DNA of 64,000 bases, from positions 51,733-115,732 of the forward strand of contig PXAT01000081.1 in NCBI GenBank assembly GCA_003565775.1, written 5' to 3'. The position numbers and the translations under genes are program-made. Each line of letters opens with the position of its first letter. Within the stretch, counting starts at the first letter, position 1. Source of the stretch: Ectothiorhodospiraceae bacterium. Lineage in GTDB: Bacteria; Pseudomonadota; Gammaproteobacteria; Nitrococcales; Aquisalimonadaceae. Of the stretch, positions 1 to 64,000 are shown piece after piece. The notes under the pieces are model-generated. The model was given only the letters and a program-made list of their open reading frames with translations, did not search any database and was not told the DNA's origin.

Positions 1-3000
1 AACTCCGAGCACTGCCGACACAAGATTTTCCGCGCCGACTGGCTGATCGATGGTGAACCGCAGCCGCGCTCGTTGTTCGACATGATTCGCAACACCTACG
101 AGCAGCGGTCGGACGGCGTGCTGTCCGCCTACAGTGACAACGCGGCGGTGGCGCAGGGCTATCCGGCGACCCGTCTGTTCGCGGATCCGCAGACGCGACG
201 CTATGCCGAGTGGCGCGAAGCGGCCCATCTCGTGATCAAGGTGGAGACGCATAATCACCCCACCGCGATCTCGCCGTTCGCCGGTGCCGCGACCGGTGCC
301 GGTGGTGAAATCCGGGACGAAGGTGCCACCGGACGCGGCGCTCGGCCGCGCGCCGGTCTCGCCGGATTCACCACGTCCAATCTGCGGATCCCCGGCTTCG
401 AACAGCCCTGGGAGCATGAGGATATCGGTCGGCCCGGCCGCATTGCCTCGGCGCTCGAGATCATGCGCGACGGCCCGATCGGTGCCGCCTCCTACAGCAA
501 TGAATTCGGACGTCCGGTGTTATGCGGCTATTTCCGCACCTTCGAACAGCGCGTGCCGACCGCCGACGGCAGCGAGATCCGCGGTTTTCACAAGCCGGTG
601 ATGCTTGCCGGCGGCACCGGCGTCGTGCGCGAGCAGCATGTGCAGAAGGGCCGGGTCGAGGCCGAGGCGCTGGTGGTGGTGCTGGGCGGGCCGGCGATGC
701 TGATCGGGCTTGGCGGCGGCGCCGCCTCCTCGGTGGCCAGCGGCGCCGGCGACGCGGAACTGGATTTCGCATCGGTTCAGCGCAGCAACCCGGAGATTCA
801 GCGCCGCGCGCAGGAGGTTATCGATGCCTGCTGGGCCCAGGGCGAGACCAATCCGATTCGCTCGATCCACGACGTCGGCGCCGGTGGTCTGTCCAATGCG
901 GTGCCGGAGATTCTCGAAGACAACGGGCTTGGGGGGCTGCTGGAACTGCGCGAGGTGCCGAGCCTCGATAGCGCCATGTCGCCGATGCAGATCTGGAGCA
1001 ACGAATCCCAGGAGCGCTATGTGCTGGCGGTGCTGCCCGCCGATCTGACGCGGTTCCGTGAGCTGTGCGAACGCGAGCGCTGTCCATTCGCCGTGATCGG
1101 CCACGCCACCGCCGAGCAGCAGCTGATCCTCGCCGACCGGGATGCGGACAATCACCCGGTACACATCCCGATGGATCTGCTGTTCGGCAAGCCGCCGAAG
1201 ATGACGCGTGACGTGCAACGGGTTACGGCACCGCGGCATGCTTTCGATCCGACGGAGCTGAATCCGAACACGGCGCTGGACAGCGTCTTGCGGCTGCCGG
1301 CGGTGGCGGCCAAGCATTTCCTGATCACCATCGGTGACCGCAGCATCACCGGTCTGGTGGCGCGGGACCAGATGGTCGGTCCCTGGCAGGTGCCGGTGGC
1401 GGACGTGGCCGTGACCCTGAACGATCATGTCGGCTATTCCGGCAGTGCCATGGCCATCGGCGAGCGGCCCCAGGTGGCCCTGCTCAGCGGACCGGCGTCG
1501 GGTCGCCTGGCCGTTGGCGAGGCGCTGACCAATCTGGCGGCGGCGCCGGTGGGATCGCTGGATCGGGTCAACCTGTCGGCCAACTGGATGGCTCCGGCCG
1601 GCCATCCCGGCGAGGACGCGATTCTCTACGACACGGTGCAGGCCGTGGGCATGGAGCTGTGTCCGGCACTGGGCGTGACCATCCCGGTGGGCAAGGATTC
1701 CATGTCGATGAAGACTGTCTGGCAGCGCGACGGCGAGACCCGCAGCGTGACCGCCCCCCTAAGTCTGGTGATCTCCGCGTTTGCCGTCAGCGAGGACGTG
1801 CGCCCGACCCTGACCCCGGCCCTGCGTGCCGATCTCGGCGAGACCCGGTTGCTGCTGCTGGACCTGGGCGCCGGTCGCGACCGGCTGGGCGGTTCTGCGC
1901 TGGCCCAGGTGCACGGCGCGCTGGGCGATACGCCGCCGGATCTGGACGATGCCGATCGGTTTGCCGCGTTTTTCCGGTTGATTCAGGCGCTGCAGGCGGA
2001 CGGGCTGTTGCTGGCCTACCACGACCGCTCCGATGGCGGCCTGCTGATCACCCTGTGCGAAATGGGTTTCGCCGGTCGCTGTGGTCTCGATATCCGGTTG
2101 CCGGAGGGTCGCGCGGCCCTGCCCATGCTGTTTGCCGAGGAACTGGGCGCGGTGTTGCAGGTGCCGAGCCGGCACCTCGAGCGCGTGCGGACCGCGGTTT
2201 GCGAGGCGGGTCTGGACGATCTCCTGCACGATCTCGGCGAGCCCTCGGACGACGGTGTGATCCGGATCTCCCAGGGGGAGCAGATCCTGCTGGAGCGGCG
2301 ACGGTCCCTGCTGCAGGGTCTCTGGCAGGAGACCACTCGCGCCATGCAGGCTCTGCGCGATGATCCCGACTGCGCCCGTGAGGAACACGAGTCCGTGCAG
2401 GATGATGACGATCCCGGTCTGCACGCTTCGCTGTCGTTCAATCCGGCCGAGGACGTTGCCGCCCCGATGATCCGGTCCGGCGCCAGACCGCGGGTGGCGA
2501 TCCTGCGGGAGCAGGGCGTCAACGGTCAGCTGGAGATGGCGGCGGCGTTCCACCAGGCCGGTTTCGAGGCGGTCGATGTGCACATGACCGATCTGCTGAC
2601 GGGGCGCGAGGATCTGTCCCGCATGCAGGGTCTGGTGGCCTGTGGCGGCTTTTCCTACGGCGATGTGCTCGGCGCCGGTGCCGGCTGGGCCCGCACGATC
2701 CTGTTCAATGCTCAGTTGCAGGACGCCTTCGCCGCCTTCTTCGCCCGGCCGGACAGTTTCGCGCTGGGGGTCTGCAATGGCTGCCAGATGCTGTCGCATC
2801 TCAAGGGCATGATCCCCGGTGCCGGTCTCTGGCCCCGCTTCCTGCGCAACCGCTCGGAGCAGTTCGAGGCCCGCCTGTCCCAGGTGGAAGTGCTGCGCTC
2901 GAACTCGCTGTTCCTGTCCGGCATGGAGGGCTCGCGCATGCCCATCGCCGTCGCTCATGGCGAAGGCCGGGTGGCCTTCGATGCCGACGCCGGCCCGCGC

Positions 3001-3258
3001 AAGGCGGCCAGCGCCGGACTGATCGCCCTGCGTTATGTCGATGGCCACGGCCGACCGGCTGTGCGTTATCCGGCCAACCCCAACGGCTCGCCGGACGGCT
3101 GCACCGGTCTGACCACGCTGGACGGGCGTGTCACGATCATGATGCCCCACCCGGAGCGCGTGTTCCGCACGGTGCAGCATTCCTGGCACCCGGACAGCTG
3201 GGGCGAAGACGGCCCCTGGATGCGCATGTTCCGAAACGCGCGGGTCTGGCTGGGCTGA
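1..3258 (+). CDS. purL: Phosphoribosylformylglycinamidine synthase (5' truncated by window edge)
   Basis: Frame open from base 1 ([10 protein letters not shown]...), upstream of the listed ORF start at 73; [34 protein letters not shown] and C-terminal glutaminase GVCNGCQML are PurL hallmarks. Confidence 0.97.
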
Positions 3259-3348
3259 CGGGTTGTTGTCGGTCGCGTATCTGGGCGGCGTAGCCTTAAT
3301 TACGGCCCGAACGGGAAGAATGCTGCTCAATGGGTTTCGATTCCTAGG

Positions 3349-3735
3349 CGGGTCATGTTGGGGCTTCGATGCCGAGCGGGCGGATGTCGGCTCCGGAACC
3401 GCCGTGAACCCATCCCTGGGGGGCTTGACGATCGCGTCCCTGCGATCGACATTCCTCCACCGACATCCGCCCGCCCGGCCTGGTGCGGGTGGCTCATCCG
3501 GGTGACATGGCTTCGTCGCCAGTCCGAATCCGGCACCGCGGTTCGGGCCGGGGTAAGGGATTTCCTCGGAGGGAATGCCTTAACCCGGCTGGGCACCACA
3601 CGGTGAAGGTCGACACTTCCCCGTCCGGTTTCAGCCCCTGGCGGCGTTGCTATCGCACCCGTGCAACCCGTTGCCGGATAACCAGAACCGGTCTCGGGGC
3701 AAGCCGTGCGAATAGATCAGCGCTGCTCCAGCCCC
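3349..3735. repeat. Composite intergenic repeat between purL and the DUF815 gene; right end overlaps the 3' end of the DUF815 CDS
   Basis: Contains a module shared with 61214-61259, a module shared with about 9390-9437, and a right-end motif GAATAGATCAGCGCTGCTCC resembling the terminal motif of the other copies. Confidence 0.6.
3376..3474. other. Long inverted repeat / potential structured RNA
   Basis: Perfect 15-bp inverted repeat GCGGGCGGATGTCGG (3376-3390) / CCGACATCCGCCCGC (3460-3474) with a nested 7-bp hairpin CGATCGC(gtccct)GCGATCG at 3429-3448. Confidence 0.6.
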
Positions 3736-4577
3736 ACCATGCCTGCGTAATCGCGGGCGAACTGGGCGGCGACGCGGCCGCTGCGGGAGCCGCGTTCCAG
3801 GGCGTAGCGCAGGGCCCGTTCCCGGGTGTCCGCGGCATGTGTCAGGTTCAGCCCATAGTGCGCCAGCCAGCCCTCGACGATGTTCAGATAGGCGTCCTGG
3901 TCGAAGGGATGGAAGGCGATCCACAGGCCGAAGCGTTCGGACAGGGAGATCCGTTCCTCCACCGCCTCGCCGTGGTGCAGTTCGCCGTCCACATGGCGGC
4001 TGTCGAGATTGTCACGCATGGATTCCGGCAGCAGGTGCCGGCGGTTGGATGTGGCGTAGATCAGCAGATTGTCGGGGGCTGCGCTGAGCGAGCCGTCGAG
4101 ACTGGCCTTTAGCGCCTTGTAGCCCGGATCGTCGGCCTCGAACGAGAGGTCGTCGCAGAACAGGATGAACCGCTCCGGCCGATCCGCGATCCGGTCGATG
4201 ATGAGCGGTAACTCGGTGAGGTCGTCGGGGCGTACCTCGATCAGCCGCAGGCCCTGGTCGGCGTAGGCGTGCAGCATGGCCTTCACCAGCGACGACTTGC
4301 CCGTGCCCCGCGAGCCCCAGAGCAGAGCGTTGTTGGCCGGAAGCCCGGCGACGAACTGCCGGGTGTTGCGATCGAGCCGCTCCTTCTGCCGATCAACCCG
4401 ATGCAGACTGTCAGGTGGCACTGCATGCGGGTGATGGACGGTCTCGATGCCGCCGTCCCGCCAGCGAAAGGCGACGACATGCTCCCAGTCGGGTGGCGAG
4501 GCAGCCACGGGCAGCAAGGCCTCGAGGCGACCCAGCAACCGTTCCGCACGCTGCAGCAGAGGCTCCAACCCGCTCAT
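3717..4577 (-). CDS. DUF815-family P-loop ATPase
   Basis: ORF with Walker A GSRGTGKSSLVKA and DUF815-like context (RPERFILFCDDLSFE...YATSNRRHL). Confidence 0.88.
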   Translation of the reverse strand: MSGLEPLLQRAERLLGRLEALLPVAASPPDWEHVVAFRWRDGGIETVHHPHAVPPDSLHRVDRQKERLDRNTRQFVAGLPANNALLWGSRGTGKSSLVKAMLHAYADQGLRLIEVRPDDLTELPLIIDRIADRPERFILFCDDLSFEADDPGYKALKASLDGSLSAAPDNLLIYATSNRRHLLPESMRDNLDSRHVDGELHHGEAVEERISLSERFGLWIAFHPFDQDAYLNIVEGWLAHYGLNLTHAADTRERALRYALERGSRSGRVAAQFARDYAGMVGLEQR

Positions 4578-4586
4578 GGGCCCGCC

Positions 4587-5134
4587 CTACCAGTCAAGAT
4601 CGTCCGGAATCGGAAAATCGGCGTAGGCCTCGGCTTCCAGGTCACTGGCGGTGACCTCTGGCCGGTAGAGGAAGATGTCGGGCGCGCGCTCACTGACCAT
4701 CAGGGCCGCACCGATCGGCAGCAGGTGGTAACGGTCGCGGTGCTGGACCACGGCCAGCCGTCCCGCGCTCAGCCCCATCTGCTGTTCCTTTGTGACGTGG
4801 ATGCGCTTGACCTTGTTGTCCTGGGTAAAATGAAACGGTCGCTCGCCGTTGCGCATGGACAGGGCGTGCTGTTTGAGCAGATCGTCCACCTGGGCGCGCG
4901 CCGCCTTCTCCGCGTCCTGCTGATGGCGCTGCTGATTCAGTTGCCGGTCCCGTTCCTTGCGTGCGGTGCGCGCGGCTTCCGCGTCCGCGCGGGCCGCCGC
5001 GGTCTGCGCCTCGACCTCTGTGCGCTCGCCCTTCTTGCGCCGGTTGCGGCCCTTGCGGGCGGCGCGGTCGGCGTCCTTGACCGCCTTGGCGTCGGCCAGG
5101 CCGGTCTTCAGTAGCTGGTCCCGCAGTGCATCGC

Positions 5135-5138
<4 letters not shown>
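4587..5138 (-). CDS. DUF2058 family protein (YaiL-like)
   Basis: MSDALRDQLLKTGLADAKAVKDADRAARKG... charged N-terminus typical of DUF2058. Confidence 0.8.
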
Positions 5139-6874
<1,736 letters not shown>

Positions 6875-7137
6875 GGCGGTCGGGTCCCCTGCGCAACGGC
6901 CATGGCTGCGCCCACATGATTCATTCAGGTAAGCACCTGCCTGCTCGTGTCCCGGGCGCATTTTCCGAAGCCGGTGCGCGTCGCCTGGCTGCAGATGACT
7001 GCGGCCCTGCCCGGTCGCGACATGCCTCGGGGGAAATGCGGACGCCGGCACCGGCGTGTGAGTAGAGCGGTGCTTCCGCAAGAGTTTGGGGTCAGTATAC
7101 CGGACCAAGCGCCGGAGACAGGACGCGGGAACCGGAC

Positions 7138-7165
7138 AAAAAAACGCCCGCGTGAAGCGGGCGTT
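7138..7165 (-). terminator. Rho-independent terminator of the phasin gene
   Basis: 8-bp perfect stem ACGCCCGC/GCGGGCGT (7144-7151/7157-7164), followed on the minus strand by a 7-nt T tract (7138-7144). Confidence 0.85.
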
Positions 7166-7190
7166 CGGATCATGCGGTCGGACAAGGGAC

Positions 7191-7595
7191 TCAGGCGGTC
7201 TTCTTGCTCGCCGCACGGCTGGCAGGCGACGCGGCCTTGCGCACCGTTTTCTCGGCCTTGGCCTCGACCGTCTTGACCGACTCGGCAGTCAGGCCCTGGA
7301 CCTGGCTGGCGTAGTCCTGCTGGATCTTGGTCAGCGTGCTGGCATCCTGGTTGGCACGCTCGCCCAGGGTCTTCAGCAGTTCCGTCTGGCTGCTGATCAG
7401 CGCCTGCGGATCCTGCACGCCCTGAACCGCACGCAGGTGATTCAGGCCCAGTTCCGTGTAGCCGCGCAGGGCTTCGACATGGAACTCGGTCAGGCTCGCG
7501 AGATGCTCGACGTAGGCCTCCTGCATCTTGCGCACCGGTGCCGTGACACCTTCCATCTGCTTGCTCATGTTTCCAAAGATTTCGCTGTACATCAT
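7191..7595 (-). CDS. Phasin family protein
   Basis: MMYSEIFGNMSKQMEGVTAPVRKMQEAYVEHLASLTEFHVEALRGYTELGLNHLRAV... with Ala/Lys-rich tail; start placed at internal ATG. Confidence 0.85.
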   Translation of the reverse strand: MMYSEIFGNMSKQMEGVTAPVRKMQEAYVEHLASLTEFHVEALRGYTELGLNHLRAVQGVQDPQALISSQTELLKTLGERANQDASTLTKIQQDYASQVQGLTAESVKTVEAKAEKTVRKAASPASRAASKKTA

Positions 7596-7619
7596 CAACC
7601 TCCGACAGATCTGCTGTTT

Positions 7620-7661
7620 GTGCGGTGCAATATAGCAGTGCGAATGGTGCGATGCAATATA
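7620..7661 (-). promoter_or_regulatory. Direct-repeat motif upstream of phasin (candidate PhaR-like operator)
   Basis: GTGCGGTGCAATATA (7620-7634) and GTGCGATGCAATATA (7647-7661), 14/15 identical, 27 bp start to start, just upstream of the phasin start. Confidence 0.5.
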
Positions 7662-7915
7662 CTGCTTTCGGGGGGCTGCCGGGGCGATTGGCCAGAGTCG
7701 CTCTGGCTGCGTATCCTTGACGGCTGCTGTCGGGGGCGGGTGCACACGCGCGCTGCAATGTGTCCCGCCGCTACGCCGAGCCCGGACATGGCCAGGTCCC
7801 CGGGATCTGGCCACCGCATCGCCAATCAGTCACTTTCTGCTCCAGGGATCCATGCGGCATCCGGCCGCGAGGATGCTGATGCAGGAAGTCCCGGTTTCAC
7901 GCAGGAGGTTATGCC

Positions 7916-9280
7916 GTGAGTTCTACCACCCCGCTTCGCTCCACCGGTGCCACCGACGGCATTCCCGGCCGCCGCTTTCAGGTCTTTACGGCCCGCAACC
8001 TGGCCCAGATCCCGGGGCTTTCCCGCCTGTCCGCCGAGCAGCGGTTCGCGATGGAGGTCGTCGCCAGCGTCCTGCCGTTCCGGGTCAACGAGTACGTGGT
8101 TAACGAATTGATCGACTGGGATCGGGTGCCGGATGATCCGATTTTCCAGCTGGTCTTCCCGCAGCGGGACATGCTGGCGCCGGACAGTTTCGGGCGCATG
8201 GCCGATGCGCTGCGCAATGACGCCGATCGCGCCACGATCCAGCTGCTGGCGCGGGAGATCCGCGGCACGCTGAATCCGCACCCGGCGGGCCAGATGGACC
8301 TGAACGTCCCCGAGCACCAGGGCGAGACCGTGGAGGGCATGCAGCACAAGTACCGCGAGACGGTGCTGTTCTTCCCCAGTCAGGGCCAGGTCTGTCATTC
8401 CTACTGCACCTTCTGTTTCCGCTGGGCCCAGTTTGTCGGCGACAAGGAGCTGCGCTTCGCCTCCAACGAGGCCGACAGCCTGATCGACTATCTGCGCAGT
8501 CACCCGCGGGTCAGCGATCTGCTGATGACCGGCGGCGACCCGATGGTCATGAAGACGCGCAACCTGGCGCAGTATCTGGAGCCGCTGTTGCAGCCCGAAC
8601 TGGCCCATGTGCAGACGGTGCGGATCGGTACCAAGGCGCTGACTTTCTGGCCGTATCGCTTTGTCACCGACAAGGACGCCGACGACTTGCTGCGGCTGCT
8701 GGAGCGGCTGTCCGAGAGCGGCCGGCATGTGGCCATCATGGCGCATTACAACCATCCGCAGGAGTTGTCGACACCGATCGCCGAGGAGGCGATCCGGCGG
8801 CTGCGCGACACCGGCGCGGAAATCCGCTCCCAGGGACCGTTGCTGAACCACATCAACAACGATCCGCGGGACTGGGCCGCGTTGTGGCGCAAGCAGGTGC
8901 GCCTCGGCATCATTCCCTATTACATGTTCGTGGAACGGGATACCGGGGCCCGGCGCTACTTCGAGGTACCTCTGGCGCGGGCCTGGGAGGTCTATCGCGA
9001 GGCCATGAAGCAGGTGTCGGGGCTGGGGCGCACCGCGCGCGGGCCGTCCATGAGTGCGGATCCCGGCAAGGTCGAGATCCAGGGCGTGACCGAAGTGCAG
9101 GGCGAGAAGGTGTTCGTGCTGCGCTTCATCCAGGGGCGCAATCCCGACTGGGTGCAGCGGCCGTTCTTCGCCCGTTTCGATGCGGAAGCCACCTGGCTGA
9201 ACCATCTGCAACCGGCGTTCGGCGAGAAGGAGTTTTTCTTCGAAGCTGAGTACCGACAGATGCTGGCGCAGGCGGGTTAA
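7916..9280 (+). CDS. KamA-family radical SAM protein (lysine 2,3-aminomutase-like)
   Basis: CHSYCTFCFRWAQF (CX3CX2C cluster motif), LLMTGGDPMVM; RBS AGGAGG before GTG start. Confidence 0.9.
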   Translation: MSSTTPLRSTGATDGIPGRRFQVFTARNLAQIPGLSRLSAEQRFAMEVVASVLPFRVNEYVVNELIDWDRVPDDPIFQLVFPQRDMLAPDSFGRMADALRNDADRATIQLLAREIRGTLNPHPAGQMDLNVPEHQGETVEGMQHKYRETVLFFPSQGQVCHSYCTFCFRWAQFVGDKELRFASNEADSLIDYLRSHPRVSDLLMTGGDPMVMKTRNLAQYLEPLLQPELAHVQTVRIGTKALTFWPYRFVTDKDADDLLRLLERLSESGRHVAIMAHYNHPQELSTPIAEEAIRRLRDTGAEIRSQGPLLNHINNDPRDWAALWRKQVRLGIIPYYMFVERDTGARRYFEVPLARAWEVYREAMKQVSGLGRTARGPSMSADPGKVEIQGVTEVQGEKVFVLRFIQGRNPDWVQRPFFARFDAEATWLNHLQPAFGEKEFFFEAEYRQMLAQAG

Positions 9281-9283
9281 GCA

Positions 9284-9515
9284 AACACTGGTTCATTCAC
9301 GGGTCTGGGTTGGCTTCCGCATTTTTTCCGAGGCAAGGCGCGGAAATAGATCGGTGTTTCCCCGGGGACGGGTTTACGGCGGTCCCGGAGAGGGGATGCC
9401 TTACCCCGGCTGAGCACCACATCGTGAGTGTGGCACTCGAACCGAATGCCCTGGCCGGCTGCCCGAAACCGGTCTCGGGCGCGGCGTGGGCATCAGTCAG
9501 CGTTTCCCTGAGAGG
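9284..9515. repeat. Intergenic MITE-like repeat(s) between convergent kamA-like and DUF3429 genes
   Basis: AACACTGGTTCATTC...CCGCATTTTTTCCGAGGCAAGGCGCG left-end motif; right-end-like motifs ATCGGTGTTTCCCC (about 9350) and CATCAGTCAGCGTTTCCC (about 9492-9509). Confidence 0.65.
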
Positions 9516-9522
9516 GTCGCTG

Positions 9523-9978
9523 TCAGCCCTGATAGCGGGCCAGCAGGGAGAGGATCAGCGCGGCCACCACCAGCAGGGTCAGCAGCGCCCGCAGATTGCG
9601 GAACCATGAGGGTAGCTCCAGGCGCAGCAGATCGACGATGAGCTGGCCGACGAAACAGACCGCCAGCAGCGCGATGCCGGGGCCGAGGGGTAGCAGCAGC
9701 GCCATCCAGGCCAGCAAGGCCGGCACCACGCTGACGATATACCGGTTGCGGTCGGCGTCGACGTCGCGCAGGGCAAGGCCCCAGTGAATGCCGCCGAGGA
9801 ATGACAGGATGACTGCACCGTAGGTGGCAACCGCGTGCAGGACCCAGTCCGCAGTGTCACCACCGCCGAGTATCCAGGCCCAGATCGCACCCAGCACAAA
9901 GGGCAGCACGCCGCCCAGACCGAGCCAGGTGGCGGTGCGTCGGGTCTGCGGGTCGGTCGGGCGAGCCAGGTCGTTCAT
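9523..9978 (-). CDS. DUF3429 domain membrane protein
   Basis: Hydrophobic protein WLGLGGVLPFVLGAIW...ATYGAVILSFLGGIHWGLAL. Confidence 0.8.
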   Translation of the reverse strand: MNDLARPTDPQTRRTATWLGLGGVLPFVLGAIWAWILGGGDTADWVLHAVATYGAVILSFLGGIHWGLALRDVDADRNRYIVSVVPALLAWMALLLPLGPGIALLAVCFVGQLIVDLLRLELPSWFRNLRALLTLLVVAALILSLLARYQG

Positions 9979-9991
9979 TGATGTGGGCCGG

Positions 9992-10426
9992 TCAGCCGTC
10001 CGTTTCGCTGCGATGGGAGCTCATGGTCAGGGACACCGAGTCGGCAAAGCGCAGCGCGTGGGGTTTGTCCACCTCCACCTCGGCGCGCTCGACTGCCGGA
10101 TGTTCCATGGCACAGTTGAGCACGTCATGGACCAGCTTTTCCAGCAGCAGGAAGCGGTTGCTTTCGACCAGCTGGATGATGCGCTTGGTGACGACCTTGT
10201 AGTTGAGCGCCTGTTCCGGCTGGTCGGAGCGTGCGGCGCGCAGGGCGTCGTACTCGATCAGAACGTTGATCACCACGTCCTGAAGCTTTTCCTGTTCTTC
10301 CGGATTGAAGCCGATGTACGTGCGCAGTCGCAGCGCCTTGACCCGGATGCGGGAGCGTTCCAGGACCTGCCCTTCGGTTCTGGTAATGCCGCTGTCGCTG
10401 GTCGGGGCCGCCATCGGATCAGCCAC
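9992..10426 (-). CDS. folX: Dihydroneopterin triphosphate 2'-epimerase
   Basis: [34 protein letters not shown]...[30 protein letters not shown]...[18 protein letters not shown] matches FolX pattern. Confidence 0.9.
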
Positions 10427-10973
10427 GGATCAGCTGCAGGAATTCGTTGCGCGTCGACTGCGATTCGCGAAACGCGCCGAGCATCACCGAGGTGCTCATC
10501 GACGAGTTCTGCTTGCCGACACCGCGCATCATCATGCACATGTGCCGCGCGGTGATCTGCACCGCGACGCCGCGGGCGCTGGTCGCCTCCAGCAGTGCTT
10601 CGGCGATTTCGCGGGTCATGTTCTCCTGGATCTGCAGGCGGCGGGCGAACATGTCGACGATGCGCGCGATCTTGGACAGGCCGATAACCTTGCCGTTGGG
10701 CAGATAGGCCACGTTGGCGTGACCGATGAACGGCAGCAGGTGATGCTCGCACAACGAGTAGAATTCGATGTCGCGGACAATCACCATCTCGTCGCTGTCG
10801 GAGGTGAACACCGCCTCGTTGACCAGCGTGTCCAGATCCTGATGATAGCCGCGCGTCAGAAAGCGGAAGGCCTCGGCCGCGCGTGCCGGTGTCTTGACCA
10901 GACCTTCACGTTCGACATCCTCGCCGATGGCGGTGATGATCTGGGAAAAACACTGGTCCATGTCCTTGCTCAT
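10419..10973 (-). CDS. folE: GTP cyclohydrolase I
   Basis: [61 protein letters not shown] is diagnostic for FolE. Confidence 0.95.
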
Positions 10974-11014
10974 CCGGTCCGTCCCCTGGGCATATAGCTT
11001 TCGATAGCCGCATT

Positions 11015-11034
11015 ACAACTTATACATACGTTGT
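11015..11034. promoter_or_regulatory. Imperfect palindrome between folE and oxoprolinase (candidate operator)
   Basis: ACAACTTATACATACGTTGT; symmetric ACAAC.TAT..ATA.GTTGT. Confidence 0.4.
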
Positions 11035-11132
11035 ACACAAATGTTTCATTACCGTTCGCACGGTGTTCGCGACATGTCATTTCGCCATGTTAACGGATCG
11101 ACCGGTCGGACGCGCGCGACAGGAGCCCCGTT

Positions 11133-14100
11133 TTGCCGAACGAGAGCAACGCCGAGACCGAGGGCTGGGATTTCTGGATCGATCGCGGGGGCACCTTTAC
11201 CGATGTGGTGGCGCGCGATCCGACCGGCCGCCTGTTCAGTCGCAAGCTGCTGTCGGACAATCCGGAACAGTATGCGGATGCCGCGGTCGAGGGAATTCGA
11301 CGCGGTCTCGGGCTGACCGGCGACGATCCGATCCCGACACAGCGTCTGGCGCGGGTCCGCATGGGCACCACAGTGGCGACCAACGCGCTGCTGGAGCGAC
11401 AGGGTGCGGATACCGTGCTGCTGATCACGCGTGGTTTCGGCGATGCGCTGCGCATCGGATATCAGGCGAGACCGGATATCTTCGCTCTGGATATCCGTTT
11501 GCCGGAGCAATTGCAGAGGCAGACGCTGGAAGTGGACGAACGGGTCGCCGCCGACGGCGAGATCCTGCGACCGCTGGCCGAGGACCGACTACAGGCCGAC
11601 CTCGAGGGACTGCATCGGCAGGGGTTCCGGGCGTGTGCCATCGTGTTTCTGCATGGCTACCGCTACCCGGAGCATGAGCGCCGTGCCGCGGCGCTCGCCC
11701 GCGCTGCCGGTTTCACCCAGATCAGTACCTCGCATGCGGTCAGCCCGCTGATCCGCTTCGTCTCGCGCGGCGATACCACCGTGGTCGACGCTTATCTGTC
11801 GCCGGTGCTGAGACACCATGCGCGCAGCCTGCGTGATGCGCTGGGGCAGACGCCGCTGCAGTTCATGAAATCGGACGGCACGCTGACCGATGCGGATCAC
11901 TTCCAGGGCCGCGACGCGATCCTGTCCGGTCCGGCCGGCGGTATCGTCAGTTGCATGCGTACCGCGCAACTCGCGGGCTTCGATCGCGTCATCGGGTTCG
12001 ACATGGGGGGCACGTCCACCGACGTGTCGCATTTCCGCGGCGACTTCGAGCGCAGTTCCGAGACCGTCGTGGCCGGGATCCGCATGCGGATCCCGATGCT
12101 GCAGATCCATACCGTCGCGGCCGGCGGCGGATCCTGCCTGGACTTCGACGGCAGCCGCTTCCGGGTCGGGCCGCGCTCTGCCGGCGCCAATCCGGGGCCG
12201 ACCTGCTACCGCCGTGGCGGGCCGCTGACCGTGACCGACTGCAACGTCCTGCTGGGCAAGCTGCAGCCGGATTTCTTTCCGGCGGTATTCGGTGAGGACG
12301 CTGCCAGCCCGCTGGATCGCGATGCGGTGGTCAGCGCGTTTGCCGAGCTCACCGAAACCATCCGCCGGCAGACCAGTGACCGGCGTGACGCGCTGGATGT
12401 GGCCGAGGGCTACTTGCGCATCGCCGTGGACAACATGGCCAACGCGATCAAGCGTATTTCCGTGCAGCGTGGCCACGCGCTGGATGATTACGTGCTGAAC
12501 TGCTTCGGTGGCGCTGCCGGTCAGCATGCCTGTCTGGTCGCGGATGCCCTGGGCATGCGGCAGGTGCTGCTGCATCCCCTGGCCGGCGTGTTGTCCGCCT
12601 ACGGCATGGGTCTGGCAGAGCTGGGGCTGGTGCGGGAACGCAGTGTCGAACGCGCCTTCGACGACGAGGGGCTGGCAACGGTAGAGCGGGATTTCGAAGA
12701 GCTGGAGCAGACCTGCCGTCAGGCGCTGCAGGATCAGGGCGCACCGGCCGGGGCCATGCGGGCCCGTCGGCAGCTGCAGCTGCGTTATGCAGGCAACGAC
12801 AGCAGTCTGTCGGTGGACTGGTCGGCAGCGGCGACCATGGCCCGTGAGTTCACCCGCCGACATCGGCAGCAGTTCGGTTTCGCCTTGCCCGAGCGTCGCC
12901 TGCGCATCGCCAGCATGACTGTCGAGGTGCGCGCGCTGGAGCCGGAGGCACCGGTGAGTGTGTCAGAGGCCGGTTCGCCACCTGCCGGGCCGCCGCGGAC
13001 GGAAGCTCGCGTCCGCACGCGAATGGCTGGCGAAGACTGGCCCGAGACGCCGGTGTATCGAAGCGAAGCCCTGCGCGCCGGCCATCTGGTCGATGGGCCG
13101 GCGATCATCGTCGAGCCCGATTCCACGATTATCGTCGAACCGGGCTGGGCAGCCGAGCGCAAGGCCGGCGGCGAATTGCTGCTCCGCCGGGAACATGCCG
13201 CCAGATCCTCCCGGGAACTGGACACCGCCGTGGATCCGGTGCTGCTGGAGGTCTTCAACAACCTGTTCATGTCGGTTGCCGAGCAGATGGGGGCGGTACT
13301 GCAGCAGACCGCGCAGTCCACCAATATCAAGGAGCGGCTCGACTTCTCCTGCGCCCTGTTCGATGCCGGTGGGGGTCTGGTGGCGAATGCACCGCACGTG
13401 CCGGTACATCTCGGTTCCATGGGCGAGAGCGTGCGTGCAGTGCTCTCGGGCACCCGCGGCGAGTTGCGGCCCGGCGAGGCCTATCTGCTGAACGACCCCT
13501 ATCAGGGGGGCACGCATCTGCCGGATATCACCGTGGTCAGTCCGATCTTCGACGATGCCGGCGAGGACCTGCTGTTCCTGGTCGCCAGCCGCGCCCATCA
13601 CGCCGATGTCGGCGGTATCACTCCCGGCTCGATGCCGGCGCACAGCCGCAGCATCGACGAGGAGGGCGTGCTGTTCGGCGTGACGGCAGCGCTGCGTGAT
13701 GGCGAGTTGCTGGAGCAGGCCCTGCGCGAGCGTTTTGCCGCCGGTCCGTATCCGTCGCGCAATGTGGATCAGAACATCAATGACCTGCAGGCGCAGCTGG
13801 CGGCCAACGCGCGGGGGGCGGCCGAGCTGCAGCGACTGATCGAACAGTTCGGCCGGCCGGTCGTGGAGGCCTACATGGGGCACGTCCAGGACAATGCCGA
13901 GCAACAGGTGCGCAGGGTGATCGCGGCGCTGGACGACGGCAGCGCGGAGAAGACCCTCGACAACGGTGCCAGAGTCCGTGTCCAGCTGCAGGTGGATCGC
14001 GAACAGGGCCGCTTGCGGGTGGATTTCAGCGGTACCAGCGGCCAGCAGGAGAGCAATTTCAATGCACCGCTGGCGGTGACCCGAGCGGCGGTCCTGTATG

Positions 14101-14759
14101 TCCTGCGGACCCTGGTGCAGGATGCCATTCCGCTGAACGACGGCTGCCTCGAACCGGTGGACCTGATTGTTCCCGACGGCTGCATGCTCCATCCGCACCA
14201 CCCGGCGGCGGTGGTCGCCGGCAATGTCGAAGTGAGTCAGGTGGTTACCGACACACTGTACGCCGCCATCGGCTGTCTGGCCGACAGCCAGGGAACCATG
14301 AACAACCTGACCTTCGGTAACGATCGCTTCCAGCACTACGAGACCCTGTGCGGTGGCGCCGGTGCCGGTGACGGGTTCGCCGGCGCCAGCGCCGTCCAGG
14401 TGCACATGACCAACAGTCGTCTGACCGACCCCGAGGTCCTGGAGTCCCGTTTTCCGGTGCGTCTCGAATCGTTCCGCATCCGTGAGCATTCCGGGGGTGC
14501 GGGACAATGGCGTGGCGGTGACGGTGTCGAACGGCGTATCCGCTTCCTCGAAAGCATGGGCGCGGCGCTGCTGGCCAACAGTCGGCAACAGGCTCCGCGG
14601 GGCTGCCGGGGCGGGACCGCCGGTGCTACCGGCGAGGACTGGGTGGAACATGCGGACGGTCGCCGCACCGCATTGAGCGGACGCGACAGTTTGGCTGTCG
14701 AAGCGGATGATGTACTGGTCGTGCGGACCCCCGGTGGTGGTGGTTTCGGCACGCCCTGA
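11133..14759 (+). CDS. 5-oxoprolinase / hydantoinase A-B fusion
   Basis: 1208-aa [34 protein letters not shown], and hydantoinase-B half ([21 protein letters not shown]); TTG start preceded by AGGAG. Confidence 0.92.
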
Positions 14760-14779
14760 AAACGGAGGGGGAACAGGTC

Positions 14780-15940
14780 ATGCAGGATCATGTAGTGATT
14801 GTGGGGACCGGACTCGCCGGCTACACCACGGCAAGGGAGTTCCGCAAGCATGCTCCGGATGCCCGGTTGACGCTGCTGACGGCCGATGATGGTGCCGCCT
14901 ATTCCAAGCCGATGCTGTCCAACGCCCTGCGCAAGGGGCAGACGCCGGCCGAACTGGTGCAGTCCGATGCCGAGGCCATGGCCGAGGAACTGCAGGCCGA
15001 CGTGCTCACCGGGGTGGACGTGCGAGCGATCGAGGTCAACACCCGTCAACTGGTGCTCGAAGATGGTCAGCTGGAGTACGACCGGCTGGTGCTTGCTCTG
15101 GGCGCAGAACCGCTGCCGCCGCCGCTGGACGACCAATCCGAGGGGCGCCTGCATCAGGTCAACAACCTGCAGCAGTATCGACGGTTCCGCGAGGCGCTGG
15201 GCGACGAGGGGCGCGTGCTGATCGTCGGCGGCGGTCTCATCGGCTGCGAGTTTGCCAATGATCTGATCGACAGCGGCTATGGCGTCGACCTGGTGTATCC
15301 GGAAGCCCTGCCGCTGGCCGGCCTGATTCCGGCCCCGGCGGGCGAGGCGCTGGCCCGGTCTCTCAAGGATGCGGGGGTGCGGCTGCATCCCGGCGAGACC
15401 GTGGACCGGGTGAGACCTCATGGTGACGGCATCGCCGCGGACCTGTCCGGTGGCAAGGGTGTGCGCGCCAGTCTGGCTCTGAGCGCAGTCGGGCTGCGGC
15501 CGAAAACAGAGCTGGCCGAGGAAGCCGGCCTGACCGTGGATCGGGGCATCTGTGTCGATCGTTATCTGCGCAGCAGCGATGACAGCATTTTCGCTCTGGG
15601 CGATTGTGCGCAGGTCGAGGGTTATTCGCTGTGCTATGTCGCGCCCCTGACCAATGCAGCGCGCAGTCTGGCGAAAACTCTGGCTGGCGAGCCCGAGGCG
15701 GTGCACTACCCCGTGATGCCGGTCACGGTGAAAACCTCCTGTTGCCGTATCGTGGCGTGGAGTCCTGCCGCGAAAGCGCGGGGTACCTGGCAGCACGACG
15801 GCACCGATGGGGATCTGCGCGGCGAGTTTCGTGATCGGCAGGGAGACTTGCTCGGTTTCTATCTGACCGGTTCGCGCATTCGCGAACGTATGGAACTGAG
15901 CCGGGCCATGGCGCCATTGATTTCGGCCTCAGGGGCCTGA
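14780..15940 (+). CDS. NAD(P)/FAD-dependent oxidoreductase, rubredoxin reductase type
   Basis: MQDHVVIVGTGLAGYTTAREFRK (FAD-binding GxGxxG), VLIVGGGLIGCEFANDL (NAD site), IFALGDCAQVEGYSLCYVAPL. Confidence 0.85.
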   Translation: MQDHVVIVGTGLAGYTTAREFRKHAPDARLTLLTADDGAAYSKPMLSNALRKGQTPAELVQSDAEAMAEELQADVLTGVDVRAIEVNTRQLVLEDGQLEYDRLVLALGAEPLPPPLDDQSEGRLHQVNNLQQYRRFREALGDEGRVLIVGGGLIGCEFANDLIDSGYGVDLVYPEALPLAGLIPAPAGEALARSLKDAGVRLHPGETVDRVRPHGDGIAADLSGGKGVRASLALSAVGLRPKTELAEEAGLTVDRGICVDRYLRSSDDSIFALGDCAQVEGYSLCYVAPLTNAARSLAKTLAGEPEAVHYPVMPVTVKTSCCRIVAWSPAAKARGTWQHDGTDGDLRGEFRDRQGDLLGFYLTGSRIRERMELSRAMAPLISASGA

Positions 15941-16177
15941 GGAAGCGCGGATTCGCCCCTCCGAGTGCGGTGGATACGGATTTCGGTCGCCTGACAGGGC
16001 ACGGCATCGCCAGGCGCCGAAACCGGCCGGACCCTTCGGGTTGGGCCGCGTTTTACCCGAATGCTGCGTTGCGCGGCTTGACCGCAGAGTCACTACGGCG
16101 CTGCGCAGCGCGCCTTGCCTCGGAGAAAGTGCGGACGCCAACGCAGGCGTGCGAATACTTCAGCGTTTTCTCAAAGG
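15938..16177. repeat. MITE-like intergenic repeat, reverse orientation
   Basis: Reverse complement reads TTTGAGAAAACGCTGAAGTATTCGCACGCCTGCGTTGGCGTCCGCACTTTCTCCGAGGCAAGGCGCGCTGCGCAGC, matching the 27944 and 36445 copies; other end starts at the stop codon of the upstream gene. Confidence 0.75.
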
Positions 16178-16189
16178 AGCGGTCAGACA

Positions 16190-18934
16190 GTGAGCGACGG
16201 GGCTGCCGGCACGGTACGGGGAAGGAAAGAGGCCGCGCGGCTAGCCGCGCTGCGCCACTATGCCATCCTGGATACGCCGCCCGAGGAACAATACGACCGT
16301 TTCGCGCGCTTTGCTGCCCATCTTTTCGATGCGCCGGTCGGGCTGGTCAGCCTGGTCGACAAGGATCGACAGTGGTTCAAGGCCGAGATCGGCCTGGGCG
16401 TTCGTCAGACCGAGCGGCGGTTGGCCTTCTGCGAGTATGCGGTGCGGGCTGCCGACGTCGTTGTCGTGCTCGATGCCGAACGCGACGAGCGGTTCTGCAA
16501 CAATCCGCTGGTGACCGGCGAGCCGTTCATCCGTTTCTATGTCGGCGCACCACTGATCGACACGGGGGGACACGTTCTCGGCACGCTGTGCGTGATCGGC
16601 AAGGAGGCGCGCGAATGGGTGGACGCCGAGTCGGTCGCGCGCCTTCAGGACCTGGCCAAGGCAGTGGTCAAGAGTATCGAGTTGCGTGCCGCGCTGACCG
16701 ATCTGCAGCAGACCGAGAGCCGCCTGCGGGCCAAGGAAGAACTGCTGAGCAGCATTTACGACACCGCGCAGGCAGGGATCGTGGTGACCGACCATGAGGG
16801 CCGATTGCTGGAGCTTAACCGCTATTTCTGCGAACTGGTGGGTCAGGACCGCGAGCAGCTGAGTCGCCTGCCGATCCAGGAATTCCTGACCAGCAAAGAT
16901 CGACCACGCTACGCCGAGCTTCTGGTCGCGGCCGGCCAACAGCCGGGCGGGGTCACCGGACAGTTCCGTCTGGCACGCTATGACGGCCGCAAGCTGGATG
17001 TGGCCATTGCCGTGCGGCCCATGCGTGGCCCTGGCGACAGCCCCCTGCTGATGAATGCGATCAGTGATATCAGCGAGCAGAAGCGCGAGGAACGCCTGTC
17101 CGATGCACGCGCGGACATTCTCGAGGGCATCATCCAGCACTGGCCGCTGGAGCAGGCCGCAGCGATGATTTGCGGCACCCTCGAGCAGGAGTTTCCCGGC
17201 CTGGTGGCGTTGCTCGCCGAAAGCGGTGCCGATGGCCGACTGCGGTTATTGCCCGAGGCGGCGGTCGAGCGCGCCGATGACGGCGTGGTGCCCCTGTTGA
17301 TCGACCCGCAGAACGGTCTTGTGGCGCGTGCCCTGCCGCATCGCCGTCGGGTGATCGCGGATGGCCGGACCGATGATCTGGGGCAGTCCGGGCAGCGCAT
17401 GCTGCGCGCCGCCGGCTATGATCATCTGCTGCTGGAACCCTGTGTCGACGATCGCGGTTTCGCGCACGGCGCCCTGGTCCTGTTGTGGCGGTCCTTTCTG
17501 CAGCTCGGGGATGCCCGGAACTACGGCTTCGCTCGCGAATTTGCCGATCTGGTGTCGCTGGCCGTCTCCCATGACCGGCTGATGCAGGATCTGCAGGAGC
17601 GCGCCTCGCGCGATCCGCTGACCGGGCTCGCCAACCGGATGCGACTCGACGAGCACCTGCATGCCGCCATTGATACCGCGCGGCGGGACGGTGGCCAGCT
17701 CGCGGTACTGCTGCTGGATCTGGACGACTTCAAGCTGGTCAACGACACCCTCGGCCACAATATCGGCGATCGCCTGCTGCTCGAGATCGCGCACCGTCTG
17801 CGTGGCTGTGTCCGCGAGAGCGACATGGTGGCGCGCCTGGGCGGCGACGAGTTCGTGGTGGTCAGCGCGGTGCCGGAGCGGCGCGATGCGATCAGTATCG
17901 GTCGCAAGATCCTCGAAGCGCTGGGCCGCGAGATCGTGATCGACGGCAAACGCATGCGAACCCCGCCGAGCGTCGGTATCAGCCTGTTCCCGGTGGATGC
18001 GGAGCAATCCGACGATCTGCTGAAAGCGGCGGATTCGGCGATGTACGCGGCCAAGAGCGACGGCAAGAACGGCATGCGGTTCTTCAATCAGCAGATGTCG
18101 GATGAAGTGCAGAGCATGCTGGTGACCGCGCGTGAACTGGGCGATGCGGTCTCCGCGGACGATGATCGCCTGCACGCCCATTTCCAGCCGCGGGTCGACG
18201 TCGCCGGCGGCCGGCTGCTCGGCATCGAGGCATTCGCTCGCTGGCAGCATCCGCAGCGTGGTCTGCTGATGGCGGAGGAATTCGTCACCGCAGCCGAACA
18301 GGCCGGCCTGATCTCCAGTATCGACTTCAAGGTCCTGCGGCTGGGGCTGGACCGGCTGGTGGCCTGGCGGCGCGAGTTCCCGCAGCTTCGCTTGTGCTGG
18401 AACCTGTCCGGCAGCAGTCTGCGACATCCGGATCTCACCGAGACTCTGGCCGGCATGCTGGAGAGTCGCGGTCTGCCGGCCCATGCCCTGGAGCTGGAAG
18501 TGCTGGAAAGTCATGTGCTGCGGAATTTCCGGCACAGCGTCGAACAGCTGGATCGGCTCCGGCGTAAGCTGCCGGGCCTGCGCATCGCGCTGGATGACTT
18601 CGGCATTCACCATGGTGCCCTTGCCGGTCTGCGGGAACTGCCGGTGGACGCGCTCAAGGTGGATCGCAAGTTCATGGCCGATCTGCGCCACGGCGATGAG
18701 GAGCAACGCGGCATGGCCATGCTGTTCCTGAACACCTTGCGCACCGCGACCGGTCAGCTGGGCGGTCTGGACATGATCGTGGAAGGCGTGGAACAGGACA
18801 GCGAGTGTCGCATGTTGCTGCGGCTCGGCTGCAACATCATGCAGGGCGCCCTGTTTCTGTCGCCGTCACCGGATCCGGGCGCCGACCTGCCGGCGCTGGA
18901 GTTGCGTCTGCGCCAACTGGCGCGCATGGCCTGA
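16190..18934 (+). CDS. GAF-PAS-(GAF)-GGDEF-EAL signalling protein with intact GGDEF and altered EAL signature
   Basis: GTG start with AAAGGAGC RBS; RESD I-site five residues before GGDEF; EAF for EAL, DDFGIHHG for DDFGTG.S. Confidence 0.88.
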   Translation: MSDGAAGTVRGRKEAARLAALRHYAILDTPPEEQYDRFARFAAHLFDAPVGLVSLVDKDRQWFKAEIGLGVRQTERRLAFCEYAVRAADVVVVLDAERDERFCNNPLVTGEPFIRFYVGAPLIDTGGHVLGTLCVIGKEAREWVDAESVARLQDLAKAVVKSIELRAALTDLQQTESRLRAKEELLSSIYDTAQAGIVVTDHEGRLLELNRYFCELVGQDREQLSRLPIQEFLTSKDRPRYAELLVAAGQQPGGVTGQFRLARYDGRKLDVAIAVRPMRGPGDSPLLMNAISDISEQKREERLSDARADILEGIIQHWPLEQAAAMICGTLEQEFPGLVALLAESGADGRLRLLPEAAVERADDGVVPLLIDPQNGLVARALPHRRRVIADGRTDDLGQSGQRMLRAAGYDHLLLEPCVDDRGFAHGALVLLWRSFLQLGDARNYGFAREFADLVSLAVSHDRLMQDLQERASRDPLTGLANRMRLDEHLHAAIDTARRDGGQLAVLLLDLDDFKLVNDTLGHNIGDRLLLEIAHRLRGCVRESDMVARLGGDEFVVVSAVPERRDAISIGRKILEALGREIVIDGKRMRTPPSVGISLFPVDAEQSDDLLKAADSAMYAAKSDGKNGMRFFNQQMSDEVQSMLVTARELGDAVSADDDRLHAHFQPRVDVAGGRLLGIEAFARWQHPQRGLLMAEEFVTAAEQAGLISSIDFKVLRLGLDRLVAWRREFPQLRLCWNLSGSSLRHPDLTETLAGMLESRGLPAHALELEVLESHVLRNFRHSVEQLDRLRRKLPGLRIALDDFGIHHGALAGLRELPVDALKVDRKFMADLRHGDEEQRGMAMLFLNTLRTATGQLGGLDMIVEGVEQDSECRMLLRLGCNIMQGALFLSPSPDPGADLPALELRLRQLARMA

Positions 18935-18947
18935 GCCGTTCGGAGAA

Positions 18948-20207
18948 TCAGAAACGCGCCGCGCTGTAGGCCCCTGCGTCCAGGGCCGGCTCGCTGCCGT
19001 CCACCAGATCCGCCACCAGCTTTCCGCTGCCGCAGGCAAAGGTCCAGCCCAGGTGGCCGGCACCGCAATTCAGGAACAGGTCATGCAGGCGGCTCTGGCC
19101 GAGGATCGGCGGACCGTCCATGGTCATCGGACGCAGACCGCACCACGGCGTGGTCTGCTCCAGGCCGAGTCGCTCGCCGAGCGACGGGAAGGTCTTCAGG
19201 CACTGGCGCAGGACATAAGCGCTTCTTGCCTGCCCGAGGGAGCGGTCGTAGCCATTGAATTCGGCGGTTCCGGCCATGCGCAGCCGGTGCCCCAGCATGC
19301 CCATCACCACCTTGTTGCCGTCGTCGATCAGCGGAATGGCCGGTGCGCCTCGCCAGTCGGGCAACTCGGCGGTCAGGGAATAACCCTTGACCGGATAGAT
19401 CGGCAGCCTCAACCCGGCGGTTTTCGCCAGCGCCACGCTGTAACTGCCGGCCGCCAGCACGTAGCGATCGGCGCTCAGCAGGCCGTGATCCGTGGCGACG
19501 CCGGTGAGCCGGTCGCCACTGCGCTGCAGCCCGCTGACCGTGGTTTCGAGACGGACCTCGCCGCCGATCCTGCGGAAATGCTCGATCAGGGCGCGACTGA
19601 ACAGATGCGGGTCGCCGCTTTCGTCATCCGGGTAGTAGATGGCACCGCTGAGTTCATGCGCGCAGTCGTCCAGCGCCGGCTCCAGGGCGACCGCCTGCCG
19701 CGGCTGCAGCACGGTGTGACGCAGGCCGACCTCGGCCATCTGGTTGCTGTTGTCGACCGCCGTCTGCATCGCCGCGGTGTCGCGAAAGATCTTCAGGATG
19801 CCGTTCTGCCGGTCGTCATAGCGCAGCCCGAGTTCCCGACGCAGCGTACGCATCACGTCCAGACTGTATAACGCCAGCGCCGCGTTGTGACGCATGCTGC
19901 GCCGATAATGCCGGGGCCGGCTGTAGCGCAGGAAGCCGAGACCCCAGCGCATCAGACCCGGCAGGGCGGCAGGGCGCAGCAACAGGGGTGAATCCTCGCG
20001 TCCGACCCAGCGCAGCAGCTGCCAGAGCACGCCGGGCGCGTTCCACGGTTCGGCATGGCTGGCGTGCAGCAGGCCGCCGTTGGCAAAACTGGTTTCGTTG
20101 GCGACCTCGGGCTGCCGATCGAGCAGGCAGACCTGATGCCCGCGGGACTGCAGAAACCAGGCTGTGGTGACGCCGGACAGGCCGGCGCCGATGACCAGTA
20201 TTCGCAT
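18948..20207 (-). CDS. dadA: D-amino-acid dehydrogenase-like FAD oxidoreductase
   Basis: MRILVIGAGLSGVTTAWFLQSRGHQVCLLDRQPEVANETSFANGGLLHASHAEPWNAPG; DadA-like throughout. Confidence 0.85.
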   Translation of the reverse strand: MRILVIGAGLSGVTTAWFLQSRGHQVCLLDRQPEVANETSFANGGLLHASHAEPWNAPGVLWQLLRWVGREDSPLLLRPAALPGLMRWGLGFLRYSRPRHYRRSMRHNAALALYSLDVMRTLRRELGLRYDDRQNGILKIFRDTAAMQTAVDNSNQMAEVGLRHTVLQPRQAVALEPALDDCAHELSGAIYYPDDESGDPHLFSRALIEHFRRIGGEVRLETTVSGLQRSGDRLTGVATDHGLLSADRYVLAAGSYSVALAKTAGLRLPIYPVKGYSLTAELPDWRGAPAIPLIDDGNKVVMGMLGHRLRMAGTAEFNGYDRSLGQARSAYVLRQCLKTFPSLGERLGLEQTTPWCGLRPMTMDGPPILGQSRLHDLFLNCGAGHLGWTFACGSGKLVADLVDGSEPALDAGAYSAARF

Positions 20208-20225
20208 GCGTGGTGATTACCCGGT

Positions 20226-21347
20226 TCAGTGGTCCATGTCGGCAGGTACCAGTCGTACCAGTGGTGCCTCGCGGGCGTCGACCAGCAGGTACAGCGCGCC
20301 GTCCGGACCCTGGCGCACGTCACGGATACGCCAACCCTGATCGTCCAGCAGACGCTCTTCGCCGACGACCTCGTCGCCATCCATGGTCAGTCGGGCCAGA
20401 TGGGTATGTGCCAGGGCACCGACAAACAGGTTGCCCTGCCACTGCGGAAACGCGTCACCAGTGTAAAGGGCCATGCCCGATGGTGCGATCGACGGTGTCC
20501 AGTGGTGCACCGGGGGTTGCATGCCGTCCTTTTCCTCGACACCGATGGGCGGTCCGGAATATTCGGTGCCCAGGGTGACTTCGGGCCAGCCGTAGTTGGT
20601 TCCGGCCTGCAGGCGGTTGAGCTCATCGCCGCCACGGGGACCGTGTTCGTTGATCCAGAGCGCGTTGCTGTCCGGGTCGACGATCATGCCCTGCGGATTG
20701 CGGTGACCATAGCTGTAGATTTCCGGCCGGGCATGATCATCATCGACAAAGGGGTTGTCCGCCGGTGCGCTGCCGTCGTCATTCAGGCGCAATACCGTGC
20801 CGACATGATCGGACAGATCCTGGGCCCGATCGCGCTGACCGCGATCGCCGACGCTCATGAACAGATAGCCGTCGCCATCAAAGGCCAGCCGGCTGCCAAG
20901 ATGGCGTCCGCCGGGCAGGGCGGGCTCCGCCCGGAACAGTTCCTCCACGTCGCGCAGGACGTTGCCCTCCAGTCGGCCCCGCGCCAGCGCGGTCCGGGCG
21001 CCCCCGTCATCGGGGGCGCTGTAGGTCCAGTACACCAGGCTGTTCCGGTCGAAATCCGGGTGCAGCACCACGTCCAGCAGACCGCCCTGGTTCTCCACCC
21101 GAATCTCCGGCACACCGGCGACCGGCGCGCTGTCGGCGCCGTCGGCCGTGATCCGCAGCAGGCGTCCGCCGCGCTCGGTCACAAGCATGTCGCCGTCGGG
21201 AAGGAAGGCCAGGCCCCAGGGGTGACGAAGGTCGTCACGCAGCACCTCGACCCGGAAATCGTGTTGCTCGCTGTGATGGATCTCGTCGGCGGTCACTACC
21301 GACGCCGACGCGAGCAGGACGGCGACAAGGGCGAGGTAGGGTTGCAT
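20226..21347 (-). CDS. PQQ-dependent aldose sugar dehydrogenase family protein (YliI/Asd-like)
   Basis: HPWGLAFLPDGDMLVTERGGRLLRI...GGLLDVVLHPDF...YSYGHRNPQGMIVDP...NEHGPRGGDELN; N-terminal signal peptide. Confidence 0.9.
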   Translation of the reverse strand: MQPYLALVAVLLASASVVTADEIHHSEQHDFRVEVLRDDLRHPWGLAFLPDGDMLVTERGGRLLRITADGADSAPVAGVPEIRVENQGGLLDVVLHPDFDRNSLVYWTYSAPDDGGARTALARGRLEGNVLRDVEELFRAEPALPGGRHLGSRLAFDGDGYLFMSVGDRGQRDRAQDLSDHVGTVLRLNDDGSAPADNPFVDDDHARPEIYSYGHRNPQGMIVDPDSNALWINEHGPRGGDELNRLQAGTNYGWPEVTLGTEYSGPPIGVEEKDGMQPPVHHWTPSIAPSGMALYTGDAFPQWQGNLFVGALAHTHLARLTMDGDEVVGEERLLDDQGWRIRDVRQGPDGALYLLVDAREAPLVRLVPADMDH

Positions 21348-21451
21348 TGTGCGGTTCCTCTCTGGATGGCGTTGCGGGGGACCGGAATCTCGACCCGGAA
21401 CCCGTCATTATGGACCAGTCGCCTGCCGGCGTGTTCAGGGCGGGCGGTGCT

Positions 21452-21484
21452 TATCCACAGAAGCTGTGGAAAAGTGTGTGGACG
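21452..21484. promoter_or_regulatory. DnaA-box-like cluster
   Basis: TTATCCACA (exact consensus) followed by inverted TGTGGAAAA (= TTTTCCACA) and a weaker TGTGTGGAC, in about 33 bp. Confidence 0.55.
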
Positions 21485-21555
21485 AAGCGCGGGTAAGTCG
21501 GGGCGTATCCTGTTGCCGCAGGCACTTGCGTCAATTCGATGAACTTTTCACCGTT

Positions 21556-21826
21556 TTTGAAAAACACCTTTTAATCAGAGGTTTGTGTTTGTTCGACCAG
21601 TCGGCCCGGAGCGCACTCGCGGACTCGCGAGTAAATGGGCTGATCGTCGCCGAGGTCGGTCCGGGAAACGCTGCATGCTTCCTCGTGTCGGACCCGGATT
21701 GTCCCCGAATGTCGTGTTGCGCTGCTTTACCCCAGAATGACGGCTGGCTGGGCTGCGCAACGCGCCTGGCACCAAGGAAGATGTGGACACCAACGCAGGC
21801 GTGCGAATGCGTCAGCGTTTCCTTGA
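21556..21826. repeat. MITE-like intergenic repeat, reverse orientation, degenerate far end
   Basis: Reverse complement TCAAGGAAACGCTGACGCATTCGCACGCCTGCGTTGGTGTCCACATCTTCCTTGGTGCCAGGCGCGTTGCGCAGC matches the other copies. Confidence 0.65.
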
Positions 21827-21902
21827 CGATCTGCGTTAGACTTCCGCGACGGGCATTATGCGCCTGTCTGTCCTGCACCACCTCGAAGGCAATGATCACG
21901 CG

Positions 21903-22199
21903 ATGAGTCAGCAATCCGGTTACGAAGAGGCCAGCCGTCGTCTGGTGGAACTGGGCAATACCCTGGTGGATGAGGACACCGATGTGGACCTCCAGGAGGT
22001 GGCCGACGGGCTGCTGGCCGGGGCCATTCATTTCTGGCTGTATGCGCATCAGCCCTGTGACGACCCGCGCTGCGCCGATTGCGCCAGCCTGCGCACCGCC
22101 GAGTGGCGCCTGAAGGAACTGCTGAACCGCGGTGAGGGTATGGCGCGCGAGAGCGACTACTTCCATTCGCCGGATGACATGACGGCCGGCCGCGCATGA
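21903..22199 (+). CDS. Small hypothetical protein with Cys cluster
   Basis: Short ORF MSQQSGYEEASRRLVELGNTLVDEDTDVDLQEVADGLLAGAIHFWLYAHQPCDDPRCADCASL..., tightly upstream of the aldolase-family gene. Confidence 0.6.
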   Translation: MSQQSGYEEASRRLVELGNTLVDEDTDVDLQEVADGLLAGAIHFWLYAHQPCDDPRCADCASLRTAEWRLKELLNRGEGMARESDYFHSPDDMTAGRA

Positions 22200-22209
22200 G
22201 GGTTGGCCC

Positions 22210-22836
22210 GTGACCGAGCGCGAAGGCGTCATCCAGTTCGAGCTGCTGTACCGATTCGGTTCAGGGCCGGATTCGGTGCGCCTGCATGATCTGGACGCCT
22301 GGCGCAGCATTCTGTTCCGGCTGCGGTTGATCGGTCGCGACCCGCCGCGGTACGGCGGGCTCGGTTTCGGTAATGTCAGTATGCGGACCGCCGGCGGGTT
22401 CGTCGTCTCCGGCAGCCAGACCGGCGACCGGCCCTCGCTCGGTGCCGACGGCTACTGCCGCGTAACCCGCTGCGAGCCGGAGGCCAATCGCATCTGCGCC
22501 ATCGGCCCGATCAAGCCCTCTTCCGAAGCCATGACTCACGGTGCCGTCTATCGCGCCAGCGCCTCGGCGCAATGCGTACTGCACGGACACAGCCCCGAGC
22601 TGTGGCATGCCGCATCGAAACTGGGGCTGGCGGTGACCGACCCGGCCGTGCCCTACGGTACGCCGGCAATGGCCCGCGAGGTCGCGCGCCTCTGTACCGG
22701 GCAACTCGACACCGATCGGGCCGTGTTCGTCATGGGCGGGCACGAGGACGGGGTTATCGCTTTCGGCCCCGATGTGGCATCCACCGGCGCCCTGCTGGTG
22801 GCCACTCTGGCGCAGGCGCTGGCGGCCGCTAATTGA
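22210..22836 (+). CDS. Class II aldolase/adducin-like protein
   Basis: GNVSMR, VLHGHSPELW (HxH metal motif), MGGHEDGVIAFG; GTG start. Confidence 0.82.
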   Translation: MTEREGVIQFELLYRFGSGPDSVRLHDLDAWRSILFRLRLIGRDPPRYGGLGFGNVSMRTAGGFVVSGSQTGDRPSLGADGYCRVTRCEPEANRICAIGPIKPSSEAMTHGAVYRASASAQCVLHGHSPELWHAASKLGLAVTDPAVPYGTPAMAREVARLCTGQLDTDRAVFVMGGHEDGVIAFGPDVASTGALLVATLAQALAAAN

Positions 22837-22891
22837 AACTGTCGTGCTCCGGCCATCCTCCGCCACGACGATTCCCGATCAGGAGCAATGC

Positions 22892-24994
22892 ATGTCCAAG
22901 CAGCAAGCGACAATGACCGATGAGCCCGCCGCGGCGGCGCAGCCGGAGACACGGAGCCGGCACGGCCACCACCGGGAAGACCCCTATGCCTGGCTGCGCG
23001 ATCCGCAGTGGCGCGAGGCGATGCGGGATCCGCAAAAGCTGGATGCAACCATCCGCGACTATCTGAACGCCGAGAACGCCTGGACCGAACAGGCCCTGGC
23101 GCCGGTGGCGAAGCTGCAGAAGGATCTGGTTGCCGAACTGCGCGGCCGCATCCGCGAGGACGACAGTTCGGTGCCGCAACGTGACGGGCCCTGGTTCTAC
23201 TACAGCCGGTTTCGTGATGGTGGCCAGCATGCCCTGATCTGCCGGCGGCAGGGCGAGGACGGCGACGAACAGATCCTGCTGGACGGCGATGCCGAGGCGG
23301 AAGGCCACGATTACTTCCAGTTGGGCGCGGTCGGCCATACCGTGGACCACCACTATCTCGCCTATGCCGTGGATTGTTCCGGCGCCGAGATCCATGAAAT
23401 CCGGGTTCGCGATCTGGAGACCGGGGAGGATCTGGCTGATCACATGACCGGGGTCCACGGCGATTTCGACTGGGCGGCGGACAGTCGCACGCTGTTCTAC
23501 ACGACGCTGGACGAGGAACACCGCCCGCGTGAAGTCCGTCGGCACGTCTTGGGCACCGACCCGGCCGATGATCCGCTGGTCTATCGTGAGCCCGACCCCG
23601 GATTCTTTCTCGGTGTTGGCCTGTGCGCCAGCGAGCGTTTCCTGCTGATCGAGAGTCACGACCACACCACATCCGAGACGCGGGTGATTCCGGCCGATCA
23701 GCCGGATGCCGAGCCACGTCTGCTGGCAGCCCGTCAGCGGGATGTGGAATACGAGGTCGAGGAGCATGACGGCCGCTGGCTGATCCGCACCAACCTCGAC
23801 GGCGCCGAGGACTACTGCATCATGCAGACGCCGCTGGGTGCCTCGGGTCATGCCCAGTGGCGCACGCTGGTGCCACACCGGCCCGGCTGCCTGCTGCGCG
23901 GCATGCTGGTGTACCGGGACTGGCTGGTGCGGCTGGAACTGGAAGACGGGCAGCCGCGGATCGTGATCCGCAGGTTCAGCGACGGTCAGGAACACAGCAT
24001 CGGATTCGACGAGCCCTGTTTCAGTCTCGGTGTCATTCCCGGCCTGGAATACGCCACCGACACCCTGCGTTTCACCTACAGTTCATTGACCACGCCGGGC
24101 CAGGTATTCGACTACGACATGGCCAGTCGCACCCGGGTCCTGCGCAAGCAGCAGGAAGTCCCGAGCGGACATGATCCGTCGCAATATGTGGCCAGACGCC
24201 TGCATGCGCTGGCACCGGATGGCGAGGACATCCCGATCTCGCTGTTCTATCGGGCGGACATGCCGCCGAGCGCCGAGACTCCCCTCCTGCTCTATGGCTA
24301 CGGCGCCTACGGCATCAGCAGTATGCCGTCCTTCTCTCCGCATCGCCTGAGTCTGGTGGACCGGGGCTTCGTGTTCGCCATCGCCCATGTTCGCGGCGGT
24401 CTGGAGCGCGGCTACCGCTGGTATCGTCAGGGCCGTCTGACGGACAAGCCGAATACCTTTGGCGATTTCATCGCCTGCGCCGAGCACCTGATTCAGACCG
24501 GCTACACCGGCAAGGGCCGCATCAGCATGCATGGCGGCAGTGCCGGCGGCATGCTGGTGGGGGCGGTGCTGAATCAGCGCCCGGACCTGTTCCGCGCGGC
24601 CGTGGCCGATGTGCCGTTCGTCGACGTCCTGAATACGATGCTCGACCCGGAGTTGCCGCTGACACCGCCGGAATGGCCGGAGTGGGGCAATCCGCTGGAG
24701 GATGAGCATGCGTACCAGACGATCCTGTCCTACTCGCCGTATGACAACGTGGTGGCGCAGGACTACCCGCATCTGCTGGTCACCGCAGGCGTGTCCGATC
24801 CGCGGGTGACCTACTGGGAACCGGCGAAATGGGTGGCACGCCTCCGCGCGCTCCGCACCAACGACAATCTCCTGCTGCTGCAGACCAACATGAGCGCCGG
24901 CCACGGCGGTGCCAGCGGACGCTTCGATTATCTGGAAGAGGTCGCCAGGCGTTTTGCGTTTTTGTTGTGGGTAAACGGGAAGGGCGGGGATTAG
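22892..24994 (+). CDS. ptrB: Oligopeptidase B (S9 family serine peptidase)
   Basis: MSKQQATMTDEPAAAAQPETRSRHGHHREDPYAWLRD...; catalytic GGSAGGMLVGAVLNQRPDLF. Confidence 0.93.
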   Translation: MSKQQATMTDEPAAAAQPETRSRHGHHREDPYAWLRDPQWREAMRDPQKLDATIRDYLNAENAWTEQALAPVAKLQKDLVAELRGRIREDDSSVPQRDGPWFYYSRFRDGGQHALICRRQGEDGDEQILLDGDAEAEGHDYFQLGAVGHTVDHHYLAYAVDCSGAEIHEIRVRDLETGEDLADHMTGVHGDFDWAADSRTLFYTTLDEEHRPREVRRHVLGTDPADDPLVYREPDPGFFLGVGLCASERFLLIESHDHTTSETRVIPADQPDAEPRLLAARQRDVEYEVEEHDGRWLIRTNLDGAEDYCIMQTPLGASGHAQWRTLVPHRPGCLLRGMLVYRDWLVRLELEDGQPRIVIRRFSDGQEHSIGFDEPCFSLGVIPGLEYATDTLRFTYSSLTTPGQVFDYDMASRTRVLRKQQEVPSGHDPSQYVARRLHALAPDGEDIPISLFYRADMPPSAETPLLLYGYGAYGISSMPSFSPHRLSLVDRGFVFAIAHVRGGLERGYRWYRQGRLTDKPNTFGDFIACAEHLIQTGYTGKGRISMHGGSAGGMLVGAVLNQRPDLFRAAVADVPFVDVLNTMLDPELPLTPPEWPEWGNPLEDEHAYQTILSYSPYDNVVAQDYPHLLVTAGVSDPRVTYWEPAKWVARLRALRTNDNLLLLQTNMSAGHGGASGRFDYLEEVARRFAFLLWVNGKGGD

Positions 24995-25015
24995 GCGGCG
25001 GAGCCGCCCCGTTTT
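24994..25015 (+). terminator. Probable intrinsic terminator after ptrB
   Basis: GGCGGC-gga-GCCGCC hairpin (24994-25008) followed by CCGTTTT; overlaps the stop codon. Confidence 0.5.
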
Positions 25016-25176
25016 AACTGAGGGCACCGCGACGCCGGATCCCGGGTTACGGCCAGCCATCATGTTGCCAGACCCTATCGGTGTTTCCCTAGATTCGAAG
25101 TCGCCGGCACAGCCACCTTGGCGCGGTAATTAACCCGAAGACCTTTTAAGCTGGTCGGAAAAAGCAAGGGCCCGAC

Positions 25177-26745
25177 ATGTCTCCCGGGGGGAAGTCCGTC
25201 GGGTTGTTGAGTCGCCACCACATGCGTCGAGGCACCATGAGCAATCTGGAAGCAGCAATCAATGTCTCTGACTGCTACGCGCGGGAACGTTTTCCGTCCC
25301 TGTTCGGGTACAACCTGCTGCTGAGCTTGGTTCTCGTGTTGGCACTCACCGCGTGCACATCAAGAAACGTCGGTCCGATCAATGAGCCCGCTCCGGACGC
25401 TACCCAGGAGACGGCGCGTTTTATCAATGATTACGGGGACGACGGTTCCCTGATCGTCGGCGTTGCCTTTTCCGGTGGTGGAACGCGAGCGGCGGCATTC
25501 GCGTACGGGATCATGTCGGAACTGGATACGATCGGTATCGACGATTTCCCGCGGAAAAGGGCCGTATCAGACAGCATTAGAATGGTGTCGGGCACATCAG
25601 GCGGCGCGGTGGCGGCGGCATATTTTGCTTTTCGTGGCCCGGATGGGTTCCATGATTTTCGAGAACGTTTTCTACTGCAGGATATCGAACAGAGCCTGTA
25701 TACCTCATTGGCTTCCCCCGCAAACATCTTGCGAGCCCTGGGTGGAGGCATGAATGATCGCGATGGTTTCGCCAAGTGGCTCGATGACGAATTGTTTCAC
25801 GGTGCAACCTTCTCCGCGTTCGACTCCGACCTCGCCCCGCTTATCTGGCTGAATGCCACTGATATCTCCCATGGGGTACCTTTCCTGTTTACCCACGAGA
25901 CGTTTGCTGCATTATGCAGTGATCTCAATGAGGTCCGGATTGCTGATGCTGTTGCGGCGTCAGCTGCGCTGCCCGTAGCCTTCTCGCCGATCGACGTCAG
26001 ATCATATGGACCGAACTGCGACTATCAGACACCCAGTTGGAAGGCGCGCGCGTTGACGGATCCGCATGCGCCGTTGCGCTTGAACGCTTACGCTCGAGCC
26101 CTGGAGTCTTACCGGGCCGACAATAGCCTCACTCTGATTCGTCTCCTGGATGGGGGCATTACCGACAACATCGGCATAACCGGTCTCGCGTTGGCACGGG
26201 CAAGTGCAGAGACGCCATATGGCCCGCTGACTGAAGAGCAGGCGGTAAACCTGGAGAGGTTACTCTTCATTGTGGCGGATGCAGGCAAGGCACCGAAACC
26301 CGCCTGGGCCACGAGCGACCGGAGTCCCAACCTGATGGAGATCGGGCCTTCCCTGGCAAACGCCACCATCACCGCCTCGGTCAGGAAGGGTTTCGACGCC
26401 CTCGGCCTGGCTGTCAGAGACTGGCAACAGGAAATCATCAGATTCCGCTGCGGTCTGGCTGAGGAGCAGGTGCGCGAGCATCGCGGTTCGCTCAATGGCT
26501 GGAACTGTTCGGATGTCCAGATCACTGTCGAACTGCTCTCTTTTCGCGATATCGAGCCATCGATGCAGAATCGGCTGAATCAGATACCGACACGGCTGGC
26601 ACTGACGGAGGAGCAGGTTGACCTGGTGATCAACGCCGGTCGTGAAGCGGTCCGAAAAAACGTGGCCATCCAGACTGCCATCGACGGCATTCGCCAAATG
26701 CCTGATCTGAACGGCGAGAATTCCGATGACGACGGAGCGTTTTAG
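25177..26745 (+). CDS. Patatin-like phospholipase, putative lipoprotein
   Basis: Lipobox LALTAC; FSGGGTRAAAFAYG and GTSGG nucleophile elbow; start uncertain (25177, 25222 or 25237). Confidence 0.82.
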   Translation: MSPGGKSVGLLSRHHMRRGTMSNLEAAINVSDCYARERFPSLFGYNLLLSLVLVLALTACTSRNVGPINEPAPDATQETARFINDYGDDGSLIVGVAFSGGGTRAAAFAYGIMSELDTIGIDDFPRKRAVSDSIRMVSGTSGGAVAAAYFAFRGPDGFHDFRERFLLQDIEQSLYTSLASPANILRALGGGMNDRDGFAKWLDDELFHGATFSAFDSDLAPLIWLNATDISHGVPFLFTHETFAALCSDLNEVRIADAVAASAALPVAFSPIDVRSYGPNCDYQTPSWKARALTDPHAPLRLNAYARALESYRADNSLTLIRLLDGGITDNIGITGLALARASAETPYGPLTEEQAVNLERLLFIVADAGKAPKPAWATSDRSPNLMEIGPSLANATITASVRKGFDALGLAVRDWQQEIIRFRCGLAEEQVREHRGSLNGWNCSDVQITVELLSFRDIEPSMQNRLNQIPTRLALTEEQVDLVINAGREAVRKNVAIQTAIDGIRQMPDLNGENSDDDGAF

Positions 26746-26805
26746 TCGGAAAAGCTGTCGATCGATCCGTTCCGTTTGACCGGGACACCCAGTAAGGTGG
26801 CGGGC

Positions 26806-27780
26806 TCAGCGTAGAAAACGTCCGCAGGCCTGAACTGTCTGCCCGTTGATCTCCAGGCTGACCATAACTGGGGATGTCCACCCCACAATGGCGTCCTGAC
26901 AAGGCACCTGATCGAGCCTGACCACGACTTCCTTGTCCGCGGATGCGGCGCGATAGCCCGCCTGGTCAGCCAACACCTCGACATCCTCGAAAACCTGATG
27001 ATCGGCGCCATGGTCGCGGATCAGGAACATCCGCCCCTCGTCTTCAAAGACTTCCATGTGCCAGCCGGGCTCGTTCCCCACAGCCCTGAAGTCGACACCC
27101 TTCAGCATCGCCTGGGTCCAGGGAGACACGCTGTCCCGCGGCGAACACTCGACGCTGCCATTGTCAGCCGTGGTCAGGCGTGCCTGATCGGAACCTCGGG
27201 TCCAGAATTCGATGTCACCGTCGCCGAATCGGGCTCCGGATGCGGCGGGCACCTCAGGCAGTTCGACTCTGGCCCAGGGCAAGGACAGGGATACCTGGCC
27301 GTCCGTCTCGAAGTTTGCGTCCACGGCAACGTCACCGCACTGGAAAGAGTTCCATTCCGCGGCCCGTGATCCGGAGTCCGTGTCCTGCGCGCTGGAATCG
27401 ATGCCGATCAGTCTGACCCTGGATACGTTGGTCTGCTCCAGGGAAATCGGCACCGTAGCCGCAAACCGCGGAGTGCCGTCAGGCAAATACAGAATCAACT
27501 GCAACAGATAGTGATCATCGGGGCTCATCACGTCCTGATCGATGCCAAGGCCGAAGGCATACGGGGGCGCACCCACGTCTTCCGCTCGCTCGAAAGCCAG
27601 GCGGTCGCCGCCAGGCTCAGCGACCAGCTCGATCTCGAGGACCGAGTCAGGTGGCATCATGATCCGCTCCATGTAATAGGCCTCACCCGTGATCTCGACT
27701 TCCGTCGCCGGATCCTGAGTTGGCTGGCCGGCGCAGGCCACCAGAAACGCGACTGTTAGCAACACACAAGGCTTTTTCAT
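26806..27780 (-). CDS. YbaY/YscW-type lipoprotein with C-terminal COG3650-like domain
   Basis: MKKPCVLLTVAFLVACAGQ lipobox; VLEIELVAEP..RFAATVPISLEQ; GNEPGWHMEVFEDEGRMFLIRDHG..VRLDQVPCQDAIVGW. Confidence 0.65.
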   Translation of the reverse strand: MKKPCVLLTVAFLVACAGQPTQDPATEVEITGEAYYMERIMMPPDSVLEIELVAEPGGDRLAFERAEDVGAPPYAFGLGIDQDVMSPDDHYLLQLILYLPDGTPRFAATVPISLEQTNVSRVRLIGIDSSAQDTDSGSRAAEWNSFQCGDVAVDANFETDGQVSLSLPWARVELPEVPAASGARFGDGDIEFWTRGSDQARLTTADNGSVECSPRDSVSPWTQAMLKGVDFRAVGNEPGWHMEVFEDEGRMFLIRDHGADHQVFEDVEVLADQAGYRAASADKEVVVRLDQVPCQDAIVGWTSPVMVSLEINGQTVQACGRFLR

Positions 27781-27943
27781 TTCATGCACTCCAATGCCCG
27801 TCAAACGCGCGGTGTCGGTATTCTGAGTAATCGCTTCGGGTCAGGATCTCGATAATTTGCTGCATGGATTCCGGGACGAAATTCTAAACCGGGTAGCATA
27901 GCGTTCGGCGCCGGAGAGTTATCTAATGCCTGCGAGCGGTTCC

Positions 27944-28184
27944 TTGAGGAAACACTGATTTATTCTCACGCCTGCGTTGGAGTCCGCATTTTTTCCGAGG
28001 CAAGGCGCGCTGCGCAGCAGTCGGGAAAAATGCGGCCCAACCCGGCGGGCCCGGCCGGTTTCGGCCCCTGGCGGTGTTGCGCCACCGGCCCGGTAGCGAC
28101 GGCTACCGAACCGGCACCGCGCCTTGCCAGATGACCAGAACCGGATTCGGGCGCAGACGCGGGAATAAGTCAGCGTTTCCTTAA
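27944..28184. repeat. MITE-like element, best-preserved copy
   Basis: 33-bp terminal inverted repeats (27/33 match): left TTGAGGAAACACTGATTTATTCTCACGCCTGCG, right revcomp TTAAGGAAACGCTGACTTATTCCCGCGTCTGCG; subterminal GGCAAGGCGCG/CGCGCCTTGCC and central CGGTAGC/GCTACCG hairpin. Confidence 0.8.
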
Positions 28185-28212
28185 CGCTCCGTTCCTCGAC
28201 AGCCGATTTTTT

Positions 28213-28245
28213 AGCATGCGATTCTATTCCAATGCATGCTTTTTT
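28213..28245 (+). terminator. Terminator-like stem-loop upstream of an amidase gene (possible attenuator or operator)
   Basis: AGCATGC-g-ATT...AAT-GCATGCT stem followed by TTTTT, 38 nt upstream of the ATG at 28284. Confidence 0.5.
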
Positions 28246-28283
28246 AGCGTCGGAATTTGTCATGAAACGAATATAGGATCGTT

Positions 28284-29288
28284 ATGTGCACGCGAGTGGT
28301 TTGGCCGGACGCCAACGGGTCGGTGATTGTCGGCCGCAACATGGACTTTCACAAAGACCTGATGACGAACCTGTGGACGCAGCCGCGAGGTATCGCACGC
28401 GACGACGGGGTGCAGGGAAAGCTGACATGGAAGTCGAAGTACGGGAGCGTTATTGCGACTGCCTTTGACATGATCTCGGTTGATGGCCTGAATGAGGCCG
28501 GTCTGGCCGGTCACGTGCTGTGGCTGGCGGAGTCGGACTACGGCGCATCGGACGACAGCCGCGCTCAGTTGAGCCAGGCCATCTGGATGCAGTACTTCCT
28601 CGACAATTACGCCACCGTGGCAGAAGCCGTCGAATGGATCGAGAAGTCCAACGTTCAAGTGGTCCAGATGATGGACCCTACAGGTGGGTCACCGCCGACG
28701 ATCCACCTCGCTCTCGATGATGCCACGGGCGATTCGTGCATCATCGAGTACAGCGAAGGGGTGCCCAAGGTCTACCACAGTCGCGAGTACCTCGTGATGA
28801 CGAATTCACCGACGTATGACCAGCAACTCGAGTTGGTCAAGACCATCAGCGGACTTGGTGGTGACCGGCCCATTCCCGGGTCGACGCTTGCAAGCGATCG
28901 GTTTGCCCGTGCCGCGTACTATGTGAGCCGCCTGGATCAGCCCCAGACGCCGTTGCAGGCCATCGCGGCCATGTTCAGCGTCATCCGCAACGCCGCACAG
29001 CCGTTCCGTATCCCTGACCCCGGCAAGCCCGATGCGTCCCAGACGCTTTGGCAGACGGTCATCGACCTGACCACGAGGCGCTATGTCTTCGAGTCGACCA
29101 CCCGCCCCAACATTGTCTGGGTTGACCTGAGCGACCTCGACCTTGCCGAGGGGGCGCCCCAGCTAAAGCTCGACCTCGTGAATGAACTGACTGTCGATCA
29201 CGGAATCGCCGGCGAAGTCAGCGACAAGTTTGCCGACAGGGGCACGCTCGACTTCCTCACAATTCGGCCGGAACATCGCGGTTCGTGA
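28284..29288 (+). CDS. Choloylglycine hydrolase-family linear amide C-N hydrolase, no signal peptide (BSH1)
   Basis: MCTRVVWPDANGSVIVGRNMDF: Cys2, Arg18, Asp21 in BSH/PVA spacing; FVESTTRPNIVWVDL C-terminus. Confidence 0.9.
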   Translation: MCTRVVWPDANGSVIVGRNMDFHKDLMTNLWTQPRGIARDDGVQGKLTWKSKYGSVIATAFDMISVDGLNEAGLAGHVLWLAESDYGASDDSRAQLSQAIWMQYFLDNYATVAEAVEWIEKSNVQVVQMMDPTGGSPPTIHLALDDATGDSCIIEYSEGVPKVYHSREYLVMTNSPTYDQQLELVKTISGLGGDRPIPGSTLASDRFARAAYYVSRLDQPQTPLQAIAAMFSVIRNAAQPFRIPDPGKPDASQTLWQTVIDLTTRRYVFESTTRPNIVWVDLSDLDLAEGAPQLKLDLVNELTVDHGIAGEVSDKFADRGTLDFLTIRPEHRGS

Positions 29289-30798
29289 GCCGACCAGTCG
29301 CGAAGGCAAGGGCTGTGGCTGCAGCAAAAGTATCCGCAAAGGCCTGCTCGCGGATTAGTCGGGCGTCGTTTAGAGCTATCTTTGACTGACTGACTTCAGC
29401 CAGTGAGGCAAAGCCATTCTCGTAGAGTCCGAGAGCGGTTCCATACGTTTCCTGCCCGGCATCGAGCAGCGGGCCCGAGGCCGTGTAGGCGGCCAGACTA
29501 CTGTGCAGGAGGCTGTAAGCGTCGATGATCTCCTGAGCGGCCACATTGCGGATTTCCAGAAGATCCTGTTCAGCGGCTTCCGCTTGCATCAGGGCTTGGG
29601 CTTGCCGTGTCTGGCGGCGACCACCGTCGAATATGGGCATGGTGAACACGATCCCGGCCACGGCCTCGTCAAACGGCCGATTCATCGAGGCTCGCCCGCC
29701 GAAGCGACTGTCATTCAGGTTGAAGCGCCCCATTACCCGTCCGACCTCCGCGACGGCCGCAATCCTGGGTCGCGATTCCGCCGCCACAAGGTCCACTTCG
29801 GATCGGGTCGCCCGCACGCGAGTCAAGGCAGTCCGAATGTCGGGTCGTTGGGCCAACGAGACCTCGATCAGTTCGTCGAGCGGTATCGGGACCTCTGCCG
29901 GCAATTGCCGGTCGGCGAGTCCGGCGACTTGAATCGGGGTCACGGATGTCAGTCCCATGGCGTGCATCAGTGCCGCCCGGGTCTTTTCTTCCCGGCTTTC
30001 GGCCAGTGTCAGATCGAACTGGGCCCGGGCCTCGATCTGTCGTGCCTGGGCGACTTCTGCCTTGATCGCCAGGCCTTCCCGGAGCCTGCCTTCAGCGACT
30101 TTGCGCAGGGTTCGGGCATCTTCCAATCGCTCTCGGTCGATGCGTGTTTCCGCTCGTGCTGCGGCAAGCTGAAAATAGGCCTCGCTGACTTCGAAAATGA
30201 CTCTCTGGTGGGCGCCGTGAAAAGCGATATTGCCGCCAATGGCTGCCTGTTCCGCAATCTCCAGGGCCGCGTCGCGTGCGCCGAAGTCGAACAACAGCCA
30301 TTCCACCGCAAGACTGGGCACCACCTGATATCCGGTTGCTGTCAATCGCCCGGCACCGATGCCGAGCTCCGGGATTTCCGATTCGAACTGCGAGATCCTT
30401 GCCCCACCTGCGAGCACGTTGGCGGACAGTTGTGGCAAATATGTGGACTCGACGACATCCACCGAAAGAGCGGCCTCACGCGCGCGCAGCCAAGCGGCCC
30501 GGGTCGCGGGCTTGGTGCGCTGAGCGATGTCGATAAGCTCGGGGAGCGTGTAGCTCCGTTCGGGATCGATATCGATCGACCACTCGGTCGGTAGTTGCGG
30601 GCGTGTGGGTGAGGACACCGAATCCGCTGGCAGCGAGAGATCAGCGGGTAGGGAGAAGTCCGCGGCGCCGGTTTCGGTTCGTGCAGATCCCACCGGTGTC
30701 GAGGCGTCGGGAGATGTCATGTGGGTGGCCTGCTGGGCGCAACCCGCTGTCAGGACGCAAAATGCGACAAGCGCCATTCGATGAGGCTCAAATCTCAT
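29257..30798 (-). CDS. TolC-family outer membrane efflux protein (MdtP-like)
   Basis: Lipobox LTAGCAQQ; paired OEP repeats (YTLPELIDIAQRTKPATRAAWLRAREAAL; PLDELIEVSLAQRPDIRTALTRVRATRSEVDLVAAESRPRIAAVAEVG). Confidence 0.88.
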   Translation of the reverse strand: MRFEPHRMALVAFCVLTAGCAQQATHMTSPDASTPVGSARTETGAADFSLPADLSLPADSVSSPTRPQLPTEWSIDIDPERSYTLPELIDIAQRTKPATRAAWLRAREAALSVDVVESTYLPQLSANVLAGGARISQFESEIPELGIGAGRLTATGYQVVPSLAVEWLLFDFGARDAALEIAEQAAIGGNIAFHGAHQRVIFEVSEAYFQLAAARAETRIDRERLEDARTLRKVAEGRLREGLAIKAEVAQARQIEARAQFDLTLAESREEKTRAALMHAMGLTSVTPIQVAGLADRQLPAEVPIPLDELIEVSLAQRPDIRTALTRVRATRSEVDLVAAESRPRIAAVAEVGRVMGRFNLNDSRFGGRASMNRPFDEAVAGIVFTMPIFDGGRRQTRQAQALMQAEAAEQDLLEIRNVAAQEIIDAYSLLHSSLAAYTASGPLLDAGQETYGTALGLYENGFASLAEVSQSKIALNDARLIREQAFADTFAAATALAFATGRLTNRDVPAEL

Positions 30799-32626
30799 TG
30801 GCTTTCCTCTCCCCTGTCAGGATCGCGACCAGTTCTCTTGCGCGGTCCTCCATGGCTTCGCCCGTATCGCTGGTTCCGTGCGGGCCTGACCGTACGTGGT
30901 CGACTGTCGCCTCCAGGGTGGCGGCGAGGCGCATGGCGTTCGCTCCACTGAAAAGTGGCAGCAATCGCGCCAGTTGCTCGACTGCGACGAGTCGCCTGAC
31001 AGTCTCCGTCTGCCCGTCAGCGGCAGGCGCGGGCCACTCGAACCTCATCACGTCCTCGGCGTGACGGGCAGCCCCGATATGGCGGTGAAGGGACTCCAGG
31101 CGATTCTCGCCGCGGAGTACCTCCACCATTGCCTCAATCGCTGCGTCCGTCTCCTGATCAAGGGTATCGCTTGCGCGCTCCGGCCAGATCGACGAGAAAA
31201 CCAGCCCCATGATGCTGATCCCAATGATGATGCCGAGCACCCGGTAAGCCGCGTCCGAGAGGTCGTAGTTCGGACCGAAATCCAGCGGTGAGCCAGGCAG
31301 GACGCAGATAAAAAAAGCGAGAGCGATCTGGAAGCCTGCATACTGGACACGGTAAGAACCGGTTGCCACCCAGCCCGCGACCAGACTTCCCGTGGCAATC
31401 AGCAGGAACAGATGCCCGGGGTCCCACAGGTAAGGCATCGCGAAATACACCGCGAAGGCCCCCATCACTGCGCCGATCAGGCAGCCAATGATGCGCAGCG
31501 TACTCTTGTGGAAGGTCTCGCCCGAGGTGCCAAGCGCGACCACGAAGCAGGTGACCATCGCCGTGTGAATCTCGAACAGACCGATGCTGGTGTACAGGGC
31601 GTAGGTCAGAAAGACGGCGAGCAGTACCTTGAGCGCAAATCGGGTATATGCGGGATTCTTGAAAGCATCCGGTTTCAGGAATGACCCCCCGGCCTCGGAG
31701 GGCGCAGGTGCGGCCGGTTTACCGCTGTCGCGGACGGCGGCGAAGGCGCGGGTAGCCTCGGCGATCGGACCGCCACCCGGGGCCGTGCACGGCTCCGTGC
31801 TTTCGGCCATCCGGCGCAGTGTCGGTGCCACTTCAGGTTCCGGCCGGTCGGCCGACGCAGCCGCCTGTGCCGTCGCGAGAAGCGAGAAACTGGCCGCCAG
31901 TTGGGCCATGAGGCGCTCCTGTTCCTTGCGCGAAACCTGGGCGAGCAATAGCGCCATCCGGGTGTGCTTCTCAGCCGGGCCGTTGCCTTCATGAAGCAAT
32001 CGGTCGGTCGGGTCCGGATTGCCACCCTCAGCGAGTCGTGCGGCCTCGAACAACCGCTCGCGCAGCCGCTTGCGCACAAGGCGCAACGGGCTACGGCCGA
32101 CAAGGGCATTGAGGGCGATCAGCAGCAGCATCGGCACAAAGACCACCATCCATACCCAGCCCAGACCACGTAGCACCAGTTCCGGCATGGCGACATAGTC
32201 GTAAAACGACAGTACGAACACGAGAATGAACCCTATCAGACCGGCGGGCTCGCCCAGTTTGCTGGCCCGGGCCAGCCACATGCTGCCGAAGGTCACCGCT
32301 CCCATCATCGCCAGTCGCAACGCGGGTTCATCGGCGACGAACATCATCAGGAGGATGCTCAAGGCGATGAGGATGGTCGACGCCAGGATCAGACCGACGC
32401 CGATCAGGATGTTCTCGCCCGCATTGTCCCGGTACATCAGGAAGATCAGGTAGCAGGAAAGCAGTGCCAGCGGCATCTGCAGGGTCATGGCGACAACCGC
32501 GGTCAACCCGCACAGCAACGCGATATGAAGAGTCATTTCCAGGCGCCCGTCATAGGGCCGGAGATCGGCGAGGATTGGCCGTAGCACTCCATTCGCCGAC
32601 GGTGCGATGCGGTCGACGCTACTCAT
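30788..32626 (-). CDS. FUSC-family inner-membrane transporter (MdtO-like)
   Basis: TM-rich aromatic-acid-exporter architecture with two hydrophobic blocks; ATG at MSSVDRIAPSANG; overlaps neighbours on both sides. Confidence 0.85.
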   Translation of the reverse strand: MSSVDRIAPSANGVLRPILADLRPYDGRLEMTLHIALLCGLTAVVAMTLQMPLALLSCYLIFLMYRDNAGENILIGVGLILASTILIALSILLMMFVADEPALRLAMMGAVTFGSMWLARASKLGEPAGLIGFILVFVLSFYDYVAMPELVLRGLGWVWMVVFVPMLLLIALNALVGRSPLRLVRKRLRERLFEAARLAEGGNPDPTDRLLHEGNGPAEKHTRMALLLAQVSRKEQERLMAQLAASFSLLATAQAAASADRPEPEVAPTLRRMAESTEPCTAPGGGPIAEATRAFAAVRDSGKPAAPAPSEAGGSFLKPDAFKNPAYTRFALKVLLAVFLTYALYTSIGLFEIHTAMVTCFVVALGTSGETFHKSTLRIIGCLIGAVMGAFAVYFAMPYLWDPGHLFLLIATGSLVAGWVATGSYRVQYAGFQIALAFFICVLPGSPLDFGPNYDLSDAAYRVLGIIIGISIMGLVFSSIWPERASDTLDQETDAAIEAMVEVLRGENRLESLHRHIGAARHAEDVMRFEWPAPAADGQTETVRRLVAVEQLARLLPLFSGANAMRLAATLEATVDHVRSGPHGTSDTGEAMEDRARELVAILTGERKANEI

Positions 32627-33680
32627 CAGCCGAACGGATGATGACGGAAGCCGAGGCACCAACGCGCATTAGCTCTTCGGGTGGCTCCTCCAGGCGGATG
32701 GTAACCGGAAACCGCTGCGCAACACGGACCCAATCCACCGAGTTGTCGATGATCGGCAGGCCGAGAATGCTGATTTCATCCGTGGTTCTGACCCCGTAGC
32801 CGAGGCTGTGGACGCGACCGCGCAGGCGCTGGTTCGGAGCCGACATGACGAAGACATCGACCGGCGCGCCGATGCGGATGTGCGGCAGTTCGGTCTCACG
32901 GAACAGGGCCGTCACCTTCCAGTCCGCGCTGTCGATGAGGGAGAACTGGGCAACGCCGGTGACGACATAGGTGCCCACGGCGAGGTCAAGACCGGTGATG
33001 CGACCGCTAATCGGCGCGCGGACCTCCGTGTTGCGCAACTCGCGCTGGGCCAGCGCCAGGCTGGCCTGTGCCAGGTCCACCTGCGCCAATGGCGCGTCGA
33101 GTGTCCCGACGAGCGTTTGCGCTGCGCGCTGCTGGCTCAATGCCTCGTCAAGGGATATCAGGGCATCCTGGTAGGTCGTGCGCGCGGTGTCGACCTGCTG
33201 GGCCGTCACCATGCCTTGCGGCAGCAAGGTCTCGAGTCGCGTCAGTGTCTGGCGTGTGAGGTCGACATGGTTGCGCGCGCGATCGACCTGGCGGCCGGCG
33301 ATCTCGGCATTGGCCTCCTGCGTGGCCAACAAGCGACTGCCGGTCTCGACCTCCGCCTCGGCGGTGTGGAGCATTGCGCGCGCCTGCTTTACCCGCAGCT
33401 CGTAGGGTTCCGGATCAATCCGAAACAATAGATCGCCGGCTTCCACGGTGGAGTTGTCCTCGATGAAGACCTCCGCGACATGCCCGGGCACGTTCGTGGA
33501 CACTGGCACGATCGTAGCGCTCAACGTGGCATGGTCGGTCCGCGGGGTTGTCTTATGCTGCATGACCGCGAGAGCGACCGCGATGAGGGCACCGGCGATC
33601 AGTGCGAAACCGATCAGGCGGGCGAGGAAAATTCGCAATCCTTGTCGTTGCGCCGGGGGTACGTCCGTGTCATCACTCAT
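32619..33680 (-). CDS. HlyD-family periplasmic adaptor (MdtN-like)
   Basis: NVPGHVAEVFIEDNSTVEAGDLLFRIDPEPYELRVKQARA...VRAPISGRITGLDLAVGTYV. Confidence 0.9.
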   Translation of the reverse strand: MSDDTDVPPAQRQGLRIFLARLIGFALIAGALIAVALAVMQHKTTPRTDHATLSATIVPVSTNVPGHVAEVFIEDNSTVEAGDLLFRIDPEPYELRVKQARAMLHTAEAEVETGSRLLATQEANAEIAGRQVDRARNHVDLTRQTLTRLETLLPQGMVTAQQVDTARTTYQDALISLDEALSQQRAAQTLVGTLDAPLAQVDLAQASLALAQRELRNTEVRAPISGRITGLDLAVGTYVVTGVAQFSLIDSADWKVTALFRETELPHIRIGAPVDVFVMSAPNQRLRGRVHSLGYGVRTTDEISILGLPIIDNSVDWVRVAQRFPVTIRLEEPPEELMRVGASASVIIRSADE

Positions 33681-34018
33681 AGAGCCAGTTCTCCGGTCCA
33701 GATCGCCCAGATCATGATGCCGCTGAGGGCCGCCGCGCAGAGATAGGTGAGCGGCGCCACTGGCAAATGCTCATGCAGGTGGACACGAATCAACAGCAGC
33801 CTCAGGACCACCGAACAGATCGCGCCGAGCAGGGCGGCGATCAGCCAGACCGGGAAGAACGAGCCGTACAGGGACAGCGCCGGGGAATGGGCATGCGTCG
33901 AACACCCCGCGAGCATTACCGGTGCCAGGATGGTCAATGGCAGATGGGGAAGCAGGCGGCAGCGCTTGCCGGGCATGAGCCTGCGGCCGATGCTGTTACA
34001 GATCGCGATGGGAATCAT
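33677..34018 (-). CDS. ytcA: YtcA-family small membrane lipoprotein
   Basis: MLAGCSTHAHSPALSLYGSFFPVWLIAALLGAICSVVLRLLLIRVHLHEHLPVAPLTYLCAAALSGIMIWAIWTGEL; 4-bp overlap with the adaptor gene; start uncertain (34018 or 33976). Confidence 0.75.
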   Translation of the reverse strand: MIPIAICNSIGRRLMPGKRCRLLPHLPLTILAPVMLAGCSTHAHSPALSLYGSFFPVWLIAALLGAICSVVLRLLLIRVHLHEHLPVAPLTYLCAAALSGIMIWAIWTGELAL

Positions 34019-34086
34019 GGCTTCTTTGCTCCCGGCCGACCATGTCCACATTTCTTGTTCGCCGCCATGCGGGCAGCGCCGGATAC

Positions 34087-35241
34087 TCAGTGACGAAAGG
34101 CCATCGTTCCGTTGCGGGGGCCGTGGGACACGTCCTTGAGTTCGACGTGGCGGACCTCAGTGATATCTGCCAGTGCGTTCAGATCAAACTGGATGAAGTT
34201 GAGGCTGTCGTATGTCCTCAGATAGAAGTGCTTCTTCTGGAGATCACTCAAGGATGTCCAGGAAGTGTATTCCGACGTATAGACCCGGTTGTCCGTGACA
34301 CCAGGGGCGGTGATGTTGGCGATCTGGTCGTGGAAACGGTTGTCGATCGTGATGCCGCGCGGGCGGTCGAAGTTGTTCATTACCCGCGACAATGTTGCCA
34401 CGGCGCCGGCGGGGTCTTTGGCTTTCTCCGCGAACTGTGAGTAATAGACTGCGCGAACGAATCGACCAACCGATGTGTTCGAGGCCGGCAGTCCGGCAGT
34501 TGCGATCCCGGAATCGGGCTGTACGAGCTTGACGCCACTGAGTTCCAGTTTCGATTCGTCAACATTGCTCATGAACGTGTAATTGTTCATGTTTGTCATG
34601 TGCCATGAGAATTCCGGGCCATTCGTCATGACCCCCAGGGGGTTATCGATGACGTTCTGCTCTCCGTTGGAAAACTCGATAACAATGGAATGACCCGTTG
34701 CATCGTGGAGCGTGTAATGAAAGGGCGTTTCCAGCAGTCCCCCCGGAAGTAGCGAGGTCACCATGACAGGTTGTTCGTTCAGCGCCTTTTTGACCTCGGC
34801 GACCGTGCTGAACTGCGACAGCGTCCAGGCGCCCAGATCTATCGCAGCAAGAACCGCGTGCGTGTTGTCGACCATGGAGACGGGACCTTCGGTGTCTGCG
34901 AAGGCCAGCAGACTGAAGGTCAAGCCCTGATCGTTTATGCCTTCGGCGACCTTGACGTCGTGGGACACTGGATCCGGAACAGTGACCGCCACGAAGGCGT
35001 GCTGACCGGTAAAGTCCATCACGTGATCCTTGTCTGCCCGGGATCCGAACGTTGTACCTGCCGGAAAATAGGAAACCTTGTATGGCAACTCCATGGGTAA
35101 TTCCATGGTTCGGCCGGCATAGAACTTTTTATTGGCGTCGGTATAAAGCAAAGAAGTGCAGGCTAGAGTGACCGGAGCGTAGCCTGAAAAGACAATCGCA
35201 CAGGATAAGGCCACGGTGCGGAAGCAGCGAAGGATGCGCAT
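34087..35241 (-). CDS. Choloylglycine hydrolase-family amidase with signal peptide (BSH2)
   Basis: Signal peptide ending VTLA|CTSLLYTDANKKFYAGRTMELPMELPY; predicted N-terminal Cys nucleophile after cleavage. Confidence 0.88.
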   Translation of the reverse strand: MRILRCFRTVALSCAIVFSGYAPVTLACTSLLYTDANKKFYAGRTMELPMELPYKVSYFPAGTTFGSRADKDHVMDFTGQHAFVAVTVPDPVSHDVKVAEGINDQGLTFSLLAFADTEGPVSMVDNTHAVLAAIDLGAWTLSQFSTVAEVKKALNEQPVMVTSLLPGGLLETPFHYTLHDATGHSIVIEFSNGEQNVIDNPLGVMTNGPEFSWHMTNMNNYTFMSNVDESKLELSGVKLVQPDSGIATAGLPASNTSVGRFVRAVYYSQFAEKAKDPAGAVATLSRVMNNFDRPRGITIDNRFHDQIANITAPGVTDNRVYTSEYTSWTSLSDLQKKHFYLRTYDSLNFIQFDLNALADITEVRHVELKDVSHGPRNGTMAFRH

Positions 35242-35326
35242 GGCGGTGGGCCCCAGATTTCGAAATTTTATTAATGTTATTCTGTAACTTAACCCTGTCG
35301 CCAGTAATTCACAACCTCGGTTTTTT

Positions 35327-35360
35327 ACGCAGGCGTGGGAATAAATCAGCGTCTCCTTGA
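35327..35360. repeat. Solo terminal inverted repeat of the MITE-like family
   Basis: ACGCAGGCGTGGGAATAAATCAGCGTCTCCTTGA; revcomp TCAAGGAGACGCTGATTTATTCCCACGCCTGCGT matches the left end of the 27944 copy. Confidence 0.75.
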
Positions 35361-35378
35361 CGGTATAGGGACGGTTGC

Positions 35379-36440
35379 ATGATCCAGATGAAACGTATGT
35401 TCGCGTCGCCGATCCTTGCGGCAGCCTTGATCGGCGGATCGGTGGCGGAGGCGTGTACCCGGGCGCTGTATGTTGGACCGGAGGATCGAGTCCTCACCGG
35501 GCGGAGCATGGACTGGAAACTGCCGATGATCAGCAACCTTTGGGTGTTTCCGCGCGGTATGGAACGCGACGGGGTGGCCGGGACGCGCTCGGCCGAGTGG
35601 ACGTCTACCTATGGCAGTCTGGTTCTCACCGGCTATGACATCGCGACCGCGGACGGCATGAACGAGGAAGGCCTCGTGGCCAACCTTCTCTGGGAGGTCG
35701 AGGCGGCCTATCCCGAGGATGATGGTGAGACGCCAAGGGTGTCGCTTTCGGTGTTCCCGCAGTACCTCCTCGACCGATTCGCCACGGTGGACGAGGCGGT
35801 AACAGACCTGCGTCAAAACCCTGTCCAGGTGGCGGGTGGCGAGGTTCCGGTGGGTCCGCCCGGACGCGCGGCGACGGTGCATGTGTCGTTGTCAGACGCA
35901 ACCGGGGACAGTGCGGTTATCGAGTTCGTCGAGGGCGAAATGACGATTTGGCACGATCGGTCCTATCAGATCATGACCAACGAGCCGACCTATGACCGGC
36001 AGCTTGCCATTCTGGAATACTGGCAGAACGTGAACCCGCGCGAATTCCTGCCCGGTACGGTGCGTGCCTCGGATCGGTTTGTGCGGGCGCATTTCTACAT
36101 CAACGCGGTGACGCAAAGCTCGGATCCCCGTATTGCGGCCGCCTCGGTATTCAGTGTGATCCGGCAGGCGTCCGTTCCCTGGGGAATCAGCGTGGAGGAC
36201 GCGCCGAACCTGTCCACGACCCGGTGGCGCGTTGTTGCCGACCACAAGGATCGGCGCTATTACCTCGAATCCGTGATCTCACCCAGCGTGTTCTGGGTCG
36301 ATCTGGACAGCCTCGACTTCTCGCAGGGCAGCGATGTGGTCAAGCTGGACCTCGGCGTGGACATGGACCGAGTGATGTCGGGTGAAGTCTCGGCGGCATT
36401 CGAACCGGCCGCGCCCTTTGCTTTCCAGCCTGCCGATTGA
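35379..36440 (+). CDS. Choloylglycine hydrolase-family amidase with signal peptide (BSH3)
   Basis: SVAEA|CTRALYVGPEDRVLTGRSMDWKLPM; conserved Cys/Arg/Asp spacing. Confidence 0.9.
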   Translation: MIQMKRMFASPILAAALIGGSVAEACTRALYVGPEDRVLTGRSMDWKLPMISNLWVFPRGMERDGVAGTRSAEWTSTYGSLVLTGYDIATADGMNEEGLVANLLWEVEAAYPEDDGETPRVSLSVFPQYLLDRFATVDEAVTDLRQNPVQVAGGEVPVGPPGRAATVHVSLSDATGDSAVIEFVEGEMTIWHDRSYQIMTNEPTYDRQLAILEYWQNVNPREFLPGTVRASDRFVRAHFYINAVTQSSDPRIAAASVFSVIRQASVPWGISVEDAPNLSTTRWRVVADHKDRRYYLESVISPSVFWVDLDSLDFSQGSDVVKLDLGVDMDRVMSGEVSAAFEPAAPFAFQPAD

Positions 36441-36444
36441 GCGG

Positions 36445-36720
36445 TTAAGGAGACGCTTAATCTGTTCGCACGTTCGCGTTGGCATCGGGTTTTTCCGAGG
36501 CAAGGCGCGCTGCGCAGCGCCGCAGTCATTCTGCGGTCAAGCAGCGCAACACCGCAATCGGGGAACATGCGACGCCGACCCCTTGGGGCTCCGCCGATTT
36601 TGCCCCCTGGCGGTGTTGCGTCACCGGCCCGGTAGAAGCACTACCGAACCGGCACCGCGCCTTGCCAGGCTGCCAAAATCGACTCGAGCGCGGACGCGGG
36701 AATTGCTCAGTGTTTCCTCC
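36445..36720. repeat. MITE-like element between convergent BSH3 and uvrA
   Basis: TTAAGGAGACGCTTAATCTGTTCGCACG...CCGAGGCAAGGCGCGCTGCGCAGCGCCGCAGTCATTCTGCGG...CGCGCCTTGCC...GGACGCGGGAATTGCTCAGTGTTTCCTCC; starts 4 nt after the BSH3 stop. Confidence 0.78.
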
Positions 36721-36780
36721 GGTCCAACGACGCCAGCCGAAAACTTCCACTGTCCCTACCAGTCTGCGAATGGCGATTCT

Positions 36781-39700
36781 TTATCGGGCCAGGTGGTCCT
36801 TGAGTAGTCGGCCGGTGTGAGAGTCGCTGGTGGTGACCAGTGTCTCCGGAACCCCGGCGGCAACGATGCGGCCGCCGGCTTCGCCGCCCTCCGGGCCCAT
36901 GTCGATCAGCCAGTCGGCCTCGGCCATGACGTCCAGATTGTGTTCGATCACTACCACGGTATGGCCGGCGTCCACCAGCCGGTGGAGAACGTGGACCAGT
37001 TTTTCCACATCCGCCATGTGCAGTCCCACCGTGGGCTCGTCCAGCAGATATAACGTGTGTGGCGGCAGTCGACGCGGATCGGGTCGTACTTTGGCCAGTT
37101 CGCTGACCAGCTTGATGCGCTGTGCCTCGCCGCCGGACAGGGTCGGGCTGCGTTGTCCCAGGGTGAGATAACCGAGGCCCACGTCCTGCAGCAGTGACAG
37201 CGGGTGATGAATCCGGCTGTGGGCGCTGAAGAACTCCACGGCTTCGTCCACCGGCATGTTCAGGACATCGCCGGCCGAACGACCGCGCCACTCCACGCCG
37301 AGAGTTTCCCGGGAAAAGCGCAGACCGTTGCAGCTGTCGCAGGGCAGTTCCACATCGGGCAGGAAGCTCATCTCCACCCGGCGCACGCCCTGTCCGTCGC
37401 ACTCGCCGCAGCGACCGTCCTTCGTGTTGAACGAAAAGCGGCCCGGTCCGTAACCGCGGATGCGGGCCTCCTCGGTCTGCGCGAACAGGCGGCGGATATC
37501 GTCCCAGAAACCGATATAGGTGGCGGGGCAGGAGCGGGGCGTCTTGCCGATCGGCGTCTGGTCGACTTCCAGCACGCGCTGCACGGTCTGCCAGCCCTCC
37601 AGTTCGCGACAGCCGCTGAGCGCCGGCAGGGCTTCCTTGCCGGCCGCCAGTCGGCCACGCAGGTTGTCTTTCAGCACCTGCCGGATCAGGGTGGACTTGC
37701 CGGAGCCGGAGACGCCGGTCACTACCACCAGCCGACCCAGCGGCAGGTCGAGGTCCACGTCCTGGAGGTTGTTGGCGCTGGCCCCCCGTAATTGCACGAT
37801 CCGGTCCGCCGGTTGCTCGCGGCGTGTGCCGCGCAGCGGGTGCTGCAGTGGATGGGCCAGGGCGCGGCCGGTGACCGACTCCGGATTGGCCAACAGTTCA
37901 TCGACCGTGCCCTCGGCCACCACGCGACCACCACGCACACCGGCGCCGGGGCCCAGATCGATCACGTGATCGGCACGCCGGATGGTGTCCTCGTCGTGTT
38001 CCACGACGACGATGGTGTTGCCCTTGCCCTCGAGTCGCGACAGCGTGTCCAGCAGCATGCGGTTGTCGCGTGGGTGCAGGCCGATGGTCGGCTCGTCCAG
38101 CACGTAGCAGACGCCCTGCAGGTTCGAGCCCAGTTGCGCGGCCAGGCGGATGCGCTGCGCCTCGCCCCCGGACAGGGTCGGGGCTGCACGGTCCAGACTC
38201 AGATAGCCGAGACCCACCTCCTGCAGGAATTCCAGGCGATGGCGGATTTCGGGCAGGATGTCGCGGGCGACCGCCTGTTCGCGGCCGACGAGTTGCAGAC
38301 CGCCGAACCAGTCGGCGGCCGCGCCGCAGGTCAGTGCACTGAGCGAGGCAATCGAACGCTCCTGGAACTGCACCGCCAGCGCCGTCGGGTTCAGCCGCTG
38401 GCCGTCACAGGCATCGCAGATCCGTGCCGCCTGCTCGCCATCGTCATGCCACTGCCCTTCCTCGCCGCTTTGCTCGGCATCGAAACCGGGAATCCGCTCA
38501 CCGGTGCCGAAGCATTCAGGGCACCAGCCGTGCCGGGAGTTGTAGGAGAACAGGCGCGGATCCGGTTCCGGGAAGCTCCGCTGACAGGACGGGCAGGCGC
38601 GTTCGGCGGAAAACAGCTGCTCGCTGCCGTCGGCGAAACCGATCTTCATGCTCTGACTGCCGTGGCCCAGCGTCTCGCGGATCCGTTGCCGAATCTCGGC
38701 TTCGCGTGCCGGATCGAGCTCCAGGCTTGCCACCGGCAGATCGATATCGTGCTCCTGGTAGCGATCCAGTCGCGGCCAGGCGCTGGTCATGCAGTCGCTG
38801 CCATCCACCCGCAGGCGCTCGAAGCCCTTGCCCGCCGCCCACTGCGCCAGGTCCGTGTAATAGCCCTTGCGCGCCACCACCAGGGGTGCCAGCAGATCCA
38901 CCTGCTCGTCCCGGTGTTCGCGGAGCAGTTGCGCGAGGATCGCGTCCGGGCTCTGTTCGCGGATCGGGATCCGGCAATCTGGACAGTGTTGCTGGCCCAG
39001 CTTGACGAACAGCAGGCGCAGGAAATGCTGGATCTCGGTCATGGTGCCGACAGTGCTCTTGCGGCCGCCGCGGCTAGTGCGCTGCTCGATCGCCACGGTG
39101 GGCGGGATGCCGAGGATGGTATCCACGTCGGGACGCGCGGCCGGCTGCACGAACTGGCGGGCATAGGCGTTCAGCGACTCGAGATAACGCCGCTGCCCTT
39201 CGTTGAACAGAATGTCGAAGGCGATGGTGGACTTGCCGGAGCCGGACAGGCCGGTGATCACCGTGAAGCGGTCGCGGGGGATCTGCAGGTCGATGCCCTT
39301 CAGGTTGTGTTCGCGGGCATTGCGGATGGCGATGGCCTGTTCCCGGTACAGCGGCGCTGCCGGCTCGCTGGTGTGATCGGCCGTTGGTGCAAGGCCCTGC
39401 TTCACGGCATGCAGTGCCCGGCCGGTATGGCTTTCGGCCACCGCCATCAACTGTTCCGGAGAGCCCTCGGCGACGATCCGACCGCCGCCGTCACCGCCTT
39501 CCGGGCCCATGTCGATGAGCCAGTGGGCGGCCCGGATGACGTCGATGTTGTGCTCGATCACCAGCAGCGAATGGCCGTTGTCCAGTAGCCGCTGGAAGGC
39601 CTGCAGCAGTACCGCGACGTCGGCGAAATGCAGCCCGGTGGTGGGCTCGTCGAGCAGGAACAGCAGGTGCTCCTGCCTGCGTCGCCGGCCACCGGCCGTG

Positions 39701-42267
39701 GCCAGGTGGCCGGCCAGTTTCAGGCGTTGCGCCTCGCCGCCGGACAGCGTTGGCACCGGCTGACCCAGACCCATGTAGCCCAGCCCCACGGCCTGCAGCG
39801 GCTCCAGCCGCGCCAGCACTTCGGGCTGGTCGGCGAAAAACTCCACCGCCTGCTCCACGGTCAGGTCGAGCACGTCGGCCATGCTCTGCGGCGGCAGAGA
39901 GCAATCCGATGCGCCCGGTATCGTGACCTCGAGCAGCTCGGCCCGGTAGCGCCGGCCGTTGCAGTCGGGACAGCGCAGGTAGACGTCCGACAGGAACTGC
40001 ATCTCGACGTGCTCGAAACCGTTGCCACCACAGCCGGGGCAGCGGCCGTTGCCGGTATTGAAACTGAAGGTGCCGGCAGTGTAGCCGCGGGTTTTCGACT
40101 CCGGCGCTGCCGCGAACAGCTTGCGGACCGGATCCAGTGCACCGACGAAACTGGCCGGATTGGAGCGGGTAGTCTTGCCGATGGCGGACTGATCCACCAA
40201 CACCAGACCGTCGATCAACTGACCGCCGTCGATGCCGTCATGCGCGCCGGCCGGGTCCCCGGGCAGCCCCTTCTGCTTGCGCAGGCCGTTGTAGAGCACG
40301 TCCTGCATCAGCGTCGACTTGCCCGAGCCGGAAACGCCGCTCAGCACCACCAGCTGCCGCAACGGGATGTGTACGTCGAGGCCCTTCAGGTTGTGCGCCC
40401 GGGCGCCGCGGATCAGCAGGGCGCCACTGTCCGCAGGTGGCGGTCCGTTCTCCGGCAGGCCGACCTGTCGACGCCCCGACAGATAAGCGCCGGTCAGCGA
40501 TTCGGGATCCTGCAACAGCGCCGCCGGGCTGCCGTTGAACAGGACATGCCCGCCGCGCGCGCCGGGGCCCGGGCCGATGTCGATGACCCGATCTGCCGCC
40601 CGCATGACGTCGGGGTCGTGCTCCACCACCAGCAGCGAGTTTCCGGCATCCCGCAAGCGCTGCATGACGGCAATGATTCGCTGCATGTCTCGCGGATGCA
40701 GGCCGATGGATGGCTCGTCCAGAACGAACAGTGTGTTGACCAGCGAGGTGCCGAGTGCCGTGGTCAGATTGATGCGCTGAACTTCGCCGCCGGACAGGGT
40801 GCGCGACTGACGATCCAGGGTCAGATACGGCAGTCCCACCTGACACAGGTAGCGCAGCCGCTGGCGGATACCGTCCAGCACCTGGGCCGCCGCCTCGTCG
40901 AGGGTGCCGGGGAGTTGCAGTCCGTCGAAAAAGCGCCGGCAGCGCTCCAGCGGCAGTTGCATGATGTCGTGCAGACAGAGCCCGGGCAGCCCGAGAAAGG
41001 CCTGTTCCGGCAGGCTGCTGCCTTGCGCGCGGAAGCGCCTTTCCCGTTCCAGTATCGCGTCGCTGTCTTCATGCCGACCGATGCGCCAGGCCAGCGCTTC
41101 CGGTTTCAGCCGGGCGCCGTCGCAGGCCGGACAGACATCGTAGGAGCGGTATTTCGACAGCAGCACGCGGACGTGCATCTTGTAGCTTTTCCGCTCCAGC
41201 CAGTCGAAAAAGCCCTGCACGCCATACCAGCCGCGCCGCTGACCGTCGCCGTTCAGCACCCACTGGCGGTGCTCGGCCGGCAGATCGCGCCAGGCAATGT
41301 CGTCGGCCACGCCGGCGCGACGGGCAGCCTGCAGCAGATCCTTCTGGCATTCGGCCGATTTGCCGCTCTGCCAGGGGCGTATCGCGCCCTCGGCCAGCGA
41401 TTTGCCGTGATCCGGGATCACCAGATCCATGTCGATGCCCATGACCCGGCCGAAGCCGCGGCACTCCTCGCAGGCGCCCAGCGGCGAATTGAAGGAGAAC
41501 AGGCTGGAGACCGGTTCGCGATAGCCGCGATCACAGTCGGCGCAATGCAGGTCGGCGGAGAACAGTCGTGGCGCCAGCGGCTTGCGCTCGGCGTCCAGCG
41601 GGTAGACCCGCAAGTGACCCTGACCCAGATGCAGGCCGGACTCGGCCGCCTCGACCAGCCGGTCACGGCGATCCTCCACCAGCCGCAGGCGATCGATGAT
41701 CACCTCGATAAAGGTCCTGGTGCGGCGATGGAAGCGGCTGTAACCCTGCCGTTCCAGCAGAGCCTGCATAGCCGCCTTGTCCAGACCCTTGGGGATCGCG
41801 AGCCGCGCGGTCAGCATGACCCGCTCTTCCGGCAGGTCGCGCAGCAGGCGCCGGGCGATGCCCTCCGGCGTGTCCCGTTGCACCGGCCGGCCGCAGCCGT
41901 GGCAGTACAGGCTCGCCAGCCGTGAAAACAGCAGTTTCAGATGATCGTTGAGTTCGGTCATCGTGCCGACCGTGGAACGCGAGGTGCGCACCGGATTGGT
42001 CTGGTCGATGGCGATGGCTGGCGGAACCCCCTCGATGCGGTCCGTGGCCGGGCGATCCATGCGGTCGAGGAACTGCCGGGCGTAGGGCGAGAAGGTTTCC
42101 ACGTAACGCCGCTGGCCCTCGGCGTAGACCGTGTCGAACGCCAGCGACGACTTGCCCGAACCGGACACGCCGGTGATCACGATCAGTTCGCCGAGGGGCA
42201 GGTCCAGGGTCAGATTCTTGAGGTTGTTCTGACGGGCACCGACGATCCGGATGCAGGGCTGCGACAT
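36781..42267 (-). CDS. uvrA: Excinuclease ABC subunit A, tandem-duplicated ('dimeric') form, 1828 aa
   Basis: Four Walker A motifs ([36 protein letters not shown]), four LSGGE signatures, and paired zinc-finger motifs in each half. Confidence 0.95.
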
Positions 42268-42301
42268 GAAACGCCAATCCTTTGCGAGTTAGGGCGAAGA
42301 G

Positions 42302-42345
42302 TATAAGGAAAACGGGATGTGCTTCCGCGTCTGCGTCCGAGACGG
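42302..42345. repeat. Possible degenerate MITE terminal repeat upstream of uvrA
   Basis: ATAAGGAAAACGGGATGTGCTTCCGCGTCTGCGTCCGAG resembles TTAAGGAAACGCTGATTTATTCCCGCGTCTGCG. Confidence 0.35.
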
Positions 42346-42513
42346 ATCGCAGTATCCGACTAACAGACAGTTGTACTTGCGGTAGTTCGGCTGCGTGACA
42401 GCAGGGCGGTGCCGCACTGACCGATACATGCGGCATGCTCTGTGCGATGCTTCCGGAAACGCTTTGGTTTCCTTCCGGCGGCTGTGCCGCCGTTCCGCCA
42501 TTCAATACCCGGA

Positions 42514-43590
42514 ATGTCTGATCACGTGTTGACGAAGCCCCTTTATCGAATCCTGCTGGCCGCGATCGTGGCCTTGCTGCTGGTCGCCTGCACCGAGCAG
42601 TCCCCGGAGCAGGGGAGGGACGCATCCGCCGGCGAACGGGCAACCCCGGTGGCCGCGATGGAAGTGCAGCCACGCGACCTGTCCCGTGAGCTGCGCTTCA
42701 CGGCCACCGTCGAACCGCGTGCGCTGATCCGCCTGGCCAGCCGGATCAGCGGCACCCTGGACGAGATCCTGGTGGACGAGGGCGATGCAGTGGAAGGCGG
42801 GCAGGCGCTGGCGCGTCTCGACATGTCCGAGCAGCGGGCGGAGCTGGCTCGGGCCCGCTCGCAGGAGGAGGAGGCGCAACTCAGTTACCGGCGGACCGCC
42901 GAGTTGCGTGAATCCGGGGTGGTCAGCGTGGCCGACTATCAGCGTGCCACGGTGGCCCGTCAGGTGGCGCAGGCGGAGCGGGAGCTGTGGGAGACCCGGT
43001 TGCGTTTCGGCACCCTGCGGGCACCGGAGGCGGCGATGGTCAGTCGGCGCTACGTGGAGGCCGGTGAGGCGATCGAGGCCCAGGCCACAGTGTTCGAGCT
43101 GATTACCCTGAATCAGCTGGTACTGCGACCCGGCGTGTCGGAACTGGATGTGGTGCACCTGGCCGTGGATGATCGCCTGCCGGTGCGCTTCGATGCCTTG
43201 CCCGATCTGGAGCTGGAAGCCCGGCTTCATCGCATTGCGCCGATGGCCGACGGTGACAGCCGGCTGGTGACGATCAAGCTGCACCTGCCTGCCGATGCCG
43301 CCGAACACGGTGTGCGTCCCGGCTTTCTGGCGCGGGCACGGATGGCCATCGATCGGCGTCCGGACGCACTGGCGGTGCCGGCCGCGGCGCTGGCCGAGGA
43401 CGAGGATGGCCATTATCTCTACCGCATCCGCGATGATCGTCTGGAGCGCCGGCGGGTTACCGCCGGCGTGACCCGGGACCGCCTGCGCGAGATCACCGAC
43501 GGGCTGGAGCCCGGTGACATCGTGCTGGCGAGCAACCCGCTGGACATGCAGGACGGCGACCGGGTGCGCATCGTCGGCTGGAGGGACTGA
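42514..43590 (+). CDS. RND efflux periplasmic adaptor (MFP), lipoprotein
   Basis: LLLVACTEQSP lipobox; ASRISGTLDEILVDEGDAVEGGQALARLD; internal ATG start. Confidence 0.9.
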   Translation: MSDHVLTKPLYRILLAAIVALLLVACTEQSPEQGRDASAGERATPVAAMEVQPRDLSRELRFTATVEPRALIRLASRISGTLDEILVDEGDAVEGGQALARLDMSEQRAELARARSQEEEAQLSYRRTAELRESGVVSVADYQRATVARQVAQAERELWETRLRFGTLRAPEAAMVSRRYVEAGEAIEAQATVFELITLNQLVLRPGVSELDVVHLAVDDRLPVRFDALPDLELEARLHRIAPMADGDSRLVTIKLHLPADAAEHGVRPGFLARARMAIDRRPDALAVPAAALAEDEDGHYLYRIRDDRLERRRVTAGVTRDRLREITDGLEPGDIVLASNPLDMQDGDRVRIVGWRD

Positions 43591-43593
43591 CCG

Positions 43594-46500
43594 GTGGCCG
43601 CGGATCCGCAACGGTCCGGCGGTGTCACCGGCGCCGCCATCCGCCGTCCGGTCGGCACCCTGGCGCTGGCCTCGGTGATTGTCGTGCTCGGCTTCTTCTT
43701 CGCCGATCGCCTGCCCATCGACCTGCTGCCGCAGATCGACTACCCGCAGATCCGCGTCACCGTGAATTACCCCGGCACCGCCCCGGAGGTGATGGAGGAG
43801 CAGGTGACCCGGGTGCTGGAGCAGAACCTGGCTGCCACGGAGAACCTGGTCACCATCGACAGCCGCGCCTCCGAGGGCCGGACCAACGTCAACCTGATCT
43901 TCGAGTACGGCACCAATCTGGACCTGGCCCTGCAGGACGCGTCCCGTTATCTGGAGCTTGCCCGGACCCAGTTGCCGCCGGACATCGAGCCGCCGCGTCT
44001 GTACAAGTTCGATCCGTCCCAGGATGCGGTCTGGCAGGCGGGCTTCAGTTCGCCGGTGCGCTCCGAGGTGGAGGTCCGGGACTGGGTCGAGACCCGTCTC
44101 ATGCCACAGCTCATCGCCATCTCCGGCGTGTCCAGCGTGGAGGCGGCGGGTGGCCTGGAGCGCGAGATGGAGGTCATTGTCGACCAGCATCGCTTGCGTT
44201 CCTACGGCCTCAGTCTGCGTATGGTGGCCGATGCCCTGGCTGCCGAAAACACGGACATCGCCGGCGGCTGGATGACCTCCAGCAGCTTCGATGTCATGGC
44301 CAAGACCGACGGCCTGTTCCGCTCGGTGGAGGATATCCGCGATGTGCTGCTGGACTTGCCGGGTAATGCCGGTCATCGCATTCGCCTGAGCGAAGTCGCG
44401 GACGTGCGCGACGGGCATCGCGAGCAGCGGGTGCTGGCGCGCCTGAACGGGGTCAATGCGGCTCAGGTTTCGGTGTTCAAGCTGCCCCAGGCCAACACCC
44501 TGCAGGTGGTGGAGCAGGTCGGCGAGACCCTTGCCAGACTGGAGCGTTCCGGCTTCATACCCGAAGACATCAGCTACCAGGCGGTCAGCGACCCGGCCTA
44601 TTTCATCCGTGGCTCGATCCGCTCGGTCAGCATCGCCGCGCTGCTCGGGGGCACGCTGGCCATGCTGATGGTGTTCCTGTTTCTCGGCAGCCTGCGCAAG
44701 AGCCTGATCATCGGTCTGTCGATTCCCATCGCGGTGCTCGCGACCTTCGCCCTGATGGGGCTCGGCGGACTGACCATCAACATCATCAGCCTGGGCGGCC
44801 TGGCTCTGGGCGTCGGCCTGTTGCTGGACAATGCCATCGTCATGCTCGAGAACATCGAGCGGCACCGGAAGCAGTACGGCAAGTCGCCGGCGCAGGCAGC
44901 CCGGGACGGGGCCCGCGAGGTGGTCTCGGCGGTGACCGCCGGTACCGCGACCAATCTCGCGGCGGTGCTGCCGTTCCTGCTGATCAGCGGTATCGCGGCC
45001 CTGGTGTTCCGCGACCTGATCCTGACCATCTCCTTCGCCATTCTCGCGACCCTGGTGGCAGCGATCACGCTGGTGCCGATGCTGGCCGCCCTGCTGGGCG
45101 GTCTGCGCTGGGAAAGCGGTATCCAGAACAGTTGGCCGCTGCGCGCCTTCGACGGGCTGGTGCAGCGCCTGCGGTGCGGCTATCGGCGGATCCTGCCGAA
45201 GGTGCTGCGACTGCGCTGGCTGATGTTCGCCGTGGCTCTGGGGCTGGTCGGCGGCAGCCTGCATCTGGCCGGCGATCTGGGTAACGAGTTCCTGCCGCAG
45301 GTGGACGACGGTCATATCGACGTGCGTCTGAATCTGCCCCCGGGTACACCGCCAGGCGAGACCGATGCCGCGGCCCGCGCCATCGAGCGGACCCTGAGTG
45401 AGCGGCCGCACGTGGACAGCGTGTTCGCCATCGTCGGCGGCCATCTGGACGGCGGCGTGATCAACGAACGGCCCGGCACGTCCCGTTTCGGCGTGCAGTT
45501 GCGTCCGGCCACCCAGCGGCCGGACATGACCGCCGGCCGCTGGGTGGCCGAGGCGCAGGAGGAACTGGAGGCGCTGGATCTGCCCGGTGCGCGGATCCGC
45601 GTGCGGCCGCCGCGCATCGACGGACTGCGCTTCACCACCACCGGCGATGATGTTTCGATCGGCGTGGTCGGCGAGGACCTGGACACGCTGCAGTCGGTCG
45701 GTCGTGATCTGGTCGGCCTGCTGGACGGTATCCCCGGGCTCGAGGGCCTGGAGATCGGGCGCGAGGATCAGAGTCCGCTGATGCGGGTGCAGGTGGACCG
45801 GGAGCGGGCCGCCGAACTCGGTCTGCGGGTGTCCGATGTCGGCAACGCCGTGCGCGATGCGGTGGATGGTGCGGTGCCGACCCGGTTCATGACCCGCTCC
45901 CGGCAATATGACGTGCGGGTGCGCCTGCCGGCGGATGCGGTCGCCGATGCCGACACGCTGGGCGAGTTGCTGTTGTTCCGGCATGACGGGCAGTCGGTGC
46001 TGCTGCGCGACGTGGCACGTTTCGAACTGGGCGAGGGACCGGCGCACATCGAGCGCGAAAATCAGAGCCGACTGGTACGGGTCAATGGCGATATCAACAC
46101 CGCGGTGGCCGATGTCGGCAGCATCATGCAGCAGATCGAGGGGCGTCTGGCCGACCATTCGCTGCCCGACGGCGTCAGCCTGCTGTTCGGCGGGCAGTGG
46201 CAGACCATTCAGGAAACCAATCGCGAACTGGCAACCGTGATTCTGCTGGCCGTGTTTCTGGTGTTCGTGGTGCTGGCGGTGCAGTACGAACGGCTGAGCA
46301 ATCCGCTGGTGATCCTGTCGGCTGCGCCGCTGTCGCTGGTGGGCGTGGTCGGGGTGCTGTGGCTCACCGCGACACCGCTGTCGGCGCCGGTGCTGATCGG
46401 CGTGGTGCTGCTGATCGGCATCGTGGTCAATAACGCCATTCTGCTGGTCGAGTATATCGAGCAGGGGCGGCGTGATCGTGGGCTCGGACTGGCCCGAGCC

Positions 46501-46773
46501 GTGGTTACCGCCGGCAGCCTGCGCCTGCGTCCCATTCTGATGACCACCTCGACCACGGTGCTGGGCATGCTGCCGCTGGCGATCGGCCTCGGTGAGGGTG
46601 CCGAGATCATGCGGCCGCTGGCCCTGGCCGTGGTGGCGGGGCTCGCCACGTCGATGCTGCTGACCCTGTTTCTGGTGCCCTGTCTGTACCTGAGCGTCGC
46701 CTCGGTCAGCGAACGCCTGAAAGCCCGTTTGCTGAGACGGCCGTCTGCCAATGCGGCGCCGGTGCGTGCATGA
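43594..46773 (+). CDS. RND-family efflux permease
   Basis: 1059 aa; IRRPVGTLALASVIVVLGFFFADRLPIDLLPQIDYPQIRVTVNYPGTAPEVMEEQVTRVLE. Confidence 0.95.
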   Translation: MAADPQRSGGVTGAAIRRPVGTLALASVIVVLGFFFADRLPIDLLPQIDYPQIRVTVNYPGTAPEVMEEQVTRVLEQNLAATENLVTIDSRASEGRTNVNLIFEYGTNLDLALQDASRYLELARTQLPPDIEPPRLYKFDPSQDAVWQAGFSSPVRSEVEVRDWVETRLMPQLIAISGVSSVEAAGGLEREMEVIVDQHRLRSYGLSLRMVADALAAENTDIAGGWMTSSSFDVMAKTDGLFRSVEDIRDVLLDLPGNAGHRIRLSEVADVRDGHREQRVLARLNGVNAAQVSVFKLPQANTLQVVEQVGETLARLERSGFIPEDISYQAVSDPAYFIRGSIRSVSIAALLGGTLAMLMVFLFLGSLRKSLIIGLSIPIAVLATFALMGLGGLTINIISLGGLALGVGLLLDNAIVMLENIERHRKQYGKSPAQAARDGAREVVSAVTAGTATNLAAVLPFLLISGIAALVFRDLILTISFAILATLVAAITLVPMLAALLGGLRWESGIQNSWPLRAFDGLVQRLRCGYRRILPKVLRLRWLMFAVALGLVGGSLHLAGDLGNEFLPQVDDGHIDVRLNLPPGTPPGETDAAARAIERTLSERPHVDSVFAIVGGHLDGGVINERPGTSRFGVQLRPATQRPDMTAGRWVAEAQEELEALDLPGARIRVRPPRIDGLRFTTTGDDVSIGVVGEDLDTLQSVGRDLVGLLDGIPGLEGLEIGREDQSPLMRVQVDRERAAELGLRVSDVGNAVRDAVDGAVPTRFMTRSRQYDVRVRLPADAVADADTLGELLLFRHDGQSVLLRDVARFELGEGPAHIERENQSRLVRVNGDINTAVADVGSIMQQIEGRLADHSLPDGVSLLFGGQWQTIQETNRELATVILLAVFLVFVVLAVQYERLSNPLVILSAAPLSLVGVVGVLWLTATPLSAPVLIGVVLLIGIVVNNAILLVEYIEQGRRDRGLGLARAVVTAGSLRLRPILMTTSTTVLGMLPLAIGLGEGAEIMRPLALAVVAGLATSMLLTLFLVPCLYLSVASVSERLKARLLRRPSANAAPVRA

Positions 46774-47957
46774 GTGTCGGCACAGTTTCTGTTTCAGCCA
46801 CGGATCGCATGCCCTGGGGGTTGGTGCTGGCCGGCGCCATGGCGGTTATCGTCGGACTCGGGTTTGCCCGTTTCAGTTATGCGCCGCTGATCTCGGGCAT
46901 GATCGAGGCCGGCTGGTTCACTGCCAGTCAGACCGCCCACCTCGGCGCCGCCAATCTGCTCGGCTATCTGTTGGGAGCCGTCACCGCGTCGACTCTGGCG
47001 AGTCGTTTCGGGGGCGGCGCGACCTTGCGTACGGCGCTGGTCGTGGTCGCGTTGAGCTTCCTGTTCTGCGTCTTCGACGGGCCCTTCGCGTGGTTCTTCG
47101 TCTGGCGCTTGCTGGCCGGCTGGGCTGGTGCCGTGCTGATGGTTGTCGGACCGCCAACGGCCCTGGCCATGACGCCGGCCCGGCACCGGCCGATGGCCGC
47201 GGCCTGGATCTTTTCCGGGATTGGTGTCGGCGTGCTTGCTGCTGCCCTGGTGATGCCGACGCTGCTGGCTTTCGGCGTCGGCTGGGGCTGGTTCGCCCTC
47301 GGCGTCGTGAGCCTGATTCTGACCGCCTTCAGCTGGCAGCGCTGGTCCCATAGCCGAATTACGCCGCTGGGGACCGGTGCCGACCACGGCGTCGCCGGGC
47401 CGGTACCGGCGGCCGCCCTGCTGGTGATCGCAGCCTACGGTGTCAGCGCCGCCGGTTTCGTCCCGCACACCCTGTTCTGGGTGGATTTCATCGCCCGCGA
47501 ACAGGCGATGGGTGTTGGCGTCGCCTCAGTCCAGTGGTCGCTGTTTGCGCTGGGCGCCATTGTCGGTCCTTTCATCGCCGGCTGGCTGGCACGTCGCAAC
47601 GGGGGGTTCGCGGCACTCCTGCTGGTGGTGCTGGTCAAGGCGGTGGTTCTGTTCCTCTCGGCCTGGCCGGGCATGGTGCTGCTGATCAGCGTGTGCTCGC
47701 TGCTCGCCGGCGCGCTGGCCCCGGCCATGGTCTCGCTGACGTCCGGTTTCCTCACCAGCCTGGTGCACCTGACAGTGCATCGTCGCGCCTGGGGCTGGGC
47801 CACGGCCGCTTTTGCCGTATCCCAGGCCATCGCCGCCCAGGGCATGGCGGCAATGTATGCGGTGCTGGACAGCTATGCCCCGCTTTTCCTGCTGGGCGGC
47901 GCGGCCTTGCTGGGCGGCGGGCTGCTGGTGCTGGCGACGCGTTGGGCTGGTCGCTGA
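46770..47957 (+). CDS. YbfB/YjiJ-family MFS transporter
   Basis: MPWGLVLAGAMAVIVGLGFARFSYAPLISGMIEAGWFTASQTAHLGAANLLGYLLGA; 4-bp overlap with the RND gene. Confidence 0.88.
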   Translation: MSVGTVSVSATDRMPWGLVLAGAMAVIVGLGFARFSYAPLISGMIEAGWFTASQTAHLGAANLLGYLLGAVTASTLASRFGGGATLRTALVVVALSFLFCVFDGPFAWFFVWRLLAGWAGAVLMVVGPPTALAMTPARHRPMAAAWIFSGIGVGVLAAALVMPTLLAFGVGWGWFALGVVSLILTAFSWQRWSHSRITPLGTGADHGVAGPVPAAALLVIAAYGVSAAGFVPHTLFWVDFIAREQAMGVGVASVQWSLFALGAIVGPFIAGWLARRNGGFAALLLVVLVKAVVLFLSAWPGMVLLISVCSLLAGALAPAMVSLTSGFLTSLVHLTVHRRAWGWATAAFAVSQAIAAQGMAAMYAVLDSYAPLFLLGGAALLGGGLLVLATRWAGR

Positions 47958-47974
47958 TCGGGTTGTGGCAAAGA

Positions 47975-49036
47975 TCAGTCGGCTGGCTGGAAGACGAAGG
48001 GGTCGGCCGGCCCGAAGCTGGCCGAACTCTCTCCCGCGAGAATACGTTCCATGTCGACGCCGAGGTCCAGCTTCATGACGTCCGCGCCTTCCGAGAAGTC
48101 GAGGTTGGCGAGGTCCACCCAGAAAACGCTGGGCGAGCTGACGGATTCGACGTAGTAGCGCCGGTCGAGGTGATCGGCCACAACCCGCCAGCGTGTGGTG
48201 GAAAGGTTAGGCTGATCGGCGATGCTGATACCCCACGGCACGGAAGCCTGCCTTATCACGCTGAAGACCGATGCCGCGGCGCGACGCGGATCGGCGGTCT
48301 GCTCAACGGCGTTGATGTAGAAGCTTGCGCGCACGAAGCGATCGGTGGCGCGCACGGTTCCTGGCAGGAACTCCCGTGGGTCCACGCCCTGCCAGTATTC
48401 GCGGATCGCCAACTGCCGGTCGTAGGTCGGCTCGTTGGTCATGATCTGATAGCTGCGGTCGTGCCATACGGTCATCTTGCCGTCGACAAACTCGATGATG
48501 GCGCTGTCGCCGGTCGTGTCCGACATCGAGAGGTGAACCGTCGCTGCGCGTCCCGGCGGGCCAACCGGCACCTCGCCGCCCTGCACCAGAACCGGATTCT
48601 CGCGCAGGTCTGCGACTGCCTCCGCAACCGTGGCGTAGCGGTCGAGCATGTATTGCGGGAATGCCGACAGTGAGATGCGCGGCGTCGTGCCGTCATCTTC
48701 GGGATAGGCTGCCTCTACCTCCCAGAGGAGGTTTACCACCAGTCCTTCCTCGTTCATGCCGTCTGCCGTGGCGATGTCATAGCCCGACACGACGAGGCTG
48801 CCGTAGCGTGAGGTCAACGTCGCCGAGCGTTCGCCGGCGGCGCCGTCACGCGCCATGCCGCGCGGAAAGACCCAGAGATTGCTGACCATCGGTAGCTTCC
48901 AGTCCATGCTTCTTCCGGTCAGGACTCGGTCCTCCGGTCCGAGATAGACGGCCCGTGTGCAGGCGTCGGCAACGTGCGGGATAGCGAGTGCAAGGGCCAC
49001 GGCAAAGGCAGCGATACGATGAGAAGTGAGAGTCAT
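47975..49036 (-). CDS. Choloylglycine hydrolase-family amidase with signal peptide (BSH4), close paralog of BSH3
   Basis: HVADA|CTRAVYLGPEDRVLTGRSMDWKLPMVSNLWVFPRGM; extended near-identity to the 35379 product. Confidence 0.9.
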   Translation of the reverse strand: MTLTSHRIAAFAVALALAIPHVADACTRAVYLGPEDRVLTGRSMDWKLPMVSNLWVFPRGMARDGAAGERSATLTSRYGSLVVSGYDIATADGMNEEGLVVNLLWEVEAAYPEDDGTTPRISLSAFPQYMLDRYATVAEAVADLRENPVLVQGGEVPVGPPGRAATVHLSMSDTTGDSAIIEFVDGKMTVWHDRSYQIMTNEPTYDRQLAIREYWQGVDPREFLPGTVRATDRFVRASFYINAVEQTADPRRAAASVFSVIRQASVPWGISIADQPNLSTTRWRVVADHLDRRYYVESVSSPSVFWVDLANLDFSEGADVMKLDLGVDMERILAGESSASFGPADPFVFQPAD

Positions 49037-49273
49037 GCACGTTCTCCCTGTAGGTTGTCGGGTCAGATTCTCGCCTCTCGGGGACCGGCCCTGCGGCCCG
49101 TTCACATGCGCAGTTCCATGCTGCTGTTACTGACAGCCGGTTTTCCCTGTTTCGCGGGTGTTGCCGACGCATGCAATCCGGTTGGCGCCTGATGCCATTG
49201 CTGGAGGCTGACCGCCGTAGGCGTCATGCTGGCGGCTGAAATCAGTCAAAAAACGCAAAATAACGGAGCCTTT

Positions 49274-50083
49274 ATGCGACATTCCTGTTCGGCCGGCAAC
49301 GCTGTTCGCTGCATGACGCTGGTGGCAGCACTGCTGCTTCTCGGCCTTGTGCAGGCCCAGGAGGGACGGCCTGGCGGCGAGTCGGGCGGCCTTAGTCTGA
49401 CCCTGGGCGGCGGCGCGATCGTCCTGCCGCGCTACAGCGGTGCTGACGGTTACCGGGTGCGGCCGGCCCCGTTCATCGATGCTCGCTACGGGGACCGGTT
49501 GTTTTTCAATCCGTTTTCCGGACTCGGCTGGAATGCCGTGCGGACGCAGAATTTCCGCGCCGGCCCGGTGCTGCTCTATGCTGGCGGTCGCCGCGGCAGC
49601 GGTGCCCTGGACGGCACCCGCTCGGTGCGCGGTGGGGTGGCGGCCGGTGGTTTCATGGAATACCGGTTGAACGGAATGCGGCTGGATGCGGACCTGCGTT
49701 TTCCGATGACGGGTGACGTCAACGGTTACCGGGCCTCGTTCGGGCTGCGTCATGATCATCGGGCCGGTCGCTGGTTGACCAGTATCGGTCCCTCGCTGGT
49801 CTACCGCAGCGCCAGTTCCGCCGATTCCTTATACGGACTGGATGAGCGAGACGCTGGCGTGCTGGGCGTGGATCCCTACCGCGCCGGCTCGGGGCTCACC
49901 GAGGTCCGTCTGCAGGGTCGTCTCACTTATCTGTTCAACCGCGACTGGTCGTTGACCACGGTAGCCGGGGTGGGGCGCCTTCTGAACGATGCGAAAGACA
50001 GCCCGATCGTTGATGATCTGGGTAGCGCCAACGAAGGTTATCTGGGCGTGGTTCTGGCTTATACCTTCCGGAGGGCGCAGTGA
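49274..50083 (+). CDS. MipA/OmpV family outer membrane protein
   Basis: Signal peptide plus GGGAIVLPRYSGADGYRVRPAPFIDARYGDRLFFNPFSGLGWN... Confidence 0.85.
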   Translation: MRHSCSAGNAVRCMTLVAALLLLGLVQAQEGRPGGESGGLSLTLGGGAIVLPRYSGADGYRVRPAPFIDARYGDRLFFNPFSGLGWNAVRTQNFRAGPVLLYAGGRRGSGALDGTRSVRGGVAAGGFMEYRLNGMRLDADLRFPMTGDVNGYRASFGLRHDHRAGRWLTSIGPSLVYRSASSADSLYGLDERDAGVLGVDPYRAGSGLTEVRLQGRLTYLFNRDWSLTTVAGVGRLLNDAKDSPIVDDLGSANEGYLGVVLAYTFRRAQ

Positions 50084-51042
50084 TTCGATTGCCGCAACTA
50101 CCGCAACTGCCGGCGCCGGTCTTGCGTGTCATGACGCCGCTCCTGAACCTGTGGACCATCCTGCGGAAGTCCATGCGGTTGTGGCTGGATCACAATGCCT
50201 TCAGTTATGCCGGTTCGCTGGCGTTCTACACCTTGTTCTCGCTGGCGCCGACGGTGATCATCGCGGTGGCGGTGATGGGGCTGGTCATGGGCGAGGATGC
50301 GGCTCAGGGTCGTATTGTCGAGCAGTTACAGGAGGCTTTGGGCGCCGAGGCTGCCCAGGCGGTGGAAACCGCAGTGGATGAAAGTCGCTTCGAGCGGTCG
50401 GGGCTTTGGCCGACGGTGATGGGCGTCGCCGCCCTGATGATCGGCGCCACCACCGTGTTCGCCCAGATGCAGTATTCGCTGAACGCGATCTTTGGCGTGG
50501 CAGCCAAACCCAGCCGCAGCAGCTTGCTGATCTTCATCAAGAACCGGGTGCTGTCGCTCACCGTGGCGCTGTCGATCGGTTTCGTTCTGCTGGTGTCGCT
50601 GGTGTTCGGCATCGCCCTGCGTGGCGTGATCCACTTCGCTGACGAGTGGCTGCCGCTTCCCGGCGGCCTCCTGACCGGCGCCGAGTTCGTGGTGTCGCTG
50701 TTCATGGTGACTTTGCTGTTCGCCACCATCTTCAAGGTGCTGCCGGACGTGGTTCTGAAATGGCGCGACGTGCTGCTGGGGGCCCTGGTGACCGCGGCGC
50801 TGTTCGGCGTCGGGCGCACGGTCATCGCGAGTTACCTCACCTACACCGCCACTGCGTCCACCTATGGCGCGGCGGCATCTCTGGTGATGTTGCTGTTGTG
50901 GGTCTATTACTCGTCACTGATTCTGCTGTTCGGCGCGGCCTTTACCCGCATGCACATGGAGTCCCGAGGCCGCAGCATCATGCCGCGCAACATGGCGGTG
51001 CGCGTGCGCAACGAGATCATCGAGGATTCCTCGATGAAGTGA
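50080..51042 (+). CDS. YihY/BrkB family membrane protein
   Basis: HNAFSYAGSLAFYTLFSLAPTVIIAVAVMG...YGAAASLVMLLLWVYYSSLILLFGAAFTR; GTG start overlaps preceding stop. Confidence 0.92.
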   Translation: MIRLPQLPQLPAPVLRVMTPLLNLWTILRKSMRLWLDHNAFSYAGSLAFYTLFSLAPTVIIAVAVMGLVMGEDAAQGRIVEQLQEALGAEAAQAVETAVDESRFERSGLWPTVMGVAALMIGATTVFAQMQYSLNAIFGVAAKPSRSSLLIFIKNRVLSLTVALSIGFVLLVSLVFGIALRGVIHFADEWLPLPGGLLTGAEFVVSLFMVTLLFATIFKVLPDVVLKWRDVLLGALVTAALFGVGRTVIASYLTYTATASTYGAAASLVMLLLWVYYSSLILLFGAAFTRMHMESRGRSIMPRNMAVRVRNEIIEDSSMK

Positions 51043-51108
51043 GGCTCATGTCCCGGCGGTGGCGGGATGTTCCGGACCCTGGTGTCGAGCAAGGAGACGA
51101 ACGGCGCT

Positions 51109-52182
51109 GTGAGTATTTTTCAGCATCCTGATTTCGACGGGCACGAGCATGTCTTGTTCGGGCACGATGCGGCCACAGGGCTGAAGGCCATCGTCGCTGT
51201 GCACAATACGGCATGCGGCCCGGGACTGGGCGGTCTGCGGATGCGGGACTACGCCTCCGAAGACGAGGCGCTGCGCGACGTCCTGCGCCTGTCACGCGGC
51301 ATGAGTTACAAGAACGCCATGGCCGGGCTGGCGCATGGGGGTGGCAAGGCGGTGATCATCGGCGATCCGACAACGGCGAGAACACCGGCGCTGATGCGCG
51401 CCATGGGGCGGCTGGTCGACAGCCTCGGCGGGCGATACATCACGGCCCAGGATTCCGGCATCCGGGTTCAGGACCTGCACGCCCTGTCGGAAACCACCGC
51501 TTTCGTCACCGGCCTGCGCGCCAGCCGCACTCCCGATGGCGAACCGCGTACCGGCGACCCGTCGCCGGCCACCGCGGTCGGTGTCTATCACGGGATCCGG
51601 GCCTGTCTGCAGCAGGTGTTCGGTTCACCCGATCCGGCCGGCAGGAATATCGCGATTCAGGGGCTGGGCAGCGTCGGCTTTCGCCTGGCCGCAGCCCTGC
51701 ATGGGGCCGGTGCCCGTCTGCTGGTGGCGGATATCGATGCGGGACGGACCCGGGCCGTGCAGGAGGCGTTCGGGGCCAGGGTGCTGCCGATCGCCGAAAT
51801 CCATGCCGCGGCGGCGGACGTCTATGCGCCCTGCGCCCTGGGCGGGGCGATCAACCGCGACAGCATCCAGACGTTGCAGGCGCGGATCGTCGCCGGTGCC
51901 GCCAACAATCAACTGGCGCGTCCGGAGTTCGGCACCGCGTTGCACAAGGCCGGGATTCTGTATGCGCCAGATTACGTGATCAATGCCGGTGGCGTGATCG
52001 ATGTCGCGGCCCAGCTGGGTGACTACGATCCGGCAGATGTGGAGCGCCGTGTGGTGGCGATCGGCGAGACCCTCGGCGAGATTTTTCGTCAGGCGACGCT
52101 CGATGACGAGCCACCCGAGGTGGTCGCGGATCGGCTGGCGGAGGCGCGCCTGGTGCGGCCGCCGCCGGATCCGGGCCGGTGA
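51109..52182 (+). CDS. Leucine/Glu/Phe/Val dehydrogenase family
   Basis: HNTACGPGLGGLRMRDYASEDEALRDVLRLSRGMSYKNAMAGLAHGGGKAVI; GTG start preferred. Confidence 0.9.
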   Translation: MSIFQHPDFDGHEHVLFGHDAATGLKAIVAVHNTACGPGLGGLRMRDYASEDEALRDVLRLSRGMSYKNAMAGLAHGGGKAVIIGDPTTARTPALMRAMGRLVDSLGGRYITAQDSGIRVQDLHALSETTAFVTGLRASRTPDGEPRTGDPSPATAVGVYHGIRACLQQVFGSPDPAGRNIAIQGLGSVGFRLAAALHGAGARLLVADIDAGRTRAVQEAFGARVLPIAEIHAAAADVYAPCALGGAINRDSIQTLQARIVAGAANNQLARPEFGTALHKAGILYAPDYVINAGGVIDVAAQLGDYDPADVERRVVAIGETLGEIFRQATLDDEPPEVVADRLAEARLVRPPPDPGR

Positions 52183-52184
52183 TC

Positions 52185-55880
<3,696 letters not shown>

Positions 55881-55994
55881 GGGGAATCAGCAGTTTCGAC
55901 CTGGTTGAGCGGCGGCGTAGTATAACGAATCGACACGCCCCGTGTGTGCAGGGCACCATTGCGGGCTTCGTCCTCGCCTGGAGACTGACAAGGA

Positions 55995-57002
55995 ATGCGC
56001 GTACTTGTTACCGGCGCCGCCGGTTTTATCGGCGCCGACGTCGCCCATCGACTGCTCGACCGCGGTGACGACGTGGTCGGTCTGGACAACCTGAACAGCT
56101 ATTATGACGTGGCGCTGAAGCAGGCGCGGCTGGACCGGCTGAGCGCGCGCGAGCGCTTCTCCTTTCAGCGGCTGGATCTGGCGGATCGTGATGGCATGGC
56201 CGCGTTGTTCGCCGATGCGGGCTTCGATCGCGTGGTCCATCTGGGCGCGCAGGCCGGGGTCGGCTATTCGGTCAGTCACCCGCATGCCTACGTGGAGAGC
56301 AATGTCGTCGGCTTCATGAACGTGCTCGACGGCTGTCAGCGCGCCGGTGTCGAGCACCTGGTGTTCGCCTCGTCCAGTTCGGTGTACGGCGGCAACCGCC
56401 GCCTGCCGTTCTCCGAGCACCATGCCGTCGATCACCCGCTGTCCATGTACGCCGCGACCAAGAAGGCCAACGAGCTGATGGCGCACACCTACGCCCATCT
56501 GCACGGCCTGCCGGTGACCGGGCTGCGCTTCTTCACCGTCTACGGACCCTGGGGGCGACCGGACATGGCGTTGTTCAAATTCGTGCACCGGATCCTGCAC
56601 GATGAGCCGATCGCCGTGCACAACCACGGTCGGCACCAGCGCGATTTCACCTACATCGACGACATCACCGAGGGCGTGCTCAGGGCGCTGGACCGGATTG
56701 CGCAACCCGATCCGGCATGGAATGCCGAGGCACCGGATCCGGCGAGCAGCAATGTTCCGTACCGGATCTACAACATCGGCAACAGCCAGCCGGTGGATCT
56801 GTTGCGGTACATCGAGGTGATCGAGCATTGCCTTGACCGCCGCGCGGAAAAACAGTTGCTGCCGCCGCAACCGGGGGATGTCCTGGACACCGCGGCTGAT
56901 ACCACGGATCTGGCGCGGGATACCGGCTACCGCCCGGCGACGCCGATCGAGGTCGGCGTGCAGCGGTTCGTCGACTGGTACCGCGACTACTACAGGGTCT
57001 GA
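55995..57002 (+). CDS. NAD-dependent epimerase, probable UDP-glucuronate 4-epimerase
   Basis: MRVLVTGAAGFIGADVAHRLLDRGDDVVGLDNLNSYYDVALKQARL; SMYAATKKANE. Confidence 0.9.
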   Translation: MRVLVTGAAGFIGADVAHRLLDRGDDVVGLDNLNSYYDVALKQARLDRLSARERFSFQRLDLADRDGMAALFADAGFDRVVHLGAQAGVGYSVSHPHAYVESNVVGFMNVLDGCQRAGVEHLVFASSSSVYGGNRRLPFSEHHAVDHPLSMYAATKKANELMAHTYAHLHGLPVTGLRFFTVYGPWGRPDMALFKFVHRILHDEPIAVHNHGRHQRDFTYIDDITEGVLRALDRIAQPDPAWNAEAPDPASSNVPYRIYNIGNSQPVDLLRYIEVIEHCLDRRAEKQLLPPQPGDVLDTAADTTDLARDTGYRPATPIEVGVQRFVDWYRDYYRV

Positions 57003-57209
57003 ACTCCGGAAGCTCCCGGGGCAGTGTCAGTGGCCCTGGCCGGGTCGGCGCCGCCCCGACGGGTCTGGCTGTCGGCAGATCAGGGTTCGGTGCTGCTGCA
57101 ACCGCCGGCGCGTCTTGCAGACCCGGAGGTTTGAGTCAGACTGTCATGCCGGGTTGACAGCAAATCATGAACGCGGCCCATGAGGGGCCGGAAAGGGCAC
57201 AGGGACAGC

Positions 57210-58568
57210 ATGCAGATCACGATATTTGGCAGTGGCTACGTAGGATTGGTAACCGGGGCCTGTCTGGCCGACGCAGGCAACGATGTGCTCTGCGTGGATA
57301 TCGATGCGGACAAGGTGGCTCGCCTCAGTCGGGGCGAAGTCCCGATCTACGAGCCGGGGCTGGACGAACTCATTGCCCGCAACCACGAGGCCGGCCGTCT
57401 GGCATTCACGACCGACGTCGCCGACGCCGTGGCGCATGGCATGGTTCAGTTCATCGCCGTCGGCACGCCGCCGGACGAGGATGGCTCCGCCGACATGCAG
57501 TACGTACTGGCGGTGGCTCGCTCCATCGGCCAACACATGACCGATTATCGGGTCGTGGTGGACAAATCGACGGTGCCGGTGGGCACTGCCGACCGGGTGC
57601 GGCACGCTCTCGAGCAGGAACTGGCAGCGCGCGGCGCCGATGTGGCCTTCAGCGTGGTCTCCAATCCCGAGTTCCTGAAGGAAGGCGCGGCAATTGCCGA
57701 TTTCAGCAAGCCCGATCGGATCATCGTCGGCAGCGACGATCCGCGTGCCACGCAGGTCATGCGCGATCTCTACCGGCCGTTCAGTCGCAGTCACGACAAG
57801 CTGATCGTCATGGATGTGCGCTCTGCCGAACTGACCAAGTACGCTGCCAATGCCATGCTGGCGACCAAGATCAGCTTCATGAACGAGTTGTCCGGGCTGG
57901 CCGAGCGGCTGGGTGCCGATATCGAACAGGTGCGCCACGGGATCGGTTCCGATCCGCGTATCGGCTATCACTTCATCTATCCGGGTTGCGGTTACGGTGG
58001 CTCCTGCTTTCCCAAGGACGTCAAGGCGCTGGCCCGCACGGCACGCGGTGTCGACTACGAGCCCATGGTGCTGGATGCGGTCGAGGCGGTGAATGCGCGC
58101 CAGAAGCAGGTGCTGTTCCAGCGCATGCTCCGCCATTACGGGGCCGAGGGGCTGCGCGGACGGACGTTCGCGGTCTGGGGGCTGGCGTTCAAGCCCAACA
58201 CCGACGACATGCGGGAAGCGCCCAGCCGCAGCCTGATGGAGGCCCTGTGGCAGGCCGGCGCGAAAGTCCGGGCCCACGACCCCGAGGCGCTGGAGGAAAC
58301 CCGCCGCATCTATGGCGAACGGGACGACCTGGTGTTGTGCGATCATCCGATGGATGCCCTCGCAGGGGCCGATGCGCTGGCCGTGTGTACCGAATGGCAG
58401 TCCTTCCGCAGCCCGGACATGGAAGGGATTCGCGCCGCCCTGACCGATCCGGTGATCTTCGACGGCCGCAATCTTTACGACCCGGAGCGTCTGCGAGAGA
58501 TCGGTTTCACCTACTACGCCATTGGTCGCGGCGACAGCATCAGCCAGCCCCGGGGGCGCGCAGACTGA
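57210..58568 (+). CDS. ugd: UDP-glucose 6-dehydrogenase
   Basis: [50 protein letters not shown] catalytic Cys motif. Confidence 0.95.
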
Positions 58569-58574
58569 ATTCGC

Positions 58575-58602
58575 CGACGCGGGAATACAGCAGCGCTTCC
58601 CC
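58575..58602. repeat. Solo terminal repeat of the MITE-like family between ugd and pgi
   Basis: CGACGCGGGAATACAGCAGCGCTTCCCC matches the right-end consensus GACGCGGGAATAAGTCAGCGTTTCC. Confidence 0.6.
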
Positions 58603-58623
58603 GGATCACGAGCGGGAGACGGA

Positions 58624-60264
58624 ATGACTGGTGACAGCGAGAGTCCTGCCTGGCAGGCGCTCGAAGCCCACGCAGCAGCTCTGCAAGGTCGGACTATCGC
58701 CGATCTGTTCGTCGACGACCCGGAACGCTTTGACCGCTTCAGCCTGCGTTGCGGCCCACTGCTGCTGGATTATTCCAAGCACCTGGCGACGGCGGAGACG
58801 CTGTCTCTGCTGCTGGACCTGGCACGTGAGCGAGGCCTTGCGGACTGGGTCGAGCGCATGTTCCGCGGCGAACATGTCAACAGCACCGAGGACCGGCCGG
58901 CTTTGCACACGGCGTTGCGGGCCCGGGGTGACGATGCGGTCTACGTCGATGGCGTCAATATCGTGCCCGAGGTCTACCGGGAGCGCGTTCGCATGCGGCT
59001 GTTCGTCAACCGGATGCATCGCGGTGAACACCGGGGCTGCACCGGGCGCGCGATCACCGACGTGGTGAACATCGGTGTCGGTGGCTCCGACCTGGGTGCG
59101 GTGATGGCGACCGAGGCGCTCGAGCCTTTCCGCAGCAATGCCATTCACATGCATTACGTCTCCAGTATCGACGGCGTGCATGTCACCGACGTGCTGGAGC
59201 GGGTCAACCCCAAGACGACGATCTTCATCGTCTCCTCCAAGTCGTTCACCACCCTCGATACCATGACCAATGCGCGCACGGCGCGGGAGTGGTTCCTGCG
59301 TCATGTGGATGATCCGAAGGCGATGGAGGCCCATTTCCTCGGTGTTTCGGCCAACGATCACGCCATGGCCGAGTACGGCATCCCGGAGGCAAACCGCTTT
59401 CATATCTGGGACTGGGTCGGCGGCCGCTATTCGTTACCGTCCGCGGTCGGGCTGCCGCTGGCGGTTGCCATCGGCATGGATAATTTCGAGGCCATGCTCG
59501 ACGGCTTTCATGCCATGGACGAACACCTGCACGATGCACCACTGGAACACAACATGCCGGTGCTGATGGGGCTGCTCGGAATCTGGTACCGGAATTTTCT
59601 CGGCTCCACCGGGCATGTGGTGCTGCCCTACGATCACCGCCTGCATCGATTTCCGGCCTATCTGCAGCAGCTGGAAATGGAGAGCAATGGCAAGTGTGTC
59701 ACCCGGGACGGCAAGCCGCTGACCTGGGATACCTGTCCGATCGTCTGGGGTGAGGTGGGGCCGAACGCGCAGCATTCGTTCTATCAGCTCCTGCATCAGG
59801 GAACCGCATTGGTGACGGCGGATTTCCTGGCTCCGGTCAACGGCTCCTCGGAGTATCCGCGGCACCATGATCTGGCGCTGGCCAACTGCTTCGCCCAGAG
59901 CCGTGCGCTGATGGAGGGGCAGAGCGAGACCCAGGCGCGCGACGAGATGCGTGCAGCCGGGATGAGCCAGCAGGCCATCGACCGCGCGGTGCCGCACAAG
60001 ATGCATCCGGGCAACAAGCCCAGCAACACGCTGCTGTTCGAACGCCTGGATCCCTACACGCTGGGGATGCTGGTGGCGCTTTACGAGCACAAGGTGCTGG
60101 TGCAGAGCGTGATCTGGCAGATCAACCCGTTCGACCAGTGGGGTGTGGAACTGGGCAAGCGTCTGGCCGCAGAACTGTTGCCGGCGGTCACCGGCGACAA
60201 CACTCCGGTGGAGATGGACCCGTCCACCCTCGGGCTGCTGCGTTACGTCCGCAGCCGACGCTGA
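58624..60264 (+). CDS. pgi: Glucose-6-phosphate isomerase
   Basis: [51 protein letters not shown]. Confidence 0.97.
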
Positions 60265-60287
60265 ATCAACGACAAGGGAGTTCATGC

Positions 60288-61166
60288 ATGGCTGACACGA
60301 TCCGCAAGGTGGTTTTTCCGGTCGCCGGTCTCGGTACCCGCTTCCTGCCGGCCACCAAGGCCAGTCCCAAGGAAATGCTGCCGGTGGTCGATCGACCCCT
60401 GATCCAGTACGCGGTGGAAGAGGCGGTGGCCGCCGGCGCCGACACCCTGGTGTTCATTACCGGCCGCACCAAACGGGCGATCGAGGACCACTTCGACAAG
60501 GCGTACGAGCTGGAGGTGGAACTGGAGGCCAAGGGCAAGCATGCAATGCTGGAACTGGTGCGCAACACGGTGCCGGACGGCGTGAACTGTATCTACATCC
60601 GCCAGGGCGAGGCGCTGGGACTGGGGCACGCGGTGCTGTGCGCGCAGCCGGTGGTCGGGCGGGAGCCGTTCGGCGTGATTCTGGCCGATGATCTGATCGA
60701 CGGCGGCGATGACCCGGTGCTCTCGCAGATGGTGCGTCAGCACCGGGCCCATGGCTGTTCCATCCTCGGCGTCGAGCGGGTACCACAGTCGGAAACCGAA
60801 AAGTACGGCGTGGTCAGTGGCAGCGACTTCGGCCCGCGCTTGTCGCAGCTCGACGGCATCGTCGAGAAGCCGTCGCCGGATCAGGCGCCATCCAATCTGG
60901 CGGTGGTCGGCCGTTACATTCTGACGCCGGCGATCTTCGACCTGCTGGCCAAGACCAAGCCCGATTCGCGCGGCGAGATCCAGCTCACCGATGCCATTGC
61001 GGCGCTGCTCGAGTACGAGCGCATTCTGGCCCACGAGTTCGAAGGGCGGCGGTACGACTGCGGCAGCAAGCTGGGCTACCTGAAAGCAACTCTCGAGTAC
61101 GGCCTGCGCCACCCGGAACTGGGCGAGGAATTCGCCGCCTACCTGCGCGAACGCGGCGCCGCCTGA
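60288..61166 (+). CDS. galU: UTP-glucose-1-phosphate uridylyltransferase
   Basis: [39 protein letters not shown]. Confidence 0.97.
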
Positions 61167-61172
61167 GTGAAC

Positions 61173-61305
61173 CGTTGGCGCGGGAACTAGAATTCAGTGT
61201 TTACCTTGCCGTCCGGGTCGCGTTGAGGCTTCGATGCCGAGCGGGCGGATGCCGGCTCCGCAAGCGCAGCGCAGGCGCCCGGGTAGACCGGTATTTCCTT
61301 AGCAT
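61173..61305. repeat. Degenerate intergenic repeat sharing a module with 3349-3394
   Basis: CGGGTCGCGTTGAGGCTTCGATGCCGAGCGGGCGGATGCCGGCTCC at 61214-61259 is 42/46 identical to 3349-3394; adjacent GGCGCGGGAACTAGAATTCAGTGTTT is right-end-like. Confidence 0.6.
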
Positions 61306-61430
61306 ATAGCGCGTTAGACGTTGGCAGCGGTGCGTCATGCCTTTAGAGTGCCGCAGCGGTGGTCGGTCCGCACTGAACCGCGGAAACGTGCCGCAACGAC
61401 ACCGGCAGGGCAGGGAGGCAGGCGCACGCC

Positions 61431-63200
61431 GTGGAATTCGAAGGCTGGTTGACGATCGCCGTGGTGGTGTCGGTGCTGGGTATTCTCAGTCTGACCCGAC
61501 TGGCGGCCGACATGGTGTTCCTCGGTGGTCTCACCATATTGCTGATCAGCGGTGTGCTGACGCCCGCGGAGGCCTTTCGCGGGCTCGGCAACCAGGGCCT
61601 GATCACGGTGGCCGTGCTCTACGTGGTGGTCGCCGGCCTGCAGGAAACCGGTGGTATCCACTGGATCGTGCAGCGGGTGCTGGGCAGGCCGCGATCGCTG
61701 GCCCATGCGCAAGTCCGCCTGATGAGTCCGGTGGCGTTTCTCAGTGCCTTCCTCAACAACACGCCGGTCGTGGCCATGCTGATCCCCGCGGTCGGCGCCT
61801 GGGCCAAGAAGTTCAATCTGTCCAGTTCCAAGCTGATGATCCCCCTCAGTTATGCGGCTATTCTCGGCGGTACCTGCACGCTGATCGGTACCAGCACCAA
61901 CCTGGTGGTGAACGGGCTGATCATCGATTACACGGATCATGACGGACTGCGCATGTTCGATCTGGCGTGGGTCGGTCTGCCGGTAGCGCTGGTCGGGCTC
62001 GGCTTCATCCTGCTGACCACGCGCTGGTTGCTGCCGGACCGTCGCCCGGTGATCAGCCAGATGGGTGACCCGCGCGAATATTCGGTGGAAATGCTGGTGG
62101 ACCGTGACGGTCCGCTGGTGGGCCGTACCGTGGAGGCGGCCGGCCTGCGGCATCTGTCCGGCATGTTTCTGGCCGAAATCGACCGGGGCGGCACCGTGTT
62201 GCCGGCCGTGACCCCCCAGGAGGTGCTGCAGTCTGATGACCGGCTGGTATTTGTCGGCGTCGTCGACTCCGTGGCCGAGCTGCAGAAGATCCGTGGCGTG
62301 ACGCCCGCCACCGACCAAGTGTTCAAGCTCGAGGGCCATCGCTCGCAGCGTACCCTGGTCGAGGCCGTGGTGTCCGGCAGTTGCCCGTTGGTGGGCAAGA
62401 GCATCCGTGATGGTCGGTTCCGGTCCCTGTACGACGCCGTGGTGATTGCCGTCGCCCGGGACGGTGAGCGACTGCGGCAGAAAGTTGGTGATATCGTGTT
62501 GCGCGCCGGTGACACGCTGCTGATGGAAGCGCGCCCGGTGTTTCTCGAGCAGCAGCGCAATAATCGTGACTTTTTCCTGGTCAGCAAGCTGGAGGATTCG
62601 GTTACGCCGCGTCACGAGAAGGCACCGATTGCACTGATGTTTCTCGTGCTGATGGTGCTGGTGGTGACCTTCGGCTGGCTGAGCATGATGGAGGGCGCGC
62701 TGCTGGCCGCCGCCGGCATGCTGATGACCCGCTGCGTCGGGGTTGAGGCGGCACGACGCAGCATCGACTGGTCGGTGCTGCTGGTGATTGCCGCAGCCTT
62801 CGGCATCGGGCTGGCGATGGACAAGACCGGGGTTGCGCTGACCACGGCACAGGCCGTGATCGGTTTCTCCGGGGACAATGCCTGGGTCAATCTCGGGCTG
62901 ATCTATCTGCTGACCGCGGTCTTCACGGCGGTGATCACCAATAACGCGGCGGCGGTGTTGATGTTCCCGATTGCGTACGCGGTGGCCGGCGATCTGGGGT
63001 TGGATTTCCTGCCGTTCGCGATCGCCGTGATGCTGGCGGCGTCGGCGAGTTTTGCCACGCCGATCGGCTATCAGACCAATCTGATGGTGATGGGGCCCGG
63101 TGGCTATCGCTTCGCCGACTTTCTGCGGATCGGGCTGCCCCTGAATCTTGTAACCGGACTCGTGGCGGTGCTGGTCATCCCGCTGGTCTGGTCGTTCTAG
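61431..63200 (+). CDS. SLC13/DASS-family permease with TrkA-C domains, candidate sulfate permease
   Basis: Multi-TM with central RCK_C repeats (VGRTVEAAGLRHLSGMFLAEIDRGG; VGKSIRDGRFRSLYDAVVIAVARDGERLRQKVGDIVLRAGDTLLMEA); lies directly before sat; GTG start. Confidence 0.88.
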   Translation: MEFEGWLTIAVVVSVLGILSLTRLAADMVFLGGLTILLISGVLTPAEAFRGLGNQGLITVAVLYVVVAGLQETGGIHWIVQRVLGRPRSLAHAQVRLMSPVAFLSAFLNNTPVVAMLIPAVGAWAKKFNLSSSKLMIPLSYAAILGGTCTLIGTSTNLVVNGLIIDYTDHDGLRMFDLAWVGLPVALVGLGFILLTTRWLLPDRRPVISQMGDPREYSVEMLVDRDGPLVGRTVEAAGLRHLSGMFLAEIDRGGTVLPAVTPQEVLQSDDRLVFVGVVDSVAELQKIRGVTPATDQVFKLEGHRSQRTLVEAVVSGSCPLVGKSIRDGRFRSLYDAVVIAVARDGERLRQKVGDIVLRAGDTLLMEARPVFLEQQRNNRDFFLVSKLEDSVTPRHEKAPIALMFLVLMVLVVTFGWLSMMEGALLAAAGMLMTRCVGVEAARRSIDWSVLLVIAAAFGIGLAMDKTGVALTTAQAVIGFSGDNAWVNLGLIYLLTAVFTAVITNNAAAVLMFPIAYAVAGDLGLDFLPFAIAVMLAASASFATPIGYQTNLMVMGPGGYRFADFLRIGLPLNLVTGLVAVLVIPLVWSF

Positions 63201-63221
63201 AACACTGTAATTTCGAGGTGA

Positions 63222-64000
63222 ATGATGTCCGAATCGATTAACGATCTGGTGGCGCCGCATGGCGGCGAGTTGAAGGAACTGCTGGTCGGACCGGAACGGG
63301 TTGATCAGCTCAAGGCGGAGGCGCTCGATCTGCAGTCCTGGGATCTGACCGAGCGTCAGGTCTGTGACACCGAGCTGCTGCTGAATGGCGGCTTCTCGCC
63401 GCTCTACGGGTTTCTTACCGAAGCCGACTACAACGCCGTCTGCAGCGACATGCGTCTGAACGACGGCACCCTCTGGCCGATCCCGATCAACCTGGACGTC
63501 ACCGAGGCCTTTGCCGAGGGTTTGAGTGCCGGCGATCGGATTGCGCTGCGGCATCCGGAAGGCATGCTGCTGGCAGTGATGACGGTCGAGGATATCTACC
63601 GGCCGGACTTCAGGCGTGAGGCCGAACAGGTCTATGGCGCCGCCGACGATGCCCATCCGGAGGTGTTCCGCCTGTTCAATCAGTGCAATCCGGTTTACCT
63701 CGGCGGTCGCCTGGAAGGGTTGGAGCTGCCGCCGCACCACACCTTCAAGCACCTGCGGCATACGCCGCGCGAGCTGCGCAACTGGTTCGTCAAGCTGGGC
63801 TGGAACAACGTGGTCGCGTTCCAGACCCGCAACCCGATGCACCGGGCTCACGTGGAACTCGCGAAGCGTGCCTCGCAGACCGGTGCCGCCAATCTGCTGA
63901 TCCATCCGGTGGTGGGCATGACCAAGCCGGGCGACGTGGACTACTTTGTGCGGGTGCGCTGCTACCAGGAGGTGGTCAAGCACTTCCCGGAGCAGACCAC
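63222..64000 (+). CDS. sat: ATP sulfurylase / sulfate adenylyltransferase (3' truncated by window edge)
   Basis: MMSESINDLVAPHGGELKELL...VCDTELLLNGGFSPLYGFL...VVAFQTRNPMHRAHVELAKRA; absent from the ORF track because no stop falls in the window. Confidence 0.95.
   Translation, partial: MMSESINDLVAPHGGELKELLVGPERVDQLKAEALDLQSWDLTERQVCDTELLLNGGFSPLYGFLTEADYNAVCSDMRLNDGTLWPIPINLDVTEAFAEGLSAGDRIALRHPEGMLLAVMTVEDIYRPDFRREAEQVYGAADDAHPEVFRLFNQCNPVYLGGRLEGLELPPHHTFKHLRHTPRELRNWFVKLGWNNVVAFQTRNPMHRAHVELAKRASQTGAANLLIHPVVGMTKPGDVDYFVRVRCYQEVVKHFPEQT

Follow-up and report, generated by a model that had tools for sequence, protein, structure and literature searches.

Within the window, by which we mean the whole 64,000-nucleotide stretch analysed here, a profile model of 56 family copies found seven sites of a short repeat (Table 1). 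The copy at 27944-28184, on which the original prediction centred, is real and consists of a 233-bp element proper within 4-bp flanks. Recurrences claimed at about 9284-9515, 15938-16177 and 36445-36720 were all matched by the same model. Another, at 21556-21826, holds a partial copy of which only 21681-21822 was matched, and the end at about 3700-3735, given as partial or solo, exists at 3710-3727 as part of a partial copy. Both solo ends placed at about 35327-35360 and 58575-58602 proved to be good. At about 61173-61205 there is only a weak end (61187-61204, 4 mismatches), and a further possible site at 42302-42345 lacks support, its best motif match having 6 mismatches. The terminal inverted repeat, put at about 33 bp, is in its proper part about 18 bp long, from where pairing runs on to about 33 bp as a subterminal stem. 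That the window has no transposase is true for PF01609 and PF05598, the only families searched; matches to them lie on other contigs.

Table 1. Copies of the repeat, their parts and solo ends in the window
Feature	Position	Strand	Remarks
Copy named in the original prediction, 233-bp subclass	27948-28180	+	left arm without its inner hairpin
Its left target-duplication copy, TTGA	27944-27947		one substitution relative to TTAA
Its right target-duplication copy, TTAA	28181-28184		read from the sequence
Its left terminal inverted repeat, GGAAACACTGATTTATTC	27948-27965	+	consensus, 0 mismatches
Its right terminal inverted repeat	28163-28180	-	2 mismatches
Its right-arm hairpin module	28074-28128	-	covariance model R1, 33.3 bits
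Full-length 269-bp copy	36449-36717	+	profile match 36450-36717; left flank TTAA (36445-36448), right flank TCCG, match lost
Its left-arm hairpin module	36499-36552	+	50.1 bits
Its right-arm hairpin module	36613-36666	-	26.7 bits
Reverse-orientation copy	15941-16170	-	low-coordinate end decayed; profile match 15999-16169; end at 16153-16170, then TCAA
Its hairpin module	16066-16119	-	53.6 bits
Decayed copy, both ends still recognisable	9281-9507	+	profile match 9283-9507
Partial copy	21681-21822	-	one end, 21805-21822, then TTGA
Partial copy, model positions 140-267	3620-3727	+	end 3710-3727; profile match 3620-3724
Partial copy not listed in the original prediction	6957-7077	-	profile search; at the 5' side of the called gene 5135-7216
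Solo end	35339-35356	-	0 mismatches
Solo end	58583-58600	-	2 mismatches

Two other repeats were seen in the window. One is a 999-bp inverted repeat whose halves, 35442-36440 and 47975-48973, lie 11.5 kb apart and are 76% identical; they are probably oppositely oriented paralogous genes. The other is a 54-bp direct repeat (3349-3402 against 61214-61267, 89% identity) containing GGCTTCGATGCCGAGCGGGCGGATG; a stretch loosely like it lies near a family copy in Methylonatrum kenyense AMT 1 (G001), which belongs to the same genus as the window's genome.

Abundance, placement and target duplications

When the copy at 27948-28180 was compared by BLAST with its own genome (3.20 Mb in 215 contigs), 78 matching pieces were obtained. 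The 18-bp end motif, allowing up to 2 mismatches, occurs 233 times in this genome (113 + 120) and its reversed-pattern control not at all, and the density of the family is about 100 sites per Mb. Further copies had been expected in the genome and its relatives, and many were found: the profile gave 265 matches over 2.03 Mb of two genomes against none on reversed sequence. The window's genome has 84 profile sites in the 836 kb searched, making up 1.6% of the DNA, and M. kenyense has 77 in 1.19 Mb, its reversed control being again 0. The intergenic placement inferred from the window was also borne out. Mean overlap with genes was 0.12 in the window's genome and 0.06 in M. kenyense, compared with 0.86 and 0.84 for random placement, figures that rest on a crude gene caller. 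Copies are spread across tandem, divergent and convergent gene gaps.

Full copies fall into size classes, mostly between 157 and 390 bp: about 270 bp (the majority), 233-237, 157-170, 200-213, 292 and 330-390 bp. The smaller classes lack either one of two hairpin arms, described below, or the inner hairpin of an arm; members of the largest keep the same outer 55-80 bp and have the interior replaced. In two 270-bp copies the longest stop-free stretch, 89 codons, is the whole length in one frame, and there is no transposase. The repeats are in this respect what a MITE should be, short and non-coding, and the terminal repeats of a MITE are likewise present, as 18-bp ends with pairing continued to about 33 bp.

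Target duplications, for which a check had been proposed, are of 4 bp. Of 67 paired elements, 26 have identical 4-bp flanks (YTAR-type, with TTAA and CTAG the commonest), and when the flanking windows were moved outward by 4, 8 or 12 they were identical in 1, 0 and 0 of the 67. In tandem copies, one 4-bp TTAA or CTAG is shared between the ends (for example GTTTCC-TTAA-GGAAAC), as is expected if insertion occurred beside a copy. At orthologous sites, the element is absent from the M. kenyense gaps for a number of copies, and reciprocally. The spacers are too diverged between the species to give base-exact junctions; dispersed copies with empty orthologous sites, a further mark of a MITE, are nevertheless found.

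A partner insertion sequence of the IS5 group

A full-length transposon with the same ends was found in a genome of the same taxonomic family (G004), which has four identical copies of a 1202-bp insertion sequence (IS). Its left end, GGAAACGCTGATTTATTC, is identical to the MITE end at 18 of 18 positions. The four copies are flanked by CTAA/CTAG, CTAA/CTAA, TTAG/TTAG and CTAA/CTAA, so that the partner IS also meets the expectation of a 4-bp YTAR duplication; IS5 inserts at YTAR (PMC10359306). The IS resembles E. coli IS5A in length (1202 versus 1195 bp), in its single frame, in ends that start with GGAA and in its 4-bp YTAR target. The 327-aa transposase (326 aa in IS5A) carries PF05598 (DUF772) and PF01609 (DDE_Tnp_1) and shares 49% identity with InsH1 of IS5A across 314 aa, which satisfies the test of InsH homology. 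The resemblance is not complete: the ends of IS5A itself, GGAAGGTGCGAACAAGTC, differ from those of the partner IS and the MITE, and the window's MITE has no coding region. A transposase 95% identical to that of the partner, again with matching ends, is present in a second genome (G011), and the partner IS is thereby known from two genera other than the window's. By their sequence, the ends identify the repeats with the IS5 group.

Within the window's own genus the situation is different. A protein search with the partner transposase found nothing in the window's genome (G000) or in two others (G002 and G003), and in M. kenyense only residues 28-74, with a stop, adjoining an end motif followed by CTAA. 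This fragment is, to judge by its sequence, a relic. Since nothing more than a relic was seen in the genus, the MITE copies there look orphaned; as far as the genomes examined show, the MITEs have outlived their transposase in this genus. L090 and L091, both DDE_Tnp_1 transposases from the window's genome, were considered as partners and rejected, as no matching end pairs surround them. Origin of the MITE by internal deletion of the IS was rejected as well, because the ends alone are common to both. Type II MITEs have only their ends in common with an IS (PMC10969869). A 181-bp MITE with ends GGAGCCTCTGATCTATTC, TTAA on both sides and one arm module (L094:330-510) sits a few hundred bases from the partner IS copy of G011.

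Taken together, the copies, duplications, empty sites and partner transposon support what the original prediction proposed, a dispersed, MITE-like family whose terminal inverted repeats are long. Most likely, an IS5-type transposase moved these gene-less repeats; we infer this mobilisation in trans, having no movement data. It might be supposed instead that they are palindromic repeats of the REP/BIME or ERIC type, moved by a RAYT or by some unknown route free of IS5, and the family is indeed intergenic, hairpin-forming, high in copy number and at times tandem. We regard this as very improbable in the face of the 4-bp YTAR duplications, the ends held in common with an IS5-group IS, and the single TTAA or CTAG shared by tandem copies, which fits insertion beside a copy. 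Correia elements and ERIC have ends and lengths other than those of the window's family. Like it, Correia elements (Neisseria) and ERIC (Enterobacteriaceae) are small intergenic inverted-repeat elements present in tens to hundreds of copies (PMC10969869).

Fold of the element and distribution of its arms

In the predicted fold, almost the full length of the 270-bp class consensus is paired, at -163.5 kcal/mol for one strand and -179.4 for the other. The predicted cloverleaf consists of a stem formed by the two ends, a left arm, a CCC-GGG mini-hairpin and a right arm. The arms are two 53-nt hairpins, and the left arm and the reverse-complemented right arm both read GGCAAGGCGC-(~35 nt)-GCGCAACGC. 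Across the 56 copies, 94.4% of cells are paired versus 92.3% in shuffled alignments, and cells changed on both sides number 135, compared with 34.5 after shuffling and 16-40 in slid controls. Part of this two-sided change falls at end positions 7, 12 and 13. At these variable positions the two ends of one copy agree far more (0.80, 0.73 and 0.71) than do ends of different copies (0.44, 0.46 and 0.35), and either correction through the hairpin or selection for pairing could explain this agreement. How many independent joint changes of the ends there have been is uncertain, because the tree of the interiors has little support (5 of 53 branches).

Such a fold might be kept by selection as a transcribed structure used by the host, whether as terminator, mRNA stabiliser or regulatory RNA. 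Intergenic placement, the extreme consensus folding energy (-163 to -179 kcal/mol) and the compensatory changes would all suit that explanation, for which there are no expression data. We consider it unlikely, given that several sites are unshared between congeners, many copies are decayed or have lost an arm, and tandem, divergent and convergent gaps are all occupied. Nor is there an Rfam family for it: the window gave no Rfam match above the gathering score, and in six element loci nothing beyond a sub-threshold match (E up to 1) was obtained.

The arm module is not confined to the window's family. A first hint of a shared core was a 168-bp one-arm MITE in another genome (G007, L068:1455-1622), often at contig ends, which has ends TGTCCTGTCCCG and the right-arm module as in the window's family. 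A plain arm pattern matched 19 of 369 genomes of the class, most matches being 51-54 nt long though 29-59 were allowed. In an alignment of 19 arms (A3), 82.4% of cells are paired versus 63.9% when shuffled, with a covariation score of 0.452 versus 0.169 (slides up to 0.179). The same pattern gave 20 matches in viral contigs, and among the 16 inspected only one (L437) was module-like, the rest being seemingly due to chance; because of such matches in unrelated viral sequence, the plain pattern was not relied upon. A covariance model was built from A3, its training arms coming partly from exact-pattern matches. Of 229 class genomes it hit 60 at E<=1e-4, several with at least 25 matches; in a set of 200 genomes from the phylum (Pseudomonadota) it hit 27, some of them beyond Gammaproteobacteria. 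A further alignment of 85 arms (A4) is 86.6% paired versus 63.4% shuffled and scores 0.586 for covariation versus 0.214 (slides no more than 0.145). These last figures lean towards the model because A4, unlike A3, was fitted to it. The arms also keep a fixed arrangement: in 1.24 Mb of the genus, 28 of 29 close arm pairs are in + then - order, and 26 of those 28 are 110-114 apart.

Integron attC sites may be likened to the arm module, as they too are imperfect hairpins in which internal loops stay unpaired and AAC lies close to the base. The arm modules differ from them in coming as inverted pairs within a transposon-like element.

One geometry under different terminal repeats

Elements in other genomes were delimited by seeking outer inverted repeats around arm pairs. 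In about 25 genomes, elements of 255-280 bp have each arm about 50 bp in from its end, mostly lie at YTAR/CTAG-like sites, and are bounded by terminal repeats of about ten unrelated kinds. These kinds include GGAAACACTGATTTATTC, TACTCTTTCAAGG, TGTACTGCTTCACTC, TGTCCTGTCACACG and GGCCTGTTAACGCTATG, and further TGGGCCAAGTGGAAAG, GGGCCATACGGAAAAT, GGCGTGTCGTCATGAG, TGCAGCAACCACCC and TGGTCCATCAATATAA. Only five of the cross-genome elements have CTAG left and right; among the rest many keep CTAG, TTAG or CTAA next to one end or both, and several have no recognisable flanks. Many Gammaproteobacteria carry the core in MITEs whose terminal repeats are unrelated, and its geometry there is constant. 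The TACTCTTTCAAGG type is itself abundant in one genome (G263), with 49 ends and full pairs of 262 bp; its other classes of about 157, 333 and 385 bp, lengths computed from listed positions, are close to those of the window's family. Of the TGTCCTGTCACACG type, G074 has just one copy, no more than its control pattern yields there.

For these other ends no partner was found. No IS with matching ends lies near the PF01609 transposases of 12 genomes, most of which bear other repeat types, no 1-2 kb element with TACTCTTTCAAGG-type ends was found in G263, and no partner transposase for TGTCCTGTCACACG-type ends in G074. The plasmid and phage collections searched for a sister element (G117) gave no match. 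Sharing of ends with an IS5-family IS, which holds for the window's family, is therefore not established for MITEs with other terminal repeats, and their link to IS5 rests on the target sequence alone.

The sceptical reading of all this is that we are dealing with an ordinary type II IS5 MITE in which the ends alone matter, the interior being neutral filler and the lookalikes a product of chance or of convergence among GC-rich hairpins. Ends, target duplications and partner IS do fully account for mobility, interiors have been replaced in the 330-390-bp classes, and in Thiobacillus, Gallionella and Oscillospiraceae there are MITEs of about 110 bp that have these ends around quite different interiors. 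Against this, the arm recurs in many genera at the same 53-nt length, with the same internal loops and strong covariation; the arms form an inverted pair, each of them set some 50 bp inside the element; and across 25 elements they are more alike (0.72-0.73) than the first 24 bases (0.59; shuffled ends 0.54). The distribution of the arm and its paired geometry are already hard to reconcile with a neutral interior, and we think that explanation improbable.

Elements of the 110-bp kind, with GGAAAC...TTTATTC ends, YTAR-type duplications and different interiors, were seen in Sulfuricellaceae, Thiobacillus, Gallionella, Ruminococcus/Oscillospiraceae and others (L111, L115, L119, L124, L126, L134, L145, L165, L174, L179 and L189). 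Their length is near-constant at 108-110 bp.

MITEs are usually grouped by their ends and seen as hitchhikers whose interiors mean nothing. The folded interior described here is found with quite different ends attached, so that the interior, rather than the ends, seems to be what lasts. The explanation that we favour, and hold to be quite probable, is that these are MITEs moved by IS5-type transposases in which a two-arm core persists under ends that change jointly; the mobilisation, the joint change of the ends and any function of the core are all inferred. An IS5-group transposase would have recognised the 18-bp MITE ends, GGAAAC(A/G)CTGATTTATTC, and inserted the element, with a 4-bp duplication, at sites of the YTAR type, mostly TTAA and CTAG. 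As a single strand the 270-bp quasi-palindrome could fold into the cloverleaf, with a long stem from the ends, two 53-nt arms with conserved internal loops (GGCAAGGCGC/GCGCAACGC) and the CCC-GGG mini-hairpin. The two ends of a copy would change together, through hairpin-templated correction or selection for pairing, and by such joint change a lineage of cores could pass from one transposase to another. The core itself may have been kept as an aid to spread, by exposing hairpins at replication forks or by binding a host or transposase factor. That it is, in this full sense, a cloverleaf-core element of Pseudomonadota that switches between YTAR transposases by joint end change, with a core selected for a function in spread, we advance only tentatively, as a possibility that falls somewhat short of an even chance.

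If true, this would be a long-lived mobile element without any gene, with a conserved interior and variable ends, the reverse of the usual view of MITEs. Related MITEs would then be findable across genera by their structure, orphan MITEs without a surviving transposase would be explained, and the question would arise of whether a folded non-coding core helps a transposon to move or survive. For annotation it is relevant that draft assemblies often have these elements at the ends of their contigs, and that Rfam has no entry for them. To our knowledge no MITE class has been defined by its interior in this way, and in the open-licence literature we found no description of these ends, this core or an interior-defined MITE class. 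The type II bacterial MITEs Chunjie of Geobacter uraniireducens and QMITE2 of Coxiella burnetii are also non-coding (178-235 or about 190 bp), with terminal inverted repeats, direct repeats, truncated copies and a mostly intergenic location (PMC10969869). The window's family differs from them in its defined two-arm core, recurring under different terminal repeats in many genera.

In one further genome (G207; L351 and L362), elements that differ in their ends hold arm modules of two sequence types, and two such arm-bearing families may thus share a genome.
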